In this document: one piece after another, positions 1-64,000 of the stretch
How positions within the stretch are numbered: the first letter of the stretch is position 1
Layout of the letters: each line of letters begins with the position of its first letter
The notes under the pieces: model-generated
Told to the model about the DNA's origin: nothing
What the model saw: only the letters and a program-made list of their open reading frames with translations
Database searches by the model: none
From: Longibacter salinarum
GTDB lineage: Bacteria; Bacteroidota; Rhodothermia; Rhodothermales; Salinibacteraceae
NCBI RefSeq assembly: GCF_002554795.1
Contig: NZ_PDEQ01000001.1
Coordinates: forward strand, 620,001-684,000
Length of the DNA stretch: 64,000 nucleotides
Direction of reading: 5' to 3'
Program-made: the position numbers and the translations under genes

Positions 1-2
1 GC

Positions 3-245
3 TTCCTGGACGGAAAAGCACTTGCCGGTATGGAACTGGGTGTCGAAAGCCCGCGCTACGTCGACCGGTCCGAGACCGAGCAAACCGATACCATCGTCGA
101 CCTTGACCTCAACGGAAGCTATCACGTCACGCCCATCATCGACATTGTGGCTCGGCTGGACAATATGGGTGCTTCCTTCGAACGCTATGCAGGCTACGAG
201 CGCCCGCCTACAACCGTAACAGCTGGTATTCGCATACACTGGTAG
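3..245 (+). CDS. C-terminal part of an outer-membrane beta-barrel protein (partial)
   Basis: The reading frame is open from the left edge of the window, so only the last 80 residues are seen. They alternate polar and hydrophobic residues as beta strands do, and the protein ends in ...GIRIHW. A terminal aromatic residue after an alternating strand is the usual signature of outer-membrane barrels exported by the BAM complex. The stretch reading DNMGASFERYAGY resembles the last strands of TonB-dependent receptor-like proteins of Bacteroidota, but too little is present to name the family. It is followed by about 220 bases without a gene before the HU-like gene. Confidence 0.6.
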   Translation, partial: FLDGKALAGMELGVESPRYVDRSETEQTDTIVDLDLNGSYHVTPIIDIVARLDNMGASFERYAGYERPPTTVTAGIRIHW

Positions 246-468
246 TTGGACCAGATCGACTCAATCCGATCCGCACCTTCTTACGGCCACACAAAGGCGT
301 TTAATTTCAATAGAGTGTGATGTATGTTGGAGGACCGACTGGTAACCAACTTGACACGGTCTGCTTCTTGCATCTGTTTTGTTAAACCGGTACGCCCAAC
401 CGTTGCGCAGTAGTCCCCGGGCGTCCCCGGACCCCCACGAAATTAGCACACTTCCAATCTCCGTACTC

Positions 469-684
469 ATGGCCGGTCCTTCTGCAGAAGACATTATCCA
501 CGCGTTTGCCCGTGCCGTCCGAGACTCTCTCGAGAAAGGTGAATCCGTTCGGGTACCGGGCCTCGGCCGCTTCGACATTGAGCACAGGCAAAGCCAGATG
601 GTAGAGACCGACGAGGGCGAAGCGACGATGGCCCCGCCTCGCGATGTGATATCATTCACGCCCGATTCCGGCACGACCTCATAA
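469..684 (+). CDS. Short HU/IHF-like DNA-binding protein
   Basis: This 71-residue protein shows the HU/IHF pattern: an N-terminal helical part (AEDIIHAFARAVRDSLEKGE) and then the VPGLGRFDIE turn that matches the LPGFGTFEV signature of HU. Typical HU is about 90 residues. Here the arm region is short and the final helix after the FTPDS stretch is missing, so the fold is reduced. I chose the ATG at 469. An upstream TTG at 379 would add 30 residues that look nothing like HU. It sits 56 bases before a gene that starts with a second HU-like domain and is probably co-transcribed with it. Whether it binds DNA or only partners the next protein is unknown. Confidence 0.7.
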   Translation: MAGPSAEDIIHAFARAVRDSLEKGESVRVPGLGRFDIEHRQSQMVETDEGEATMAPPRDVISFTPDSGTTS

Positions 685-740
685 GCATATCGCGCTCTCC
701 CTCCCCCCTCACCTCGTTCGCGCATTCGGCTCGCCTCACC

Positions 741-2411
741 ATGCCTGCAAATATTTTCGAACGCATCGCCGATATCCTCGGCCTCCCGACGGATCGGTCT
801 GAGAAATTAGTCCGCGCAATGATTCGCGAGATTCGGAAGCGAGCGCGGAAAGGACGTGGCGTTAAAATCCCCAATCTCGGATCCTTCGCCGTCGAAGACG
901 GCCAACTTACGTTCACGCCTGCGAAATCCTTGGCCCGAGCCGTAAACCAGCGTTTCGAGGGCCTTGGTGATGAACAGGTCGCTCTCCCGGAGCTCGACGA
1001 ACAATCCGGTACGGGTGAAGGACCGACGACAATCACTCGCGGCTTTGACATGGGAGCGTGGGATCCGTTGGATACCGGTGGTGAATCCACGGCATCGGGT
1101 ACAAGCTCCACGTCGACCTCTGGTGGCGCGGATACAGACGAGTTTCAGATCGCTCAAGAGGCGCCAGACACGGACGAGTTCGAGATTCCGGGAGGGAGTG
1201 ACCAGGACTCAAACCGCGACGCACCGCGCGACGAGGCTCCACGCCAGGAGGTCGATGCGTCTACCAAGGAACCCGAGTCTGATCCGCAGTGGGATGTCGG
1301 GCCCGCTAGATCGGTCGAGGAAGATGATTCATCAGCCGAAGACGCGTTCCCCAGTCCTGACCGATTGCGAGGGGAGGAATCAGCGCGTGACCAGGGATCG
1401 GACATCGATCCTTCCGCCCCATTGAGCGTGGATGACCATCGTGCCGAAAACGTGGACGATGACTCCTACGATGATTCCGGGTTCTCTTTCTCGAATGATC
1501 CTGATGAACGCGCGGCGTCAGTGGACGATGCAGACGCAGATGAACCAAATCCCTGGGCTGCTGAGTCAGCATGGGACTTGTCAACGGTAACCTCGTCGGA
1601 TGTCGACGATTCCGATGACGTCGGTGATGATCCTGCCACTGACCCGGAAGACCCGAGCGACTATCCGTCCTATCGACCACCGGACGCTGACGAGCAGGAG
1701 GCTGAAAATCAGCCGTCAAGGTCCATCTTCGACTTTGACGAGGAAGAGGAAGAACCCGACTCACCAAAACGGGACGCCCCGAAAACGACGAAGATTGACG
1801 TCGCCTCGCTCGAAGATGAAGCCGAGGAGCAAGAAACGAGTTCATCGAGCGCAGCAACCGTAATTTCCGTTGTCGTGATCCTCTTTCTTGCTCTCGCGGG
1901 TGGATGGATCGTCCTTGGCCAGCAGGGAATCGTCCCGGCTCCAGACCGTGTTCTCGGTCTGGAGAAGGGCCTCACGACCTCATCGTCCCCATCCGCATCG
2001 AACGATGCTGAGGAGGCTCCATCTACTGTCTCCTCCTCCCAAAACGACGCTTCTGCGACCGAAACGGGATCGCCCCAAGGTCAAGCAGATGAGACGACGG
2101 CCCCCGAAGAAACGACCGAAGCTGGAAACAATACGCAACGCGGATTCGATTCACAGCAGGGCGGCTTCACCATTGCCGTGGCCTCTCGCTCCACGCGTTC
2201 GGGTGCTCAGGCAATGGTTGAGCAATTCCGACGGAATCTGGCAGATACCAACTTGCCTGTAGATATCGTTACTGCTACAACGAACGGAACGACCCGATAC
2301 CGCGTCGGCGTTGGCCAGTTTTCGACACGTGCCGCCGCGAACGAGACGCGCCGCGAACTGCAGACGCGTCTCCCCGACGGAGCATGGCCTGTCCCAATCG
2401 ATGGTGAGTAA
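741..2411 (+). CDS. HU-like domain / acidic linker / TM / SPOR-domain membrane protein
   Basis: The 556-residue protein has four visible parts. Residues 1-66 form an HU-like domain with the IPNLGSFAVE signature but without the DNA-clamping arm. Residues ~80-370 are a very Asp/Glu/Ser-rich, probably disordered linker. A single hydrophobic segment at about 372-393 (VISVVVILFLALAGG) should cross the inner membrane. Residues ~472-552 match the SPOR fold (FTIAVASRSTRS..., then YRVGVGQFSTRAAAN). SPOR domains bind peptidoglycan stripped of stem peptides at division sites. The topology implied is HU-like part in the cytoplasm and SPOR in the periplasm. HU-CCDC81 plus SPOR fusions occur in Bacteroidota, but I know of no established role. 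exbB and exbD follow on the same strand. Confidence 0.8.
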   Translation: MPANIFERIADILGLPTDRSEKLVRAMIREIRKRARKGRGVKIPNLGSFAVEDGQLTFTPAKSLARAVNQRFEGLGDEQVALPELDEQSGTGEGPTTITRGFDMGAWDPLDTGGESTASGTSSTSTSGGADTDEFQIAQEAPDTDEFEIPGGSDQDSNRDAPRDEAPRQEVDASTKEPESDPQWDVGPARSVEEDDSSAEDAFPSPDRLRGEESARDQGSDIDPSAPLSVDDHRAENVDDDSYDDSGFSFSNDPDERAASVDDADADEPNPWAAESAWDLSTVTSSDVDDSDDVGDDPATDPEDPSDYPSYRPPDADEQEAENQPSRSIFDFDEEEEEPDSPKRDAPKTTKIDVASLEDEAEEQETSSSSAATVISVVVILFLALAGGWIVLGQQGIVPAPDRVLGLEKGLTTSSSPSASNDAEEAPSTVSSSQNDASATETGSPQGQADETTAPEETTEAGNNTQRGFDSQQGGFTIAVASRSTRSGAQAMVEQFRRNLADTNLPVDIVTATTNGTTRYRVGVGQFSTRAAANETRRELQTRLPDGAWPVPIDGE

Positions 2412-2539
2412 GCTCTGACTGAGAGGGCTTTCCGAGCAAAGATCGTTTCTGCATTCTTTTTCCGCCGTCTGTATCGGCGCATCCGCCCCCCGCGGATACC
2501 TTTCACTCCCACTCCCCCGACTACCCTCCCCCACAGCCT

Positions 2540-3232
2540 ATGGCGCCGCTGCCGCAAGTCGACACGACCGCTGCCGATACAACGCAAGCTGCCGGAGCGG
2601 GCGCACAGTCCCTCCTTGACATCTTATTTCAAGGCGGATGGGTGATGATTCCCATTCTCCTGCTCTCGCTCGTAGCAATTTATCTGCTCATTGAGCGCCT
2701 GATCACGATCCGTAATGCGCAATCGGACCCAGAGGTCGTTACCGACCGGATACGTCAATACGTCCGCTCAGGCGATGTCGACGGAGCGATATCTTACTGC
2801 ATGCAGAAGGACGTCCCCATCACGCGCATTCTGAAGCAGGGGCTTGAGCGCCTCGGGCGCCCCATTTCGGAGATCCAGGATGCCGTTCAGGCTGCAGGAA
2901 AGTACGAAACGTTTGAGCTGGAGAAAAAGACGAACATGCTCGCAAGCATCGCGGGAGTCGCTCCTATGCTTGGATTCTTCGGAACGGTCCTCGGTATGAT
3001 TCGCGCGTTTCAGGAGATTCAGAACCTGCAGGGCAATGTTAATCCCAGCGTTCTCGCCGGCGGGATCTGGGAGGCTCTCGTTACAACAGCGACCGGGCTC
3101 CTCGTCGGTATTCTCGCTTTACTTGCGTACAACTTCCTCCTTACACGGATTCGCAGGCTGACAAACGACATGGAGCGCTCGGCGACCGACTTTATCGACC
3201 TGCTTCAAGAGCCCGTACCTCCACAGTCGTAG
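2540..3232 (+). CDS. exbB: MotA/TolQ/ExbB proton channel family protein
   Basis: This 230-residue inner-membrane protein has three hydrophobic segments, at about residues 32-52, 133-155 and 173-200. The last two carry the family core: ...SIAGVAPMLGFFGTVLGM... and ...GGIWEALVTTATGLLVGI.... ExbB/TolQ proteins form a pentameric proton channel with an ExbD/TolR dimer and drive TonB- or TolA-type energy transfer to the outer membrane. The exbD homologue follows 63 bases downstream. ExbB and TolQ cannot be told apart from this sequence alone, and no tonB or tolA is visible nearby. It lies 128 bases after the HU-SPOR gene, which suggests one operon. Confidence 0.85.
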   Translation: MAPLPQVDTTAADTTQAAGAGAQSLLDILFQGGWVMIPILLLSLVAIYLLIERLITIRNAQSDPEVVTDRIRQYVRSGDVDGAISYCMQKDVPITRILKQGLERLGRPISEIQDAVQAAGKYETFELEKKTNMLASIAGVAPMLGFFGTVLGMIRAFQEIQNLQGNVNPSVLAGGIWEALVTTATGLLVGILALLAYNFLLTRIRRLTNDMERSATDFIDLLQEPVPPQS

Positions 3233-3295
3233 GTACGCCGTCTGTCGTTGCCGCATGATATCCGCGCCCCTGTCTTCGCTTTGCCCCTCCTGCCC

Positions 3296-3697
3296 ATGCC
3301 ACTCGACTTCTCCCCGTCGCGTGAGCCGCTGTCGACGTTCAGCCTTGCCGGCATGACCGACATCGTGCTTCTGCTCCTGATCTTTTTTCTTTTGACCTCG
3401 AACTTTATCCCACAAATGGGAATCCGGGTCACACTTCCCCAGGTGGAGTCATCAGCTCCGGTAGAGCGTGATTACGTGACCGTGGTTCTCACCGATGAAG
3501 GGACGTATTACGTTAACGGTCAACGCGTCTCAGAGAGCCGGCTTGTTGCTTCCATCCGATCTGCGAAGACGACGCAATCCGCTCTCGTGCTTCGTGCGGA
3601 TCAGGGTGCTACAATCGGACAGTTCGCCACGGTTGCTTCCGCAGCTCAGGCGCTAAATCTGCGCGTGTTGATGGCAACAGAGCGTAACCGCCGCTGA
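3296..3697 (+). CDS. exbD: ExbD/TolR family biopolymer transport protein
   Basis: This 133-residue protein has a short cytoplasmic N-terminus, one membrane segment at residues ~20-37 (TDIVLLLLIFFLL) and a periplasmic domain. Asp22 at the start of the segment is the conserved proton-relay acid of the family. The periplasmic part (VVLTDEGTYYVNGQRV... LVLRADQGATIGQFATVAS) is the usual ExbD fold. I took the ATG at 3296; a TTG at 3248 would add 16 residues unlike the family. It pairs with the ExbB homologue just upstream and is followed 42 bases later by a strong hairpin terminator, so it is the last gene of the HU-SPOR-exbBD unit. Confidence 0.85.
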   Translation: MPLDFSPSREPLSTFSLAGMTDIVLLLLIFFLLTSNFIPQMGIRVTLPQVESSAPVERDYVTVVLTDEGTYYVNGQRVSESRLVASIRSAKTTQSALVLRADQGATIGQFATVASAAQALNLRVLMATERNRR

Positions 3698-3738
3698 CGT
3701 CCTGCCTGCTCTACTGTACAACTGGTTACCAAGCTGGA

Positions 3739-3770
3739 CACCACTCGCCTCGTTGCGGGTGGTGTTTTTT
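3739..3770 (+). terminator. Rho-independent terminator of the HU-SPOR-exbBD unit
   Basis: A 10-bp stem, CACCACTCGC pairing with GCGGGTGGTG (one G-T pair), closes a 6-base loop and is followed by six Ts. It lies 42 bases after the exbD stop. Confidence 0.9.
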
Positions 3771-3998
3771 CGTTTGATACATGCCGGAAGCGTACATCAA
3801 GTAGATCCGTGCCTTTCAGAGGCATCAAGATCCGATGACGTGAGGGTGCCTAACAGAGACCGCGGCGTGCGCGGCGGTCCAGAGTACGGTTCACGGGCTG
3901 TTATTCGTTTTCCGAATGATACGGTCGGGATCCCCCATACCGTGTCCTCGCAGGAGCTCCGAGTTGGGAAGAGAAACGAGTCAACGGTATCCGTTCAA

Positions 3999-4193
3999 AA
4001 CCTGTTTGCCGGACAGCCTTCGGCGATCCGATGGTACGGACCTCCCGATAGTCGGTCCTCGCTATGTTGGCAATACTGGGTCGGTTTGATCTCGCGCTGT
4101 GTCCACTCCGTCATCGCGAAAAGATCACTGTCAAACGTATGATGGGCATGAACACCCGTCGTTACGTTTCGAGACCCATCCGCCAAACAGGTT
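3999..4193. mobile_element. MITE-like inverted-repeat element, copy 1
   Basis: The left end AACCTGTTTGCCGGA (3999-4013) and the right end TCCGCCAAACAGGTT (4179-4193) are inverted repeats matching at 14 of 15 positions. Internal blocks (CAGCCTTC, GACCTCCC, GGTCGGTCCTCGCTAT, CGATCAC-like) recur in the element at 13642-13856 in the same order. It encodes no credible protein. The size (~195 bp) and structure fit a miniature inverted-repeat transposable element or the remnant of an insertion sequence. No clear target-site duplication was found. Confidence 0.6.
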
Positions 4194-4197
4194 GTCA

Positions 4198-4519
4198 AAC
4201 GCTCTTCTGCAAGGAGCGGCCGCGTCCGCCGAATCGAAGCCGCTGGAGACACCGACATTTTAACGTCGAAACGGTAGTATTCCGTCGGCCCGAGTCGTAC
4301 AAGCACATGTGTGACGAGCTCGACCAGACGCCTTCCCCCCGACATCTAACTGTGGATCACCGTGGAGGCACCGACACGGAGGTGAATACGATCGACACAT
4401 TCTGTCTCTGAGTAGCCACAGACAGGTGTTCAAGCAAACCACACGAGTAGACGGCTACGCCCAGACGCCCTTTGAACGTCACACGTCTGGACGCCAAACT
4501 GCCAGAGCACACAAATATA
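4198..4519. other. Intergenic region, no gene seen
   Basis: Open frames here (and in 3771-3998, on the other side of the inverted-repeat element) are short, overlap each other and show no recognisable domain or steady codon bias. This is the space between the convergent ends of the exbBD and gld operons. Confidence 0.5.
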
Positions 4520-4554
4520 GAAGCGGCTCATGCCTGGAAGGCACGAGCCGCTTC
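4520..4554 (-). terminator. Terminator of the gld operon
   Basis: A 15-bp inverted repeat (GAAGCGGCTCATGCC / GGCACGAGCCGCTTC) with a 5-base loop lies 32 bases past the gldN stop. On the minus strand all pairs form, one as G-U, and the stem is followed by TATATTTGTG. Confidence 0.85.
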
Positions 4555-4585
4555 TCTTCTACTTAATTCGCTCTGTAGTCCTCGC

Positions 4586-5251
4586 TTAGCGCGAGGAATA
4601 CGAGAGGCGAGTAATCTTATCGACCAGGTTTCGCTTCTTGGCCTCAAAGCCCTCTCGGACGGTCCGATCGCCGATCTCGACGATACGCGCATCGCGTTCA
4701 CGAACGATCTTCGCGAATGCGATCTGATCACCAAATGGCTTGAGCGCAGCCTCATTGGTCACGAGCGTTGTGCCCTTGTTGCGGAGCACGTCGTCGACCC
4801 AAGAGTCTTTGGCGTTGAGGTACATAATCGGAATATCTTCCTCACCGGTGCCCGGCGGGCGATAGATAAAGAAGAGTTCCGTGATACGCTCCTCGAAGCC
4901 GTCGCGGTTCACCTCGAAGCGGTAGTCAATAAAGACATAGTTCGCACTCGAGAGACCAATACCCTCCTGGTTAAGAAGCTGATCTTCGAGCTGGCTAACC
5001 AGGGTACGGTTCGGGTCGTCAGGGGCACGTTTAATTTGAAGGCTGTCGCTGCGGTCGATCACATTAATCAGTGTGTCGAGCAGGGCCCGAGTTGGCGTCT
5101 CGGTCTGCACCGGAGCGATGACCTGCGTCGTCTGGAGCCAGCGCTGGGCGTTAGCTTCGCGCGGGCCGATGAAAAGAAGGAACGCGAGGGCGAGAGTGGC
5201 AATCCCGCCGACACGTTTTAATGCGTGGAGTGGATGGATGGTACGCATCAT
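4586..5251 (-). CDS. gldN: GldN/PorN-type gliding motility / T9SS protein (short form)
   Basis: This 221-residue protein begins with a signal peptide (hydrophobic segment ~17-28, probable cleavage near ANAQ at 33-36), so it acts in the periplasm. GldN/PorN binds GldK/PorK and forms part of the ring complex of type IX secretion. Matching features are the RALLDTLINVIDRSDSLQIK start of the mature domain and the ELFFIYRPPG... LKPFGDQIAFAKIVRERD region. GldN of Flavobacterium is nearer 300 residues, so this one is short. Its position as last gene after gldK, gldL and gldM supports the name more than the sequence alone does. A terminator follows. Confidence 0.75.
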   Translation of the reverse strand: MMRTIHPLHALKRVGGIATLALAFLLFIGPREANAQRWLQTTQVIAPVQTETPTRALLDTLINVIDRSDSLQIKRAPDDPNRTLVSQLEDQLLNQEGIGLSSANYVFIDYRFEVNRDGFEERITELFFIYRPPGTGEEDIPIMYLNAKDSWVDDVLRNKGTTLVTNEAALKPFGDQIAFAKIVRERDARIVEIGDRTVREGFEAKKRNLVDKITRLSYSSR

Positions 5252-5297
5252 AACGTTATGAGAACGGCGATGGGATGAATCGAGGGGGAGGTCCGTA

Positions 5298-6323
5298 CTA
5301 CGAGAGCACGAAACTGAAGGAACGGCTGGCCTCGCTTAGCTGAACAGGGATGGCCTGTCCGGCGTGGTTGATACGAACGACACCCTGCAATTGGACCAGA
5401 ATTTGGTCCTTCGGGCGTGCGTCGCGCAACTCACGCACGAGTCGCAGTTCGCTGCCGTTCGAGAGATTGAACGTGCCAACCTCTTGGCTCGCAGCAAGTC
5501 CCTTCCTGATAGAGACGCGGGCACGACGGATTTGGTAACGGGCATCCTGCGGGTAGCTGGACGCATACTCACGGTCGGGCTCGATTTCAAAGTCGAGCAC
5601 GGGACGTGCCTTCGAAAAGGCGTCGCCGCTGGTGAGTTGTTTGCCCGTGGCATCGAGAACCTTGATCTCCGGTCGAGGCGGATCGATAACAGCAAACTCT
5701 TTCGATCCCAAGAAGACATCATCTTCTTCTTCGCTGGCCAAGAAGGCCCGGACAGACACAGACTGCCCAGACGGGCTCAGGCGTAGCTGACGCCCTTCCT
5801 GCATGTTTCCGTTGGCCTCCAGCTTCAGCGGCTGGTTCTCAAGACCCGGAACGTCGATCCGGATCTGGTTCAGCGTCTGCCGATAGAGCGATTGCGTCGC
5901 CACACTCGTGGCAACGAGCTCGGGTCGGCGCACGGTGAAGGAACCACGGACCTCTGTTTCGGCCGTCTCCTTGTTCACCTGCTGATATTCCATCACCGCG
6001 GTGTAATTGATCTTCTTTACGTCCTCATCTTCCGCCAGGAGGCTACCTGTCGGCATTTGAAGAGACGTGTCGCCCATGACGGTCATCCGCCCATCGGGCG
6101 CCTTCAATGTCACTTTGCTTGCAGCGGTAAGGTATGCTCGAGCTGTGTAGGGCTGTCCGAGAACGATGTTCTCATCCCCTACGACGACCGGCTTCACTTC
6201 CTTGACCGCGAAGGTCGTCTCATCCAGATCAAACGTACTGAAAGAGTACAGGAGGATCGGCAGGTACAGCGCCAGCATCACCTGGTACCGCAGCTGTTTA
6301 ATATCCGAATTTTCTCCAGCCAT
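5298..6323 (-). CDS. gldM: GldM/PorM-type T9SS motor protein (short form)
   Basis: The 341-residue protein has one N-terminal membrane segment (~13-29, VMLALYLPILLYSF) and a large beta-rich periplasmic part. GldM and GldL form the proton-driven motor of the T9SS, with the GldM shaft reaching to the GldK/N ring. Canonical GldM is ~510-520 residues with four periplasmic domains (D1-D4), so roughly one to two domains appear to be missing. It lies 3 bases from gldL and 46 bases from gldN in the same orientation. The assignment relies on topology, order and partial similarity of the beta domains (VGDENIVLGQPYTARAYL). Confidence 0.75.
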   Translation of the reverse strand: MAGENSDIKQLRYQVMLALYLPILLYSFSTFDLDETTFAVKEVKPVVVGDENIVLGQPYTARAYLTAASKVTLKAPDGRMTVMGDTSLQMPTGSLLAEDEDVKKINYTAVMEYQQVNKETAETEVRGSFTVRRPELVATSVATQSLYRQTLNQIRIDVPGLENQPLKLEANGNMQEGRQLRLSPSGQSVSVRAFLASEEEDDVFLGSKEFAVIDPPRPEIKVLDATGKQLTSGDAFSKARPVLDFEIEPDREYASSYPQDARYQIRRARVSIRKGLAASQEVGTFNLSNGSELRLVRELRDARPKDQILVQLQGVVRINHAGQAIPVQLSEASRSFSFVLS

Positions 6324-6326
6324 AGG

Positions 6327-6980
6327 TTACTTCACCGTTTGCTTATTTTCGGAGACGCCGTTTGCGGCTTGCGGATTATTGAACTGGCGGAAGCGGCTCA
6401 GCATGGTGTCCAGATCATTGCGCATCTCCTGAACAGCAGATCCCGCATTCTCCATTTCACCGCCAAGGGCGTTCATCCCGCGACCGAGGCGCTCTGCGTC
6501 CTCTGCGAGATCACCACTGGCCACCTCGCTCAACTTCGAGCGCATGTCTTGCACGGCGACGCGTGCACGCTTCATCTCCCCGACCATGTCGTGGATTTCA
6601 CCGCCGAACTGCTTGATCTCTTTTCCAAGCGCGCCCATCATGACGTTCAGGTCGTCATTGACCTTCTTCTCAATCATCTTCCGGGCCGAGGCGGTGACGG
6701 GCGTACCGGGATCCGATGAACCAGCAGCTGCCATTTGTTGTGCTTCTTCATCGGAGGACGGCGTGTCCATGATGAAGGCTTGTCCCAGTTCGAGGCAGCC
6801 CATGACAACGAAGGCAGCGGCCTCACCAATGAAGCCGAGCTGCATAAACAGCTCCCAGTTCGGATATTTTAGAATTTTAAAGAACACCCCGAGGATGGCG
6901 AGGGCACCAAAGATTCCGATAAAGAATCCGAGGACCTTCGTAATCCTCGCAAGGATGGCTTCTGATCGTTTTGTGGCCAT
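6327..6980 (-). CDS. gldL: GldL/PorL-type T9SS motor protein
   Basis: This 217-residue protein has two membrane helices, at about residues 16-37 and 46-66, followed by a long cytoplasmic helical tail with many Glu, Lys and Met (coiled coil likely at 95-190). GldL uses the proton motive force with GldM to power type IX secretion and gliding. A membrane-embedded acid, Glu53 in GFIGEAAAF, and Lys35 in the first hairpin match charged residues known to matter in GldL. Only 3 bases separate it from gldM, which suggests translational coupling. It sits between gldK and gldM as in classical gldKLMN clusters. Confidence 0.85.
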   Translation of the reverse strand: MATKRSEAILARITKVLGFFIGIFGALAILGVFFKILKYPNWELFMQLGFIGEAAAFVVMGCLELGQAFIMDTPSSDEEAQQMAAAGSSDPGTPVTASARKMIEKKVNDDLNVMMGALGKEIKQFGGEIHDMVGEMKRARVAVQDMRSKLSEVASGDLAEDAERLGRGMNALGGEMENAGSAVQEMRNDLDTMLSRFRQFNNPQAANGVSENKQTVK

Positions 6981-7111
6981 AGCGATTTAACGTGCTATAA
7001 CAATTAAGGCGAGAACGGAGGAGTTAAAGTGGGGAACGAATGGCACGCACTACGCAAGGCGAACGCACACCGCTGTTCCCGAGTCAATGTTAGGCGTAAG
7101 GCGCGGTGCCG

Positions 7112-8932
7112 CTAGAACAACCCGCCACCTTGCTGTGGCTGTTGCTGTGGAGGTTGCTGCGGCTGCTGGGCCGGCGGTTGCTGCTGACCCTGCGGAGGCT
7201 GACCTTGCTGCGGAGGCTGACCCTGAGCCGGCGGTTGCTGGCCCTGTGGTGGCTGCCCCTGCTGCGGTACACCCTGTTGACTGTTGGGAGAAGGAATGCG
7301 TTGCGCGCCACCGTTGGATTGGTCGCGGCTCACACCTTCGATCTGGCTGATATCTGCTGCACATCGTACGCCAATTCGAGGGGAGGCATCTGCCTTATCC
7401 TGGAAATCACGGAAGCCAACACCGATCCGAAATGCGTTGGAACTCCATGATCCGCCTCGAATGACGTGGCGTGTTTCAGTCTCGTCGCGGTGAACTGGAT
7501 CGAGGTCAGAAAGCTGACTGTATGTAGGCGTGTATGCGTCCTCAACCCACTCTGCTACGTTTCCTGACATGTCGTGGAGCCCCCAACGACTCGGCGGATA
7601 GGATCCAACGGGGGCCGTAAAGGCATAACCGTCGGCGGCCTGACCCTGTCGACCCGGGTTGAAGTTCGCGAGCCAACGGCCGAACCCATCCTGGGGTGAG
7701 AAACCAGCCCACGGGTAAATTCCACCCACGCGACCACTCCGAGCGGCGTATTCCCACTCGGCCTCGGTCGGCAAACGTTTACCGGCGTACTGACAGTATT
7801 CGCTAGCTTCCTCCCATGTGATGGCTACGACCGGGTAGTCGTCGTACGTCGAGCCGTAGAAGTAGGTCGACCAGTCGGCCCGGCTTGCGCTCTCACGCCA
7901 GGCGGACGAGTCGGGGAGTAGGTCGTCGCGACGATTAGACTGATTGAGGAATTCGCGGTACTCCGCGTTCGTAACCTCGAATCGGTCCATGTAAAAGGAA
8001 CTCACGGTGATGCGACGACGACCCGCGTTTTGTATGTCAAATGGATCTTCGTCGGTAAGTCCCATAATGAAGGTTCCGTCGGGAAGACGCACCATGTCAC
8101 CGTCCTCGGAAACAACGACCTCTCCGGAGATCGGTGGTACGCCGGGATCGTCGAACGCAGCGTCGTTCGGGCCCGAAATCATCAACGGCTCATTGGTCTT
8201 GATGGAATCCCGGTCCGGACGCTCGAAAGCGGAGGGCGGACCTCCCTGCGTAAGTTGCGTCGGATCCTGGAACGGACTCTGAACGGCCCCACCCCGCTCA
8301 CCGAAGTTCTGCTGACGTGCGAAGCCTTCCGACTCACCCGGTTCGCGCGGCTCTCGCGGCTCTCGCTCTCTACGATCTTTCTGATCTACCGGCGTTGCCC
8401 CGGGCTCGGCGCGGGCGATCCGTTCGAGTTTATAGACAAGGCCGAGCGACGGCATTAGACCGGCAACGATCTCCGGGGTGTCCGTTTGCGAAATATCCTC
8501 ACGCTCGACGTATCCCCAACGACCAGACACCTCGAGGGAGATTGCGATATTGCGCTGGACACCATATTCCAATCCCACACCAACGGGAATCATCCCTTTC
8601 TCATCGTTAACGCCACGAGAGAAATATCGTCCGTATCCGGCAAAAAGATACGGGTTAATGTTGGCGTCAACCCCGAGTGGATGCAATTGAAGAATCGCTT
8701 CGAGGGACAAAAGGTCTTGGTACGTGAGTCCAGCGCGGAGACGCCCGTAGTTGGCGTAGTCAAACTGGACACCACCACCGACTGCCGGAGTAGTACCACT
8801 AATGGAGCTCAGCTCCGTGTCTTCCGCAACCAGCGCTCCCCCCTGTAGGAAAAGGCGCTGCGCATTGGCTTCCGACACGCTGCCCACGAGAATGAACAGC
8901 AGGGTAGCGGCGATGAATCGTTTCATCGACAT
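7112..8932 (-). CDS. gldK: GldK-type protein: outer-membrane barrel fused to an FGE-sulfatase-like domain
   Basis: The 606-residue protein has a signal peptide (1-24, ending EANAQ) with no lipobox cysteine. Residues 28-172 are strand-rich with barrel-like repeats (NPYLFAGYGRYFS, GVGLEYGV, ISLEVSGRWGYV). A charged linker follows (~175-270). Residues ~278-527 are an SUMF1/FGE-sulfatase-like domain (MVRLPDGTFIMG, FEVTNAEYREFL, KRLPTEAEWEYAAR, GLHDMSGNVAEWVED, VIRGGSWSSN, IGVRC). Residues 548-606 are a Gln/Pro-rich tail. The catalytic cysteines of true formylglycine enzymes are absent after RGGSW, as in GldK/GldJ, so a structural role in the T9SS ring is expected. Known GldK is a lipoprotein of ~450 residues without a barrel. 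gldL follows 131 bases downstream. Confidence 0.8.
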   Translation of the reverse strand: MSMKRFIAATLLFILVGSVSEANAQRLFLQGGALVAEDTELSSISGTTPAVGGGVQFDYANYGRLRAGLTYQDLLSLEAILQLHPLGVDANINPYLFAGYGRYFSRGVNDEKGMIPVGVGLEYGVQRNIAISLEVSGRWGYVEREDISQTDTPEIVAGLMPSLGLVYKLERIARAEPGATPVDQKDRREREPREPREPGESEGFARQQNFGERGGAVQSPFQDPTQLTQGGPPSAFERPDRDSIKTNEPLMISGPNDAAFDDPGVPPISGEVVVSEDGDMVRLPDGTFIMGLTDEDPFDIQNAGRRRITVSSFYMDRFEVTNAEYREFLNQSNRRDDLLPDSSAWRESASRADWSTYFYGSTYDDYPVVAITWEEASEYCQYAGKRLPTEAEWEYAARSGRVGGIYPWAGFSPQDGFGRWLANFNPGRQGQAADGYAFTAPVGSYPPSRWGLHDMSGNVAEWVEDAYTPTYSQLSDLDPVHRDETETRHVIRGGSWSSNAFRIGVGFRDFQDKADASPRIGVRCAADISQIEGVSRDQSNGGAQRIPSPNSQQGVPQQGQPPQGQQPPAQGQPPQQGQPPQGQQQPPAQQPQQPPQQQPQQGGGLF

Positions 8933-8967
8933 AAGTATGGTCTCGCGTGGGGTAAGTGAAGAAGTGC

Positions 8968-9024
8968 GTGCAGCGGGGATATTGTGCAGCGGGGATATTG
9001 TGCAGCGGGGATATTGTGCAGCGG
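8968..9024. repeat. 16-bp tandem repeat, about 3.6 copies
   Basis: The unit GTGCAGCGGGGATATT is repeated exactly three times (8968-9015), followed by a partial fourth copy GTGCAGCGG. It fills the gap between the upstream barrel gene (stop at 9026) and the gldK start (8932), so it lies in the probable gldK leader. Confidence 0.95.
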
Positions 9025-9025
9025 A

Positions 9026-9763
9026 TTAGTACTCGTTGAGGTTAAACCGATAACCGACGGTAATAAAGCCGAGCAGATCCACTGGACCCGCCCCCGTGAT
9101 GCCAGAGTGACCATCGAGGAAGTCCGTCGTTGAAACCCGGGCACCGATCCGGACCTTGTCCGAGACCAGGACGCCACCAACGATCGACCCTACAACACGC
9201 GTTCCAAGTTCTTTGAACTCGGAGTCGGGACTCGGGTCTTGTGCAGGAAAACCGGTGTACGTCGGGCTGATCACAAACATGGGTCCCCCGCCGAGAAAAA
9301 CACGGAGCAGGTCCTGCTTGATGTACGGCAGTTCGTAGCTACCGGTAAACTCGAGCGAGATCAGATTATTGGTAAACTCCAAGTTTCGAATATTCTGCCC
9401 GGAGATTCGATCATATGACACCTGTGCTCCGATACCGAACTGTTCGTACTCGCCAAACCGCTTGTCAACCCCAACAACCACGTCCAGTTGTGCACCACCA
9501 AGATGCTTCAGGATATTGTCGTTCGGATTAGAGTCAAGATCACCTTGATACGTATTGATCCCGACCCCAACGTAGACGCCACTAATAAACGGCTGGTTGA
9601 CAGGCTGAGGCGGTGCCTCTTGTTCCTGACTGTTCTGCCCGTAGGCAGGACGGCCGCGATTCCCTCTCGGATTAACTTGTGCATACACCTCCGAGAGAAG
9701 ACTCGTCCCTAGCAAAAATACCAGGCACAGGGTCCCTACGCGAGTCAGCGTGGAGTCAAACAT
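9026..9763 (-). CDS. Outer-membrane beta-barrel protein (DUF6089-like), first gene of gld operon
   Basis: This 245-residue protein starts with a signal peptide (MFDSTLTRVG... SEVYAQ, ~28 residues), has a Gln/Pro/Asn-rich stretch to ~55, then alternating beta strands with GVYVGVGINTYQGDLDSN and a final strand GFITVGYRFNLNEY. This looks like the small outer-membrane barrels of the DUF6089/OmpA-like type. It is not a recognisable PorP/SprF, although porP precedes porK in Porphyromonas. I chose the ATG at 9763 because it begins the signal peptide; the frame stays open to 9886. Its position upstream of gldK suggests an outer-membrane partner of the T9SS ring, which is inference. Confidence 0.65.
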   Translation of the reverse strand: MFDSTLTRVGTLCLVFLLGTSLLSEVYAQVNPRGNRGRPAYGQNSQEQEAPPQPVNQPFISGVYVGVGINTYQGDLDSNPNDNILKHLGGAQLDVVVGVDKRFGEYEQFGIGAQVSYDRISGQNIRNLEFTNNLISLEFTGSYELPYIKQDLLRVFLGGGPMFVISPTYTGFPAQDPSPDSEFKELGTRVVGSIVGGVLVSDKVRIGARVSTTDFLDGHSGITGAGPVDLLGFITVGYRFNLNEY

Positions 9764-10445
9764 GAATGTCGTCGGTAATGGGTGACTAACGGGTGCGCGA
9801 CCGGCGCCCGACTCATCTATCATCGGGAACGCGCCGGGGTGAACCGAACGGTAAACTAAACTACGTCGCAGGTCAGCAAGTGACAAATGTGGATCTCATG
9901 CGTTTGATTAATTTACCCTCCCTACCACGAAATTGCGACCTTCTTGCACATCGGAGGGCAACTACAGCGGCACTATAAATAATCTCTTGGCTGAGCGCGG
10001 TCGACGGTACAGGAGCAACGTCGGCGTTTGAACAAAGAATCTCAAGCAGAAGATTAAAATGGAGGACACGCACGACGAAGATGAACACAACAATCGTGCA
10101 AAAAGGTTACACCCAAAAAAGATGCCGCGTAACCATCTCCCACACAATCCGTCCCCTCTATTCACATAAGACCTTCTTATGGACGTGAGCAACCGCTGCT
10201 CATTTGTGTGACGGCAGCGAATATTGGCCTGCAAATGTACTAAACCGTCTCATAGCAGTCACGTCATTGTTTACCTTTCATACGATTCGCAAAATGTATC
10301 AAGTTCCATCTCCATATAGCTGCTAGCGCACGTGCGCGCCGGAATGCATTGGATGTCGCTGATGACGATGTTCTTTCTGGACCAGCCATCCATGTCTTTT
10401 CCTCATTCAACGTGGGCAGACGTGCAGTCCACACTGACCCATCGG
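9764..10445. other. Intergenic region upstream of the gld operon, no gene seen
   Basis: About 680 bases lie between the operon's first gene and the end of the YifB gene, both on the minus strand. Frames here are short and lack domains; a minus-strand frame at 9962-10234 is Cys/Arg/Ser-rich and unlike a real protein. The gld operon promoter should lie here but I could not fix it with confidence. Confidence 0.5.
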
Positions 10446-11993
10446 CTATCCGTGCCACCAATCTCGATCCAATGCCCGATATTGAACCGCTTCGGACACG
10501 TGGCGGGCGTCGATCTCGGTAGCTTCTTCTAAATCTGCAATGGTCCGTGCAACTTTCAGGATGCGCGTATACGCCCGAGCACTTAGGCCGAGACGTTCGA
10601 TAGCGGATTTCAGCAATGTGCGTCCCGAATCATCGACAAAACAGTGCTCCTCCACGAGACGGCTCCCGATTTGCGCATTGCAATGAACGAGATCATCTGA
10701 GTACCGGACGTCTTGAATCGTCCGCGCGCGCTCCACCCGGTCCCGAACCGTAGAAGAAGAGTCACCGTCCCGTGGTCCATCCATTTCGTCAAATGAGACC
10801 GGAGCGACCTCTACGTGTAGATCAATGCGATCCATGAGAGGCCCACTCAATTTCGATAGGTACCGTTGGACCTGAGCGGGTGCACATACGCATTCTCTCT
10901 GAGGGTCCGTCAGATGCCCACAAGGGCATGGATTCATGCTTGCGATCAGCATAAAGCGAGCCGGGTATGTTACGGTCGACCGAGCTCGGCTAATCGTGAT
11001 TTCTCCTTCTTCAATTGGCTGCCGCATCACCTCCAGCACGCGGCGCTTAAACTCGGGCAACTCGTCCAGAAACAAAACACCGTTGTGCGCGAGCGAGATT
11101 TCCCCTGGCTTTGGGTGCGCCCCTCCCCCACAGAGACCTGCATCGGAAATTGTATGATGCGGAGAGCGGAACGGCCGCGTGCCCACGATTCCGTTCCCTG
11201 CATCTAAGCGGCCGGCCACGGAGTGGATCTTCGTCGTCTCAAGAGCCTCGGCCCGGGACAACTGTGGCAGGATCGTCGGCATTCGGCGAGCGAGCATGGT
11301 CTTACCAGACCCCGGCGGCCCCACGAGCAGAGCATTGTGTCCTCCAGCAGCAGCGACTTCCAGGGCACGTTTCGCATTCTCCTGCCCTCTCACATCTCGA
11401 AAATCGAGGATTCCGACCGATTCGTGACGCTCATCCTTACGACCCGAACCGTCATATGGCGCTGGCGCTTCGATTGATGATTCTGACGACAGGACATTCA
11501 CGGCATCGCGCAGGCGACGGATGGGATACACGACGATATTCTCAACCACCGCCGCCTCTGGTGCATTCGCTGCCGGGACCAAAACGCCATCGCATCCATG
11601 GTCGCGCGCTTCGATCGTCATGGGCAATACCCCGCGAACGGGACGCACGCTCCCATCGAGTGACAACTCCCCCATGATCCAGTTTCTTGCTACAGCCTCC
11701 TCCGGAACCCGGTCTGTCGCTGCCGCAATCAGGCTGATCGCCAGCGGCAGGTCGAAAGCCGCACTATCCTTCGGGACATCCGCGGGGGCAAGGTTAATCG
11801 TGATACGCCCACGTGGCGCCTCAAGATTTTCGTTTTTCAGCGCAGCCCAGATGCGGTCGAGGCTTTCGCGTACGGCCCCCTTCGGAAGACCGACGACGGT
11901 GTACTCGTGAATACCGGACGCTACATTTGTCTCAACCTCGATAGGCAAAGCATCAACACCGTGTGTCGCGCTACTCCAGACGCGGATAAACAT
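10446..11993 (-). CDS. YifB/ComM family Mg-chelatase-like AAA+ ATPase
   Basis: This 515-residue cytoplasmic protein has the three parts of the YifB/ComM family. First is an N-terminal Lon-protease-like domain (EVETNVASGIHEYTVVGLP ... INLAPADVPKDSAAFDLPLA) without a protease role. Next is an AAA+ module with Walker A GPPGSGKTMLARR and Walker B VLFLDELPEF. Last is a C-terminal helical domain (GLSARAYTRILKVARTIADLE). ComM is a hexameric helicase that helps branch migration during natural transformation; many homologues have no tested role. Length matches the family (~500). It stands alone, with a 300-base gap upstream. Confidence 0.9.
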   Translation of the reverse strand: MFIRVWSSATHGVDALPIEVETNVASGIHEYTVVGLPKGAVRESLDRIWAALKNENLEAPRGRITINLAPADVPKDSAAFDLPLAISLIAAATDRVPEEAVARNWIMGELSLDGSVRPVRGVLPMTIEARDHGCDGVLVPAANAPEAAVVENIVVYPIRRLRDAVNVLSSESSIEAPAPYDGSGRKDERHESVGILDFRDVRGQENAKRALEVAAAGGHNALLVGPPGSGKTMLARRMPTILPQLSRAEALETTKIHSVAGRLDAGNGIVGTRPFRSPHHTISDAGLCGGGAHPKPGEISLAHNGVLFLDELPEFKRRVLEVMRQPIEEGEITISRARSTVTYPARFMLIASMNPCPCGHLTDPQRECVCAPAQVQRYLSKLSGPLMDRIDLHVEVAPVSFDEMDGPRDGDSSSTVRDRVERARTIQDVRYSDDLVHCNAQIGSRLVEEHCFVDDSGRTLLKSAIERLGLSARAYTRILKVARTIADLEEATEIDARHVSEAVQYRALDRDWWHG

Positions 11994-12297
11994 GTCAGTT
12001 CAGCGTGTGTCATAAAGAGACGATACCGTGTGTCTCTTAAGACACATCTAATATGACTTCCATAACGCCGTCCCCGACACGGTGGCTATGCAACCAAAAG
12101 ATTCTTGCCCACGACTCGCATACTTACTCCGACGAACCGATACGCAGACGTGCAATAACAGACAAAGGGTCGGTCAAAACTTCCATTCAGTGCAAATCTT
12201 ACTCGTTCCTGGTGCGAATCGACCCGAACATCCGATCGCGGATTCGCACGAAAGCAGTCGCAAGATTTACAGTAGGGTATGCCCCCCTGATGCCTGG
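11994..12297. other. Intergenic region, no gene seen
   Basis: The 304 bases between the patatin-like gene and the YifB gene contain no frame with a recognisable domain. The YifB promoter is expected here, but no convincing pair of boxes was found. Confidence 0.45.
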
Positions 12298-13575
12298 TTA
12301 CCTATCTTCGCCTATTTCTTCGAGCACAGGAATCTCCTCCTCATCGTCGTCCTGTGTCGAGTCTTGCGAGAGTGTAGATGTCGGAATCCCAGAAAAAAAG
12401 TGCTCAAGCTCGTCGTGCTGGGCCTTTGCGTCGTGATAACCGATATCCATCAGTCGGTCGATGTAGTCGGGCAGAAAGAGCAGTACGCTCATCCAGTCTG
12501 GACTCCGCGTTTCGCTCGCACCAAGGCCACTCGTCAGAAAGCGGACAGACGCGGGCAACTGATCTTTGTACTCATACGCAAGCTGTGCGAGATCGACAGA
12601 CGGGCGCAAGCGCAAGAGCTGAATTTCACGCATGCCCATCCGTCGGTGTCGGGGCAGTTCATTCACCAGCCGATTGACCCGCTCTAACGTGTAGGCATCT
12701 TGGTCAAGCGTATCGGCAAAGATCGCGTTCATAAGGAGACCGATAATCTGTGCCGTCGGTGGATACCCGATCACTGAGGGCGCATCCGCCTCGGCTCGGC
12801 TTCGCGGGTAGTGGTTCGAAATCGCCAGAATTCGATCGGCCCCAAGGTGCACGGCCGGCGCAAGCGGCGCTGAAAGCCGAATTCCTCCATCCCCGTACCA
12901 GGAGTCTCCGATTTGGACGGCCGGAAAAACAAGCGGCAGTGAGGTGGATGCCATCACGTGATCGACCGTCAGCTCCGCATGGATGCTGATTCGATTCGGG
13001 CGCTCCCACACATCGAAGTCTTGCCCCTGCACCCACGTGACGGTCTGCCCCGTCGTATAGTTTGTCGTGATAACAGCGGCTGCTCGTAGTCTCCCCTGGC
13101 GCAAATTTTCGCTCACACCATCGAGAATCCCTTCATTCGCTCCCAGCTTCTCGCTCAGGAAATGCCACAGCGGCGTCGTGTCCAGGAGCCCGTGCTGACG
13201 CCGGATCGCTTCTGGACTGACGCTGGCGCTTTCGGGCTTGTCTCGCTGATTCCACAGCAGGCTCCACAATATGCTGAGGCCGGACTCCACCTCGAACACG
13301 TCCTCCACATCCAGGTCTCGCCAGGAATCTTCTAACCGCTCAGCCGCTTCATCGAGCGGGCCCACGTGGTTCGCAATCTGTGCGGTGTTGATGGCGCCTG
13401 CGGAGATGCCGGTTAGAACCGGAAAGTTTACACCAGGAAATGCCTCAGAGATGTACCGAAGAACACCCGCCTGAAATGCAGATCGCGCTCCGCCCCCGCT
13501 CAACATCAGAGCCAACGTAGGCGTCACAGGTGGCGGATAGAAAAAGTCTTTGATCTGGCGGAAAAGAGGATTCAC
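12298..13575 (-). CDS. Patatin-like phospholipase family protein
   Basis: The 425-residue protein carries the patatin signature. A glycine-rich oxyanion loop GGGARSAFQAG lies at ~27-37. The nucleophile elbow GISAG has Ser58. The DGG motif at 229-231 supplies the catalytic Asp of the Ser-Asp dyad. Such enzymes hydrolyse acyl esters of phospholipids or other lipids. There is no signal peptide or clear membrane segment, so a cytoplasmic or membrane-associated location is likely. The last ~60 residues are acidic (DDDEEEIPVLEEIGED). It is not in an evident operon; the substrate cannot be read from the sequence. Confidence 0.88.
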   Translation of the reverse strand: MNPLFRQIKDFFYPPPVTPTLALMLSGGGARSAFQAGVLRYISEAFPGVNFPVLTGISAGAINTAQIANHVGPLDEAAERLEDSWRDLDVEDVFEVESGLSILWSLLWNQRDKPESASVSPEAIRRQHGLLDTTPLWHFLSEKLGANEGILDGVSENLRQGRLRAAAVITTNYTTGQTVTWVQGQDFDVWERPNRISIHAELTVDHVMASTSLPLVFPAVQIGDSWYGDGGIRLSAPLAPAVHLGADRILAISNHYPRSRAEADAPSVIGYPPTAQIIGLLMNAIFADTLDQDAYTLERVNRLVNELPRHRRMGMREIQLLRLRPSVDLAQLAYEYKDQLPASVRFLTSGLGASETRSPDWMSVLLFLPDYIDRLMDIGYHDAKAQHDELEHFFSGIPTSTLSQDSTQDDDEEEIPVLEEIGEDR

Positions 13576-13641
13576 GTTGTGTGCTCAATAACGGAGTTCG
13601 TAAAACAGGTCGGTCGCATCGTTTCTCGATAACCGCTTCAG

Positions 13642-13856
13642 AACCTGTTTGGCGGACAGCCTTCAACTTCCCAAAGGGTCAGACCTCCCAACGGTCGGTC
13701 CTCGCTATACTCGCAACAAGCTTTACTCGTAACAATAGGCGTGATTGAATTCACGTACTGTATCTTCTGCGTCCGTGCCAAACGATCACCGTCGCGTCTG
13801 CGAACAGACTTGAACGTTCGCACTTATTTTTCGGCGATCCATTCGCCTCACAGGTT
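13642..13856. mobile_element. MITE-like inverted-repeat element, copy 2
   Basis: The left end AACCTGTTTGGCGGA (13642-13656) and the right end TTCGCCTCACAGGTT (13842-13856) are imperfect inverted repeats (12 of 15). The first ~80 bases share long blocks with the element at 3999-4193, including CGGACAGCCTTC and GGTCGGTCCTCGCTAT. The two copies differ most in the middle. It fills most of the gap between the patatin gene and the divergent metalloenzyme gene and encodes no credible protein. Confidence 0.6.
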
Positions 13857-13950
13857 GTCAAAGTGTAACGGTCAAGACGGAGGAACGCGAACGGTCAATC
13901 CTACGTGATCTGATGTACCAAATGCATCCGCTGACGTGCCACGACTCTAC

Positions 13951-14877
13951 ATGAACGTTCTTTTCATTTTTCTGGATGGTGTTGGCATCGGGCCACCAAC
14001 GCTGAACAATCCCCTAGCGGCGCATACATGGCCCGCACTCGAACGATTGGCCAGCGACCAATCGTGGACGGCTCCTCTGCGCTCCGTTCACACGAAGCAG
14101 CACGTCGTAAAACCGATCGATGCAACACTGGGCGTAGAGGGCTTGCCCCAAAGCGGTACGGGACAGGCAACTCTGTTTACGGGCGTAAACTGTGCCGAAC
14201 GTGTTGGACGCCACTTCGGCCCCTTCCCCCACTCTGCTACACACGATGTGTTGAGGAAGCTGAATATTTTCCAGCGAATGGAGTCTGAGGTTGACCCAAT
14301 AGACAATCAGTCAAGCGCTTCGACCTTTGCTAACGCGTACCCGGAGCGGTTCTTTGAATGGGTAAACGGGCGTGGTCGCTGGACCGTGACGACCTTTTCG
14401 GCGATAGAAACCGGTCTAGATCTTCGAGGGACGAACGAACTCCAAACCGGTGATGCGGTCGCAGCAAACATTTCCGGATCTGGGTGGCCCGACCCCACAG
14501 CCAATATCGCTCCGATCACAGCTACGCAGGCTGCAGACAACCTGGTACGCCTTCACCGAAAGCATCGCCTAACCTTGTTCGAGTACTATTTGACAGACAA
14601 AGCTGGTCATGGGCGACTGGACGAGTCGGCTGAAAGCATTCTTGCCAACGTTAATGACTTTTTGTGGCGGGTACTCGACCGGCTCGACCCCGCAAAGGAA
14701 TGCCTCGTCATCACGAGTGATCACGGCAATATCGAGGATCTGAGTCAAAAGCAGCACACGCGTTATCCCGTACCATTCATCGCACTGGGGCGTGGTGCAC
14801 ATGCATTTGAGAACGTCCAGTCCCTCACGGATGTGACCCCCGCCATCCTCCGACTTTTCGCAACGGAGACGGCGTAA
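13951..14877 (+). CDS. Metalloenzyme superfamily protein (phosphoglycerate/phosphopento-mutase-like)
   Basis: This 308-residue protein belongs to the alkaline-phosphatase-like metalloenzyme superfamily that includes cofactor-independent phosphoglycerate mutase. The N-terminal FIFLDGVGIG holds a metal-binding Asp, GSGQATLFTGVN resembles the region around the nucleophile, DKAGHGR is present, and the C-terminal ITSDHGNIED carries the last Asp-His metal ligands. At ~310 residues it is shorter than PGM (~510) and phosphopentomutase (~390), so the cap domain is small and the substrate unknown. The ATG at 13951 was chosen over a GTG at 13936 because the hydrophobic first strand begins there. It is flanked by minus-strand genes, so it is transcribed alone. 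Confidence 0.75.
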   Translation: MNVLFIFLDGVGIGPPTLNNPLAAHTWPALERLASDQSWTAPLRSVHTKQHVVKPIDATLGVEGLPQSGTGQATLFTGVNCAERVGRHFGPFPHSATHDVLRKLNIFQRMESEVDPIDNQSSASTFANAYPERFFEWVNGRGRWTVTTFSAIETGLDLRGTNELQTGDAVAANISGSGWPDPTANIAPITATQAADNLVRLHRKHRLTLFEYYLTDKAGHGRLDESAESILANVNDFLWRVLDRLDPAKECLVITSDHGNIEDLSQKQHTRYPVPFIALGRGAHAFENVQSLTDVTPAILRLFATETA

Positions 14878-14921
14878 TCTCGTGCTCCGCATCGCCCTTA
14901 CATCCGGCGATTCTACGAAGG

Positions 14922-16127
14922 TCAGATCTCGACGCCGCCCTCAGCATCCGCACGAAGTAGCAGATCTCGGGTGACATCGTCAATGGAGCTGCAACCGGTG
15001 AGGCCCAGCGTCAGATCGAGATCCGACAACAGGTTGAGCATCATCTCGCTAGCGCCATCTGCCCCCGCGATAGCAAGCCCGTGGCAGTAAGGACGTCCGA
15101 CGAGGACGGCGCGAGCACCGAGTGCCAGAGCTTTCAGGATATCGCTTCCTCGACGAATCCCGCTATCGAAAAAGACCTCGATCTGGTCGCCCACGGCATC
15201 GGCAACCACGGGCAATGCATCGAGCGCGGCAATAGCTCCGTCCACCTGTCGCCCGCCATGGTTGGACACGATGATTCCGTCCACCCTGGCTTCCGCCGCT
15301 CGTTTGGCATCCTGCGGATCCAGAATGCCCTTGAGTACAATCGGCAGATCGGTGAGGTCGCGCAGCCACTGGAGGTCGTCCCAGGTCAGTGCCGGATTGG
15401 AGAACATGCTGGCGAAATACAGGATGGCCTGCGTGGGATTTTCCTCGGGCGGCTCGTCGAGCGCACGCCGAAAGGCTGGATCGCTGAAATAATTTCCGAG
15501 TCCCTCCCCTTCCAAAAATGGCAAATAGCCATTCTCAAGATCACGGTCACGCCATGAGAGAACCGTCGTATCCAGCGTAACCACGATGGCGCTGTACCCA
15601 CTCGCTTCGGCTCGCTCGACCATGCTGGCCGTCACGTCGTCATTCTTGCCCCAGTATAACTGAAACCACCGTGCGCCATCCCCCTGCGCGTCCGCCACCT
15701 CTTCCATCGAGCGAGACGCGGCCGTGCTGAGGACCAGCGGTAGGTTCAGTGTCGATGCAGCTTCGGCGACGGCCACCTCAGCGGCCGGATGGATGATCGA
15801 TAAGACACCGATCGGTGCGAACATCATTGGTGCACGGATCGTGGACCCCAACACCTGGACGTGCAGATCGCGATCCTCGACTCCTTGCAACATGCGAGGC
15901 CGTAACCTCCATCGCCTGAACGCGGCCCGGTTCGCAGACATCGTGTCTCCAGAGCCCGCCCCACCATCCAGGTACCCCCAGGCGCGGTCGTCGAGAACCT
16001 CACGCGCAGCGATGCGCAATCGATCGGGATCGACGGGGAGGTCGGGCGCCTTCCCCTGTAGCCCATTCATGTAGATCTCAATCTGCCGCTCCATTCCAAC
16101 GGAGCTACTACTGACCCGGTCACTCAT
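14922..16127 (-). CDS. FMN-dependent alpha-hydroxy-acid oxidase/dehydrogenase (lactate oxidase-like)
   Basis: This 401-residue TIM-barrel enzyme oxidises an alpha-hydroxy acid such as lactate to the 2-keto acid. Family markers are DRAWGYLDGGAGSGDTMSAN near the N-terminus, RAPMMFAPIGV, WFQLYWGKN, and the active-site SNHGGRQVDG with the catalytic His and the substrate-binding Arg. DSGIRRGSDILKALALGA then binds the FMN phosphate. No membrane segment is present, so a soluble oxidase or monooxygenase is more likely than the membrane-linked LldD. The frame is open to 16235, but the ATG at 16127 gives the normal family length. The exact substrate is not determined by sequence alone. Confidence 0.85.
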   Translation of the reverse strand: MSDRVSSSSVGMERQIEIYMNGLQGKAPDLPVDPDRLRIAAREVLDDRAWGYLDGGAGSGDTMSANRAAFRRWRLRPRMLQGVEDRDLHVQVLGSTIRAPMMFAPIGVLSIIHPAAEVAVAEAASTLNLPLVLSTAASRSMEEVADAQGDGARWFQLYWGKNDDVTASMVERAEASGYSAIVVTLDTTVLSWRDRDLENGYLPFLEGEGLGNYFSDPAFRRALDEPPEENPTQAILYFASMFSNPALTWDDLQWLRDLTDLPIVLKGILDPQDAKRAAEARVDGIIVSNHGGRQVDGAIAALDALPVVADAVGDQIEVFFDSGIRRGSDILKALALGARAVLVGRPYCHGLAIAGADGASEMMLNLLSDLDLTLGLTGCSSIDDVTRDLLLRADAEGGVEI

Positions 16128-16374
16128 GGCGCTACTGTCGACTCGTCGAAGAGATGTTTCAGTGCGTGTCTCATCGTACCGCTGCGATGAGACTACGAAC
16201 GTGTTCGGTGAAGTGTCTAAGAGCGTACTCCCCACGGCTTTTCGTACTACATGGCTCGAATGCGCACTGCACGTGGAGGCTCATACACGGTGTCTTCCCA
16301 GAGGATAATCTCCGCGCCCTCGTTTCCCGCCGGGACACATTCACCGGAGATGCGGTCAACGCGCACGGGTCGTC

Positions 16375-16707
16375 TCACGCGTACGTTTCGAACATCGACC
16401 GGAATTTTAGCGCCATCGGCAACGACCCGCTGAACTTCAGCTTCCCTTGCATCAGTAGCGTCATGGGAGAAACTTCACCATTGTTTACACGAAGCCAGTC
16501 CTCTGCGGCGACTGTCGCCGTCAGCGTCGGGACTTCCTGCTCTCCTTCAAGGATATCGAGATTCCCGTCCTGAATGACGAGCTGATACGTACCTCCTCCT
16601 TCTCCGGTAATGTCGAGTTGCACAACAGCATCCGTACCCTTTGCTTCCTCTGGCTTAAACCGTTCCGGATACGATGCGATGACTTCTGGGATGGATTCGA
16701 ACGACAT
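16375..16707 (-). CDS. SCP2 sterol-binding domain protein
   Basis: The 110-residue protein is a single SCP2 domain: an N-terminal helix (IPEVIASYPERFKPEEAKGTDAVVQLDI), beta strands GGTYQLVIQDGNLDI, and the characteristic end VAAEDWLRVNNGEVSPMTLLMQGKLKFSG. In bacteria such domains bind lipids or fatty acyl-CoA in a hydrophobic tunnel. There is no signal peptide. It lies 51 bases upstream of nothing on its own strand except the end of the S46 gene behind it, so it may be read through from that gene. The physiological ligand is unknown. Confidence 0.85.
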   Translation of the reverse strand: MSFESIPEVIASYPERFKPEEAKGTDAVVQLDITGEGGGTYQLVIQDGNLDILEGEQEVPTLTATVAAEDWLRVNNGEVSPMTLLMQGKLKFSGSLPMALKFRSMFETYA

Positions 16708-16758
16708 AAGAAGCGATGAGATGAACGACGGACGTAGTGAACGACATTCAGGCGAACG

Positions 16759-19008
16759 TTAGTTCGCGGCCTGGGAATTGGGCGTATCAAGCCGCCCCTC
16801 GACGAGTTCAGTTACAATCCGATCGGCCTCGTAGATATCGCGAAGGGCCTCAAGTATGCCCCGCGCGTCGACCGAAATAGCTCGTGCTTTTTCTGTCGTG
16901 TATAGAAACTCGTTCGGCAGAGCCTCGATGTTGCTGTCGAAGACCAGGCCGACAACCTCGAGATCCTTGTTCAATAGCGGGGATCCGGAGTTTCCGCCCG
17001 TGATGTCGTTGGTCGAGACGAGGTTGAGTGGCGTCTCCAAATCCAGGTCTTCCGGTCGATTCACCCAACGCTCAGGCAAACTCCAGTTGCGATCCCCATA
17101 CGAGTAATAATGGTCATAGAGCCCGTAGAAGTTGGTGTAGGCGTGCGCACGCGTACCGTTATACTCGTAACTCGCCACGCGCCCATCCGCGATTCGCAGA
17201 GTAAATGTCGCATCTGGGGGAATGTCTCGCCCCACGACAGCGAAGCGCGCTCGCGCGAGACGACCGTTCAGCGTCTCCTCGCTTGCATTGAAGTCCGACA
17301 TCTGCTGATTGATCGTAAAGAATAGCGGGGCGATCGCATCGATCAACTCAACCGCAGGATCATCGCTCGATAGAAAGGACTTGTCGAGGATCTGGACATA
17401 TTTCGCCGAATCCATCAGCGCGCTGTTCTGAACCAGCGATTCAGCAATGTCTTCCGGGGTACGATCCGCCATGATTTTTCGGACGGTCGGATCATTCGCC
17501 CCAAACGCTGAGCGAATTTCCCGCAGCCGGGCTTCGATAAAGGGTTGCTCGACCTCCACCGGCCAGTCCTGAATCTCAAGTGCATCCTCGCGAATGCCCT
17601 CCAGGCGATCTGCCGCCGCCCCTCTCCGTTTGAGCGTATCGTAGAAGTATCCGTATACGGCGCGCGTGAGGATCCTGGAGCCGATCGAGGTGGCGCTAAA
17701 CGCTGCGAAAGCGTTGTTCTTCTCTGCAGCCACTCGCTTGGAGCGCTGTAGCTGCTCAATCTCTTCCAGGACATCGCCATACTTCGTCTGAAGGGAGTCG
17801 ACCGCCATAATCGAATCCTGCAGAGCCTTTTCCGCCTTCGCCCGTCGTGCGATGAGATACGGATCCCGCAGCCCCCGAAGCTGGCCTCGGTAGTTTTTGA
17901 CCGAGTTATCAATCGAAAAGTACGTATTTCTCAAGCCGTACTCGTCTGCCTTTTCCGGATTCGCTTCAATGTAGGGCTCCAGAATCTTCGCGCGCGTCGC
18001 AAGCACGTCAAGCTGACCTGGAAGAGAGTGATCCCGGGTGAACTTCAGCTGCGAAACGGTCGAGAGCCGGCTTGTCGATCCCGGATTTCCAACGACGAAA
18101 ACAGGATCGCCTTCGTTGCTGCCATCCACATCCCAGGAGAAATGCTGCTTCGGCGTTAGGGGCTCGCCGTTGTCGTTGTATACGCGGAAAAAGGTGACGT
18201 CGAGCGTATAGCGTGGATACGTAAAGTTGTCCGGTGCCCCCCCGAAGAAGCCGAGACTCAGCTCCGGCGCCATCACGAGGCGTACATCCTCGAATCGTTC
18301 GTAGGTATAGGCCGAATAGCGTGCTCCGCTGTAAAGCGACACAATCTCAACCGATAGATCCTCGTTGCGACGCTTGGCCGCCTGCGTCATCTCTTCCTGC
18401 ATCTGCTGGATCTGCTGGTCTCGATTTCGCCCCCTCGTATCGTTGTCGGCCTGAAGTCGGCGATTCACCTTCTCGGTCACGTCCTCAATCTCGACCAACT
18501 GCTCGACGTAAAAGTCAGGCACCTTCCGCTCATCCGAAAGCGACGATGCGTAAAACCCATCGTCGAGCAACCCCTCCCCTTCCTTGCTGACCTGCGACAC
18601 ACTCTCGCGCCCGCAGTGATGGTTCGTCATCACCAATCCATGAGCAGAGACAAACGACGCCGAGCACCCTGGAATCCGTAGTGCTCCCAGCCGGGCTTTT
18701 CGAAACCACGCCTCGTCGGGGCGAAAATCGTACTCATTCTCGAAATAGTCGACAGGCGCGCTTTCGAACGTCCACATCTTACCGCGATCGAATCGCTGCG
18801 CCTTGACCGTATCGAACCCAGTCGGAATGACCGTCACGGGCTCGGGCTCCGGCGGTGGTGTTTCCGTCGACGGGGCCTCTTCGGTGACAGTCGCAACCGT
18901 CGCCGTTTCCCGAGAGGGACTACATCCAACAATCAGCGTCGCGGCCAGGAGAAGCGCGATACCGGAAAAGAAAAAACGTCGCATGGTGGGCATTGAACTG
19001 GAGAGCAC
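16759..19008 (-). CDS. S46 family dipeptidyl-peptidase (DPP7/DPP11-like), lipoprotein
   Basis: This 749-residue protein starts with a lipoprotein signal ending in LIVGC (Cys29), so it is probably tethered in the envelope. It shows the S46 chymotrypsin-like core: GLVMTNHHCG with the catalytic His, and GGNSGSPLLN with the catalytic Ser. Eighteen residues after that Ser is a Ser (FDSNIE), where Porphyromonas DPP11 has Arg673 and DPP7 has Gly673. S46 enzymes remove dipeptides from the N-termini of peptides in the periplasm, and the residue at 673 shapes specificity for the penultimate side chain. Length (~720-750) is normal. A second S46 gene lies immediately upstream on the same strand. Confidence 0.9.
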   Translation of the reverse strand: MLSSSMPTMRRFFFSGIALLLAATLIVGCSPSRETATVATVTEEAPSTETPPPEPEPVTVIPTGFDTVKAQRFDRGKMWTFESAPVDYFENEYDFRPDEAWFRKARLGALRIPGCSASFVSAHGLVMTNHHCGRESVSQVSKEGEGLLDDGFYASSLSDERKVPDFYVEQLVEIEDVTEKVNRRLQADNDTRGRNRDQQIQQMQEEMTQAAKRRNEDLSVEIVSLYSGARYSAYTYERFEDVRLVMAPELSLGFFGGAPDNFTYPRYTLDVTFFRVYNDNGEPLTPKQHFSWDVDGSNEGDPVFVVGNPGSTSRLSTVSQLKFTRDHSLPGQLDVLATRAKILEPYIEANPEKADEYGLRNTYFSIDNSVKNYRGQLRGLRDPYLIARRAKAEKALQDSIMAVDSLQTKYGDVLEEIEQLQRSKRVAAEKNNAFAAFSATSIGSRILTRAVYGYFYDTLKRRGAAADRLEGIREDALEIQDWPVEVEQPFIEARLREIRSAFGANDPTVRKIMADRTPEDIAESLVQNSALMDSAKYVQILDKSFLSSDDPAVELIDAIAPLFFTINQQMSDFNASEETLNGRLARARFAVVGRDIPPDATFTLRIADGRVASYEYNGTRAHAYTNFYGLYDHYYSYGDRNWSLPERWVNRPEDLDLETPLNLVSTNDITGGNSGSPLLNKDLEVVGLVFDSNIEALPNEFLYTTEKARAISVDARGILEALRDIYEADRIVTELVEGRLDTPNSQAAN

Positions 19009-19071
19009 AGAGTAAATACGTAGCAGCGGGTTTGGATCTACGGCATCGTGACCGGGCTGAAAGGCTAGAAA

Positions 19072-21267
19072 TTACGGACCTTCGGGTGCGGCCGCCTCCG
19101 TTTTCACAAAGCCGCGACCGGTGACCTCGTGAACCAGACGGTCGGCATCGTAGATTTCATCGAGCGCCTCAAGCATCCCGCGGACATCCACGGAAACGGT
19201 GCGTGTGCCGCGCTCCGGCAGGAAGATAAAGTCTCCAGACAGGCTTTCGATGTTACCATCGAATGCAAGCCCAACGACCTTGAGCTGCTTGTTGAGAACG
19301 GGTGAGCCGGAATTTCCACCCGTAATGTCATTGGTCGACACCATGTTCATGGGTGTTGTCATGTCGAATGTGGCCGGCGGAGACTGCCAGCGTTCCGGTA
19401 GATCCCATTCGCTATCCGTCCCATGGGCGTGAAAGTGCTCAAACAGCCCGAAGAACGTGGTGTAGGCAGGTGCGCGGGTACCGTTGTACTCGTAATCGCG
19501 AACCACGCCATCCGCGAGACGGAGCGAAAAGGTAGCGTCCGGGGGCACGTCATGTCCGTATACTGCGAAGCGCGCCCGACCGAGTTGCTTTGCCAGGTCG
19601 GCTTGGCGGGATGACAGGCCGGCCCAGGCGCTCTGGAAATCGCGATACCGATCATACACTGCGCCCATGGCCGCCACCGCAGGGTCGTCTGCCGCGAGGG
19701 AACCAGACTGGATTGCCTGTGCTGCGGAGGTACTGTCAGACAGTACAGATTCAGACAAAATCTCGCGCGCTGCCTGCTCGGCAGATCGACCGCGAAGAAT
19801 CTGTTCGACAGCAGGATCATCCGCACCGAAGTACCGCTGGAAGTCAGCAAGTCGTGCGGTCAGAAAGAGACGGTTCAGCGATGACGGCTGACTCGACCCG
19901 ACGACCTGCTGGCGAAGCGACTCAAGTTGCTCGCCGCTCCCCCCGGCCGCCGAGCGATCGAGATACTGTTGGGCGGCAATGGCGCGACGGATCGTCGCAG
20001 ACGAATACGATGGATTGGTTGCCAACCGGAACGCCTGATACGTCGGAGCCAGCTCACGCTTCTGCTCTTGGACACGAGCCATGCTGTCGAGGAGTCCACC
20101 GTACTGAGCCTGCAGCGAGGAGTCTGCCGCGAGGGCATCCGCAAAGTTTTGCTCTCCCTGATGGATTCGCGCCATGATGTAGCCGTCTCGTAGCGCCTCT
20201 ACACGCCCTCGATACAACTTGGATGCGTTCTGCAAACCGAAAATGGAGTTTTTAACGGCTGAGGGCGCATCCGGCGTCTCCTCCACGTACTGCTGCAGCG
20301 CGGCAACACGCGTTTGCAAAAAGTGAAGCAGGGATGCATCTGTCACGTCGCGGCGAAACCTCAACTGGCTGAACGTTTCGAGCCTCAGCGTGCTCCCGGG
20401 ATTCCCGACTACAAAGACTGCTTCGCCTGGGCGACTCCCCTCTGTGCTCCATTCGAAATGGACCTCCGGCTGGACGGGCTCCCCATCCTCATAAACCCGA
20501 AATATCGCCATGTCGAGCGCATACCGCGGATAGGTAAAGTTGTCGGTGTCTCCGCCGAAGTAGCCCAATTGGAGTTCTGGAACGAAAGCGAGCCGGACAT
20601 CTTCGTAGCGGCGAAACGTGTACGCCGAATGGAGCGCCCCATCGTACAGCGGGATGATTTGGGTACGGTAGCCGGCCTCCCCTTGACTGACTTCTGCCGT
20701 GACCTCGTCTGCGATTTCAGAAAACACCTCCTCCCGCGCCGACTCACGCTCGGCATCAGTTTCGGCTGCATCGAGAGCACGATCGACTCGATCGCTGACA
20801 TCGCGGATGTTGATGAGCTGTTCGGCGTAGAAGTTTGGCGCCTTGCGCTCCTGATCGACGGACTCCGCGTAGAAGCCGTCGGTAAGCAAATCCTCCCCTG
20901 CTCGCTCGACATCCACTGCATGGCTGCGCGCGCAGTGATGATTCGTCATGATCAACCCATTTTCCGAGACAAACGAGGCCGTGCACCCTGGAATGCGCAG
21001 AGCACCGAGGCGAGCCCGACGCAACCACTGTTGGTCGGGGCGAAACCCATACCGTTCTTCGAAATCATCGAGTGGCGGATGGTCAAACGTCCACATCCGA
21101 CCGTCATCAAACCGTCCAGCCTCAACGGTATCCCGCTCGACCTCAGCACGAATCCGCTGGTCGAATACGTCGACGGATTGTGCTGTAGCCGTTAGTCCGG
21201 GCGCGACCAAGACAAAAAGGAGTGCCAGCAGAAGTCCGTTCCGGTAGGCGCGAAGCGATGAAACCAT
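19072..21267 (-). CDS. S46 family dipeptidyl-peptidase (DPP7-like)
   Basis: The 731-residue protein has a cleavable signal peptide (NGLLLALLFVLVAPGLTATAQ) and no lipobox, unlike its neighbour. It carries the S46 core with MTNHHCA around the catalytic His and GGNSGSPVLN around the Ser. The S1-shaping position has Gly (FDGNIE) as in DPP7, which prefers hydrophobic or aliphatic penultimate residues; that specificity is inferred from the family. I used the ATG at 21267, where the signal peptide begins; the frame is open to 21300. The gene precedes the lipoprotein paralogue by 63 bases, so the two are likely one transcript of duplicated, diverged peptidases. Confidence 0.9.
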   Translation of the reverse strand: MVSSLRAYRNGLLLALLFVLVAPGLTATAQSVDVFDQRIRAEVERDTVEAGRFDDGRMWTFDHPPLDDFEERYGFRPDQQWLRRARLGALRIPGCTASFVSENGLIMTNHHCARSHAVDVERAGEDLLTDGFYAESVDQERKAPNFYAEQLINIRDVSDRVDRALDAAETDAERESAREEVFSEIADEVTAEVSQGEAGYRTQIIPLYDGALHSAYTFRRYEDVRLAFVPELQLGYFGGDTDNFTYPRYALDMAIFRVYEDGEPVQPEVHFEWSTEGSRPGEAVFVVGNPGSTLRLETFSQLRFRRDVTDASLLHFLQTRVAALQQYVEETPDAPSAVKNSIFGLQNASKLYRGRVEALRDGYIMARIHQGEQNFADALAADSSLQAQYGGLLDSMARVQEQKRELAPTYQAFRLATNPSYSSATIRRAIAAQQYLDRSAAGGSGEQLESLRQQVVGSSQPSSLNRLFLTARLADFQRYFGADDPAVEQILRGRSAEQAAREILSESVLSDSTSAAQAIQSGSLAADDPAVAAMGAVYDRYRDFQSAWAGLSSRQADLAKQLGRARFAVYGHDVPPDATFSLRLADGVVRDYEYNGTRAPAYTTFFGLFEHFHAHGTDSEWDLPERWQSPPATFDMTTPMNMVSTNDITGGNSGSPVLNKQLKVVGLAFDGNIESLSGDFIFLPERGTRTVSVDVRGMLEALDEIYDADRLVHEVTGRGFVKTEAAAPEGP

Positions 21268-21560
21268 ATCAGACGAGGCGTGGATGATGAATTTGAGCAA
21301 AGTGATGACCGCATCTTCGGGAAGACACTGCGCACCGAAACGCTAGAGTCGGTCCGGTGTTGCGCGATCGTAGCATTCAACATCGATTGGTGTGCCTATC
21401 TGCAGCCATCCTCTGAATTGACCACCTCGTTTATTACTGCGTTTCGTGGTGAAATGATCAACTCTGCACCGCGTCGGTCCGTGACCGGAACCCGAAGGAT
21501 AGTGAAACGATATTGAGTGCTGCGCTGCCGGGACGGTCGTCTCTGTGGCACTCCCGCGAC

Positions 21561-21647
21561 GCGAAAGTGGCGGAATTGGCAGACGCGCTAGATTTAGGAT
21601 CTAGTGGGGTTAAACCCGTGGGGGTTCGAGTCCCCCCTTTCGCACCA
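21561..21647 (+). tRNA. tRNA-Leu (anticodon UAG)
   Basis: The 87-base sequence folds as a class II tRNA. The acceptor stem is GCGAAAG / CTTTCGC, the anticodon stem CTAGA / TCTAG has loop TTTAGGA giving anticodon TAG, a variable arm is present, and the T loop is GGTTCGAGTCC. The discriminator is A and the 3' CCA is encoded. Confidence 0.95.
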
Positions 21648-21660
21648 TGACGTATATATC

Positions 21661-21705
21661 AACGCCTCAAGCAGCCGGGATCGGATCTGCCTGAGGCGTT
21701 TTTTC
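21661..21705 (+). terminator. Terminator after tRNA-Leu
   Basis: AACGCCTCA (21661) pairs with TGAGGCGTT (21692-21700), with extra inner GCAG/CTGC pairing, followed by a run of Ts. It starts 13 bases after the tRNA. Confidence 0.85.
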
Positions 21706-21764
21706 TTTTCCTCTCTCTTTCTTGCGCACGTCCCGGCTCTCTTGCCTCGTCGGACACATCCATA

Positions 21765-21800
21765 AAAAAGGAAGCCTCTTGCGGTAGAGGCTTCCTTTTT
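21765..21800 (-). terminator. Terminator of the YefM-type gene (works on both strands)
   Basis: A perfect 15-bp stem, AAAAAGGAAGCCTCT / AGAGGCTTCCTTTTT, has a 6-base loop. The A and T runs on both sides allow termination in either direction. It lies 42 bases past the stop of the minus-strand antitoxin gene. Confidence 0.9.
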
Positions 21801-21842
21801 AAGTCGACTGAGAGTCGGCACCGAAATGTAGGACAATTCTGG

Positions 21843-22055
21843 CTACGCGGTCACCTCGCTGCTAAGAGAGGTCAGATCGACACGATCCTTCACTTTCTTA
21901 TACACTTCCCAGTCCATAAGAACCGCGTACGGCTCGTTATTTTTCTGGATCAGGATGCCGTTCTTGGTTTTCCGAACATGGTCGATCAGTTCGGAAGTCT
22001 CTGCCCGAAGTTCAGTGATGGTCGCAATCGCGTCTACGCCTTCTGTGTGATACAT
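21843..22055 (-). CDS. Phd/YefM family antitoxin-like protein
   Basis: This 70-residue protein matches the Phd/YefM fold: an N-terminal strand-helix DNA-binding part (AIATITELRAETSELIDHVRKTKNGILIQKNNEPYAVLM) and a short helical tail (DWEVYKKVKDRVDL). Such proteins bind operator DNA and neutralise a Doc or YoeB/RelE toxin. No toxin gene lies on either side: a terminator follows immediately, and the upstream 430 bases lack a matching frame. The ATG at 22055 was chosen; a longer GTG-type start at 22115 adds residues unlike the family. It may be an orphan antitoxin or a plain regulator. Confidence 0.75.
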   Translation of the reverse strand: MYHTEGVDAIATITELRAETSELIDHVRKTKNGILIQKNNEPYAVLMDWEVYKKVKDRVDLTSLSSEVTA

Positions 22056-22487
22056 GGGAGTCCCATTGTGTTTGTGTGCGTTCAGTGATCGGTTGCGTCC
22101 CGCACCGGTCGACAAACCCTGTGGGAAAGACTGCCGGCGTAGTAAGCGGAACCATGTTCGATTCCACGGTACAGGTTCGCGTAAATACCGTCATGTTGTA
22201 GACGCCATTCAGCACGCCTTGTTACGCAAAAGAATGGGCCGTTGAAATATTTTCATATGATTTGGGTCGATTTCATTAATGCACGCATTATCCCGATCTG
22301 GCGCACGTTAATGACTTTATATTCTGTAACAAGACGTTAAACCGCTCTTCAACGCGCCTCAACGGCTCTCAAGATTGACGGGCAAAGCGACACGAACATA
22401 TTACTACTGCCGTATACAAGAATACATAATCCCCGACGCACTCTCCCTCGCCCAGGCCACTTGTGGGTGCGTGTGAAGGACCGATCG
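22056..22487. other. AT-richer intergenic region, no gene seen
   Basis: The stretch is noticeably richer in A and T than its surroundings, especially 22230-22340 (ATATTTTCATATGATTTG, CTTTATATTCTG). It holds the promoter region of the minus-strand YefM-type gene and the end of the porD unit. No open frame here shows a domain. Confidence 0.5.
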
Positions 22488-23432
22488 TCAGTTAACGAGC
22501 TCGTTGTATGTCGATGAATGAGACGGGTCGATCGATGTGAGAATGGAATAGGCCTCGCTGCTCATTCGAGAATCACGAAAGACAGCAGCAAACTCTTCAA
22601 ACTTCGTCGCAAAGAAGACATCGAGAGCGTACGACCGCGACACGTCCTGTGTTAGTGATTGAAGCACTTCGAGTTGTGACATGATCGTTGTTCGCGCCTC
22701 TTCTGTGCTTTCGACGAAGCGATCGAGCCCGTCTAGATGATATGCGTAGCTCACCTCTCGGAGGCGGCGCAGGCGCGGCCGAAGCAACTCCGAGATGAGA
22801 GCGGTCCTTGTTTGGTCATTGCCGAGGGATTGCCACCCGGTAGCATTCGAGGTATTTGCCAGGTCTGCAATGCGGCGCGCCTCCCGGAAGTACGTCGTCC
22901 CTCCGAGCGGAGAAAAGGTGTCGTAATCGTACCCCAGAATGATGTAAGCATAGAAATCTAGAACGGACGTCAACGGATCAAATGTATTCGGTTCAAAGAG
23001 CAGAGATTGCCCGCGTGAAAACTCGAACGTCCACTGATCTTTAACGCGAAATGTTGGCGTCGTTTGGGCTGTATCATAAATGGGACGACGGGAAGCGACG
23101 ACAAGTTGAGCGGTAAATTCCTGTATGCCCACCGTTCGCTCGACGAAGATCTGAAAGGTGCAGTCGATCCTCTCGTACGCGCGATATCGATCGTCCGTCC
23201 AGCGACGCTCGTTCAGATATTCGCGTATGCGCCCCTCAAGATCGCGCAGATAGTCATAGTCCGACCCAGACAGCTGTGAGATGTCGAGGTTCACAGAGCA
23301 GTTCAGTTCCTGAGCCCGGGCTTCGCGCGGAAGACATAAAGCAATCAAGATGAGCGCAAGTCCTAGCAGCACACGTCGACCGGCACGCCTGGTCTTGTCA
23401 CGAGCGGATCTCCGCGCTCCGTATAGATCCAC
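22488..23432 (-). CDS. porD: DUF4835 family protein (T9SS protein PorD-like)
   Basis: The 314-residue protein has a signal peptide (RRVLLGLALILIALCLPREARAQ) and a mature part beginning ELNCSVNLDISQLSG and ending around SSTYNELVN. The pattern of QELN[C]xV, then ...IREYLNERRWTDD..., then DQWTFEFSRGQSLLFEPN and YIILGYDYDTFSPLGG is characteristic of DUF4835, a family now called PorD and tied to type IX secretion. It would act in the periplasm. A GTG at 23432 gives a normal signal peptide and the family length; the frame is open to an ATG at 23570. It is far from the gldKLMN operon, as T9SS genes usually are, and divergent from a PorV/PorQ-like gene. Confidence 0.75.
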   Translation of the reverse strand: MDLYGARRSARDKTRRAGRRVLLGLALILIALCLPREARAQELNCSVNLDISQLSGSDYDYLRDLEGRIREYLNERRWTDDRYRAYERIDCTFQIFVERTVGIQEFTAQLVVASRRPIYDTAQTTPTFRVKDQWTFEFSRGQSLLFEPNTFDPLTSVLDFYAYIILGYDYDTFSPLGGTTYFREARRIADLANTSNATGWQSLGNDQTRTALISELLRPRLRRLREVSYAYHLDGLDRFVESTEEARTTIMSQLEVLQSLTQDVSRSYALDVFFATKFEEFAAVFRDSRMSSEAYSILTSIDPSHSSTYNELVN

Positions 23433-23624
23433 ATTCAGAATCGACTTCGAAAGAAATGACACGTTGCTATAGCACTTCGGAGAAATAAGACGCTTCGTCG
23501 GCTCAAACCGTACCGGTAGATACGGGTTTCGCCCTCGCTCGTGATCAACCTCCTGAACATCAAACGACAACGTGCGAGGTCACCGTCCTCTACCGTACAT
23601 CTAAACGAGTAGCGGAGGAATTTA

Positions 23625-23653
23625 TTGTGTTACACTTTATTTATTATTATACT
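23625..23653 (+). promoter_or_regulatory. Probable promoter of the PorV/PorQ-like gene
   Basis: TTGTGT (23625-23630) and TATACT (23648-23653) are separated by 17 bases in an AT-rich block. Transcription would start near 23660, about 27 bases before the GTG start at 23687. Confidence 0.45.
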
Positions 23654-23686
23654 TATGTATGTATGAAATGATATTTATAGACCAAT

Positions 23687-24511
23687 GTGATCGTTGTGGC
23701 TCGTACCCTTCTGCTCCTCCTCGTCGTATCAATTCCGTGTACCTCTCATGCTCAGACCGGGATGAGCCGGTTTGGCAGTGCGCGGTCTTCAGCCTTATCG
23801 CTCGCCACAACCGCAGATCGATTCGACACAGGAGCTCACATTAATCCTGCGGTCGCCGCGGAACGGACAGAGAGCGTTGTGACAGCTTTCGGTCGCCAAC
23901 CGTTCGGTCTGGCTGAACTCAGACATGGGTCGCTCAGCGTACGCGTCCCTTTGCCTGTAGCTGTAATACATGCTGGCGCGGGTACATACGGCTTCGAAGC
24001 GTATCGAGAAACCTTCTTTTCCCTCGCCGCAGCTCGACGAGTATCTGTTGGCACATCTCGCTCCATGTCCGTCGGAATGGGGATGCGGTACCATCACGTG
24101 CACGTCGAAGAATATGAATCTGCACACGCTGTTGCGGTCCAGGCCGGTCTCGTGGTCCCCCTCCTGGCAACACTCACGATGGGTGCAACCGCCCGGAATC
24201 TGACCGGCGCGGATATCGCCGGTGGACCGCTGCCGCGATCACTCGCCGTCGGAGTGCACTACCGTCCCACGTCGTCAGTCAACGTTTACAGCGACGTGTA
24301 CAAAGACGTTGCTTTCCCCTGGTCCCTTCGCGGCGGGATTGAGGTGTGGCCCGTGTCGATGTTTGCAGTCCGGGTCGGTGCAGCTCGCCACCCATCCCGG
24401 TTCTCGGTCGGCGTCGGCCTCGAGACGGGCCCTGTTTCTGTCGATATGTCTGCCGAGAGACATCCGGAACTGGGTTGGTCACCGGCCGCCGGGCTATCGG
24501 CCCGCTGGTAG
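23687..24511 (+). CDS. Outer-membrane barrel protein, PorV/PorQ (UPF0164)-like
   Basis: This 274-residue protein has a signal peptide (LLLLLVVSIPCTSHAQ). The mature protein starts GMSRFGSARSSALSLATTADRFDTGAHINPA, the pattern (Gly-Ala-Arg, Ala-rich, then D..., NPA) seen in PorV, PorQ and UPF0164 barrels. Alternating strands follow, and it ends in ...GLSARW with a terminal aromatic. PorV and PorQ are T9SS outer-membrane components of ~340-390 residues, so this one is short and the exact family is uncertain. It starts with GTG and is followed 48 bases later by the HhH-barrel gene, probably in one operon driven by the promoter at 23625. Confidence 0.6.
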   Translation: MIVVARTLLLLLVVSIPCTSHAQTGMSRFGSARSSALSLATTADRFDTGAHINPAVAAERTESVVTAFGRQPFGLAELRHGSLSVRVPLPVAVIHAGAGTYGFEAYRETFFSLAAARRVSVGTSRSMSVGMGMRYHHVHVEEYESAHAVAVQAGLVVPLLATLTMGATARNLTGADIAGGPLPRSLAVGVHYRPTSSVNVYSDVYKDVAFPWSLRGGIEVWPVSMFAVRVGAARHPSRFSVGVGLETGPVSVDMSAERHPELGWSPAAGLSARW

Positions 24512-24559
24512 CCACTGTCACGTCGCTCACACTCATGAACCGGTCCGCATTTGCTCACC

Positions 24560-26677
24560 ATGCGATCATTCTACCTTAGCCTGGTGCTCGCCGTGTTTGC
24601 TATAGGACCCGCAGGCGCTCAGGTTACAGACTCTACAACTAGATACATTGATAGATGGGTTGATGAAGCCGATATCTCCGAAGGAGGCGGAGAACGCACA
24701 ACGGAGCACATCGAGAATCTGCGGGCCCGACCGCTAGACATCAATACGGCCACCCGCTCGGACGTTGCCAGTCTACCGGAAGTCACGCTACTTCTAGCCG
24801 GCCGAATCGTGCGGTACCGCCGAACACATGGTGCATTCTCGTCCCCACTCGACATTACTCAGGTCGAAGGGGTTGACACCGGACTGTACCGGCGAGTCCG
24901 ACCGTTCATCACCTGCTCGGTGGCGTCTCCGACGGCTGAATCGCACACGCCGGACAAAACGCAGCCGTGGTCGCAGGCGCTTAAACACCTCGAACTACGC
25001 GCCTCGTACCGCTGGAAACGCCGGCTCGACCTGGGCCGCGGATACCAGACTGATACAACGCGAACCACCTTCGTTGGCGGTCCTGTCCGGCATGTGACAC
25101 GACTCGATGTCCGGCTCGGCGATCGCCTCCGAGCCGCATCCGCGCTCGACAAAGACTCAGGGGAGGCATGGAGGTGGAGTCCAAATACAGGGGCACCCGG
25201 TTTTGACCATATATCCGGCACTCTTGCACTTGATCATCTTGGTCCGCTGGATGCCCTTATCGTCGGCGATTACACCGTCTCCGCGGGACACGGCGTAGCC
25301 GTATGGAGAGGAATGTCATTCGGTAAGGGTAGAGATCCCTTTGGAGGCGTCCTTCGGTCCGGGCGGGGTATCGCCCCGTTTGCTTCGACAGAAGAGAATC
25401 GATTCTTCCGAGGCATCGCACTTCAAGTGGCCACGGCTCATCGGGAAAACCGTACCGGTTCGTGGCGCCCAGACGTATCATTTTCGCCATTCGTCTCCCG
25501 TCGTCGCCTCGACGCCAGTCGCGCTCTCTCCCCAGAGGGTGATCCTGGCTGGTCGACGCTCACGGCCGGCGGTCTCCACCGGACACGCTCTGAAATTGCC
25601 ACCCGCGATGCCGTCCGAGAGACAGTCGGTGGAGCGATGATAGAAATCTCACGAGGGCGATGGATGATCGGTGGGGTGGCATTGACGTCGGAACTGGACG
25701 AGAGCCCGCTACCACCGGACCGGCCGGACGAAGCATTCGACGCAACCCATCGGCGCACAGCGGTAGGATCAGTGTACGCCACGATCGACGCGGGACCATC
25801 CGTTCTCACTGGCGAAGTTGCGCGTGGTCCCTCCGGCAGCACAGCTGCCGTGGCTGGATGGGCCTACGATGACGGCAAACGAGTTGAAGTTCTCGCACAT
25901 GGCAGATATTACGACCGAGGATACGACAACCGCTACGCATCAGCGTTTTCAGAGACGTCTACACGAAATGAAATCGGACTCTACAGCGCTGTCCGGCTTC
26001 ACGTACAGAAGTCATGGACCGTAGCGGGATACATTGATCAGTACCGCTTTCCCTGGCTCCGATACAACATACCGCGGCCCACGGATGGCCGAGACGTGCG
26101 CCTCGTCGTCGAACATGAACCGCGAGACTGGCTTTCGCACTACGTTGAGTTCCGCTCGGAGACCAAGGAACAGCGAGCGCAACCGAGCCTCGGCCGATCT
26201 CCTCTCGCTACGGAGACCGTCGCTCCAGAACTTCGGCAGAGCGTACGTTGGGACGCGACCTACAAGTGGTCGGAGAAATTGGAGTTCGGCACACGTATCG
26301 AAACCGTCCGCATGCGAACGGACCCGACACAGGACTGGCACCACGGCGTTTTACTTTTTCAGGAGGCGACGTGGCAGCCCGTATCTAGGCTCCAGCTGAC
26401 CGGCAGGCTTACGTTGTTCGATACCGACGGATTCCAGGCGCGCGTATTTGCGTACGAGAGTGGACCCCGGTACGCATTTAGCGTGCCTGCCTTATTCGGC
26501 CGAGGCGAACGGTCTTATGTTCTCTTGCGAGTTGACCTCTTTGGCGGCGCATCTTTAGAGGCAAAGTATGGCGTCACGAGGTATGACGACCGACGACGCG
26601 TTGGATCTGGATTGGCTGAGGTTTCCAAAAATCGAGTCCGTGCGCTCGACGTGCAGCTTCACTGGACACTTCATTAA
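24560..26677 (+). CDS. Exported helix-hairpin-helix domain plus outer-membrane barrel protein
   Basis: The 705-residue protein has a signal peptide (1-20, MRSFYLSLVL... GPAGAQ). Residues ~45-115 contain two ComEA-like helix-hairpin-helix units (LDINTATRSDVASLPEVTLLLAGRIVRYR and SPLDITQVEGVDTGLYRRVRPFI). The rest is strand-rich with barrel-like alternation, ending LDVQLHWTLH. ComEA HhH units bind double-stranded DNA, so an outer-membrane protein with a periplasmic HhH pair could take part in DNA uptake or simply use the fold as a scaffold. This combination is known in Bacteroidota as an uncharacterised type. The ATG at 24560 begins the signal peptide; a TTG at 24551 is less likely. Confidence 0.75.
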   Translation: MRSFYLSLVLAVFAIGPAGAQVTDSTTRYIDRWVDEADISEGGGERTTEHIENLRARPLDINTATRSDVASLPEVTLLLAGRIVRYRRTHGAFSSPLDITQVEGVDTGLYRRVRPFITCSVASPTAESHTPDKTQPWSQALKHLELRASYRWKRRLDLGRGYQTDTTRTTFVGGPVRHVTRLDVRLGDRLRAASALDKDSGEAWRWSPNTGAPGFDHISGTLALDHLGPLDALIVGDYTVSAGHGVAVWRGMSFGKGRDPFGGVLRSGRGIAPFASTEENRFFRGIALQVATAHRENRTGSWRPDVSFSPFVSRRRLDASRALSPEGDPGWSTLTAGGLHRTRSEIATRDAVRETVGGAMIEISRGRWMIGGVALTSELDESPLPPDRPDEAFDATHRRTAVGSVYATIDAGPSVLTGEVARGPSGSTAAVAGWAYDDGKRVEVLAHGRYYDRGYDNRYASAFSETSTRNEIGLYSAVRLHVQKSWTVAGYIDQYRFPWLRYNIPRPTDGRDVRLVVEHEPRDWLSHYVEFRSETKEQRAQPSLGRSPLATETVAPELRQSVRWDATYKWSEKLEFGTRIETVRMRTDPTQDWHHGVLLFQEATWQPVSRLQLTGRLTLFDTDGFQARVFAYESGPRYAFSVPALFGRGERSYVLLRVDLFGGASLEAKYGVTRYDDRRRVGSGLAEVSKNRVRALDVQLHWTLH

Positions 26678-26984
26678 CCCTGGAGACCCCTGTACGGGAA
26701 CCAACCCAAGCAGCGGCTTTTACGGGCTTCATCGACCAGAATGAAGACAGAATATCGGAACTCTTCCACGTTCGTATCGTGATTTCGCCCGTTCGATTTC
26801 CGGGAAATGTTCATTGATACGGTGCGCGCTGTCGGTGAACGGAACCACGACAAGAAATTGTTTTGTTTGTATTGTAGATTGCAACGACGGGTTGACGCTT
26901 CCCTCACACTGGCGGCATACCGCGTCCGAACGGCCCAGTGATATCGCCCGACACGCTCGACTAGACTGCCCTCCGACCTGTACC
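26678..26984. other. Intergenic region, no gene seen
   Basis: The 307 bases between the HhH-barrel gene and the response regulator hold no credible frame. The regulator's promoter is expected here; TTGACG at 26892 is a possible -35 box but its partner is poor. Confidence 0.4.
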
Positions 26985-27386
26985 ATGAGTTCTACGCGTG
27001 CCCACATCCTTGCTGTAGAGGACAATTCCGAGACCCAGCTACTGCTGAAGCATCTGCTGAAAGGTTCGTTTGACGTATTTGTGGTGTCGGGCGTCGATGA
27101 TGCTCTCCAAGCGGCAGATGAACGTGAATTCGACATCTTTCTTCTCGACATCAACCTGAGCGGTCAGCGTACAGGAACGGATCTTCTCCACCTGCTCCGG
27201 CAGAAGGATGCGGCGCAACGCGTTCCAGCCATTGCGCTGACGGCTTATGCAATGCCCGGCGATCGCGAAGATTTCCTGGATGCAGGTTTCGACCAGTACG
27301 TCAGCAAACCGTTCACGCGTGCCGACCTCACGGCTGCGATCGAATCCAGTCTTGAGCGAGCAGAGAACGCCGCATCGACCGGATGA
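26985..27386 (+). CDS. Single-domain response regulator (CheY-like)
   Basis: The 133-residue protein is one receiver domain. Acidic residues in AVEDN (11-14), the phospho-acceptor Asp55 in LLDIN, the Thr in LTAYAM and the Lys in VSKPF give the full catalytic set. There is no output domain, so it should signal by protein contact, as CheY or Spo0F do. The ATG at 26985 was chosen; the frame is open upstream to 26814 but those residues are unlike the family. No histidine kinase is adjacent; the nearest is the multi-PAS kinase 30 kb away, which has no receiver of its own. Confidence 0.9.
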   Translation: MSSTRAHILAVEDNSETQLLLKHLLKGSFDVFVVSGVDDALQAADEREFDIFLLDINLSGQRTGTDLLHLLRQKDAAQRVPAIALTAYAMPGDREDFLDAGFDQYVSKPFTRADLTAAIESSLERAENAASTG

Positions 27387-27430
27387 CCCACCGGGCTCTC
27401 GTCCGCTCTGCGCCGATTAGACAAAAAAAA

Positions 27431-27465
27431 GAACCGCTGACCTGATATCTTCAGATCAGCGGTTC
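27431..27465. terminator. Bidirectional terminator between response regulator and zinc-ribbon gene
   Basis: GAACCGCTGA pairs with TCAGCGGTTC (10 bp), continued by CTGA/TCAG beyond one mismatch. An 8-A run on the left gives a T-run for the minus strand. It serves the two convergent genes ending at 27386 and 27544. Confidence 0.85.
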
Positions 27466-27543
27466 CTTCTATTTTGACCCGTTACTACCGAAGTAATGGG
27501 CACACGAGAGGGTTGGTTGCCGGCGGGACCCGTAGCGCAGGCG

Positions 27544-27921
27544 TCAGTTTACGCACGTCGATTTGAGCGTGTCGCGACGACTAGACAGAAGGTCCCTCCA
27601 CTCCTGTTCTTCCACGGGCTCTTCGCCCTTGAAGTATTCCCATTCGTCGACGTTGTCGTCGTCGACAATAACCTGGTTTGACATATGAGCAACGCGCTTC
27701 AAGACGGGCGAGGTGCCCATTTGATGCACATACGTGATCGTGCATTTACCATCCGGCGTCGTCTCTTTCACTGACAACCAGTTATCGCCGCAAACCTGGC
27801 AACTGTAAAATCGAGAGTCTTGCCCGTCTCCCAGAATGTCCGGTGCATCTTCCTCATCGAAGACGACCTGCATGGGTCGAAGGCTGTCGCAACCGCATGT
27901 CTTGCACTTCAGCTTATCCAT
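27544..27921 (-). CDS. Small zinc-ribbon-like protein of unknown function
   Basis: This 125-residue protein has two cysteine knuckles, CKTCGC near residue 5 and CQVCG near 46, spaced as in a zinc ribbon. The middle (CTITYVHQMGTSPVLKRVAHMSNQVIVDDD) is beta-like and the rest is acidic. I do not recognise the family. The ATG at 27921 was chosen because the first cysteine pair follows at once; the frame is open to 27993. It ends before a strong terminator and is probably a single-gene transcript. Possible roles are nucleic-acid or protein binding; none can be shown here. Confidence 0.65.
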   Translation of the reverse strand: MDKLKCKTCGCDSLRPMQVVFDEEDAPDILGDGQDSRFYSCQVCGDNWLSVKETTPDGKCTITYVHQMGTSPVLKRVAHMSNQVIVDDDNVDEWEYFKGEEPVEEQEWRDLLSSRRDTLKSTCVN

Positions 27922-28095
27922 AATAGAGGGTCGCTGTGTGCTGATTCGTGTTGAAGTGGTAGTACAACGAGGCGACGCCGAAAGTTCGTACATTCGCCGG
28001 CCGGGAACGTCTCCAGCGGGCGCTCAACGGGGCAAACTGCAAAGTTCATGACAGCTTTGTCCCCTCGATCGTGAAATCGTCGCACGCCACGCGCG

Positions 28096-31020
28096 CTACC
28101 GAAATACCGCAACCGCCTTCTCCTCTTCGATTTGGTAGGCAAGTCCGACGCGAAGATCAAGATCCGCCGTCGAGAACAACCGGATTCGGACGCCTAAACC
28201 ACCCCCTACCGAGCTGACTCGTTGACGTCGAGCCGTGATATCTCGGACTCGGGTGAGGGTCGACGCAAATCCATACGAGTACACCGCCTTCACATACACA
28301 GGGAGGAGCAGCATCCCGTCGTCAACGAATAGTAGTGGATGCAGAACTTCGCTCTTGAACCGAATGAACGTACCGGACGGTAGCGTAAACTCCTCGTTTC
28401 CTCGCGGCAAGAATGCGCCAAGCCCGTACTCTGTCCCCTGGCGCTGCGATACAACGCCAACACTGAGCTGGACGCCCGTATTCCAACGCGATAGCACCGG
28501 TACAAAGCCCGACAGAATGCCGATTGCCCCCCGCTCGGCTGTGCGGTCCGTCCAGACGTCGTGTGTACTCGTCCCAAATAAAAGCATTCCGCTATTCGGA
28601 ATCAGGTCGCGACGGTTCTGCTGCAGGCGATAACCCAGCGTCATTGTGGGCTCGACCGTCCACCTCCGCACTGACGGGCCGCCCGCAACACCGTCTTGCA
28701 CGAGTTTCGTCCGCCGCCACTCGGTATCGAGGCCAAACGCCCCCACAGACTGGTAGACATTCGAAGCGAGAGAGACTGGTAAGTTGAGGCCGAGGCTAAC
28801 GCCGGTTTCCTCAACGCGCGCATTTGAGGAGAGAATGGTCGGACGATGAAAGGCTGTGAGCGAGGGTCGAGGTAAGAAGCCGGCATACTGGATCGAGGCC
28901 TCCGTCCATACTGAGGCATCCTGGACCCATGCCTCGGCGCCATACGACCAGACCTGCAGCGGATCCGTCCCCTGAACACCAATCCCATACCCAACGGGCG
29001 ACGCATCGGCGGCACTCAGCTCTTCTACCTGATCGATCTCTTCCACATCTTTGATGACAGGGTACACGACGCGCGGAGCCAGGTGCCGCGTTGGGCGATA
29101 CGGGCGCGACTCCCCCCACGGAATGCCAGCGATGGGACGGGATTCGGTTCGAAGTGGCGGTCCCGACCACTCGTCAGCACTCAACTCCACTTTAGAGGTC
29201 GGGAGGTGATTCAGGTTCGCATCGAAATCTGCGGTGACCAGGTCGTAGCGTTCGTGTCGGTAGCGAATGTAGGCAAGCGTAGTCCCATCCGGTGATAGAG
29301 CCGGCTCCAGTGCGCCGTAAAGAGCATCCGTCTGCCGCGTCACATGACCCGTCTTCGTATCGAGGACGTACACGTTTGGCGTGTGCGTCGTGCTTACGCT
29401 CGCGGAAAGCTGGGTCGTCTGTCGAAACGGTGTCGCCGCGGAGACCAGCAGGTGCCGCCCATCCGGCCCCCAACTCACGTCGTACATGCGTTTCCCGGGA
29501 AGGGCAAAGAATGGCTGCAGATGAAGTAGCGAATCTGCCGGGGACGAACGTTCAAGCCGATAGATCCTGTGCGAACCGCTAACATTCGCAAGAACCGCGA
29601 CCTCTCCGCTCTGCGGCGCCACCGCCATGTGGAGCACCCGAACGTTCTCATACTTCGTCCGACGAGCAAACGAGCCGTCTGGCCGCTGTTCGACGATGTG
29701 GGTGATTTGCCCGTCATTCCGGACGGCGAGAATGCGTCCATCCAGCGTCTCGACCGGGTCGCGCACACGGCGACGATGGGTGCGGGGTCCACGATCACCA
29801 TCCTCCAGTGTCACGGGCTGAATTTCTGCCCGCTGCTGAATCTGCGAAAATGCGTCGGGGACGAACCGTGCCGTCCATACACGGGCCGTGTCCGGAGAAA
29901 GGGTGTAGTCGGTATCATCAATTACTGCCTGCGTCGCAATTCGGGATCGCTCCCCGGTTTCAGTGTTGATGCGGTATAGCCCCCGACGAAGGTTGTACCC
30001 AGTAACCATCGCAACAACGTCGGAATCGCTGATCCAGTAGGGTCTTCGGTGATTCAACCCGTTATCCGACGCAACAGTGTGCGGCTCGGGACGGTCCCGC
30101 GAAATAGCAGCGGCTTTCCTGTCCCCTTCCCCACGCAGGCGGTCTCGAATGTTGCCGGGACGCTCTCCCGTTCCGCTCCACAGCGCTACGCCGAAGCCGA
30201 GGAACGGAACGCGATTGTAGAACCCGACCGTAGGAGCGAACATTTCAGCCTCTCTCGTTCCGTCCTGGCGAGCGAGGTGGCTAAATGCGTGTGCTCCCCC
30301 CACGTAGTGTCGATTGAACGGTTGCGTATAGGCCGGCGCTTCGAGCATCTGGGTCAACGACCACGGATCATCCGATTCCATGGCGGCTCGATAATGCATC
30401 CGAAAGAGCGGCGCATTCAGCCGACCAGCCTCCGGATGAATGTTGCTTTCTCGATATACGGCGACACCTTCGACCCACCCGGACGGCGCCGACAGATTCA
30501 GCACTCTCTCAAGATCATTCCCCATCCATCCCAGAACGCGTCCGACTCCAAATCCCGCGCGGATGTCGCCATGCACGGCATGAACAAGTTCATGCGGCCC
30601 CACGACGCTCGTCCACGTATCAAAGCCGCCAATCAGGGCCGGTCTCTGAAGCGACGGCAGCTCGATTTCCGTCTTGAACGGAAAGGGTGTGACGAACCCA
30701 TTCGAGAGATCGCTAAATGCGTTCAGCACAACCGGTAGCCGGAACCGTTGACGCTTAACAGGACCGGATGCGAGCGAGTCAGTCGGCGCGAGGGCATCGC
30801 GCAGCTCGGCCGCCACTCGCTTCGCCACCGGGTCGTAGCCCCGCTGATAAATCAACGTGAAGGGTCCAGAACGCCGGGATACGTACTCAACGGATGGTGG
30901 ACGGTACGTCGTCGCATACTCGCGGGTCTGACCATGAACCTCCGTTGAGCCCCATGTCAACGTCCAGCAGACCACAATCATGCAAGAGGCAACGATTCGC
31001 CACGAAAAAGTCGTATTCAT
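28096..31020 (-). CDS. Exported protein with a gluzincin-like peptidase motif, a TolB-like propeller and an outer-membrane barrel
   Basis: The 974-residue protein has a signal peptide (IVASCMIVVCWTLTWGSTEVHGQ). Residues ~45-260 contain HELVH (143-147), and a Glu follows at 184 in GWVEGVAVY. This HExxH plus a downstream Glu in an EG[VA] context is the gluzincin (peptidase MA-like) pattern. Residues ~400-700 carry repeats such as SPDGTTLAYIRY and WGPDGRHLLVSA, typical of TolB/PD40 propellers. The C-terminal ~230 residues are strand-rich (GGGLGVRIRLFSTADLDLRVGLAYQ), like surface-antigen barrels, and end in Phe-Arg. The ATG at 31020 starts the signal peptide; the frame is open to 31311. Function is unknown; a surface protease is inference. 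Confidence 0.7.
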   Translation of the reverse strand: MNTTFSWRIVASCMIVVCWTLTWGSTEVHGQTREYATTYRPPSVEYVSRRSGPFTLIYQRGYDPVAKRVAAELRDALAPTDSLASGPVKRQRFRLPVVLNAFSDLSNGFVTPFPFKTEIELPSLQRPALIGGFDTWTSVVGPHELVHAVHGDIRAGFGVGRVLGWMGNDLERVLNLSAPSGWVEGVAVYRESNIHPEAGRLNAPLFRMHYRAAMESDDPWSLTQMLEAPAYTQPFNRHYVGGAHAFSHLARQDGTREAEMFAPTVGFYNRVPFLGFGVALWSGTGERPGNIRDRLRGEGDRKAAAISRDRPEPHTVASDNGLNHRRPYWISDSDVVAMVTGYNLRRGLYRINTETGERSRIATQAVIDDTDYTLSPDTARVWTARFVPDAFSQIQQRAEIQPVTLEDGDRGPRTHRRRVRDPVETLDGRILAVRNDGQITHIVEQRPDGSFARRTKYENVRVLHMAVAPQSGEVAVLANVSGSHRIYRLERSSPADSLLHLQPFFALPGKRMYDVSWGPDGRHLLVSAATPFRQTTQLSASVSTTHTPNVYVLDTKTGHVTRQTDALYGALEPALSPDGTTLAYIRYRHERYDLVTADFDANLNHLPTSKVELSADEWSGPPLRTESRPIAGIPWGESRPYRPTRHLAPRVVYPVIKDVEEIDQVEELSAADASPVGYGIGVQGTDPLQVWSYGAEAWVQDASVWTEASIQYAGFLPRPSLTAFHRPTILSSNARVEETGVSLGLNLPVSLASNVYQSVGAFGLDTEWRRTKLVQDGVAGGPSVRRWTVEPTMTLGYRLQQNRRDLIPNSGMLLFGTSTHDVWTDRTAERGAIGILSGFVPVLSRWNTGVQLSVGVVSQRQGTEYGLGAFLPRGNEEFTLPSGTFIRFKSEVLHPLLFVDDGMLLLPVYVKAVYSYGFASTLTRVRDITARRQRVSSVGGGLGVRIRLFSTADLDLRVGLAYQIEEEKAVAVFR

Positions 31021-31298
31021 CTTGCGTTTTGTGCAGACATGCGAGCAGGGACGGCTCATTGAGGAGGACGATACGATTGGGGGCGCCGGGCTGTCATGGA
31101 AGCATGCGCTCGAACCGCTGTTCCGAGCTGCCTCCGGATCTCCCAAACCCTGCCGAACCCGTCTGGCGACTTGCAACGAAAAGACGCAACGTCTTCCAAC
31201 GCTCAATTCGACGGTGCTCCCTCCACCGGGATGATGAACGCCGTATCGTAGTAACCTGTTGACCGTATTGCAACCTTCCATGAACACCCACTGGTCGG

Positions 31299-32294
31299 AT
31301 GAAAACGGCAATGCATCAGGACAAACATCCTAACGAATCGGGCCATAATCACGACGATCATCGGCATGCAGAGGACACCGACACGACACGTCTCATTCTG
31401 GCCGTGGTGTTTAACGGGTTGATTACTGCGGCGGAGTTCGTCGCCGGAATCGTCGCGGGAAGCCTAACCCTGCTGGCCGATGCCGCACACAACCTGAGCG
31501 ACACCGCATCCATGGGAACGTCGCTGATTGCACGGAAGATATCGTCCAGAGAAGCAGACGCACGGAGAACGTTTGGGTACGAACGAGCAGAACTGATCGG
31601 AGCGTTCATCAACCTGCTCACGCTCATTCTGATCGCCCTGTACCTGATATTCGAGGCTGTGAAACGCTACTTCAACCCGACGACGATCGATGGTACCTTG
31701 ATGATTTGGGTGGGACTGGCCACGCTGCTCGGAAATGTTGCAACAGCTTTCGTTCTGCACAAGCCGTCGCAGGATAGCCTCAATATCCGAAGCGCATTCG
31801 TACACATTGTCGCGGACGCGCTCGGGTCCGTCGCGGTGGTCGTTGGAGGTGTTCTGATCCTCTGGTACGATTGGACACTTATCGATCCCATACTGACCGT
31901 ACTGATCGCGTGCTACATCCTCATTCACAGCTACAAGATGCTACGGGAAACGATTTCCATTCTGATGGAAAGCGCGCCCAGAGACTTTGACATCGAAGCA
32001 ATGGCGGCCGAGATTGAAAAGATGGTTGGGGTATTGAACATTCACCACATCCACGTATGGCGACTGGACGAGTCTCGCGTCGCGCTGGAGGCTCACGTCG
32101 CGATTCAAGGAGTTAGCGACCTGGACGCCCTGGAACAGCTCAAAATGAGGATCAAAGACCGCCTTCGATCGGGCTATGGCGTGGATCACGCGACCCTGGA
32201 GTTCGAATTCGGTGCATGCACGGACGAGGGCGCATTCAATAGAGAACACCCGGCCGACGAGGCGTCTGCCCCGGCGCATCCGCAACATGAGTGA
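31299..32294 (+). CDS. Cation diffusion facilitator (CzcD/ZitB-like) metal transporter
   Basis: The 331-residue protein has a His-rich cytoplasmic N-terminus (HNHDDHRH), about six membrane helices and a C-terminal ferredoxin-like domain ending with SGYGVDHATLEFEFG. The transport site is formed by DAAHNLSD in the second helix and HIVADALGS (HxxxD) in the fifth, the Zn2+ set of CzcD/ZitB. It exports Zn2+ (possibly Co2+ or Cd2+) by proton exchange. GVLNIHHIHVWRLDE is a known CDF C-terminal stretch. The gene starts within the region upstream of the divergent peptidase-propeller gene, 278 bases from that gene's start, so both promoters share this space. Confidence 0.9.
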   Translation: MKTAMHQDKHPNESGHNHDDHRHAEDTDTTRLILAVVFNGLITAAEFVAGIVAGSLTLLADAAHNLSDTASMGTSLIARKISSREADARRTFGYERAELIGAFINLLTLILIALYLIFEAVKRYFNPTTIDGTLMIWVGLATLLGNVATAFVLHKPSQDSLNIRSAFVHIVADALGSVAVVVGGVLILWYDWTLIDPILTVLIACYILIHSYKMLRETISILMESAPRDFDIEAMAAEIEKMVGVLNIHHIHVWRLDESRVALEAHVAIQGVSDLDALEQLKMRIKDRLRSGYGVDHATLEFEFGACTDEGAFNREHPADEASAPAHPQHE

Positions 32295-32426
32295 ACACGC
32301 TTGTTTCAGCCGAAATCGTTGGTGTGCCTTGTGGCACCCCACGAACGACTCCGCGTCACGGAACCGGGAATGCTAGACTTGTTTTGAGTTCCACCCGTCG
32401 GCTCGTACACACACTGCCTCACTGTC

Positions 32427-34844
32427 GTGGCTCCTCCCTCCACTTCGGCTTCGGACGACTCCGATGCCCCCCTGCAGAATCAGGACAACGATCCGAGCAT
32501 CTCGCCGATTTCCGAGCGGTCACTCTCGTCGGATGATCTCGGGAACGCGTCTCCGTCTTCGCCGGCGGATTTCGATGGAGAAAATGACGGATCGAATAGC
32601 TCAACCGTCGTGACGACCCTCACGAGTCAAGAGCAGATCCAGACGCTCGGTGCAATCCACACGAACCCCGAGCAGCCGGAGGGACAAACCTTTCCTCCGT
32701 CAGCTAGCGTTCGCGATGTGGAAGCCGGCGCCTCGCGGAAGGACCCACGGCTTTTTTTCAACCGGGAGTTATCGACGCTCGACTTCAACTGGCGCGTCCT
32801 CTGCCAGGCGCTCGATGATCGCACCCCGTTGATGGAGCGCGTCTTTTTCACGGCCATCACGGACAGCAACGTCGACGAGTTCTTCCGGAAACGCGTCGGT
32901 GGACTCAAGCGACAGCAGGCCGCGGGCGTTTCCGCAACCTCGCCGGACGGGCGAACACCCGATGAGCAGATCGAGGCCGTGCGGGCTCCGGCGGATCGTC
33001 TGTATCGTCGCATGACCGGGTTCTGGAAAGACGAACTGGTCCCACTTCTGGCGAAGGAGGCCGATATCCACATTCTCGATTATGACGATCTCTCGGAGGG
33101 ACAGAGGCAGAAAGCCGACGAGCATTTTCAAAATAACATTTTCCCAATCCTGACCCCGCTCGCGGTCGGTCCAGGGCACCCGTTCCCGTTCCTCTCGAAC
33201 CTGAGCCTATCGCTTGCGGTCACGCTGCGCAATCCGACCCGCAACTCGGACCACTTTGCCCGCGTCAAGGTGCCGTCGAACCGCGACCGGTGGGTGGATC
33301 TTGGAGACGACCGTTACGTGCCGCTTGAGCAGGTGATCGCCAATAACCTCGGCGACCTCTTCCGCGGCATGGAAATCAAAACGGTCCATGCGTTTCGCGT
33401 CACTCGCAACGCCGACATTCGGCGAGATGAGGAAGAGGCGGATGACCTCCTTGAGATGATCTCGGAAGAACTTCGCGAGCGCCGATTCGCGCGGGTTGTG
33501 CGCCTTGAGGTCGACGACGATATGCCGGATGACGTCCGCGATCTCTTGACCGACGAACTGTCGATCGAACCGGGCGATGTGTATGTGAGCCAAAGCCTCC
33601 TTGGCCTTGGTGACGCGATGAACCTGATGGGTATCGACCGCCCGGACTTGAAATTCGAGCCGTGGGAGCCGGTCACGCCACCGCGCCTGCTCCGCGAAGG
33701 CAACCCGACCGACCTCGTTCGGCAGGGAAAAACCGCCGACTATCCGAACATCTTCGCGGCCATCCGAGAGGATGACCTGCTTGTCCACCATCCGTACGAA
33801 TCGTTTCAACACAGCGCGCAACGGTTTGTGGAGGAGGCAGCAGATGACCCCGATGTTCTCGCGATCAAGCAGACGCTCTACCGCACGTCTGACAACAGCC
33901 CGATCGTCGCCGCCCTGGTCAACGCCGCGGAGAAAGGAAAACAGGTCGCGGTGCTCGTCGAGGTGAAGGCGAGGTTCGACGAGGCGAATAATATCGAGTG
34001 GGGGCGCATGCTCGAAGAATCGGGCGTGCACGTCGCCTACGGCCTCGTCGGGTTGAAAACCCACGCAAAGACCACACTGGTCATCCGACAAGAAGAAGAC
34101 GGACCGAGGACCTATTGCCACATCGGCACCGGCAATTACAACTCCACCACTGCGCGCCTCTACACCGATCTCGGCCTGCTCACGTGCGACCGCGACATCG
34201 GATACGACGTGACGCACCTCTTCCACTACCTGACGGGCTACGCCCCGCACCAGGAGTACCGTGAACTGCTCGTCGCACCGACAAATATGCGCCGCCGATT
34301 CGAGGAGCTGATCCAGCGCGAAATTGACATTCAACGCGACGGAGGAACCGGGCGCATCGTCGCAAAAATGAACGCGTTGAACGATACCGGCATCATCCGG
34401 GAACTGTATCGTGCCTCGCAGGCCGGGGTCCAGATCGACCTGATCGTTCGTGGCCATTGCCGCATGCGACCGGGCCTTGAGCACTTTAGCGAGAATGTGC
34501 GGGTGATCAGTATTCTGGGCCGTTTCCTCGAGCACACGCGTGTCTACTACTTCGGCAATGGCGGCGACCCGGAGGTTTTCATGGGGAGCGCCGACTGGAT
34601 GAGCCGAAATCTGAACAGCCGAGTTGAGGCGATCGTCCCGGTGCGCCACTCGCTTTTGAAAGCCCGTATTGTCGAGATTCTCGACCTCGCGCTCTCCGAT
34701 CATCGCTCCGCATGGGAGCTGCATCCGGATGGGCGATACGTCCAACGAACGCCTCAAACCCCGGAGCACGAAGGTTCGAGCCTGCAGGACCAGCTGATCG
34801 AGCGGGCGCGAACGCGCATCGAAACGGCGTATAACCCGTCGTGA
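32427..34844 (+). CDS. ppk1: Polyphosphate kinase 1
   Basis: The 805-residue enzyme polymerises the terminal phosphate of ATP into polyphosphate. The family start FFNRELSTLDFNWRVL lies at ~110, and NVDEFFRKRV follows. The phospho-transfer region has THAKTTLVIR (His546) and YCHIGTGNYN (His565), matching the two active-site histidines of E. coli PPK1. VFMGSADWMSRNLNSRVE is in the last domain. Canonical PPK1 is ~690 residues; the extra ~105 at the N-terminus are acidic, Ser-rich and probably disordered. The start codon is GTG. If that extension is not translated, a later start would be used, but no ATG occurs before the core. Confidence 0.93.
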   Translation: MAPPSTSASDDSDAPLQNQDNDPSISPISERSLSSDDLGNASPSSPADFDGENDGSNSSTVVTTLTSQEQIQTLGAIHTNPEQPEGQTFPPSASVRDVEAGASRKDPRLFFNRELSTLDFNWRVLCQALDDRTPLMERVFFTAITDSNVDEFFRKRVGGLKRQQAAGVSATSPDGRTPDEQIEAVRAPADRLYRRMTGFWKDELVPLLAKEADIHILDYDDLSEGQRQKADEHFQNNIFPILTPLAVGPGHPFPFLSNLSLSLAVTLRNPTRNSDHFARVKVPSNRDRWVDLGDDRYVPLEQVIANNLGDLFRGMEIKTVHAFRVTRNADIRRDEEEADDLLEMISEELRERRFARVVRLEVDDDMPDDVRDLLTDELSIEPGDVYVSQSLLGLGDAMNLMGIDRPDLKFEPWEPVTPPRLLREGNPTDLVRQGKTADYPNIFAAIREDDLLVHHPYESFQHSAQRFVEEAADDPDVLAIKQTLYRTSDNSPIVAALVNAAEKGKQVAVLVEVKARFDEANNIEWGRMLEESGVHVAYGLVGLKTHAKTTLVIRQEEDGPRTYCHIGTGNYNSTTARLYTDLGLLTCDRDIGYDVTHLFHYLTGYAPHQEYRELLVAPTNMRRRFEELIQREIDIQRDGGTGRIVAKMNALNDTGIIRELYRASQAGVQIDLIVRGHCRMRPGLEHFSENVRVISILGRFLEHTRVYYFGNGGDPEVFMGSADWMSRNLNSRVEAIVPVRHSLLKARIVEILDLALSDHRSAWELHPDGRYVQRTPQTPEHEGSSLQDQLIERARTRIETAYNPS

Positions 34845-35232
34845 CAGTTCGCGATTCCGGTCCGATCTCCACCCGGGCTTACAACTGTATCGACCACGCA
34901 CGCTCTGCCGATTCGCGCAGGAGCGTCGTGCTTGCGAAGGACTTCGGGCAATGCAGCGACGCACGGCCGTGCGTCGCTGTCTTGTGCACGCCGAATTTCC
35001 CGTCCAGGGAGGATTACCCCGTTGGCGATCAACATTGCACCGGTTGATGAACGCAACCGAGGACAGGATGAGGTCATGCGAGAAGTTGCGAGAGTAATAC
35101 GTGCAAAACGACGCTGTGAGAAAAAAGCGAAGATACATTCGGTCCGGAACGTGGTACCCCCGGTCGTGTTGGTGCTAATCGACATAGCGAAAACGACGCC
35201 TACGGGGCGTCAGGTTCGCAGCAGACTGATTC
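34845..35232. other. Intergenic region upstream of tRNA-Ser, no gene seen
   Basis: The 388 bases after ppk contain one notable element, the perfect palindrome at 34954-34979, and no credible gene. The tRNA promoter probably lies near the end; TTGGTG around 35168 could be a -35 box but this is weak. Confidence 0.45.
34954..34979. repeat. 26-bp perfect palindrome
   Basis: CAGCGACGCACGG is followed directly by its reverse complement CCGTGCGTCGCTG. The hairpin would have no unpaired loop bases unless the centre opens. It is 110 bases past the ppk stop and has no T-run, so it could be a factor-dependent terminator or an operator. Confidence 0.8.
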
Positions 35233-35321
35233 GGTGGGGTGGCGGAGCCTGGCTGAACGCACCGGTCTCGAAAACCGGAGTGCCCTTTTGGGTACCGGGG
35301 GTTCGAATCCCTCCCCCACCG
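35233..35321 (+). tRNA. tRNA-Ser (anticodon CGA)
   Basis: The 89-base sequence folds as a class II tRNA. The acceptor is GGTGGGG / CCCCACC, the anticodon stem CCGGT / ACCGG has loop CTCGAAA giving anticodon CGA, the variable arm is long, and the T arm contains GGTTCGAATCC. The discriminator is G, as usual for serine. The next bases are CCG, so CCA is not encoded. Confidence 0.95.
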
Positions 35322-35337
35322 CCGACGATTTTTGCAG

Positions 35338-35371
35338 AATGCCTTCTCTGGCTTGCGCCGGGGAAGGCATT
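35338..35371 (+). terminator. Hairpin after tRNA-Ser
   Basis: AATGCCTTC pairs with GAAGGCATT (9 bp) around a GC-rich loop with partial inner pairing. It starts 16 bases after the tRNA; the following T-run is weak. Confidence 0.6.
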
Positions 35372-35475
35372 TCTGTTTCAGAAAACCCATTCTCGCCAAG
35401 CGTCTACCGCCTAAAATGACCTTGCGAGATAAGACCAGGGCATCGAAAAACAAAACGAAAGCATCCCTCGCTGAA

Positions 35476-35907
35476 TCACTCTTCGAGGATGGACCGAATA
35501 GCGGAGACAAACGCTGCAACATCATTTAAAAGATCTGTAGTCGGCGCCACATCAAATACAGAAAAGGCGTCATAGTCCGCCCGATTTCGCATCGCCTCTG
35601 CTTCTGCAAAAGTTCGTGCGTGCGGTCGTGAGATAAGACCTGTGCGCACGAAATGGTACCCAAACCGAGTCTTCACCCCGGCATGGGACGACGGCGCTTC
35701 ACCGTGGATGAGTACAGCAGCGCGAGCCGCATCAAAAGCTGCATAGTACATTCGGTTGACCGCCGCCTCGGTTCGATCATTCTCTAAAAGCAGCCGGGCA
35801 TCGGACAACGCCTGATCGGCTTTATTCATCAGAGCGACCTGTTCGCTCGTCTTGCCCAAGTCATTCCCTTTGTCCTTTGGCCCGGGTGGATTCGATGAGG
35901 CACTCAT
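35476..35907 (-). CDS. HEPN domain protein (toxin-like partner of MNT)
   Basis: The 143-residue protein is an all-helical HEPN domain of the UPF0332/PF05168 type. A helix with ALSDARLLLENDRTEAAVNRMYYAAFDAARAAVL contains the conserved Tyr-Tyr-Ala-x-Phe. A later helix has AEAMRNRADYDAF, the RNxxDY variant of the RX4-6H nuclease motif. HEPN proteins paired with MNT proteins form type VII toxin-antitoxin systems, in which HEPN is the RNase toxin. Its ATG overlaps the stop of the MNT gene by four bases, so the two are translationally coupled. The first ~25 residues are polar and disordered. Confidence 0.8.
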   Translation of the reverse strand: MSASSNPPGPKDKGNDLGKTSEQVALMNKADQALSDARLLLENDRTEAAVNRMYYAAFDAARAAVLIHGEAPSSHAGVKTRFGYHFVRTGLISRPHARTFAEAEAMRNRADYDAFSVFDVAPTTDLLNDVAAFVSAIRSILEE

Positions 35908-36293
35908 AGTTCTACCCCATCTCGTCGAGCGTTCCGGACGAACGATCGTGTCGTATCCATCCAGTCGGACGCGCTAAGATGCGTCAGGGACAGTGCGACG
36001 CCTTGTTCAACCGCTGCATCGACAACCACGCCACTCGTGCGACGGGCCTCCTCGTACGGATCTACCGAACCTTCTAAGACAACCAGGAGGTCGACATCGC
36101 TATCTGCATGCGCGTCACCTCGAGCATGCGAGCCAAAGAGAATGAGCCGAATGAGCCGGTCTCCATAGATATCCTCCAATGTAGAACGTGCGCTTTCCAG
36201 GGCCGATTCTGTGCGCTCGGAGTTAGCTGGCAACCGGGTAAAGGTCGATAATCGACGAGTGGCGTCTGACTCTGGCACGTCCCTAATCCGCAT
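35904..36293 (-). CDS. MNT-type nucleotidyltransferase (antitoxin-like)
   Basis: This 129-residue protein is a minimal nucleotidyltransferase of the MNT type. The signature GSHARGDAHADSDVDLLVV gives the GSxRG and DxD metal-binding pair, with a later acidic residue likely in the ...VEQGVALSL... strand region. In MNT/HEPN pairs this enzyme modifies a Tyr of the HEPN toxin with AMP and so inactivates it. It precedes the HEPN gene and overlaps it by four bases. The ATG at 36293 gives the cleaner start; the frame is open to 36311. Biochemical roles come from the family, not from this sequence. Confidence 0.82.
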   Translation of the reverse strand: MRIRDVPESDATRRLSTFTRLPANSERTESALESARSTLEDIYGDRLIRLILFGSHARGDAHADSDVDLLVVLEGSVDPYEEARRTSGVVVDAAVEQGVALSLTHLSASDWMDTTRSFVRNARRDGVEL

Positions 36294-36580
36294 TGAATAC
36301 CTGCCTCTCAAGAAATGGGAGTGTCTTTAAATCATCGGGCGCCGGACGAAAGACGTTCATACTACAGTTGAATCCGTAACAGGATAAGATCAACCGTCGC
36401 GCCAAAATGAGCACGTGAGTAATGAACACCGCTACTCTGCATACAGTTCGCTCTGGAAGAAGATCACGGCGACGATCCTTCGGTACAGCCAAGACATATC
36501 GGATGGACGACGTGTCGGGATCCACCACCGCGCGGACCGAGCCCAGGTGATCCTTGATGTAGGACCGTCTGACCCACCAG
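36294..36580. other. Intergenic region, no gene seen
   Basis: The gap between the MNT gene and the alaS terminator has only short, inconsistent frames. The promoter of the MNT/HEPN pair should be here; no clear boxes were fixed. Confidence 0.4.
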
Positions 36581-36617
36581 AAAACCGCCCTCGTCCTCCA
36601 GTTCGGGACGAGGGCGG
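36581..36617 (-). terminator. Terminator of alaS
   Basis: CCGCCCTCGTCC pairs perfectly with GGACGAGGGCGG (12 bp) around a 9-base loop; on the minus strand the stem is followed by TTTT. It lies 34 bases past the alaS stop. Confidence 0.9.
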
Positions 36618-36650
36618 CACTTGGTTACGTATCAGATGTCGCGGAGACGT

Positions 36651-39521
36651 CTAGCCCGCGAGGCGTTCACGGACGAGATCAGGTACTTCGCCGAGAACAT
36701 CGTCGAGCTTCCCGGTGTCGCGGCCCCCGGCGGACGCGAGCTGCGGGCGGCCTCCGCCGCCTCCGCCGAGCTTCCGGCCGAGTTCGCCGACCAGGTCGCC
36801 GGCCTGCAGTCCCTGTCCGACCAGGTCGTCGCTGACCGTTACGACGACGTAGACCTTTTCGCCGTTCGCGTCCACGCTGCCGAGGACACCCACGCTCTGT
36901 TCGCCCATCCGATCGCGGAGTTGCTGGGCGAGTGCCTGCAGGTCGTCCATGCTGGCTTCTCCGATGCGGCCCGTGGCGCAGCGCACACCCTCCACGTCCG
37001 TCGCTGACGACATAAACTCGTCGAGCTTCGACGCCATGGCATTGCGGCGCGTCTCCTCCAGTTCATCCGCGAGGCGATCGCGTTCATCCTGAAGTCGGGC
37101 GATCTCTTCATGGAGCGGTCCCTGCAGCGACTTGAAGCGCTGGCGCGCAGCTTTCAGCTCATCAAGTTGGGCCTCAACGTACTCAGCTGCCGGCTCGCCG
37201 GCCACCGCCTCGACCCGGCGCACGCCCGCCGCGACGGATCCTTCCGAGAGAAACCGGAAAAGCCCCAATTCGCCCGTGGCATCGACGTGCGTTCCACCAC
37301 ACAGCTCGATGCTGTAATCCGGATCGAAGGTGATGACGCGGACCTCGTCGCCGTACTTCTCGCCGAAGAGAGCCATTGCGCCCCGCTCCAGTGCGGTGTC
37401 GATCGGGACGTTTCTGTCTTCGCCCTTCGAAATGTTCTGCCGGATCCGCGCGTTGACGATGTGCTCGATCGTTTCCAGCTCCTCCTCCGTCACGCCCTGC
37501 ATGTGACTGAAGTCGAACCGGAGCGAGTCGGGGCCCACGCGCGATCCCTTCTGCTGCACGTGGTCGCCGAGCGTGTCGCGCAAGGCCGCGTGCAGGAGGT
37601 GCGTCGCCGAATGGTGTGCCTCAATGCGGCGACGGCGCTCCGCATCTACCGTCGCCACGACATCCCCCGACGGATCCTGCGGAAGGCGATCGACGGTATG
37701 AACGAGACGACCGCCCTGCTGCTGTGTGTCGAGCACGTTTATCGTTTCGCCACCGACGGTAAGCGTTCCTGTATCACCGACCTGGCCCCCGCTTTCCGCA
37801 TAAAACGGTGTGCGGTCGAGTTCGATTTCGTATCGCGTCTCCTCGTCCGTTTCCACTTTCCGGACGGCACGGATGGCCGCATCGTCGACGATGATGGCAT
37901 CGTAGCCGACAAACACGGACGATTCCCCGTCAGAAATTTCCTGCCAGGCGTGAACTTCGCTCTGATCGACGTCGAAGTGCGACGCCGAGCGTGCACGGTC
38001 CTTCTGACGCTGCATGAGATCGTCGTAGGCATCCATGTCGACACCGAGCCCCGCCTCTCGCGCCATCAACTGCGTGAGGTCAATCGGAAAACCGTAGGTG
38101 TCGTGCAGCAGGAAGGCAATCTGCCCAGGCACATCGCCCTGCGACGCGGCCGCCGCGAAATCGTCGATCATCTCGTCGCGGTCACTGGCGTCGACGAACG
38201 CTTTCTGCAGCAGGTCCATCATTTTGCCATCGTCTCGCATCTCGTCGAGTACGGCACCCGACTGATTGGACGCCTGTTCGACGTATGGCGTGACGCGATC
38301 GAAGATCTCGATACCCGTGCCAAGCGTCTTGAGAAAGCTTTCCTCTTCGGACCGGATCATGCGCTCGACGTAATCCTGCTGACCGGCGAGATCCTCGAAC
38401 TGGCCCCCCATCTTTTCCACGAGAGGATCGACCAGTGTATGCAGGAAAGGCTCGCGGAGTCCGAGCGTCTGGTACCCGTACCGGACCGCGCGCCGCAGAA
38501 TGCGTCGAATGACATATCCACGACCCGCGTTACCGGGCATTACGCCATCAGAAATGGCGAACGCGATCGTTCGAATGTGGTCGGCGATCACGCGCATAGC
38601 GATACGGACGCGCTCCCGCTCTCCTGCCTCGTCCGTATCGACATCGTCGTAGCCGCGGACGTAGTCATGCGGGCAGAGATCAGCCGTCGCCTGAAGAATC
38701 GGCGCGAACAGATCGGTGTCGTACGTCGACGATTTACCCTGCAGCACCGCACAGATGCGCTCGAAGCCCATGCCGGTGTCGACGTGCTGATCGGCAAGCG
38801 TCTCCAGCGAACCGTCCGGTTGCGCGTTGTACTGAATGAAGACCAGATTCCAGATCTCCATCACCTGCGGATGGTCTTTGTTGACCAGCTCGCGGCCCGG
38901 GATTTCCTCTCGCTCCGCGTCCGTCCGGAGGTCGACGTGGATTTCCGAACACGGCCCGCACGGACCGGTGTCGCCCATCATCCAAAAGTTTTCCTTCGAC
39001 GGCTCGTACAGGATGTGGTCCGGATTCAGCGGCGTTTCGCTTTTCCACAATTCGGCCGCCTCGTCGTCGGCGTCCAGTCCGAGGTCCTCATCACCTTCGT
39101 GGACCGTCGCATACAGACGTTCCGGATCCAGGCCCCACTGTTCGACGAGCAGTTCCCACGCCCAGCGAATGGCCTCCCGCTTGAAGTAATCGCCGAAGCT
39201 CCAGTTGCCCAGCATCTCGAAGAACGTGTGGTGGTAGGTGTCGTGACCTACCTCCTCGAGATCATTGTGCTTCCCCGACACGCGAAGGCACTTCTGCGTA
39301 TCGACGGCTCGCGTGTAGGGTCGCTGACCGCTGCCAAGGAAGACATCCTTGAACTGATTCATACCTGCGTTCGTGAACAGCAGCGTGGCGTCGCCCTCCG
39401 GAACCAGGGATGCGCTGGGGACGATCTCGTGGCCTTTCTCCTCAAAAAACCGAAGAAACTCGTCGCGAATCTCTTCGGAGGTTCGCTGCACGTCGGCAGA
39501 AGCTTGTAGATGTCGATCCAT
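36651..39521 (-). CDS. alaS: Alanine--tRNA ligase
   Basis: The 956-residue enzyme charges tRNA-Ala. The N-terminal aminoacylation core begins IRDEFLRFFEEKGHEIVPSASLVP and contains LFTNAGMNQFKDVFLG. The editing domain has the zinc-binding HHSATHLLHAAL and a distal CGGTH. The C-terminal part has a Gly-rich segment (GGGGGGRPQLASAGG) and ends in DLVRERLAG, the usual C-Ala end. Length is above the E. coli 876 residues, mainly from acidic insertions in the middle (AAAASQGD, EEESFLKTLG). It lies alone with its own terminator. The start at 39521 leaves an extra ~15 residues before the conserved core; this is plausible. Confidence 0.96.
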   Translation of the reverse strand: MDRHLQASADVQRTSEEIRDEFLRFFEEKGHEIVPSASLVPEGDATLLFTNAGMNQFKDVFLGSGQRPYTRAVDTQKCLRVSGKHNDLEEVGHDTYHHTFFEMLGNWSFGDYFKREAIRWAWELLVEQWGLDPERLYATVHEGDEDLGLDADDEAAELWKSETPLNPDHILYEPSKENFWMMGDTGPCGPCSEIHVDLRTDAEREEIPGRELVNKDHPQVMEIWNLVFIQYNAQPDGSLETLADQHVDTGMGFERICAVLQGKSSTYDTDLFAPILQATADLCPHDYVRGYDDVDTDEAGERERVRIAMRVIADHIRTIAFAISDGVMPGNAGRGYVIRRILRRAVRYGYQTLGLREPFLHTLVDPLVEKMGGQFEDLAGQQDYVERMIRSEEESFLKTLGTGIEIFDRVTPYVEQASNQSGAVLDEMRDDGKMMDLLQKAFVDASDRDEMIDDFAAAASQGDVPGQIAFLLHDTYGFPIDLTQLMAREAGLGVDMDAYDDLMQRQKDRARSASHFDVDQSEVHAWQEISDGESSVFVGYDAIIVDDAAIRAVRKVETDEETRYEIELDRTPFYAESGGQVGDTGTLTVGGETINVLDTQQQGGRLVHTVDRLPQDPSGDVVATVDAERRRRIEAHHSATHLLHAALRDTLGDHVQQKGSRVGPDSLRFDFSHMQGVTEEELETIEHIVNARIRQNISKGEDRNVPIDTALERGAMALFGEKYGDEVRVITFDPDYSIELCGGTHVDATGELGLFRFLSEGSVAAGVRRVEAVAGEPAAEYVEAQLDELKAARQRFKSLQGPLHEEIARLQDERDRLADELEETRRNAMASKLDEFMSSATDVEGVRCATGRIGEASMDDLQALAQQLRDRMGEQSVGVLGSVDANGEKVYVVVTVSDDLVGQGLQAGDLVGELGRKLGGGGGGRPQLASAGGRDTGKLDDVLGEVPDLVRERLAG

Positions 39522-39746
39522 GTTGAGCGAAGCAGTGGGCGGTCAGTACAGAGGACGTGGACGGACGCGCGCCCGTGGCAGGGACTCGCGCTTCAGTTGA
39601 TTTGTTACGCATAACACGCCAAAGGATTCCTCCACGACGTGCGAGAGGATCGATGCGAACGCCAATTTGTCAGATATTCCGGTTGCCCCGCCTCTCGACC
39701 CGGGCGTGGCCACACAAGAGTACACCTCCGTATTGCAGACGCTCTA

Positions 39747-40379
39747 TCAGTCCGAGTATTTCTCATCGGACGGCGTCCCGGACGACACGAACCGGTTGCC
39801 GCGTACCAGGAAGCGCCATGACCGATCGACGCCTTTTGAAATGCCGATCCGTGAGGTGGTCTCGACTTGCTCGTCGGATACAGGGTGCCCCCGCGTGAAA
39901 AAGATCGGCGGCTCCGTGAGATCGCGCGTATGGTCGTCGCCGTCGATTCCGAAGGCCTGCGTCAACTTCCCGGGCCCGTTGGTCAGGTCGCGGTCCCGCG
40001 ACACGGATCGGTCGGCGCGCATGCGATCGATGCCCTCGATGGGCTCCACCGCGCGGATCAACACGGCACCACCGATGCCTTCCCGCTCCGTCACCACGTT
40101 CAGGAGCCAGTGGATGCCATAAATGAGGTACACGTATGCCGTTCCCGGCGGCTTGAACAGATCGGCCGCCCGCCCCTGATGGCGCAATTTTCCGGTTTCT
40201 GGATCGAGAAGGCCCCATCCATGAAAGGCGGGATCATCTTGCGTGTATGCCTCCGTTTCAACGATCCGTCCGATCCGAGCCGAACCATCCGGATGGCGTC
40301 GCACGAGATGTGTACCCAGCATGTCGCGAGCGACGATGAGCGTGTCTCGTGCAAAGAATGTCGTGGGAAGCGGATTCAT
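39747..40379 (-). CDS. DNA-3-methyladenine glycosylase (AAG/MPG family)
   Basis: The 210-residue protein removes alkylated purines such as 3-methyladenine from DNA, the first step of base excision repair. Family markers are FFARDTLIVARDMLGTHLVR, IVETEAYTQDDPAFH (with the catalytic Glu), GTAYVYLIYGIHWLLNVVT, and LTNGPGKLTQAFGI, which lines the base pocket. Length matches bacterial AAG (~200). The ATG at 40379 was chosen; the frame is open to 40460. It is divergent from the DUF4097-like gene, whose promoter lies just beyond its start, so both share the 40380-40430 region. Confidence 0.92.
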   Translation of the reverse strand: MNPLPTTFFARDTLIVARDMLGTHLVRRHPDGSARIGRIVETEAYTQDDPAFHGWGLLDPETGKLRHQGRAADLFKPPGTAYVYLIYGIHWLLNVVTEREGIGGAVLIRAVEPIEGIDRMRADRSVSRDRDLTNGPGKLTQAFGIDGDDHTRDLTEPPIFFTRGHPVSDEQVETTSRIGISKGVDRSWRFLVRGNRFVSSGTPSDEKYSD

Positions 40380-40391
40380 CAACGGATCTGC

Positions 40392-40420
40392 TTGTTGTGG
40401 GGACACTCCGCGCTTATATT
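40392..40420 (+). promoter_or_regulatory. Sigma-70-like promoter of the DUF4097-like gene
   Basis: TTGTTG (40392-40397) and TATATT (40415-40420) are separated by exactly 17 bases. Transcription would begin near 40427, giving a 5-base leader for ATG 40432 or 53 bases for ATG 40480. Confidence 0.6.
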
Positions 40421-40479
40421 GCCGACGCCGGATGGATCCGGATCTAATCACGCCGATCAACGCCCGATTCCCTCACGCT

Positions 40480-41421
40480 ATGCAGGAGCGAACCGTTCCG
40501 TCCGATGCTGTTCTCGTGATGAACCAGGAGTTTCGCGTCAACCGGCGCTGTCGCCTCAACGTGCAGGTACCTGGCGCCACGGTTCGTCTTCGGCACGGCG
40601 ACGATCATGACCGTGTGGTGGTCAGTGTGTCGGTTGGAGGCGTTGCGGAGGACGAGGCGAACGACGTTCTCGACCGGGTGCGCCTCTCGACCCGTCAAGT
40701 GCAGGATCAGGTCTACGTCCAGACCGAAGAACCTGTCCGCGATGCCGCGTACTGGCGCTGGATGCGGAATAACGAAGCGACATTGCACATCGATCTCGCC
40801 CTTCCCCCGAACACAGATGCCGAGATTTCGGCACCGTCGGGCGAAATTCACGCGTCCGGTCTTCGTGGCGATATCGACATCATCGCGGCCGCGTGTCCCG
40901 TCCACGTGTCGGATATCGGCGGAAGCCTGCGCATCACCGCGAACGGCGACCCCGTGACGGTTGAGCAATTCTCCGGCGAGGAGCTTAAGGTCCACAGCAC
41001 AGCCGCAGATGTGTCGGTGTCGCGAGTAGAGGCGAATGCCATCGGCCTCCGCGCCACGGGCGGAAAGCTAACCCTCAACGACGTGCGGGGAGCGGTCGAC
41101 GTCGAGGCAAACGCATCAGAAGTCAAGCTGATCGACGTTGACGGCTCGATCCGCGGAGACCTCCAGGCGAGCCCCGTCTCCCTTCGTGGTTCGCGAGCGT
41201 CGGCAACAGATCTCCGGGCTACCGGCGGACCGATCACGGTCAGCATGGGCTCTTCGGTCTCCGCAGATATCTTGCTGGAAGGCCGACCGGTCGAACTCGA
41301 TACCGCGATCCCCTTCCGGGGCGACCTTGAGGAGAAGCGCGTCGAGGGCACGATCAACGGAGGCGGCCCTCCGATGACGCTCCGTGCGGTGCCCGGAACG
41401 GTACGCTGCATGCAGTCCTAG
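40480..41421 (+). CDS. DUF4097-like beta-helix protein
   Basis: The 313-residue protein has an N-terminal globular part with alternating strands (VVVSVSVGGVAEDEAN...). From ~115 on come repeated short strands with Gly, Ser, Ala and Asp turns (DAEISAPSGEIHASGLRGDIDI..., LRATGGKLTLNDVRGAVDVEAN...). This ladder of ~20-residue turns is typical of DUF4097/putative adhesin domains, which fold as right-handed beta-helices. There is no signal peptide, so it is probably cytoplasmic. I took ATG 40480 because the promoter at 40392-40420 leaves almost no leader for ATG 40432, which would add 16 residues. Function unknown. Confidence 0.65.
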   Translation: MQERTVPSDAVLVMNQEFRVNRRCRLNVQVPGATVRLRHGDDHDRVVVSVSVGGVAEDEANDVLDRVRLSTRQVQDQVYVQTEEPVRDAAYWRWMRNNEATLHIDLALPPNTDAEISAPSGEIHASGLRGDIDIIAAACPVHVSDIGGSLRITANGDPVTVEQFSGEELKVHSTAADVSVSRVEANAIGLRATGGKLTLNDVRGAVDVEANASEVKLIDVDGSIRGDLQASPVSLRGSRASATDLRATGGPITVSMGSSVSADILLEGRPVELDTAIPFRGDLEEKRVEGTINGGGPPMTLRAVPGTVRCMQS

Positions 41422-41458
41422 GCCAGCCACTTGCCCGATCTGATCGTGCGGCAAAGAA

Positions 41459-41492
41459 AAACGCAGGCCCCCTCCAGGGAGAGCCTGCGTTT
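41459..41492. terminator. Bidirectional terminator between DUF4097-like gene and thiolase
   Basis: AAACGCAGGC pairs with GCCTGCGTTT (10 bp) around a CT/AG-rich loop. An A-run on the left provides Ts for the minus strand. It serves two convergent genes. Confidence 0.85.
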
Positions 41493-41524
41493 CCTGTTTC
41501 TAGCTTCGGTGTGCTGACGCGACG

Positions 41525-42712
41525 TTACACGATGTCGACGCCGAGCGCGACACCGCCGCCTGTACCGTGGCAGATTGCGGCGATGCCCGTCTCCTGGTCC
41601 CGCTGAAGCAGGGCGTGAAGCAGCGTAACAACGATCCGCGTTCCGGATGCGCCGATCGGGTGACCCAGAGCAATCGCGCCACCGTTGACGTTGAGCTTCT
41701 CGTATGGCACGTCGAGCGCACGGTGGAACAGGATGCTGTTAATCGCGAACGCCTCGTTGTTCTCGTAGAGGTCGATGTCCGACGCGCTGCGGCCGGTTTT
41801 TTCCAGAATGGATTCCACGGCCGGGATCGGCGCTTCGGGAAAACGCCAGGATTCGCCGGCGGACCAGGAGCTCTTCGTCACCTTCGCGAGCGGAGTCAGT
41901 CCGTGGGCTTCCACGGCGTCGGCACTGGCGAGAACGACCGCGGCGGCCCCGTCGGAAATCTGGCTCGAGTTGCCGGCCGTGAGCACGCCTTCGGACTTAA
42001 ACGCGGGACGCAGGTTACCCAACCCTTCTGCCGTCGTCCCGGCGCGAATGCCCTCGTCCGACGCGAAGGTTTCCGTACCTTTCCGCGTCTTGATGTCCAT
42101 CGGAGCGATTTCTGCGTCGAACCGACCCGCTTCAGCGGCCGCGTGTGCCCGTTGCTGAGAGGTGGCTGCAATCTCGTCGAGCTGCTCACGCGTGATGCCG
42201 TGCTCTTCCGCCAGGCGCTCGGTCTGATCGCCCATCGCATCTCCACTGAACGGGTCCGACAGACCGTCACGGAACATCAGATCCTGCAGATTCCCGCCCT
42301 GCGGCGCATACGTGTACCCCCAGCGTGCCTTTGCATCGAGGTAAAATCCGGCCTGCGACATCGACTCGGTGCCTCCGGCAAGCACGAGATTTGCCTCGCC
42401 TGCCTTAATCATTGTCGCTCCGTTCAGGATCGACATCATGCTGGAGGCGCAGACCATGTCCACCGCATATCCGTCGATCGACTTCGGTATCCCCGCCTCG
42501 AACGCCGCCTGACGTGGCACGAGCTGGCCGTGCCCACCGCGGAGGACGTTGCCGAACACAAAAATATCGAGTGCGCCGCCGTCCACATCCGCGCGCTCAA
42601 GCGCCGACTTCATGGCGTGGGCGCCGAGATCCACCGGAGAGTGCTTCTTGAGCGTCCCCCCAAGGCGTCCGATGGGCGTTCGCACGGCAGAACAGAGAAA
42701 GACATCACGCAT
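41525..42712 (-). CDS. Thiolase (acetyl-CoA C-acetyltransferase family)
   Basis: The 395-residue enzyme condenses or cleaves acyl-CoA. The acylated Cys88 lies in MVCASSM, NEAFA follows in the middle, the catalytic His is in GHPIGASG, and the second active-site Cys is in CHGTGGG. The last motif reads CHGTGGG instead of the usual CIGGGQG/CVGGGMG, a small deviation that keeps the Cys. LAGGTESMS and NSSQISDGAA are typical. Direction (acetoacetyl-CoA synthesis or beta-oxidation) cannot be told from the sequence. It lies 212 bases downstream of the DUF255 gene on the same strand. An operon is possible but not strongly supported. Confidence 0.92.
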   Translation of the reverse strand: MRDVFLCSAVRTPIGRLGGTLKKHSPVDLGAHAMKSALERADVDGGALDIFVFGNVLRGGHGQLVPRQAAFEAGIPKSIDGYAVDMVCASSMMSILNGATMIKAGEANLVLAGGTESMSQAGFYLDAKARWGYTYAPQGGNLQDLMFRDGLSDPFSGDAMGDQTERLAEEHGITREQLDEIAATSQQRAHAAAEAGRFDAEIAPMDIKTRKGTETFASDEGIRAGTTAEGLGNLRPAFKSEGVLTAGNSSQISDGAAAVVLASADAVEAHGLTPLAKVTKSSWSAGESWRFPEAPIPAVESILEKTGRSASDIDLYENNEAFAINSILFHRALDVPYEKLNVNGGAIALGHPIGASGTRIVVTLLHALLQRDQETGIAAICHGTGGGVALGVDIV

Positions 42713-42924
42713 GGCAGATCAGGTTGAATCGGGAAAAGATCGGACGGTCATTGTCGACACGGGGCCGCAATCACGCACGAATAGATTCTGGAACCGCTTT
42801 CACGATGGCAAACGAATTTTTGCCAAGGGAAAACGATGCGGACCGCACGGAAAGAGGCAGGGGCACACCTCACACGAGCCCCTTGTGCCTATTAAGATGG
42901 ATCGGTGCTGGATCCGCCCAGCTG

Positions 42925-45003
42925 CTACTCGCGGAGCTGAGCGGCCAGTTCTTCGGCGGAGTGCACTGGTGCCTGACAGGCAAAGGCTTGGCAGACGTAC
43001 GCGGCCGCTCCCTTGTCAGCAGCGGTTTGCGACTCCGTGAATGGCGCCACATCGACGATGGGCGGTCGGGCCCCATTCGGTCGATGAAGCACGACCGTGC
43101 CCGGTAGATATCGCTCACGCACCACCTCGATCATTGCACGAGTGCCCGGTTCGTCGAGATCTCCTGCAATCACGATCTCGCGCGAAGGTGAGAGGGCTTC
43201 GTGGAGCCCGATGAGGAATCCTGTGAAACCGGCGGGCTGGGATTCGACTTGTTCTGCGGCCGCCGTCCGGAGTTGTTCGGCTGCCTCGTCGTACCGCGTG
43301 TCCCCCGTCATGCGGCTGAGTCGGATCAGCACATCGAGAGCCGCAGAATTGCCGCTCGGCATCGCACCATCGTAGAACTCCTTCTGCCGGACGATCAGCG
43401 CCTCGGCGTCGTCCGCTGTGAAGAAGAACCCGCCGTTCTCCTCGTCCTCGAACCGATCGATCATCGTATTGACGACATCCTTCGCGAGAGCAAGCCAACT
43501 GGCCTCGAACGTCGTTTCGTAGAGATCCAGCAGTCCCCAGGCGAGGAACACATAGTCGTCGAGGTGGCCCCGAATGGCGGTGTCGCCGTTCCGATGTCGG
43601 TGCCACAGCCGGACCGTGCCGTCCTCATCGCGATGGACCATTTCATCCCGGAGGAACGATGCCGCCTCAACCGCTGAGGCTGCAAATCGGTGACCGTCCT
43701 CCATGACGCGCGCGGCGCGCGACAGCGCTGCGACGAGCAATCCATTCCAATCGGTCAAGATTTTGTCGTCGAGGCCAGGGCGTGGTCGTTCATCTCGCGC
43801 CTCCAGTAGTGTTCGCCGTATCGGCTCCCATCGCTCACGCGCAACATCTTCGAGCGATTGCTTGAGGTGCAGGATGTTGGCGCCCGTCCTCTGTCCCGTG
43901 GACTCGTCCGCGTAATTGCCTTTCTCCCGTGCATTGAACACGTCGATGACCCACGCGGCATTCTCCTCGCCAAGTAGATCTTCCAGCTCCTTGGTCGTCC
44001 ACACGTAGAACGCTCCCTCCTCGCGTTCTCCGTCCGCGTTGAGGCTGTCTGCATCTTCAGCAGAGAAAAAGCCGCCGCCCGTCGACTGCATGTCGCGAGT
44101 GAGGTACGCGTGGATATCCGAGACCGTCTCAGCATATCGCGTGTAGCCCGTGATCTGGTACGCCTCGGTGTACGCCAGTATCATCATCGCCTGGTCGTAC
44201 AGCATTTTCTCGAAGTGCGGCAGCAGCCAGTGCCGGTCGGTCGAGTAGCGGTGGAATCCCATGCCGACGTGATCGAAGATGCCACCAAGCCGCATGTTGT
44301 CGAGGGTGGTGACGACCATTTCCAGCGCCCGATCATCGTCCGTACGATGGTAGTGTCGCAGGAGGAAAAGAAGGTTGTGCGGGGATGGAAATTTCGGCTG
44401 CGAGCCAAAACCACCTTTTACGTCGTCAAACCGGTCCGACAGGGTGTCAAACGCCTGCTGAAGTGCCTCTTCGCCTGGCATCGTGCCCTGCGACGGACGC
44501 CCGCTTGCCTCCTGGAGGGCGTCGGTCATTTTTTTCGCGTCGCTCAGAAGCTTTTCCCGGTCTTCTCGCCATAGTTCGCCCACCCGCTCGGCCAGTTCCA
44601 TGACACCCATCCGCTGCATGCGACCGTGCTTCGGCAGGTACGTAGTCGCGTAGAACGGTTGGCGGTCCGGCGTCAGGAGGACATTCAAGGGCCATCCGCC
44701 GCGGCCCGTCATCATCTGACATACGCTCATGTAAATGTTATCCACGTCCGGACGCTCCTCGCGATCGACCTTGATGGGGATAAACGTATCATTGAGCCGC
44801 TCGGCCACCTCGTCGTCCTCGAAGGACTCCTCCTCCATCACGTGGCACCAGTGACACGTGGAGTAGCCGATCGAGAGGAAAATGGGCTTGTCCTCCTCCC
44901 GCGCTTTCTTAAACGCCTCCTCTCCCCACGGATACCAGTCGACGGGGTTGTCCTTATGCTGCAGGAGATACGGACTCTGCTCGTCAGCCAGGCGATTCGC
45001 CAT
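42925..45003 (-). CDS. DUF255/YyaL-like thioredoxin-fold protein
   Basis: The 692-residue cytoplasmic protein has two parts. Residues 1-165 form a thioredoxin-like domain that starts [22 protein letters not shown] and carries [10 protein letters not shown] with Cys50 and Cys53. Residues ~170-690 form an alpha/alpha-barrel resembling N-acylglucosamine 2-epimerase or glycosidase folds ([34 protein letters not shown]). This is the SPATA20/YyaL family, found from bacteria to mammals, with a conserved sequence but no firmly established reaction. Length is typical (~690). No signal peptide is present. Confidence 0.9.
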
Positions 45004-45197
45004 TCGATCACGACGGTCTTATTGAACGGACGCTATGCCAGGGTTGGCTACAATTTGTCAACCCTGACCACTCGCTTGTAATGTACCCGTCCCGTGTCCT
45101 CTCGTTCATGCGCGCCCGGACAAGCACCGGTCTGTTGCAGTCAAACGAGCAACGGCGGAACGGCCCTCAGGTGTCCTTCAAACGAGCGATATGCAAA

Positions 45198-46595
45198 TTA
45201 GAATCGAGCCGTGAGGCTGACCTTCGGCTGAACGGAGTCGCTGAGCCGGATGCGCCGTCCATTTGGGCCTGGGAGAGATGGGATCGTCGGCGTAATGCGC
45301 AGGTTGAGCCCCACGGTTGAACCACGCTGGCGCGCCTGCCGGGCAGCATCTCCAGCGAACACGCCGTACGTAAAGGCCGATCCCGCCAATGAGCCGAGCG
45401 CTTGGAGCATCACAGCAGTGTCCTCGGTGGCCTCCGTTGCGACCGCAATTCCGCCACCGAAAAGAGAACCAGCAACTCCGCCGAGCACAACCAGATTTCC
45501 CTGTGCCGACGTGAAGTCTCGATTCCTGACCAGGTACCGACCGAGGACGAGTCCACCCGTACCGGCCAGCGTAACAGCGAGGGACGGACCGTACTCTCCA
45601 TCGACGTCTGCTGCGGCGAGAGTCGAGCCCGAAAGGTTTGCCGCCAGAAGACCGGTTTGAAGATAAATGCGGGCATCGCCTTCTGTGTACCTGTCGCTTC
45701 GCCCGAGTTGGTGTCCGATGACGGCCCCGGTGAGGGATCCGGCAATAGATAGTCCACTCAGGAGGCGGACCGATCCACCGTCTCCGACAAAGCCGCGGGC
45801 AAGTCCGTAGCCGATCAGGTTTCCGGAAAGACCGGTGAACGAGGTCATCTCAGCATGCCCGCCGCTCCAGTCGTTCCGGCGCGCAATGGTGTAGCCGAGG
45901 AGGCTTTCGCCCGCGATCGAAAGTGCAGTTACACCTGTGGCCAGGCGCTCGTCGTCGACGTCCTCGTCGCCACTCGCGAGCAGATACAGTTGTAGGCCGT
46001 GCGCTGCTCCCTGCAGGCCGCCGTAAAACGTCATGTCGGCCTCTGCTTCCGTCGCATTGGCATTCTGGGTCAGAACGAGTGGAACGAAGAACCCGGTCGC
46101 GCCCCCGATGAGCGTAACGGAGCCTGCCGCCTCCCCATCGAGACCGAGTGCAGCACTCACGAGTCCTCCCTCCGCGAGGCCAATTAACGTCGTCGATGCA
46201 AGCAAGCCATATCGCCCGTCTTGATCCAGTCGAGGTCTGGCCTTTATCCGCTGCAGCCCACTCGTCACCTTGGCGCGAAGCGATTGAACATCGCTCGTTG
46301 AGAGGGTGCGCCGCTCGCGGACCGTGCTTTGTCCCGTGCGATAGTGTATGACAAGCTCAAACTGTCCGTCGGATAGCTCGTAGAGCGCAGCGCTTTGGAA
46401 TCCGGTTATGTCAGGAAAGAGGCCAAGCTCATGTCGAAGCTCGGCGTCGATTGTATACACGGTTCCGTTCTGGTCAACCGGGACCTGCGCCTCCTGCCCC
46501 GCTGCGTTCGGTACCGTCACGACGGCCAGGACAAGCAGGAGTACCGCGATACCGGGTGCAGTGCGAGTCGCAACATTCTCGATGGATAGGCTCAT
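45198..46595 (-). CDS. Exported glycine-rich repeat protein of unknown function
   Basis: The 465-residue protein has a signal peptide (APGIAVLLLVLAVVTVPNAAGQ). After a domain up to ~140, residues ~150-430 contain ~50-residue repeats. Each has an Asp-aromatic-Ser/Thr turn (NDWSGGHAE, DRYTEGDAR, RDFTSAQGN), then a hydrophobic glycine-rich segment with G-x-x-(A/G)-(N/S)-L-x-G. The segments could pair as glycine-zipper membrane hairpins or line a barrel. It ends in ...VSLTARF with an aromatic last residue, an outer-membrane-like end. I do not recognise the family. It lies between the DUF255 gene and a divergent region, with no operon partner. Confidence 0.65.
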   Translation of the reverse strand: MSLSIENVATRTAPGIAVLLLVLAVVTVPNAAGQEAQVPVDQNGTVYTIDAELRHELGLFPDITGFQSAALYELSDGQFELVIHYRTGQSTVRERRTLSTSDVQSLRAKVTSGLQRIKARPRLDQDGRYGLLASTTLIGLAEGGLVSAALGLDGEAAGSVTLIGGATGFFVPLVLTQNANATEAEADMTFYGGLQGAAHGLQLYLLASGDEDVDDERLATGVTALSIAGESLLGYTIARRNDWSGGHAEMTSFTGLSGNLIGYGLARGFVGDGGSVRLLSGLSIAGSLTGAVIGHQLGRSDRYTEGDARIYLQTGLLAANLSGSTLAAADVDGEYGPSLAVTLAGTGGLVLGRYLVRNRDFTSAQGNLVVLGGVAGSLFGGGIAVATEATEDTAVMLQALGSLAGSAFTYGVFAGDAARQARQRGSTVGLNLRITPTIPSLPGPNGRRIRLSDSVQPKVSLTARF

Positions 46596-46714
46596 AAACC
46601 CTGCGTCAGATGATCAGGACGACGTTCGAGTTCGCACGGCTGAAGTCGTTTGCGCGGGAAATGACTCTACACCGTTGGCGTGGCAGTTTGAACTAGAATA
46701 CATACGAACAAAAA

Positions 46715-46755
46715 ACGACCTTTCCCCGAGCCGTTTAAGCCCAGAGAAAGGTCGT
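46715..46755 (-). terminator. Terminator of the M14 peptidase gene
   Basis: ACGACCTTTC pairs with GAAAGGTCGT (10 bp) around a 21-base loop; on the minus strand the stem is followed by TTTTT. It lies ~80 bases past the stop at 46834. Confidence 0.75.
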
Positions 46756-46833
46756 GTTTCACAGCAGTTGCACCGCTCGAATCGCCGCCCACACATTGCG
46801 GCGCCGGCTCGGGCGGATTTGATTGCGCGTACG

Positions 46834-49446
46834 TTAGAGGAGTTCGCTGAAGAAGATGGCATTCAGAAACAGTCCGTTCGTGCCGTACCAGAAGGCACGG
46901 AAGTTCGGGTTGTCCATGAACATAACCACGTTTCCGCGCACCACGTCGTGAGCCTCAATCGACGCCGCGCCGTTGGCCGCTTCCGCCTGCTCTTCGCTGA
47001 TGTATCCACTGATTCGGGCCGGGGTGGCGTATGTACCTACGTTGACGCCAGGTTTCTTCGATGGCTCATAGAATCCCGTTCCAACGCGGAAGACGGCTTC
47101 GGTATCGCTATATCCGTAGGCGACGGGATGCGTGGAATCGAGCTCAACTTCGAAGATGGATCCGCCGATGCCCTGCGCACCATAAGCATTCTGGAGATCG
47201 GCATAGGACGTCCCGCGAACCAGCGAGTCTACGTCCACCTCGCGCTTCTCCATCGTCACGAGTTCGGCTTCGATCGGCCACTCCGCGGCATCCTGCAGCG
47301 TGATGAGCGTTCCGCCGTCTTGGACCCATGTCGACATTGCTTCCTTCGGCAGGCCGCTGTAGTCGCCGCCGGCAAGCACGACCGTGGTGTACTCATCCAT
47401 GTCGACATTCTCCACGCTCCCGACATCGATCATCGAGACGGGGACGTGCATTCGCTCGCTCAGGAGGTGCCACACCTCTCCGGCGTCGTACGCGCTCGCT
47501 CCACTGTAGCGGGACGATCCACCCGTGCCGGTGATGAGCGCAACCTTGGGTTTCGGCAAGATTTCGGAGCCGCGGCTCCCGAGATCGGGTCCACTCGGGG
47601 TCATCCCACCCGCGACGGCGACGATGTCGACGTGATCCGTCTCGGCAATGTCCGCGACGGCCCGGTGTACGGAGTCCGGCGAAACGCCGCGCTGCTGCAC
47701 CTGGATGACGATAGCACCCCGGTCGAAGGAGCGCGTCCCACCACCAGCAACTTGCACGCTGAATGGATCCGTCATGACGCGCGGACGAATGCCGGCATCC
47801 TGTAGACGGTAGACGGCTCGCGGCGCGTAGTAGCGTCCCCACGGCATCACGTAGGCGTAGCTGGACTGACCGCCAACAACCTCGCCACCATCGAGTGACA
47901 CAGCGTCGAGTTCGCTTCCGAGATCCGGTGTACGATCAAGCGGAGCATAGTCCACGCCGAACGCGAGTGGGAGCGTCCAGGTCGAGACATCGTAAAACAG
48001 CGAATCTGGGTATTCGGAGGTCCGCTCCATGACGGCTTTCACAAACCGTCCCTGCTCCTGATCGAGCGGAACGACGTACGCGTCGCCCGGCCGGTACGTG
48101 CGCCCGTCCTGCGTCACGGATTCGCCGAGGTCATACAGCTTGACTCGATGGCGCTGAAGTGTCTCTGCAAGGGACTGTGCACGGGAGCGGCGATCCGTAA
48201 GATCGATCACGTACGCCCGTTCTTCGGCATCGGCAAGCACGTCGTCCCGGTTCGCATAGAAATCCCGCTGGTGCGCGAGAAGATCCTTTTTCATCTCCGT
48301 CACCGCCTCCATCGTCGAGAGGGATGCGAGAAACTGATTACGCACCGTAAATGCGTAGGTCATCACGCCCTTCGACGTTTCCGTTTTCAGCGAGCGCGAC
48401 GACGCCTGCTCGAAGAGAATCCCAATCGAGCCGTTTATGTCCGGGTACGTGGACCCTTTCCCGTAATAGAAGTCATCAAAGGACTCGCGCGTATAGAAAA
48501 GCGACCCGATCCGCTTTAAGTAGTCGGCGTGGTAGGTGGCAATTTCGCCCGTGAGACGCTGATTCCGTTCCGGCGTATTGGGGTTCGTACGGCTCGGAAT
48601 GCCTGGCTGGAAGAAGTACGTGGCTTCCGGCCCCATTTCGTGATAATCGGTCAGCACCTGCGGACGCCAATCATGGAAAACGTTCAGTCGACCCTGCGAG
48701 GCGGGATGCTGTCCTGGCAGCCAGTCCCGATTCAGGTCGAACCAGTAATGATTCGTCCGCCCGCCCGGCCACGGCTGGTTGTGCTCCCGATCCTGGGGAT
48801 CTGTCGTCGCTACCTCGCCCCGGTTTCCGTTGACCCAGTCGACGAAACGGTCCCGGCCGTCCGGGTTGAACATCGGGTCGATGATCGTGACGGCGTCGTT
48901 CAGCACCCCGTCAACGGCCGACCCGTTTCCGGCAGCAAGATGATACAGCAGCAAAATCGAAGCCTCGGTGCCACTTGCTTCATCGCCGTGGATCGAGTAC
49001 CCCATCATCACAACCGCGGGCATCGACTCCAGATCACTGTCGGAGACCGACGCGGGGCTTGAGGATAGTTGTTGATTCGCCGACTTGATTTCGTCGAGGC
49101 GCCCTTGATTCTCTGGCGAGGTCACGATGGCGTGGATCAGGCGGCGTCCTTCGTAGGTGCGGCCGTGGGACTCAAGGCTCACACGGTCGCTCGCGTCGGC
49201 AACTGCCTGGAAGTAGTCCACGACCTGTGCAGGACGGGTGTGCCGTTCCCCAATCCGATGACCAATCACGTCTTGTGGCGTCGGGATGGCGTCGTCGTAC
49301 TCGGTGACGCCGGGCACGGGCGTGTCAATCGACAGCGGAACCTGTGGCTGAGCGCGAAGGCTTTGAGGCGAAGAGAGAACGAGGGCAACGAGGAGGAAAG
49401 CGAGGGCTGCAGCCGGATATCGGCCACGAAAATGCAGTGCGTGCAT
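46834..49446 (-). CDS. M14 family zinc carboxypeptidase
   Basis: The 870-residue protein has a signal peptide (AAALAFLLVALVLSSPQSLRAQ) and a secreted M14 peptidase core. Zinc ligands are His153 and Glu156 in SIHGDEASG, and His269 in DYHEMG. Asn and Arg residues in HYWFDLNRDW bind substrate, and Glu346 in FEQASS is the general base position. M14 enzymes remove C-terminal residues or, in some groups, cut peptidoglycan peptides. The large C-terminal half (residues ~400-870) includes a possible flavodoxin- or GATase-like region (PKPKVALITGTGGSSRYSGASAYDAGE) as in several Bacteroidota M14 proteins. The ATG at 49446 begins the signal peptide; the frame runs to 49584. Confidence 0.88.
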   Translation of the reverse strand: MHALHFRGRYPAAALAFLLVALVLSSPQSLRAQPQVPLSIDTPVPGVTEYDDAIPTPQDVIGHRIGERHTRPAQVVDYFQAVADASDRVSLESHGRTYEGRRLIHAIVTSPENQGRLDEIKSANQQLSSSPASVSDSDLESMPAVVMMGYSIHGDEASGTEASILLLYHLAAGNGSAVDGVLNDAVTIIDPMFNPDGRDRFVDWVNGNRGEVATTDPQDREHNQPWPGGRTNHYWFDLNRDWLPGQHPASQGRLNVFHDWRPQVLTDYHEMGPEATYFFQPGIPSRTNPNTPERNQRLTGEIATYHADYLKRIGSLFYTRESFDDFYYGKGSTYPDINGSIGILFEQASSRSLKTETSKGVMTYAFTVRNQFLASLSTMEAVTEMKKDLLAHQRDFYANRDDVLADAEERAYVIDLTDRRSRAQSLAETLQRHRVKLYDLGESVTQDGRTYRPGDAYVVPLDQEQGRFVKAVMERTSEYPDSLFYDVSTWTLPLAFGVDYAPLDRTPDLGSELDAVSLDGGEVVGGQSSYAYVMPWGRYYAPRAVYRLQDAGIRPRVMTDPFSVQVAGGGTRSFDRGAIVIQVQQRGVSPDSVHRAVADIAETDHVDIVAVAGGMTPSGPDLGSRGSEILPKPKVALITGTGGSSRYSGASAYDAGEVWHLLSERMHVPVSMIDVGSVENVDMDEYTTVVLAGGDYSGLPKEAMSTWVQDGGTLITLQDAAEWPIEAELVTMEKREVDVDSLVRGTSYADLQNAYGAQGIGGSIFEVELDSTHPVAYGYSDTEAVFRVGTGFYEPSKKPGVNVGTYATPARISGYISEEQAEAANGAASIEAHDVVRGNVVMFMDNPNFRAFWYGTNGLFLNAIFFSELL

Positions 49447-49654
49447 ACAGGTCGGGTGAGGCTCGCGAAAGGAAGAGAGTGCTTGGGTGCAGGACGTAGA
49501 TCGGTGCGCTCTATACGCAGGCGTAGATCTACGGAAAGACATTAAAGTATACGATAGACCGAATACCTTTGCATTACCGCTCACAACCTGCCGTCAGCCG
49601 TTTGCGAAATGGGCATGGTCAGCACGACGGGATCCAGGATGCAAAGAAGCCCAC

Positions 49655-51004
49655 TTACGACCGTAGACCAATGACGATGTCCATCACGTTGGTGTGCGTC
49701 GGTCCGGTCGTGAGTCGAGTCCCTGAAGCCCCATGCGCTGCGTAGCTATCGTTGTTTTCGAGCGCATTGTCTGGATCCACGCCGGCGTCCCGCATGTTCT
49801 GCGCCGTCTCTGGCGTAGCCCATGCTCCCGCTGCATCTGTTGGTCCGTCGATACCGTCGGTTCCGCCGCTCAGGAGCAGAACATCCTCGACGTGATCTTC
49901 CATCTCCAGCGCCGCCGAAAGCGCGAGCTCCTGGTTTCGTCCTCCCGTACCATCGCCGGACACCGTCACCGTCGTTTCGCCTCCCCACAGCCAAAGGCGC
50001 CGACCATTGCTCTCAGAGGTCAGGATCTCCTCGGCAAGCACGCGCCCCGTCGCCCGGGCCTCCCCGCTTAAGGAGCCATCCGACTGGGCCGTTTCGTAGC
50101 CCAGCTGTATTGCTGTCTCCGCAGCCGCTTCGAGTGCGTCGGCATTCCGGCCAATAATCTCCGTTTGTACTCTCCCCAGCGCCTCCTCACTCTTCGGCGT
50201 TTCCTGTCGGCGTCCCCTCGCCCCGGCAGCAAGATGATTCCGAACCGATTCCGGCAACTCGTGCCAGATGTCATGCTGATATGCGACCCGCATCGCATCC
50301 TCGTACGTCGACGGATCCGGTACGGTCGGACCGCTGGCGATGACAGACAGTGGATCACCCGGGACATCTGAGACGACGAGCGCCGCGATGTCCGCTCCAC
50401 AGTTCGTGGCAAGCTGCCCTCCTCCCACCCGCGTCAGATGCTTCCGCACAGCATTCACGTCATGAATAGACGCGCCGCATCGAAGTAACAGACGATAGGT
50501 TGCGCGGAGGTCCCATGCGTCCACGTCTTCGACCGGTGTGGAAACGAGCGCGGTTCCTCCTCCGGAAACGAGAACCAGAACCAGTTCATCGACCGAGGCA
50601 CGGGCGGCTTCGTCGAGGACGCGTTGACCCGCTTCCGCACTTTTCTGCGCTGCGACCGGGTGATTTCCCGTAATCACTTCGACGACCTGAGGGGCACGCT
50701 CGCTCTCTGGAAGTGAGTTCGGGTAGCCCGGCGGCACCACGGCAACCCCACCGAGAACCCGCACGTCCTGCTCCTCGCACATCGTTTCCGCCGCTCCGGC
50801 CATCGCCATTGCAGCCTTGCCGAAGGCGATTACTCGCACGCCGTCATATGTCTCAAGACTGCGCGGCGCAACCGGGCTTAAATCCAATTCGCGAAACAAC
50901 GTCGAGGCCGAAACTCGATCGACAGCAGAATGAAAGATCGACAACGCGTCCTTGAGCCGTTCCCTGTCGCCGGATGCGTGTCCGGCCGTTTTTCGATCCA
51001 TCAT
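49655..51004 (-). CDS. Glycerate 2-kinase (DUF4147/MOFRL family)
   Basis: The 449-residue protein matches the class of glycerate kinases called GckA/TtuD. The N-terminal DUF4147 domain has VIAFGKAAMAMAGAAE, VITGNHPVAAQKSAEAG and LVLVLVSGGGTALVSTPV. The C-terminal MOFRL domain has LWLWGGETTVTVSGDGTGGRNQELALSAA and LLSGGTDGIDGPTDAAGA. These enzymes phosphorylate D-glycerate to 2-phosphoglycerate, feeding glycolysis or serine-cycle intermediates. Length matches the family (~420-450). It is the only gene on its strand between M14 and the thiE region; its start faces thiE divergently at ~190 bases. Confidence 0.9.
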   Translation of the reverse strand: MMDRKTAGHASGDRERLKDALSIFHSAVDRVSASTLFRELDLSPVAPRSLETYDGVRVIAFGKAAMAMAGAAETMCEEQDVRVLGGVAVVPPGYPNSLPESERAPQVVEVITGNHPVAAQKSAEAGQRVLDEAARASVDELVLVLVSGGGTALVSTPVEDVDAWDLRATYRLLLRCGASIHDVNAVRKHLTRVGGGQLATNCGADIAALVVSDVPGDPLSVIASGPTVPDPSTYEDAMRVAYQHDIWHELPESVRNHLAAGARGRRQETPKSEEALGRVQTEIIGRNADALEAAAETAIQLGYETAQSDGSLSGEARATGRVLAEEILTSESNGRRLWLWGGETTVTVSGDGTGGRNQELALSAALEMEDHVEDVLLLSGGTDGIDGPTDAAGAWATPETAQNMRDAGVDPDNALENNDSYAAHGASGTRLTTGPTHTNVMDIVIGLRS

Positions 51005-51196
51005 GACGGAGTTTTCTTATCAATCAACGAATGAAATGTGCGATTTTCCGGTGCGGGTCAGCACGCGCAATGAATCGCTAGCGTCGTATTCGCATGGCCC
51101 CTACCGGGGGACCGGAAACCGCATCGTTCAGCAGTCATAGACGGACCGAACGTTTCTTAACCTGTCTTCTCTTATTTTCTGCCCGACGCAACCGTT

Positions 51197-51943
51197 ATGG
51201 CCACATCTAGCGATGGCGACGCCTCTTCCAACCACGACGAGCCTGTAGACGCCCCAGACGAGGCGTCCGACAGCGCCCCCGAGGAGTCGACTGCCGCTGG
51301 GATGCCCGTTCGTATCGGCCGGCTCCATGTGCTCACCGACTTCAAGCTGCAGCAGGAGAAGTCACATGCTGAACTCGCTCGACTCGCACTCCGTGGCGGA
51401 GCGGACACGATTCAGTTCAGGCAAAAGCACGGTGGAATTCGCAATATTCTTTCGCAGGCTCGGGTCACGCAAGATGTCTGTCGCGATGCGTCGATGCCCA
51501 TGATTGTCGATGACCGCGTCGATGTTGCCCAGGCTGTTGGCGCAGCGGGAGTGCATCTCGGACAGGAGGATTTCCCGATCAAGGACGCGCGCCGTCTGCT
51601 TGGTGAAGACGCTATTATCGGTGCCACGGCAAACAAGGTATCCGAAGCCGTCACGGCGTACAAGGAAGGCGCAACATACATCGGCTTCGGCCCTGTCTTC
51701 GAGACGCAGAGCAAGCGAAACCCGGGGTCAACCGTCGGACTCGAGCTCCTTCAGGACGCGTGCGAGGCCGTTCCTATTCCCGTCATCGCGATCGGTGGAA
51801 TCACGCATGATCGCGTCCGCCCCACACTCGATGCTGGAGCCTACGGGATTGCGGTTCTTTCGTCCATTGCCACGTCGAAGAATCCCGAGCGCGCCGCTGC
51901 CCGCTTCCGTGCGGCGATCGACGGGGCACTACGAACATCCTAA
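51197..51943 (+). CDS. thiE: Thiamine-phosphate synthase
   Basis: This 248-residue TIM barrel joins HMP-PP and thiazole phosphate to make thiamine phosphate. Markers are LHVLTDFKL at the first strand, GGADTIQFRQK with the pyrophosphate-binding residues, MIVDDRVDVAQAVGAAGVHLGQEDF, TYIGFGPVFETQSKRN, and PVIAIGGITHDRVRPTLDAGAYGIAVLS. The first ~36 residues are acidic and Ser-rich, an extension unlike E. coli ThiE. No other thiamine gene is adjacent, and no TPP riboswitch-like element was noticed upstream. Its end overlaps the end of hemD by four bases on the opposite strand. Confidence 0.92.
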   Translation: MATSSDGDASSNHDEPVDAPDEASDSAPEESTAAGMPVRIGRLHVLTDFKLQQEKSHAELARLALRGGADTIQFRQKHGGIRNILSQARVTQDVCRDASMPMIVDDRVDVAQAVGAAGVHLGQEDFPIKDARRLLGEDAIIGATANKVSEAVTAYKEGATYIGFGPVFETQSKRNPGSTVGLELLQDACEAVPIPVIAIGGITHDRVRPTLDAGAYGIAVLSSIATSKNPERAAARFRAAIDGALRTS

Positions 51944-52671
51944 GCCTCACTCGTCTCGTCGGCGTGGACGATGGCTCGGGCGAGATCGTCCGGCGTCGGC
52001 GCGTCGGCGACCGCGGCCGGTTCGAGGCCAACATCTCGTATTTTTTGGGCAGTTGTCGGCCCAATCGCGGCGAGACGATAGTTATGGAGCATCACGCGAG
52101 ACGCCTCAAGCGCCTCAAGACCGGACGGGCTGAAGAAAGAGAGCCATCGCACGCCATCCGGTAGTTCAATGTCACGCCGGGTGGACGTCTGATACACTTC
52201 CTGCTCTGCGAGTGGAATTCCCGCCGCTGCGAGTCCCGTCGGTATGGTGTCACGACGACGGTTGCCGCTCAGAAACAGAAGGGGCCGGCGCAACCTCTTC
52301 TCGACCCACACATCAGCGATTCGGTCGACGAGCGACGCTGCGTTTCCTGCATCCTGTCCGAGCGGTGTGAGACCGGCAGATTCGACCGCAGCTGCCGTTT
52401 TCGGTCCGACGACGAAAACCGGGCGGTCCGTCCAGTTGTCTCGCATGTCCGGATGCGTGTCGAACGAGCGGTTGAGCGCGTGTGCTGCTCGCGGGCTCGT
52501 CAGAATTAGACCACTGTACTTCCCATCTGCGTTAAGCTGCTGTTCTAGCTGCTCCGGGTTGGGAAAGTCGAACTGTAGCACCGGGCAACATGACGCCGTT
52601 AACCCGAGCTCCTCGAATGCGTGCACGTATGGATCCGGGGAATCGCATGACCGAAGCAGAACGACGTCCAT
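51940..52671 (-). CDS. hemD: Uroporphyrinogen-III synthase
   Basis: The 243-residue protein has the two-lobed HemD fold. Markers are VVLLRSCDSPDPYVHAFEELGLTASCCPVLQFDF at the N-terminus, LILTSPRAAHALNRS, VFVVGPKTAAAVESAGL, and the late WLSFFSPSGLEALEAS and AAIGPTTAQKIRDVGLEPA. HemD sequences are poorly conserved, so placement after hemA and hemC adds weight. It closes hydroxymethylbilane with inversion of ring D to uroporphyrinogen III. The gene is 59 bases from the end of hemC and last in the hem operon; its stop overlaps thiE tail to tail. Confidence 0.88.
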   Translation of the reverse strand: MDVVLLRSCDSPDPYVHAFEELGLTASCCPVLQFDFPNPEQLEQQLNADGKYSGLILTSPRAAHALNRSFDTHPDMRDNWTDRPVFVVGPKTAAAVESAGLTPLGQDAGNAASLVDRIADVWVEKRLRRPLLFLSGNRRRDTIPTGLAAAGIPLAEQEVYQTSTRRDIELPDGVRWLSFFSPSGLEALEASRVMLHNYRLAAIGPTTAQKIRDVGLEPAAVADAPTPDDLARAIVHADETSEA

Positions 52672-52730
52672 GGGATCGTGGCCTTTTTGTCAGGGATAAA
52701 GAAGACCTGCAATTCAAACGGTTTCGTTGC

Positions 52731-53696
52731 TCACGACCGAAAAGACGCGCGGCTCGTCCGGTCGCCAATAATCTCGTCCAGGACCTCCGCCCCACCCGCG
52801 TCCAGGAGCGTCTGCGCAAGATCCCGAGCCTCATCACTCGCCTGCTCCGGAGTACAGACCCGACGCTCGCGGTACATTTCTTCCCCGTCCAGTCCGGCGA
52901 TGCAGCCATCAATCACGACATCCTCTTCGTCATTAAATCGTGCGAAGGCACCGGTCGGCACCTGACATCCGCCGCCCACGGTCTGCATAAATGAGCGCTC
53001 TGCGGTTACAGCGATGGCGGTCGCCTCGTGGTGAAGCATCGATTGGAGCGCATCCGCCGTGTCGTGTTCATCGCTCGCACAGGCGATGCCAAGCGCCCCC
53101 TGCCCGACAGCCGGGACCATCACGTCCTTGGGAAATGCTTCTCCGATCCGTGCACTCAATCCCATGCGCAGGAGGCCAGCCATGGCGAGAACCATCCCGT
53201 GCCAGTCACTGTCGTCAAGCTTTTCGAGACGACTGTCGACATTTCCGCGAACGGGGACGACCTCAATATCCGGCCGCCACGCTTTAATCTGAGCCCGACG
53301 TCGAAGCGATGCAGTCGCCAGCACGGCCCCTTCTGGAAGCTCATCCAGGCTCTCGTCTACCCCTGGGTGCGGGACAAAGGCATCCCCTGGATCTTCGCGC
53401 TCACCGATGGCTGCCAGGGTAATCCCGGACGGCAACCTGGACGGCAAATCTTTGAGCGAGTGCACGGCGACGTGGATATCGCCAGCAAGTAGAGCGCGAT
53501 CGAGCTCTTTCGTGAAAACAGCCTCGTCCCCGATTTCGGAGATAGGAACGTCGAGCACTTGATCCCCCCGTGTCACGATCACCTCAATGTCGACACGATG
53601 GCCATGGGCCTCCAGCTGCGACTTGACGAAATTGGCCTGCCAGAGCGCAAGTTCGCTCCCGCGCGTACCGATAACGAGTGGATCCGGGATGGGCAT
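52731..53696 (-). CDS. hemC: Hydroxymethylbilane synthase (porphobilinogen deaminase)
   Basis: The 321-residue enzyme links four porphobilinogens into hydroxymethylbilane. The first strand is LVIGTRGSELALWQANFV, HSLKDLPSRLP binds substrate, ATASLRRRAQIKAWRPD carries the Arg cluster, and VGGGCQVPTGAF holds Cys244, which anchors the dipyrromethane cofactor (Cys242 in E. coli). The ATG at 53696 was chosen over an open frame to 53855, because the conserved core starts there. It is the middle gene of hemA-hemC-hemD, about 250 bases downstream of hemA. Confidence 0.93.
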   Translation of the reverse strand: MPIPDPLVIGTRGSELALWQANFVKSQLEAHGHRVDIEVIVTRGDQVLDVPISEIGDEAVFTKELDRALLAGDIHVAVHSLKDLPSRLPSGITLAAIGEREDPGDAFVPHPGVDESLDELPEGAVLATASLRRRAQIKAWRPDIEVVPVRGNVDSRLEKLDDSDWHGMVLAMAGLLRMGLSARIGEAFPKDVMVPAVGQGALGIACASDEHDTADALQSMLHHEATAIAVTAERSFMQTVGGGCQVPTGAFARFNDEEDVVIDGCIAGLDGEEMYRERRVCTPEQASDEARDLAQTLLDAGGAEVLDEIIGDRTSRASFRS

Positions 53697-53945
53697 AAAA
53701 TGCTGGGTTCGTGGAAAAAAGCGACTGAAGCGAACGACCGTTCTGCTGCACGCCGCGGAATACACATCTGCACCCACAACCCGGATCGCTACCGGAATGT
53801 TCACCTTCGACCAACGGATTCGACGTGCGCTCATCCGTGTTTCACATCCGCACATAGAAAATGCCGCACCGTGTCCAAACGAGACAACGGATGCGGCGAA
53901 AGTCGATGCGGTAAAATGTGCTGGCTTCGTACGTCGGATCGAGCG

Positions 53946-55379
53946 TTACGCGTCCTCGGATGCCGACTCCTCTTCTGAGGTCAACATCACAGCGCGTCGA
54001 AGTAGCTCATCGACGTCATCAGTACCGCTCGTGCTGTGCGTATCGAATGGGCAGGCGCCGGCGGAATCTGACAAGGACGGCGTCTCGTAGTCACGGTTCT
54101 TCTCCCGCGCCTTCTGAGCCGACTCATCCTCGCAGGACGGACGCGAGAACAGGGCGTGTAGCAGCTTGATTCCACGAACGAAGTCGATGCTATCCGGGTC
54201 GACGTTCTTGAGCTTGACGATCGGTACCGCCAGCAGCTTTTGCATGATCGAATTCGTCAGCCGGTCAACCTCCTCCCGGTTCATCCCGGTGCGATGGGCG
54301 TGACGGTCAACTTCCTGCTCACGAATGGCATCGAACGTGTTGCGGATTGCCTGAATCGCGGGCTGAAGCGCCTGCTGATGGAAAACCCACGTGACAAAAT
54401 CCGACATAAGGTCCGCGCAAATCTCTCGGGCGCGTGGGATCTCTGCTCCCCGGCGCGCCTCCGTTTCCTCCACGTAGGCCTGCAGGTCATCCAGGTCGAA
54501 GACGGTATAGCCGTCGAGCTGACTTACGCCCGGATCAATGTTGCGTGGCATTGAAATATCGACGAGCAGGGTAGACGTCCCTCCGTTCTGCATCGCGAGA
54601 TCTGTGGACGTGATGACCGGCTCCGGGGCCCCGGTTGCCACGATGACGAAATCGGCTGACTTCACCAGTTCGTGTCGGCGTTCCCAGGCGCCGGTCTGCG
54701 CGCCGTGCTCGACGGCAACCCGCTCGGCCCGTTCCGGAGAACGGTTCGTAACGGTCACAGATGAAGGCTTCGAGGTATCAAGCGCTCCGAGGGCGAGGCG
54801 GCCCATTTTACCCGCACCGACGAGAAGGATGTTCAGGTCGGAGAAGTCACTCTGCCCGCTGCCGAAATAACCGCGCGCCATCGCCACAGAGGCTGTAGAA
54901 ACCGATGCGGCTCCGCTCGAAAGGTCTGTCTCCGTAGCAACACGTTTTGCTGCCCGGAAGGCGGTGTGCATGAGACGGTGCAGAAGCGAATCGACAGCGT
55001 CCCCGTCCACCGCAAGACGATACGCATCTTTTATCTGCGAGAGGATTTGACCGTCGCCGGGCACCATGGAACGGATACCACTCGCGACCTCCAGAACGTG
55101 GAGAATCGCTTCTTCGTCCTCAAACCAGAAGGCGTCCGCATCAGGAAATGGGCGACCGGCCTTCTCGCTTAATGCGGAGCGGATCTCCGCAACATCTTGC
55201 TGATTTCCGTAGAGATAAACCTCGGTGCGATTGCACGTCGAGAGGAAGATCACCTCCGCGTCGTCGGATAGGTCGAGCGTGGCGTACAGCTCACGTTGAT
55301 CCACCTCGTCGAGCGAGAACGCCTCGGTCACGTGGACCGGCGCCTGCTCGTAATTAAGTCCGAATGCGTAGAAGGCCAT
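53946..55379 (-). CDS. hemA: Glutamyl-tRNA reductase
   Basis: The 477-residue enzyme reduces glutamyl-tRNA to glutamate-1-semialdehyde with NADPH, starting the C5 heme route. The catalytic Cys49 is in FLSTCNRTEVYLYG, EILHV... and PGDGQILSQIKDAYRLA lie in the catalytic domain, and LLVGAGKMGRLALGAL is the Rossmann motif. The dimerisation region is helical. The last ~50 residues are polar and unlike short HemA versions (~420 residues). The ATG at 55379 starts the catalytic domain; the frame is open to 55445. It heads the hem operon; heme repression by the N-terminus is known for some HemA but is not shown here. Confidence 0.93.
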   Translation of the reverse strand: MAFYAFGLNYEQAPVHVTEAFSLDEVDQRELYATLDLSDDAEVIFLSTCNRTEVYLYGNQQDVAEIRSALSEKAGRPFPDADAFWFEDEEAILHVLEVASGIRSMVPGDGQILSQIKDAYRLAVDGDAVDSLLHRLMHTAFRAAKRVATETDLSSGAASVSTASVAMARGYFGSGQSDFSDLNILLVGAGKMGRLALGALDTSKPSSVTVTNRSPERAERVAVEHGAQTGAWERRHELVKSADFVIVATGAPEPVITSTDLAMQNGGTSTLLVDISMPRNIDPGVSQLDGYTVFDLDDLQAYVEETEARRGAEIPRAREICADLMSDFVTWVFHQQALQPAIQAIRNTFDAIREQEVDRHAHRTGMNREEVDRLTNSIMQKLLAVPIVKLKNVDPDSIDFVRGIKLLHALFSRPSCEDESAQKAREKNRDYETPSLSDSAGACPFDTHSTSGTDDVDELLRRAVMLTSEEESASEDA

Positions 55380-55863
55380 GCGGCGCGATACCCTTTGCGT
55401 AGACGAATGCAACGATACGTACAACAAACACAATACCGAGTTCAAGCGGCGTGGTGAAAACCAAATGAACCGAATCTGTTTTTCGAATTCATTCGGCGCG
55501 GCTGATGTCGTCGTCCCCGACGCGTCCTACCACGCGTTTCGGTACGATCACAGTCTGAAAGGTGGTGCCGAACGTGACGTTTGTCTGTAGGGGGATCCCC
55601 CACCAAGCATGCGGGGCGCTTTCCGGGAGGCAGTCTCTGCGCTAGTGTGAGAAACGTGCCCCGTCTCAACCTGAGTGACTGCTAGATTTCTTATCGGTAC
55701 CTTGGGTCCCCCGGCACCGGATGAACAGACACAGACCATCCGTCACCTGCTCAGCACGCGCAACCGGTATGAACGTGACCATCGGTTGCACCTGTGTTCG
55801 CCCACCGCCATCTTACGGCGATACGTGCCCTCGACTCACGCCTCTTCAATCGACTGCTCCGCC
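55380..55863. other. Intergenic region between hemA and the DUF819 gene
   Basis: The region is divergent, so it should hold two promoters. I see no riboswitch consensus and no credible gene: the plus-strand frame that reaches the permease from 55675 starts with residues unlike a membrane protein. GGGGGATCCCCC near 55590 is a local inverted repeat. Confidence 0.4.
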
Positions 55864-57078
55864 GTGGACCCCGTTCTCGCCTCCCCCGCCCCCCTGTTTA
55901 CCGACCCGATGACCGTGATCGCCGTCCTGGCGTCGGTGCTTGCGGGCGTTTTTGCCATTTCGAGCATCGAGAAGCTCGAACCGCTGTTCAAATACGTGCC
56001 TCCCGTCATCTGGGCGTACTTTATCCCGATGATGCTCACCACCCTGGGCATCACGCCGGCAAGTTCTCCGGTCTACGACTGGATGTCGACCTACCTTCTG
56101 CCGTTCTCTCTCTTCCTCCTCATGATCACGGTGGATGTCCGAGCCATCCTTCGCCTCGGTCCGCGCGCGCTGTTCATGATGCTCGTCGGTACGCTCGGGA
56201 TCGTGCTCGGCGCCCCGATTGCGTTCCTCATCTTCGGCGGCTTTTTCAGCGACCCGGTGGCGTGGAAGGGATTTGCCGCGCTGTCCGGCAGTTGGATTGG
56301 CGGCACGGCCAACATGCTGTTCGTGAAAGAAGCCGTTTCGACCCCAGACTCGACGCTGGCGCCGCTTCTCGTCGTGGATGTGGTCGCCGGATACGGGTGG
56401 ATGGGCATTCTGATTTTCCTCAGCGCCTATCAGACCAAGTTCGATAACTGGGTGGGAGCGAGCCGCGAGGTCATCGACAAGCTTCAGGGACAGCTCGAAG
56501 AAATTGAGACCGACCGTGTCCCGATCACCCTCGGGAAGTTTATCATCATCCTTGGACTCGGACTCGGTGCGACTCTTGCCGCGCAGGGGCTCGGAGCGGA
56601 GCTCCCAGAACTGGGCGACCCCACGGTCATTAGCCAGGGAACGTGGGCCATCCTGATTGTCGTGACCGTCGGACTCGCTCTTTCGTTCACGCCCGCCCGC
56701 TCGTTAGAAACGGACGGTGCCTCCCGCATTGGCTACGCAGCGCTGTACCTGCTCCTCACCTCGATCGGAGCCAGCGCCGACCTCAAAGCTGTCCTGGATG
56801 CTCCACTTTACCTCGTTGCCGGTGCAGCATGGCTTTCCGTTCACGTTGCACTGCTCTTCGGCGCCGCGATCATATCAAAGTCCCCGCTCTTTTTTGTTGC
56901 CACAGGTTCGATGGCTAACGTTGGTGGCGCCGCGAGCGCCCCGATTGTGGCCGGCGTGTATGTGCCTAGTCTCGCGCCCGTCGGGCTTCTCATGGGGGTT
57001 GCTGGATATATTTTGGGCGTCTACGTCGCACTCTTCTGCGCAGAGTTGCTTCGATACGTGCACCTCTTCTTGATATGA
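55864..57078 (+). CDS. DUF819 family membrane protein
   Basis: The ~404-residue protein has about 9-10 membrane segments. It starts FTDPMTVIAVLASVLAGVFAISSIEKLEPLFKYVPPVIWAYFIPMML and contains SGSWIGGTANMLFVKEAV, and the end ATGSMANVGGAASAPIVAGVY... . These Gly- and Asn-rich motifs are conserved in DUF819 (YjcL-like) permeases, whose substrate is not established. The GTG at 55864 precedes a normal N-terminus; an ATG at 55909 is an alternative, and the frame is open upstream to 55675. It is transcribed alone. Confidence 0.82.
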   Translation: MDPVLASPAPLFTDPMTVIAVLASVLAGVFAISSIEKLEPLFKYVPPVIWAYFIPMMLTTLGITPASSPVYDWMSTYLLPFSLFLLMITVDVRAILRLGPRALFMMLVGTLGIVLGAPIAFLIFGGFFSDPVAWKGFAALSGSWIGGTANMLFVKEAVSTPDSTLAPLLVVDVVAGYGWMGILIFLSAYQTKFDNWVGASREVIDKLQGQLEEIETDRVPITLGKFIIILGLGLGATLAAQGLGAELPELGDPTVISQGTWAILIVVTVGLALSFTPARSLETDGASRIGYAALYLLLTSIGASADLKAVLDAPLYLVAGAAWLSVHVALLFGAAIISKSPLFFVATGSMANVGGAASAPIVAGVYVPSLAPVGLLMGVAGYILGVYVALFCAELLRYVHLFLI

Positions 57079-57312
57079 CACAGTACTGTTTCAGCAGCAC
57101 GCCGATGGAATCCGCGAATAGCGCCGCCGCAGGCAGCATAAAATCATTACCTTACACGCGATGAATGCCAGAGGACTGCGGGGACACCCATCAACTTCAA
57201 ACCAACGTTATACGCATAATTCCTAGATAGTTAGAGTACCACATTGCACACTTAATCTTATTGCCTCCCGGGAGGTGGAGTGATTATGTGCTTCTCTTTT
57301 ATCTAACGGAAA

Positions 57313-60300
57313 ATGGTAGCCGTACAGCGTGACACTCTGATCGACATGGACGTAGCTAAACTCATCGAACACAACGCGCAGAACTCGGCCAGACGTTCGT
57401 CTGCGGTCAAGTTGAAGGGTGCCCTCGAACGCATCGTCCGAATGGCGGTCCGAGCATCCGGCATGTCGTGGGGCGTCATCCTTTTTCCATCGACACAGAA
57501 TGATGACAGCCGTGCAGAGACGTGGCACCCGTCGATCTCACATGGAGAATCGTCGTTGCGTCCGGCGTCCATCGATCCGGAGGCTCTCTCGATATTGTCC
57601 GAGCACGTCTGGGCCTCCGAGGGACCATATGTCCACGTAAGCGCGGAGAACGTGACTCGTGATCGTGGGATGATCGAACACGATCGATGTGCAGATGCAG
57701 GTACGGTGGAATCGTCCGCGACCCCGTCTGCGTCCATCGCGGGAATCGCTCTAACTGCGCCGTCTGACCCCGAAGTTCTGGATGCACCTGCCGGGAACGC
57801 AGAATGCCATCGCTCTACCTCAGACGGCACCTGGGGTATATTACTTCTCGTGTCGGATCATGCTCTCTCCTGGCTCGAAAAGACCGAAACGGATACAGGT
57901 CGCGAGTCAGGCGAGGAACCGTCTGTTGACAGAGGGCCGATTGAGCACCGGCCCGATCCAAACGCAGCGATATCCGAAGTCCTCACCGACGCGGCCGAAC
58001 TGGCGTCATCCTCCGTTCAGGGATATGCGGATGCTACAGGCCACCTCCGATACCGCCGTTTCATCTCCGAAAGCGACCAGGGAATCTACCGCATGGAGGT
58101 AGACCCTCCCGTACCGACCGATCTGGACGTGGATGAGCAGGTGGATCGATTCCTGGTAGCCTCCCGGGTTGCAGAGTGCAACGAAGCGTATGCACAAATG
58201 TACGGGGTCGACTCTCCGGAAGAGATCATCGGATTACGGCTTAGCGATCTGTACGGTGGCGAGGCGGAGGCAAACCGGTCTGTCCAGCGGACTTTCATCA
58301 AGAAAGGCTACCGCGTGAGCAACGTCATCACGCAGGAAGAAGACCAGGCAGGAAATCGGCTCTACTTCTCCAATACAGCATTTAGCATCATCATTGATGG
58401 GGCCGTCCACCGCGTCTGGGGAATCCAGCAGGATGTCACGCCCATCAAGGAAGCAGAAGCTGCGCTAAACCATAGCGAGCGCCTGCTCGCCTCGACAATC
58501 GACACCTATCCATTCGCAACGGCGATCTTCGATGCCGACCTGCGCTATCTGTATGCAAATGATCTTGCAGCAGCTTCGAGTGATGTCGACGCTGAAGGCA
58601 TGATCGGGAAACGTCCGGAGAAGCTTTATCCCACGGGCATTTGGGAGCCGCTTCTTCCAATCCTTCAGCGATGCCGCGAAGAGGAGTCCTTTACACAGAG
58701 GGTTGTCCCCATTCAACGGGACGACGGCACGGAGCGGGTCATCATCGCCACCTTCGTCCCCCTTCTCGGTGAACAAGGAGCCCTGGAGGCGATCATCGCG
58801 AGTACGAGGGATATCACGGAAGAGCGACGAGCGAAGCGAGAGCTTCGGCAATCCGAGCAGCGTCTATCCTTGCACGTCGAGCACTCGCCTTTGGCGTTCG
58901 TAGAGTGGGATGTTGACGGTCGGATCGTAAAATGGAATCCGGCAGCCGAGCAGATCTTTGGCTACACGGCCCGCGAGGCCCGCGGTCTTCACGTCGCTGA
59001 CCTCTCGCCCTACGCCGATCGCGAGGAAACGCAGGACATGTGGCGGGACATCATTTCGAATCAACGACCGATTCGCCAACAGCGTCGCAGAAACCTCACG
59101 AAGGCCGGGCGGCTCATCCTCTGCGAGTGGTCAATGACGCCGCTGGTCAACCATTCTGGTACCGTGATCGGGGTGGCTGCCACGGCACAAGACGTGACGC
59201 AGGAGATTGAAGCTCGCGAGTCGCTGCGACAGGAGCGAGATCTTCTACGAGGTGTGGCTGAAACGAGCGCCGCTGGAATCATCGTGGCTGATAGACGAGG
59301 CCGCGTATCGTTTGTAAATACCCGTGCAGAGACCCTTCTTCGATCACGCCGCGCGGTGCTTTCGGAGAACTTCCTCGACGCAACATTCTGGTCGGCCCAC
59401 GACATTGATGGTCATCCCTTCACGTCCGATCAACTGCCGTTTCAGCGGGTGCTAGACTCAGAGCGGCCGGTATTTGACGTGGAAATGGTGCTCGATCGAC
59501 CGGGCGCAGACGTCATTCTTTCGATCAATGCGGCGCCGCTACACGATAACCAAGGCAATATATCACAGGTTGTCTTGGTAATGGAAGACGTGACCGAGCG
59601 GATGGAACGACAGATCCGCATCCGCGAGCATAACGACATCCTGTCCGGGCTAGCGAAGATGCTCGTGGAGAAGCGCGATAATGTCGACGAGATCCTGCGC
59701 TATGCTGCTCAAACCGCTAAAGATGCGTTTGGAACCGATCGGCTCAGCATCTGGAAACGGGATGATCAGACGGACGACTTCATTTGCATTGAGGTCGTCG
59801 GTCCGGGAGACCAGGATGATCTTGGAATGCGGATTGGAAAGTCGTCGTATCAACAGTATCTAAAAGCCATTCGGGGCCACCGTGCCGTCTGTAGCGAGGA
59901 TGTTCACGCGGATGAGCGGCTAGCCAAGCTAAAGGCCTACAACGATGAGCGTGACATCCGATCGACGCTCGATGCTCCGGTGCGAATTGGTGGCCAACTC
60001 GTCGGCCTGGTGTCTGCTGAGCATATCGGCGAGCGTCGCAGCTGGTCAGCGGATCTCATTAATTTCGCCGGCGCCATCGCGGATGTCGTTGCACAAACGT
60101 TCATCGTGTCGAAGCAAAAACGCACCCGCGCTGCCCTGCGACGGAGCGAACAGAGATGGAAAGCTCTGGTCGAGCACCATCCGGAAGGCGTAATGATTTC
60201 GATCGACGGCCAGGTCGCTTACGCAAATGAAGCGGCGCTAGCAATTCTGGGAGCGGATTCGTTGTCCGATCTGGAGAAGGAAACCTTGCGGCATATGGTT

Positions 60301-61221
60301 CACGACTCACATCTCGGAACGCTTAAAGATCGAATGCGCCGCGTAATCGACGGTCGAGAGAAGACCGAACCATGGGAGCATACCATTACCGGTCTCGATG
60401 GGAGCTCCCGAACGATCGTCTCTCAGTCCGTCCCGATTACGTATCGTGAGCAGCCGGCCGCGCAAACGGTGATGCGAGACGTAACGGACCGGCGAGCACG
60501 TGAGGAGGAGTTGCGCCGAGCCAAGGAGGAGGCCCAGCAGATGAGTCGGCTGAAGTCCACATTCCTCGCGAACATGAGTCATGAGATCCGCACGCCGCTC
60601 ACATCGATCATCGGTTTTGCGGAGGTGTTGGAGGGTCGTGAATCTACGACCGAGAACGACATCGCTACGATTATTGGCCGCAGTAGCCAGCGGTTGCTGC
60701 GAACGCTGAACTCCGTCTTGGACCTATCCAAACTCGAGGCGGGAGCGATGAAGTGCTGCCCGGAGTGGGTCGATGTCAAGAAGCGAACACAGGAATCCGT
60801 TCGGCTTTTCCAACCGAAGACCGCGGAAGCCAACGTGACGATGCGGACGGAGGTTCCCGCCTCTCCCCTGCGCTCACACCTCGATGTATCGGCTCTGGAC
60901 CGGATCCTTGACAACCTGATCGGGAATGCGATCAAGTTCACACCGGAGGGAGGTCACGTTACGGTTCGCGCCAGCGGCACGGATGATGTCGTCACACTCG
61001 AGGTGGAGGATACAGGAATCGGTGTGCCGGACGATTTCCGCCAGCATCTTTTCGAACCGTTTCTGCAGGCTCCTTCTGGCCCGGACAACGACCACCAGGG
61101 TACGGGTCTAGGACTCGCGATCACACGGCAACTCATCCGGCTGATGGGCGGAGAGATCTCGGTCAGCAGCACCGAAGGCGTAGGAACGTGTTTTACCGTT
61201 ACGCTTCCGCGGGAGCTTTAG
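57313..61221 (+). CDS. Soluble multi-PAS/GAF sensor histidine kinase
   Basis: This 1302-residue protein has no membrane segment and no signal peptide, so it senses inside the cell. Order: an N-terminal domain to ~230 of uncertain type; PAS-like domains at ~245-383, 388-513, 518-640 and 645-770; a GAF domain at ~771-932; another PAS at ~940-1060; then HisKA with phospho-acceptor His1090 (NMSHEIRTPL) and HATPase (N box DNLIGNAIKF, G1 VEDTGIGVPD, G2 GTGLGLAIT). It has no receiver domain, so a separate regulator is needed. A palindrome CCTCCCGGGAGG at 57264-57275 lies 37 bases before the start and could be an operator. Confidence 0.93.
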   Translation: MVAVQRDTLIDMDVAKLIEHNAQNSARRSSAVKLKGALERIVRMAVRASGMSWGVILFPSTQNDDSRAETWHPSISHGESSLRPASIDPEALSILSEHVWASEGPYVHVSAENVTRDRGMIEHDRCADAGTVESSATPSASIAGIALTAPSDPEVLDAPAGNAECHRSTSDGTWGILLLVSDHALSWLEKTETDTGRESGEEPSVDRGPIEHRPDPNAAISEVLTDAAELASSSVQGYADATGHLRYRRFISESDQGIYRMEVDPPVPTDLDVDEQVDRFLVASRVAECNEAYAQMYGVDSPEEIIGLRLSDLYGGEAEANRSVQRTFIKKGYRVSNVITQEEDQAGNRLYFSNTAFSIIIDGAVHRVWGIQQDVTPIKEAEAALNHSERLLASTIDTYPFATAIFDADLRYLYANDLAAASSDVDAEGMIGKRPEKLYPTGIWEPLLPILQRCREEESFTQRVVPIQRDDGTERVIIATFVPLLGEQGALEAIIASTRDITEERRAKRELRQSEQRLSLHVEHSPLAFVEWDVDGRIVKWNPAAEQIFGYTAREARGLHVADLSPYADREETQDMWRDIISNQRPIRQQRRRNLTKAGRLILCEWSMTPLVNHSGTVIGVAATAQDVTQEIEARESLRQERDLLRGVAETSAAGIIVADRRGRVSFVNTRAETLLRSRRAVLSENFLDATFWSAHDIDGHPFTSDQLPFQRVLDSERPVFDVEMVLDRPGADVILSINAAPLHDNQGNISQVVLVMEDVTERMERQIRIREHNDILSGLAKMLVEKRDNVDEILRYAAQTAKDAFGTDRLSIWKRDDQTDDFICIEVVGPGDQDDLGMRIGKSSYQQYLKAIRGHRAVCSEDVHADERLAKLKAYNDERDIRSTLDAPVRIGGQLVGLVSAEHIGERRSWSADLINFAGAIADVVAQTFIVSKQKRTRAALRRSEQRWKALVEHHPEGVMISIDGQVAYANEAALAILGADSLSDLEKETLRHMVHDSHLGTLKDRMRRVIDGREKTEPWEHTITGLDGSSRTIVSQSVPITYREQPAAQTVMRDVTDRRAREEELRRAKEEAQQMSRLKSTFLANMSHEIRTPLTSIIGFAEVLEGRESTTENDIATIIGRSSQRLLRTLNSVLDLSKLEAGAMKCCPEWVDVKKRTQESVRLFQPKTAEANVTMRTEVPASPLRSHLDVSALDRILDNLIGNAIKFTPEGGHVTVRASGTDDVVTLEVEDTGIGVPDDFRQHLFEPFLQAPSGPDNDHQGTGLGLAITRQLIRLMGGEISVSSTEGVGTCFTVTLPREL

Positions 61222-62082
61222 TGGCCCTCACAATACCTCAATCGAGCTGCGTGCGGCACCCCAAGGGCACACCGGGTTCACCTGCTTCACGCGCCTGGAT
61301 CCCGCCCGGTTCGCTCGCTCTCTATCATCGAAGCACGTTGTGTTCGGACCTTTTACCGCCACGAACCGCCAGATATGTCACAGATGTTCGCATGCCACAT
61401 CTACCGAAGATGAAATGAGGCATCGATAATTAATCGTATTCCTGAGATCGGACGAGCACCAAATGTAACGATCAGGCGACGCAAGCTACGAGTGAGCAGG
61501 ATCGCCCATGGGGTCGATGAAAAATGAAGCGGGTCGGTACCAAAATCTATGGGCCTGAATTGCCGGACCAATGGAGATGCCTCCTCTCCCATTCATCTAG
61601 CCTGAGCAACCGTTCGTACGTCACTCATACCGTCCGTGAGGCGTTTATGGGCGCTACACACGTGATCTTAACTGCATCCACGGACAACGACCACATCCTC
61701 CAACCCTTAGCCAGCGGTCGTAGCCACACCCACAACCGCAAATTCACGTAGGCCAACTTTCGCACTGATTCGTGGGCATCTTGCCCCACTCATGAACCTG
61801 AGTATTTTCTACCTTGACGGGTGAAAGGTACCGGAACAAGTCTACCTTCCACACATTCTATTCATGTTCGGAAGAAGGCTACGCACAAAAAAGTCCATTC
61901 TTCTGGAATATAGTTTTCGACATACAGTCGCGTCATTCCGTCTATGGTGGTTGCATCGACGCTAGATGACGCGCCCCCGATGTACCCCTTTCGGTTGCGA
62001 GCAACTGCCCACGGCAGTGTTGTACCTGGGAAGCCTCCAACCGATGTTCCCACGGCTACCCTTACTCCGACCTCTTCTTACC
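61222..62082. other. Long intergenic region, no gene seen
   Basis: About 860 bases separate the kinase from the FWTxS genes. Frames of 60-75 codons occur on both strands but lack domains, agree in no clear codon bias and contain unlikely residue runs. I see no repeat, tRNA or clear hairpin terminator. Degenerate remains of a former gene cannot be excluded. Confidence 0.45.
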
Positions 62083-62460
62083 ATGAAGCGGCTACTTACC
62101 ACTCTCGCCTCTATTTTGGGCCTCTGGATTCTGGTGAGCTTTACCGGCGTTCTCGCCGATGGTGCTCGTCCTGAATTCTGGACAACGAGCCTAATGTGGA
62201 GCTTACTCGCGGGCCTCGTGATCGCTCCGTTCTACGCCTTCGTCAATTCGCAGATGTTTGCGACGCCTCCCGCGCCCCGACCTGCCTCAGACGAGCGCAA
62301 CGGTGAATCTATTCCCGAAGAGAACGAGGTTCCGTCGTTCGACACAGGATCGCGGGACGCTCCGCCGACGCGGGCACTCGACGTTGAGCAGATCAACCGG
62401 ATGGCCAACGGAAGGAAGCTGTGGCCTGAGGAGAATGAACAAGAGACCGTGAGCGCGTAG
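62083..62460 (+). CDS. Small membrane protein with one FWTxS hairpin module
   Basis: The 125-residue protein starts with a hydrophobic helix (LLTTLASILGLWILVSFTGVLA), then DGARPEFWTTSLMWSLLAGLVIAPFYAFVN, so two membrane segments with a short polar turn, followed by a polar ~65-residue tail. The same module occurs twice in the next gene (62592-63251). The ATG at 62083 was chosen because the first helix starts there; the frame is open to 61966. I do not recognise the family. The two genes are 131 bases apart and in the same direction, so they look like a duplication. Confidence 0.65.
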   Translation: MKRLLTTLASILGLWILVSFTGVLADGARPEFWTTSLMWSLLAGLVIAPFYAFVNSQMFATPPAPRPASDERNGESIPEENEVPSFDTGSRDAPPTRALDVEQINRMANGRKLWPEENEQETVSA

Positions 62461-62591
62461 GTGACTGCGCAAAAATACGTGGCTTGGTAAGTCGCCGGGA
62501 TGTGCTGTGGTTCATAGCACATCCCGGCGTAGCTGCATGGCAACGCGGAGTGAGGGTGATTATTACCTCATCGCCAACCCGCTCCAATGCC

Positions 62592-63251
62592 ATGAAGTGG
62601 CTCTTGTATGTCATCGCCGCAATTGTCTTTGCCGGCGTGTTCGTCAGCATTATCGGAATCGTCGCCGATGCTGACCATCTTGCGTTCTGGACGCAGACGC
62701 TCATGTTGAGTCTGCTAGGAACGGTCATCGTTGCACCAGCACTCGTCTATGTCGCGGCACGGTCTAAGGCGGAGACCAATGAACCGATTGCAACCCCATC
62801 GGTCCCTGCTGAGACCACAGGAAGGTCTGCAACGAACGGTGCACCCCGACCGAAGCGATCAGCATTCCGTATCGGAGCCTATGTCTTCTCCGGCTTCGTC
62901 GTCGTATGGGCGGCAGTGAGTTTGATCAGCTTATTCGTCGACCAGGCTCGGCTCTCGTTCTGGACGCAAAGTGTCATGTGGTCGCTCCTGGTGTTGTTGA
63001 TCTGGGCGCCTGTCATGGCCTTCTTCATCAACCCGTTCAACGACCCGGCGATACAGGACACGACGTCGGGGAGATCGCATGGCGACGAGACTACCGGTGA
63101 CTTTGTCCCGGAAGGATCGACCACGTTTGCGACAGGGCCCAACGTCACTGAAGAGCGGGAAACCCCGTCAGGCGACGCTCCCTCGTCCCGCGCCACCGGT
63201 CACCCCGAGCGCGAAGCCGCACAGAACCACCCAGAAGAAGCAAGCCGATAG
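62592..63251 (+). CDS. Membrane protein with two FWTxS hairpin modules
   Basis: The 219-residue protein has two copies of a two-helix module. Copy one (residues 1-56) reads FVSIIGIVADADHLAFWTQTLMLSLL...IVAPALVYVA. Copy two (~93-150) reads AAVSLISLFVDQARLSFWTQSVMWSLL...WAPVMAFFIN. Each has a first helix, a D-x-x-x-x-F-W-T turn and a second helix with L-L-x(4)-AP. They are joined by a ~35-residue polar linker, and a ~65-residue polar tail follows. The neighbouring protein has one copy. The ATG at 62592 starts the first helix; the frame is open to 62484. Family and function unknown. Confidence 0.7.
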   Translation: MKWLLYVIAAIVFAGVFVSIIGIVADADHLAFWTQTLMLSLLGTVIVAPALVYVAARSKAETNEPIATPSVPAETTGRSATNGAPRPKRSAFRIGAYVFSGFVVVWAAVSLISLFVDQARLSFWTQSVMWSLLVLLIWAPVMAFFINPFNDPAIQDTTSGRSHGDETTGDFVPEGSTTFATGPNVTEERETPSGDAPSSRATGHPEREAAQNHPEEASR

Positions 63252-63283
63252 AATATATTTCTTCTACATATCTAGCAAAAAAG

Positions 63284-63316
63284 GGGACCTCCCGCATCGC
63301 ACGTGCGAGAGGTCCC
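63284..63316 (-). terminator. Terminator of the universal stress protein gene
   Basis: GGGACCTC pairs with GAGGTCCC, with inner CGCA/TGCG pairing around a C-A mismatch; on the minus strand the stem is followed by TTTTTTGC. It lies 39 bases past the gene's stop and may also end the plus-strand FWTxS gene. Confidence 0.8.
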
Positions 63317-63354
63317 TTCATTTCGCCACAGTGTGTGAGAGGCAAGCCGCACGC

Positions 63355-63999
63355 TCAGGCTTTGGCTTCCTCTGTCTTCTCCGTGAGCATCGTTAGAACC
63401 GGGCACTGCGCCACGCGGACGATGCGCTCCGTATTCGACCCGAGCAGAAAACGTTCGACCCCGCTGAGACCGCGCGTCGCCATGACGATGAGCTGCGTTC
63501 CTTCCGTTTCAGCATAGTCGATGACGCTCTCTGCGACTCGTCCGTGTTTGACGGCGGTGGTTATCGGTACATCAGGTCCGCCGACGGAGTCTGAAAGCTG
63601 ACGTAACGCTTTATCTGCGTTGGCTACAATTTCTTCGTCCATCTCTACTACACCGACGCCCGGCAGTCCGGTATCGCTGAACGTAGGCACGGTCCGTTTC
63701 TCTGCCACGAACAGAAGGTGCAGCGTCGCTCCATATACGTCAGCGAACTCTTTCGCTACGCGAACCGCCTGTTTAGAGTGCTCAGAAAAGTCCACCGGAG
63801 CAAGTACTTCCTCGACGATTCTCCCCTTCTCTCCTTCAATCCACGGCACTTCCTCGTTCACCGTAATCACCGGGCAGCGGGCATGCCGGACCAGTTTGTC
63901 CGCGACATTGCCCAGCATCAGCCGCTCGATATTTCTGTGACCGTGTGTGCCCATCACGACCAGATCGATCCCATTTTCCTCGATATAATCGTGGATCGT
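63355..63999 (-). CDS. Universal stress protein, two UspA domains (3' part)
   Basis: The frame is open to the right edge, so the N-terminus lies outside the window; the visible ~214 residues cover the end of one UspA domain and a full second one. The first ends with LVVMGTHGHRNIERLMLGNVADKLVRHARCPVI and the second with LIVMATRGLSGVERFLLGSNTERIVRVAQCPVLTM, both carrying the ATP-binding G-x2-G-x9-G-(S/N/T) pattern. UspA-type proteins accumulate under starvation or envelope stress; the exact role of this one is unknown. An internal ATG at 63957 is unlikely to be the true start because the frame continues upstream with family-like residues (DYIEENGIDLVVMG). Confidence 0.88.
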   Translation of the reverse strand, partial: TIHDYIEENGIDLVVMGTHGHRNIERLMLGNVADKLVRHARCPVITVNEEVPWIEGEKGRIVEEVLAPVDFSEHSKQAVRVAKEFADVYGATLHLLFVAEKRTVPTFSDTGLPGVGVVEMDEEIVANADKALRQLSDSVGGPDVPITTAVKHGRVAESVIDYAETEGTQLIVMATRGLSGVERFLLGSNTERIVRVAQCPVLTMLTEKTEEAKA

Positions 64000-64000
64000 G

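Follow-up and report, generated by a model that had tools for sequence, protein, structure and literature searches.

A barrel-GldK fusion at the head of the gldKLMN operon suggests a T9SS ring protein with an outer-membrane anchor in its own chain

It is not yet settled how the T9SS motor transmits force to the outer membrane. According to a proposal published in late 2025, a single cysteine of GldK forms the disulfide bonds by which outer-membrane barrels are attached to the ring or track (PMC12635249). PorG, predicted to be 8-stranded, and the adhesin carrier SprF are described there as forming a disulfide from a C-tail cysteine to GldK Cys343 or PorK Cys356; the target cysteine lies in an RGCF loop that faces the outer membrane and is called "completely invariant" in GldK/PorK by the authors, and in Flavobacterium, GldK is present in large excess over PorG (PMC12635249). 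Contact between PorK subunits and self-association have been assigned to InsH, a 150-residue insertion (PorK R81–P230; PMC12421860), and the helical D1 domain of GldM has been located to residues 32–232 (PMC5790014). The open-access literature, outside which most subscription papers lie, yielded no described barrel-GldK or PorG-PorK fusion and no GldK of Rhodothermota.

We analyzed a stretch of 64,000 nucleotides from the genome of Longibacter salinarum (hereafter the window, to which all plain coordinates refer), in which a first-pass annotation had read the gene at 7112..8932 on the minus strand as a GldK-type protein that may be held by an N-terminal barrel instead of a lipid. The gene starts with ATG, has relatives of the same layout, and encodes a fusion protein of 606 residues, the segments of which are all given here on the minus strand. 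A hydrophobic signal peptide (residues 1–24, 8861..8932) ends in ANA|Q25 and lacks a lipobox. Gln25 is kept without exception in 14 relatives, and Gln after the cleavage site is predicted by the "Q-rule" for signal peptidase I of Bacteroidota (PMC10653852). A predicted 8-stranded, PorG-like outer-membrane barrel (residues 25–172, 8417..8860) is followed by a charged linker rich in Pro, Glu, Gly, and Arg (residues 173–278, 8099..8416), then by an FGE/SME-fold ring domain (residues 279–526, 7355..8098) and a tail with 36% Gln and 21% Pro (residues 527–606, 7115..7354). The only cysteines are 380 and 524, so there is none in residues 25–278; both occupy conserved positions of the fold, and several other fusions have no cysteine at all. 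The layout given by the first-pass annotation, from a signal peptide without lipobox through a strand-rich segment, a charged linker, and an FGE-sulfatase-like domain without the catalytic cysteine to a Gln/Pro tail, thus holds throughout, and gldJ is absent from the 64,000-nt window, as it had noted.

The barrel-like character of the N-terminal segment, about 148 residues long, emerged from the alignment of relatives, in which the column-averaged hydrophobicity of residues 25–172 alternates along eight strand-like stretches. The alternation score was 34.8 versus 22.6 ± 2.3 (SD) for shuffled sequences; none of the 500 shuffles reached the observed value, and two stretches of the FGE domain taken as controls scored like their own shuffles. 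Pfam barrel models merely touch the segment (E 0.67), and the sister protein L051 gives a better match in the same place (PF13505, 3.8e-5). Predicting residues 25–178 with AlphaFold2 from the single sequence gave a pLDDT of 31; adding 28 homologues of GldK and GldJ for the full-length protein gave a good prediction for the FGE domain's first half and values mostly below 50 for barrel and linker. From these sequence patterns, the segment is predicted to form a closed barrel sitting in the outer membrane.

PorG (NF052316) was the only barrel family in NCBIfam to touch the segment, with 14.5 bits (E 0.023) and thus below its cut-off of 130 bits. In hhalign comparisons, which were built on few sequences and covered 96 columns, a profile of window-type barrels (14–17 sequences) matched seven PorGs with probabilities of 96–97 and scores of 57–66, reversed alignments reaching at most 18. 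The seven PorGs taken singly scored 34–59.5 against the window-type profile; for 29 further barrels of the outer membrane (PF13568), taken from the same genomes, the maximum was 27.8. L202, a PorG-like barrel with an OmpA-type C-terminus, scored 56, as high as the PorGs themselves; the match therefore indicates a PorG-like subfamily and not orthology, and we call the domain PorG-like rather than PorG. Other sequence types, not recognizably PorG, make up the barrels of G021–G023 (genus g8) and of a second order, and the profile comparison leaves PorG identity unsupported for them; in all, three unlike barrel types were found joined to the same ring domain. A joint PorG/barrel profile, which does recover the free PorGs of Bacteroidota, matched only the fusion in this genome (G000), G004, and G025, and no member of PorP/SprF was found in this genome or in its closest relatives G004, G017, and G025.

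In the ring domain, residues 279–525 match the FGE-sulfatase family (PF03781, 2.9e-60), and the GldK model TIGR03525 gives 6.8e-63 and 213 bits, below its cut-off of 350 bits; the two GldJ models also fall short of theirs (TIGR03530, 95.5 bits, cut-off 382.9; TIGR03524, 92.7 bits, cut-off 458.2). When the FGE domain was modeled, the closest solved structure was PorK of Porphyromonas gingivalis, with 36% identity and a Z of 25.1 across 251 residues. The sites of the FGE catalytic cysteines are Ser498 and Ile503, and we excluded an active formylglycine enzyme because the catalytic pair is absent. InsH is missing, residues 330 to 337 of the query spanning positions 57 to 209 of PorK.

The loop that carries the reactive cysteine, an RGC[FLM] motif in GldK/PorK, reads F-G-R419-W in the window protein, the codon of Arg419 (7676..7678, minus strand) standing at the site of GldK Cys343 and PorK Cys356. 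The reactive cysteine is absent from all 42 homologues in the class and present in the aligned lipoprotein GldKs of Bacteroidota, with one exception. As the cysteine is missing from the whole class and also from GldJ, its loss may predate the fusion or be independent of it. The exception among the lipoproteins (L097:6283-7566, genome G061) is a GldK on a long branch that lacks the "invariant" cysteine, in a genome whose only match to PorG is weak (4.5e-7); a second, independent loss of the disulfide link is possible there.

The fusion gene heads a gldK-L-M-N operon, its downstream neighbors lying on the same strand. They consist of gldL for the motor in the inner membrane (6327..6980, minus strand; PF22827 GldL_N, 4.6e-4; TIGR03513, 7e-3; synteny), a short gldM of 341 codons (5298..6323, minus strand; TIGR03517, 6.8e-14), and a gene without profile match (4586..5251, minus strand) assigned to gldN by position and conserved beside gldM in the family. 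GldM has about 340–385 residues in the class members read versus 511–528 in Bacteroidota, and that of the window aligns to TIGR03517 only from position 226; the D1 domain is therefore missing, and the periplasmic arm should be shorter. A T9SS is otherwise evident in the genome from SprA (1715 bits) and from 58 cargo C-terminal domain matches. In L046, L047, and L048 (genomes G007, G005, and G014), GldL reaches 317–369 residues versus about 220, and its C-terminal part is matched repeatedly. Elsewhere in the window, a 556-residue protein (741-2411) seems by eye to combine an N-terminus of the HU DNA-binding type with an extended acidic region, a single membrane helix, and a terminal segment resembling SPOR; genes that look like ExbB/ExbD come next (2540-3697).

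Upstream of the fusion lies a separate barrel gene of the PorG superfamily, here called G (9026..9886, minus strand; PF13505, 0.005; profile and synteny), whose product has no C-terminal cysteine. Relatives of the same family and of a second family of the order show the gene order G-K-L-M-N again, likewise with a barrel-bearing K; G was not found where K has a longer barrel (L051, L054, and L055). The product of G resembles those of the Cys-less genes that neighbor porG elsewhere in Bacteroidota (L204 and L205), which it matches with a probability of 97. It scores 76.5 against these neighbors and 47.9 against PorG, compared with 57.1 and 66.3, respectively, for the fused barrel. The fused barrel is not a copy of G, which is a gene of its own and whose profile does not match that of the fused barrel (score 21).

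Whether GldK homologues of the class carry the extra domain was a check proposed by the first-pass annotation. Searching 245 genomes and then reading the loci, we found 28 barrel-FGE fusions in 28 genomes, which excludes chance or an oddity of one genome. All 28 have a signal peptide of the AxA|Q type and no convincing lipobox, and gldL-M-N is adjacent in those loci whose surroundings were inspected. Of the 14 homologues without a barrel, 11 have a lipobox and 3 a plain signal peptide. The fusion is also present in the second order (families f17, f49, and f50), again adjoining gldL-M-N where checked, and there it is commonly paired with a separate lipoprotein of 335–430 residues. In G022, G023, and G078 (93–100% complete), the barrel form is the sole FGE-domain protein, and G004 has just one more, a distant one; in these genomes, the fusion must be the ring protein. 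The searches used found no GldK homologue or GldM in G008 and likewise in G015, G019, and G020 (genus g8, same family); G008 still has SprA and 15 T9SS cargo domains, and it may have lost its motor or have a highly divergent one.

The genome of L. salinarum encodes five FGE-domain proteins: the window protein, two close paralogues, and two distant ones. Neither close paralogue has a barrel or lies in the operon. One (L036, G000:C1:163726-164760) is a lipoprotein with the lipobox LTGC and an FGE domain 58% identical to that of the window protein; the other (L035, G000:C6:124092-125108) has a plain signal peptide and an FGE domain 66% identical. A quick FGE-domain tree, rooted with genuine FGE enzymes, unites the GldKs and GldJs of Bacteroidota in a single clade (support 98) that excludes all proteins of the class. 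The split of GldK and GldJ thus appears younger and the window protein a co-orthologue of both, strict orthology to GldK being excluded by the tree. The two paralogues nest within the barrel-bearing clade (support 95), so both have probably lost the barrel; L036 retains part of the linker (SPFQDP ... DPGVPP), the later portion of the fusion's linker (SPFQDP ... DPGVPPISG) being common to both proteins. Possibly, the pair represents a second, independent doubling analogous to that of GldK and GldJ. The first-pass annotation had regarded a separate lipoprotein GldK elsewhere in the genome as speaking against anchoring by the barrel. L036 formally is such a protein, yet the idea survives, because L036 is nested in the barrel clade and lies outside the operon and because G022, G023, and G078 have the barrel form only.

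Taken together, we consider it somewhat probable that the fusion is a ring (or track) protein of the T9SS with the outer-membrane anchor in its own chain. The N-terminal domain would be an 8-stranded barrel of the PorG-like kind that sits in the outer membrane, and from its periplasmic C-end the linker of ~105 residues would lead to the GldK/PorK-type FGE-fold domain, which would dock with GldN and be driven by the GldL–GldM motor. In Flavobacterium and Porphyromonas, the task is divided between two pieces, the lipid holding GldK/PorK and the disulfide between the GldK cysteine and the PorG C-tail transmitting force to the barrel; here, a single peptide chain would perform both jobs, the peptide bond replacing disulfide and lipid, and the cysteine is gone. 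In PorG, the disulfide is borne by the C-terminal end of the barrel, and this is also where the ring domain is attached in the fusion. On the simplest reading, the barrel has made the lipid anchor superfluous and the peptide bond does the job of the disulfide, with the barrel presumably carrying force and the FGE domains presumably forming a ring or track. The proposal of the first-pass annotation that the barrel serves as anchor is partly supported, a barrel-like N-terminus replacing the lipobox in the gldKLMN operon and being conserved across the class, and it was incomplete in missing the likeness to PorG, the absence of the reactive GldK cysteine, and the co-orthology to GldK and GldJ.

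A ring of mixed composition would provide another explanation. The barrel-GldK would then be a minority subunit that brings in the force-receiving barrel, the bulk consisting of barrel-free paralogues such as L035 and L036, comparable with the substoichiometric PorG of Flavobacterium. This genome encodes both paralogues, with FGE-domain identities of 66 and 58%, the operon of G003 includes a tandem copy without a barrel, the families f17, f49, and f50 commonly pair the fusion with a lipoprotein, and the known excess of GldK over PorG (PMC12635249) fits such a design. The paralogues of this genome lie outside the operon, however, and the ring must be all-barrel in G022, G023, and G078, which have no second FGE protein, and in G004, where it is distant; overall, we think a mixed ring unlikely but worth serious consideration. 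The barrel could also be an anchor only, substituting for the lipid and leaving the work of PorG to the product of G or to another barrel. That G, a PorG-superfamily barrel, adjoins the short-barrel fusions means that it could be the working PorG, which casts doubt on the preferred reading, and three unlike barrel types on the same ring domain are expected if any barrel serves as an anchor. Yet G is closer to the Cys-less neighbors of porG (76.5 vs. 47.9) and the fused barrel closer to PorG (66.3 vs. 57.1), and because the FGE domain offers no free cysteine, the known type of disulfide link to G is impossible; a role as mere anchor seems to us about as unlikely as the mixed ring.

Much less probable is a reading of the N-terminal segment as a beta domain of the periplasm or as a remnant without function. 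Its short length of 148 residues, the marginal contact with Pfam barrel models (0.67), and the failure of AlphaFold2 to yield a barrel, either from the single sequence or with GldK/GldJ homologues only, would agree with this, but the eight-strand alternation far above shuffles, the PorG profile match, and the PF13505 match of L051 (3.8e-5) argue for a membrane barrel. An assembly or frameshift artefact fusing two adjacent genes might be suspected from the barrel gene directly upstream; with the same open frame in 28 genomes and the upstream gene different and still present, it is refuted by conservation and retains a practically negligible chance.

We thus describe a conserved and, within the open-access literature searched, new variant of the T9SS ring protein. 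On a more far-reaching interpretation, in members that have only the fusion every ring subunit would bear its own barrel, giving an integral outer-membrane ring of some thirty barrels in place of a lipid-tethered sliding track; the disulfide clamp and the peptide fusion would be alternative answers to the same requirement, a covalent connection able to bear load between the motor-driven ring and an outer-membrane barrel. In a 33-mer ring of 380–540 Å, each subunit would have 36–51 Å, enough to accommodate an 8-stranded barrel. We give this wider picture slightly less than an even chance. The class is an exception to the invariance of the cysteine, yet it would lend independent support to covalent coupling of barrel and ring, and it looks like evolution's own test of how the T9SS is fixed to the outer membrane. 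The fusion fixes ring subunit and barrel at 1:1, a constraint relevant to whether the ring moves at all and, if so, in what manner. This form of the ring protein also stands outside the GldK/GldJ pair, lacks the insertion to which assembly of the PorK ring is attributed, and is accompanied by a GldM lacking D1.

Among known systems, the SprF/PorP family (TIGR03519), of which no member was found here, offers a parallel in gliders, where an outer-membrane barrel is disulfide-tied to the same GldK cysteine. GldJ (TIGR03524/TIGR03530) shares the FGE fold and the absence of both the reactive cysteine and the large InsH; it differs in being a lipoprotein with insertions of its own, and the window protein, with 95 bits for GldJ vs. 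213 for GldK, falls outside both. With GldK/PorK (TIGR03525), the fusion has in common the FGE/SME fold without catalytic cysteines, the place in the gldK-L-M-N operon, and export to the periplasm, whereas it lacks a lipobox and InsH, adds an N-terminal barrel and a linker, has Arg419 for the reactive cysteine, scores under the family cut-off, and falls outside the clade of GldK and GldJ. PorG (NF052316) shares with the fused domain the predicted 8-stranded barrel, the profile match above its controls, and a periplasmic C-end covalently tied to the ring protein. The fused barrel scores below the family cut-off, has shorter loops, and, with no cysteine in residues 25–278, lacks the C-tail cysteine or cysteines of PorG; the tie is made through a cysteine of the C-tail there and through a peptide bond here.

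Follow-up and report, generated by a model that had tools for sequence, protein, structure and literature searches.

A candidate outer-membrane protein of five tandem, probably helical hairpins in Longibacter salinarum and its patchily distributed family

Closest described systems and the protein of the window

The hairpin of SlyB is helical, and glycine-zipper hairpins of the SlyB type appear to be nearest in kind to the protein described here, the link in sequence being weak. PMC13067283 presents SlyB as a guard lipoprotein of the outer membrane whose transmembrane complexes are ring-shaped, and a list of vesicle proteins in PMC10967770 assigns glycine-zipper 2TM proteins to the outer membrane. 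The PF05433 proteins (SlyB, the 17 kDa antigen and OmpA-fused forms) resemble the protein of the window, by which we mean the whole 64,000-nucleotide stretch of DNA that was analysed, in that they are exported and contain a glycine-rich hairpin. They have one hairpin of about 43 profile positions, whereas the window protein has five of about 59, and the latter, which lacks a lipobox, also has an N-terminal domain set apart from the hairpins, an H-E pair and a strand at the C-terminus. A PF05433 glycine-zipper ORF of 255 aa is present in the same genome (G000:C2:587160-587285), and the corresponding ORFs of the relatives inspected look fused to an OmpA domain.

The other described systems to be considered are Wza, the other OPX proteins and the VirB10 protein of type IV secretion systems, which according to PMC11845990 have helical outer-membrane segments with one or two helices per chain. 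The likeness to the Wza/OPX exporters and VirB10 lies in helical outer-membrane segments of low inner-membrane insertion potential according to the same paper. Those proteins form a multimeric ring to which each subunit contributes one or two helices, whereas the window protein would have ten helices in one chain, and no OPX family was among the matches in a Pfam scan of the window protein.

The reading that we propose, with roughly even confidence, is that the window encodes an exported single-chain outer-membrane protein built of five tandem alpha-helical hairpins. The ORF that an earlier note, made from the DNA alone, had placed at 45198-46595 was confirmed on the minus strand, with its ATG start, 465 amino acids and an aromatic last residue, which is F. 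The features discussed below are as follows.

45198..46595, minus strand: protein ORF, 465 aa plus stop, ATG start, last residue F; homologues found
46497..46595, minus strand: probable signal peptide, residues 1-33; hydrophobic peak 15-33, loosely A-x-A-Q-like site at Q34
46242..46496, minus strand: N-terminal domain, residues 34-118; strand-helix-three strands-helix as predicted by AlphaFold2; related domains on other exported proteins
46068..46235, minus strand: hairpin unit 1, residues 121-176; weak repeat match, segment pairing by covariation
45882..46067, minus strand: hairpin unit 2, residues 177-238; repeat match and covariation; holds H199 and E230
45702..45881, minus strand: hairpin unit 3, residues 239-298 (NDWSGGHAE); repeat match
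45528..45701, minus strand: hairpin unit 4, residues 299-356 (DRYTEGDAR); repeat match
45348..45527, minus strand: hairpin unit 5, residues 357-416 (RDFTSAQGN); repeat match
45201..45323, minus strand: C-terminal region, residues 425-465; by eye two strands; P436 and P457 are conserved and the last residue is aromatic or large and hydrophobic
45999..46001, minus strand: H199 codon; coupled with E230, mutual information rank 1
45906..45908, minus strand: E230 codon; coupled with H199, mutual information rank 1
46715..46755, minus strand: terminator-like stem of 18 pairs plus T run, between the upstream gene and the 465-aa ORF; consensus match only

Repeat units, helical segments and the coupled pair

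The earlier note proposed a repeat-built envelope protein, and both parts of this proposal were supported, the repeats by profile comparisons and the envelope by the export signal. The three repeats that it saw are real, but they belong to a set of five units of 56 to 62 residues (about 59) spanning residues 121-416, of which the first is weak and the other four are clear. Two glycine-rich segments lie in each unit, which gives ten segments in all. The anchors on which the repeats had been aligned were located at residues 241-249 (NDWSGGHAE), 301-309 (DRYTEGDAR) and 359-367 (RDFTSAQGN), with spacings of 60 and 58 residues. The accompanying motif G-x-x-(A/G)-(N/S)-L-x-G is exact after the first anchor (255-262, GLSGNLIG) and the third (373-380, GVAGSLFG), but contains an extra residue after the second (315-323, GLLAANLSG).

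The units, with boundaries set by eye, were compared by hhalign using a 15-row family profile for each. Five pairs were strong (units 3 and 5, E 4.3e-8; 3 and 4, E 5.1e-8; 2 and 3, E 6.2e-6; 4 and 5, E 9.0e-6; 2 and 5, E 1.6e-4), with scores of 22.8 to 37.7 against 8.7 to 17.7 for the best of 12 column-shuffled controls and 9.5 to 15.4 for reversed controls of the same pairs. The match of unit 2 with unit 4 was weaker (score 15.3, best control 19.5), as were all four pairs involving unit 1 (best E 0.0014, score 18.4, best control 10.8). By these scores relative to their controls, four units are clear repeats and unit 1 is probably a diverged one. The repeat pattern is kept in the homologues; its loss there was one of the outcomes that the earlier note had named as speaking against it. 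GxxxG motifs in residues 126-420 number 15 where 9.6 are expected, a modest excess when taken alone (62 of 2000 shuffles were as high). A 400-aa protein encoded in the same order (L016:254-1453) has similar glycine-rich segments (E 9.4e-8) and a different start that looks TPR-like by eye; judging from this protein, the helical repeat may be a mobile module.

With segment limits taken from an AlphaFold2 model of the whole chain of low confidence (three rows, pLDDT 40.7), conservation along the ten segments has a period of 100 degrees in a 14-row alignment, in which none of 1000 shuffles matched the power in the helix band and the strand band was at chance. It is because of this period that the ten segments are most likely alpha helices. 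An 80-row alignment, which mostly includes the same 14 rows, again has the helix period and a strand band at chance, and the ten helices of the model agree with the units drawn by eye earlier. Other residue properties gave a less uniform picture. Side-chain volume does not tell helix from strand, since it raises both bands and has its peak at 180 degrees; for hydropathy along the segments the peak is at 80 degrees and the helix band is no higher than chance, and the hydropathy helix moment of the helical domain is not raised (z -1.23). The strand moment of the segments is z -0.05, and alternating amphipathic strands were not seen. Structure comparisons of the helical part rest on the same poor model. 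The top VIA-align look-alike was 8qag (Z 13.0, rmsd 5.9, 268 aligned), but a Z near 13 is common for helical models, so that the Foldseek and VIA-align lists for the whole chain mean little; designed alpha/alpha toroids and single-chain helical barrels stand at the top of the look-alike list, and we claim no kinship with them.

Covariation was analysed with the same segment limits in two alignments, one of 52 rows (ORFs spanning at most 350 profile positions left out; 61 kept, 52 after duplicates were removed) and one of 80 rows (ORFs spanning at most 300 positions left out; 92 kept, 80 after duplicates were removed), the 52 rows being nearly all contained in the 80. Among the top 200 coupled pairs of the 52 rows, 21 lie in antiparallel register within a unit (6.9 expected) and 16 in parallel register between the first segments of successive units (5.6 expected), it being understood that equivalent positions of repeats can co-change without contact. 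In controls the within-unit antiparallel count was 2 to 9 when the helix map was slid by 6 to 30 residues, and 1 to 11 with a mean of 6.1 in 20 column-shuffled alignments. The 80 rows gave 19 against 7.0 expected for the antiparallel class and 16 against 5.8 for the parallel one. Coupled pairs that link the second segment of one unit to the first segment of the following one are not in excess in the 52 rows (5, with 5.4 expected), and in the top 400 pairs of the 80 rows they are raised (24, with 11.2 expected) together with other classes. The covariation suggests helical hairpins standing in a row, with contact between their first helices. Since the pairs of second with following first segments and other classes are also raised at 80 rows, this arrangement is not unique and other packings stay open.

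The second segment of unit 1 is also coupled with the first segment of unit 5, with 7 pairs in register against 1.3 expected in the 52 rows (p 3e-4) and 5 against 1.3 in the 80 rows (p 0.011), these p values treating residue pairs as independent. In the 80 rows this coupling is weakened by 4 out-of-register pairs where 0.8 are expected, and correction for 17 classes removes the signal. The coupling hints at a contact of the first unit with the last, that is, at closure of a ring. We nevertheless hold it doubtful that the protein is a single-chain closed ring in which five helical hairpins cross the outer membrane, hairpin 1 packs on the last one, and a buried site, made of Q-H-E or, in one branch, of R-D-E, acts as a gate or switch; such a ring would amount to an outer-membrane barrel built from the helices of one chain.

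H199 and E230 sit inside the two helical segments of unit 2, and they form the first of 52,326 pairs ranked by mutual information in the 52 rows and again rank first in the 80 rows. E at 230 is combined with H or D at 199 in 62 of the 80 rows, and neither is present in the remaining 18; H199 with E230 accounts for 57 rows, and D199 with E230, accompanied by R at 195, for 5. In the branch comprising L139, L151, L152, L153 and L154, which has D for H199 and R at 195, the net charge of the site is preserved. A quick tree of the 52 rows requires at least 3 changes at position 199 and at least 5 at position 230; both positions differ in all three of the independent pairs on this tree, which are too few for a test.

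Export, chain ends and membrane location

Export of the protein is well supported at the level of sequence, because a loosely defined A-x-A-Q-like site occurs at the conserved Q34 in 65 of the 80 rows, a few rows being cut before the site; Q34 itself is conserved in 69. This site and the hydrophobic peak at residues 15-33 agree with the signal peptide that had been noted earlier. The N-terminal domain that follows was modelled separately by AlphaFold2 (residues 34-122, three rows) with pLDDT 80.6. Comparison of this model gave weak matches in Foldseek (E 0.11 or worse) and in VIA-align (Z 5.2 for Pur-alpha and 5.1 for COMM domains), from which no fold is drawn, and the lack of a fold from such a look-alike list does not exclude it. 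Related N-terminal domains head other exported proteins (L017, L019, L030 and L166) that are barrel-like by eye. A Pfam scan of the first three of these returned zero hits, and the strand-moment test of the other proteins with this domain gave z of 1.1 to 1.8 only.

At the other end of the chain P436 is present in 79 and P457 in 76 of the 80 rows. Column 465 is F in 48 rows, L in 16, W in 13 and V in 1 (78 of 80 together), and F is the last residue of 42 of the 80 family rows compared with 9 of 253 sampled ORFs, the last-residue counts being rough because some rows are cut by contig or locus ends. The protein has the aromatic C-terminal end that is a trait of beta barrels, and the strand nature of the preceding residues was assigned by eye. 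Several family members have a tail after the C-terminal strand. A short ORF at L020:1423-1635 (G023:C1:532205-532336) repeats the C-terminal 39 residues of the L004 homologue letter for letter; it lies about 10 kb from that homologue and looks like a copied 3' end.

The segments of the window protein are weakly hydrophobic. Their mean on the octanol scale is -0.1, the second lowest among 25 ORFs with at least 7 hydrophobic peaks (median 5.2) in a background of 464 kb from this one genome. The sole lower mean among the 25 belongs to a 1302-aa ORF with seven weak hydrophobic peaks at 57313-61218 of the window. All 80 family rows fall below 5.2 (median 1.27); members elsewhere exceed the window protein in hydrophobicity, with values as high as 4.15, and in these the translocon could retain some of the helices. 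On this scale the glycine-zipper hairpins of proteins fused to OmpA lie far lower still (-8.2), and PMC11845990 gives the known outer-membrane helices a low inner-membrane insertion potential. The loops are also distinctive, with arginines between hairpins and acidic residues inside them. The mean net charge is +0.39 for loops between units and -5.41 for loops inside units, and the between-unit loops are the more positive in 66 of the 80 rows, equal in 8 and the reverse in 6. With a periplasmic N-terminal domain, an orientation assumed from the signal peptide, these charges run opposite to the positive-inside rule. An outer-membrane location is therefore favoured, as far as it can be judged from the weak hydrophobicity, the reversed loop charge, the signal peptide, the C-terminal strand and the occurrence of the N-terminal domain on barrel-like proteins.

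The main rival explanation is a polytopic protein of the inner membrane that carries a cleavable signal peptide and an N-terminal sensor domain on the periplasmic side, followed by ten membrane helices; H199 and E230 would then serve as a path for protons or ions, or as a sensor site. This is a possibility of some substance that we nonetheless think unlikely. Ten helical segments paired in antiparallel fashion would suit such a protein, as would a coupled ionisable pair within the helices, which is what an ion or proton path would be expected to have, and in several family members most of the peaks are above zero on the octanol scale (fractions of 0.83 and 0.88, for example). However, the loop charges go against the positive-inside rule in 66 of 80 rows, the window protein itself is weakly hydrophobic, and the conserved C-terminal strand with its aromatic end would be left without an evident role. 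Cleavable signal peptides are generally rare on polytopic inner-membrane proteins.

The earlier note had suggested a glycine-zipper assembly or a large barrel. The first suggestion stands loosely, in that the units appear to be helical hairpins rich in small residues, but kinship with the known glycine-zipper family is less certain, the profile matches being weak; that the units are diverged copies of the glycine-zipper 2TM family (PF05433, the kin of SlyB and the 17 kDa antigen), multiplied five times, is in our judgement improbable. Unit 5 does match the hairpins of nine glycine-zipper proteins fused to OmpA, its score of 19.2 (E 0.00095) being well above the 8.1 of the reversed control and the 10.2 of the best among 20 column-shuffled controls, and PF05433 occurs in 33 of 60 sampled genomes of the order, this genome included. 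But units 1 to 4 gave poor matches (E 0.0032 to 0.28), reversed controls scored at about the same level for units 3 and 4 (15.5 and 15.2), PF05433 is absent from the Pfam matches of the window protein and of 6 family members, the unit of about 59 residues exceeds the 43 profile positions, and the window protein has no lipobox and no cysteine near the A-x-A-Q-like site. The suggestion of a large barrel, taken as an outer-membrane beta barrel, was not supported and we give it next to no credence. A signal peptide and an aromatic C-terminus would fit it, and side-chain volume has a strand-like period as strong as the helix-like one, but conservation follows the 100-degree period, as strong in none of 1000 shuffles, while its strand band is at chance, and the segments exceed 20 residues without polar alternation (strand moment z -0.05). 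A barrel in the sense of a ring of helices is still conceivable. It is also very improbable that the protein lies in the periplasm or on the surface and does not span the membrane, its glycine-rich segments aggregating or forming a coat; this would be in keeping with the low hydrophobicity and a glycine content of 14 percent, but the register-specific covariation and the coupled pair point to one defined fold.

If the window protein is an outer-membrane protein of five helical hairpins, its signal peptide would take the chain through Sec, and the helices would be too weakly hydrophobic to be retained by the inner membrane. As happens with barrel proteins, the C-terminal strand and its aromatic end may then direct the chain to the outer membrane, and the N-terminal domain would presumably remain in the periplasm. 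The acidic loops within hairpins would face outward and the arginine-bearing loops between hairpins would face the periplasm, the glycine and alanine faces could pack the five hairpins into a compact bundle, and H199 and E230 might lock hairpin 2. As to function, a structural helical bundle of the outer membrane comes first and a narrow pore second among the possibilities, either being comparable to the membrane parts of SlyB and Wza but made by one chain.

Family spread, gene neighbourhood and significance

The family is unnamed and patchy within one phylum. In the organism's own family 6 of 27 genomes gave matches and all 13 genomes of one genus are without the protein, and a profile search of the order found it in 8 of 114 genomes, two of them with partial or N-domain matches. 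In a phylum sample of 296 genomes, the six-row profile matched 12, the N-terminal domain alone 14 and the helical part alone 15. Samples that overlap with one another gave denser pockets (14 of 23, 39 of 123 and 48 of 323 genomes, the last and largest being of one class, and 3 of 4 with the helical part) and sparse occurrence elsewhere (9 of 98 and 1 of 128). Paralogues stand in tandem in some genomes. Three long paralogues (L083, L089 and L091) carry, as judged by eye, an additional N-terminal stretch and begin with a lipobox-like sequence, and one paralogue, at L090 and L091 (G367:C111:44156-45275), lies in two adjoining frames of 252 and 484 aa that may be broken or reflect a sequencing error.

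Consistent with the earlier note, which had given a match to a characterised fold as grounds for abandoning its proposal, searches of Pfam, NCBIfam, the PDB and N-domain structures produced no significant match to such a fold, the fold comparison of the helical part resting on a poor model. Pfam matches of the window protein at E up to 10 included none of significance (PorA, E 0.11, under the cut-off), nor did those of 6 family members at E up to 1, and NCBIfam, searched with the window protein only, likewise had no significant match (rhombosortase, E 0.1, under the cut-off). PDB sequences had no significant match with the protein, the best E of a 14-row profile being 0.82, and plasmids (tblastn) and viral contigs yielded no usable match. 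A literature search found no description that we recognised as this family, nor one of a ten-helix single chain in the outer membrane.

The gene is flanked by one for a peptidase that looks M14-like by eye and one for a DUF255 protein (PF03190), and a similar peptidase is upstream in L002, L003 and L005. Terminator-like sites in the 2.1 kb scanned number 4, with 1.7 expected, and the terminator-like stem suggests a transcript of its own for the 465-aa ORF. Among 13 loci of other lineages, inspected by eye without a domain scan, no neighbour was common to many. Five loci of one family (L021-L024 and L026) have an alanine-dehydrogenase-like ORF nearby, as judged by eye. At L172:5397-6128 and L175:5591-6526 the next gene starts alike in both lineages and is perhaps an exonuclease. 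Because no general neighbour was seen in these 13 loci and the terminator-like stem separates the upstream gene, the protein may act alone.

The proteins of this family are probably located in the outer membrane, although barrels built of strands, and not of helices, are the rule there with few exceptions. A conserved, unnamed ten-helix family would allow tests of how weak helices pass through the inner membrane and insert into the outer membrane, and it would also allow a test of the C-terminal strand as an address signal.
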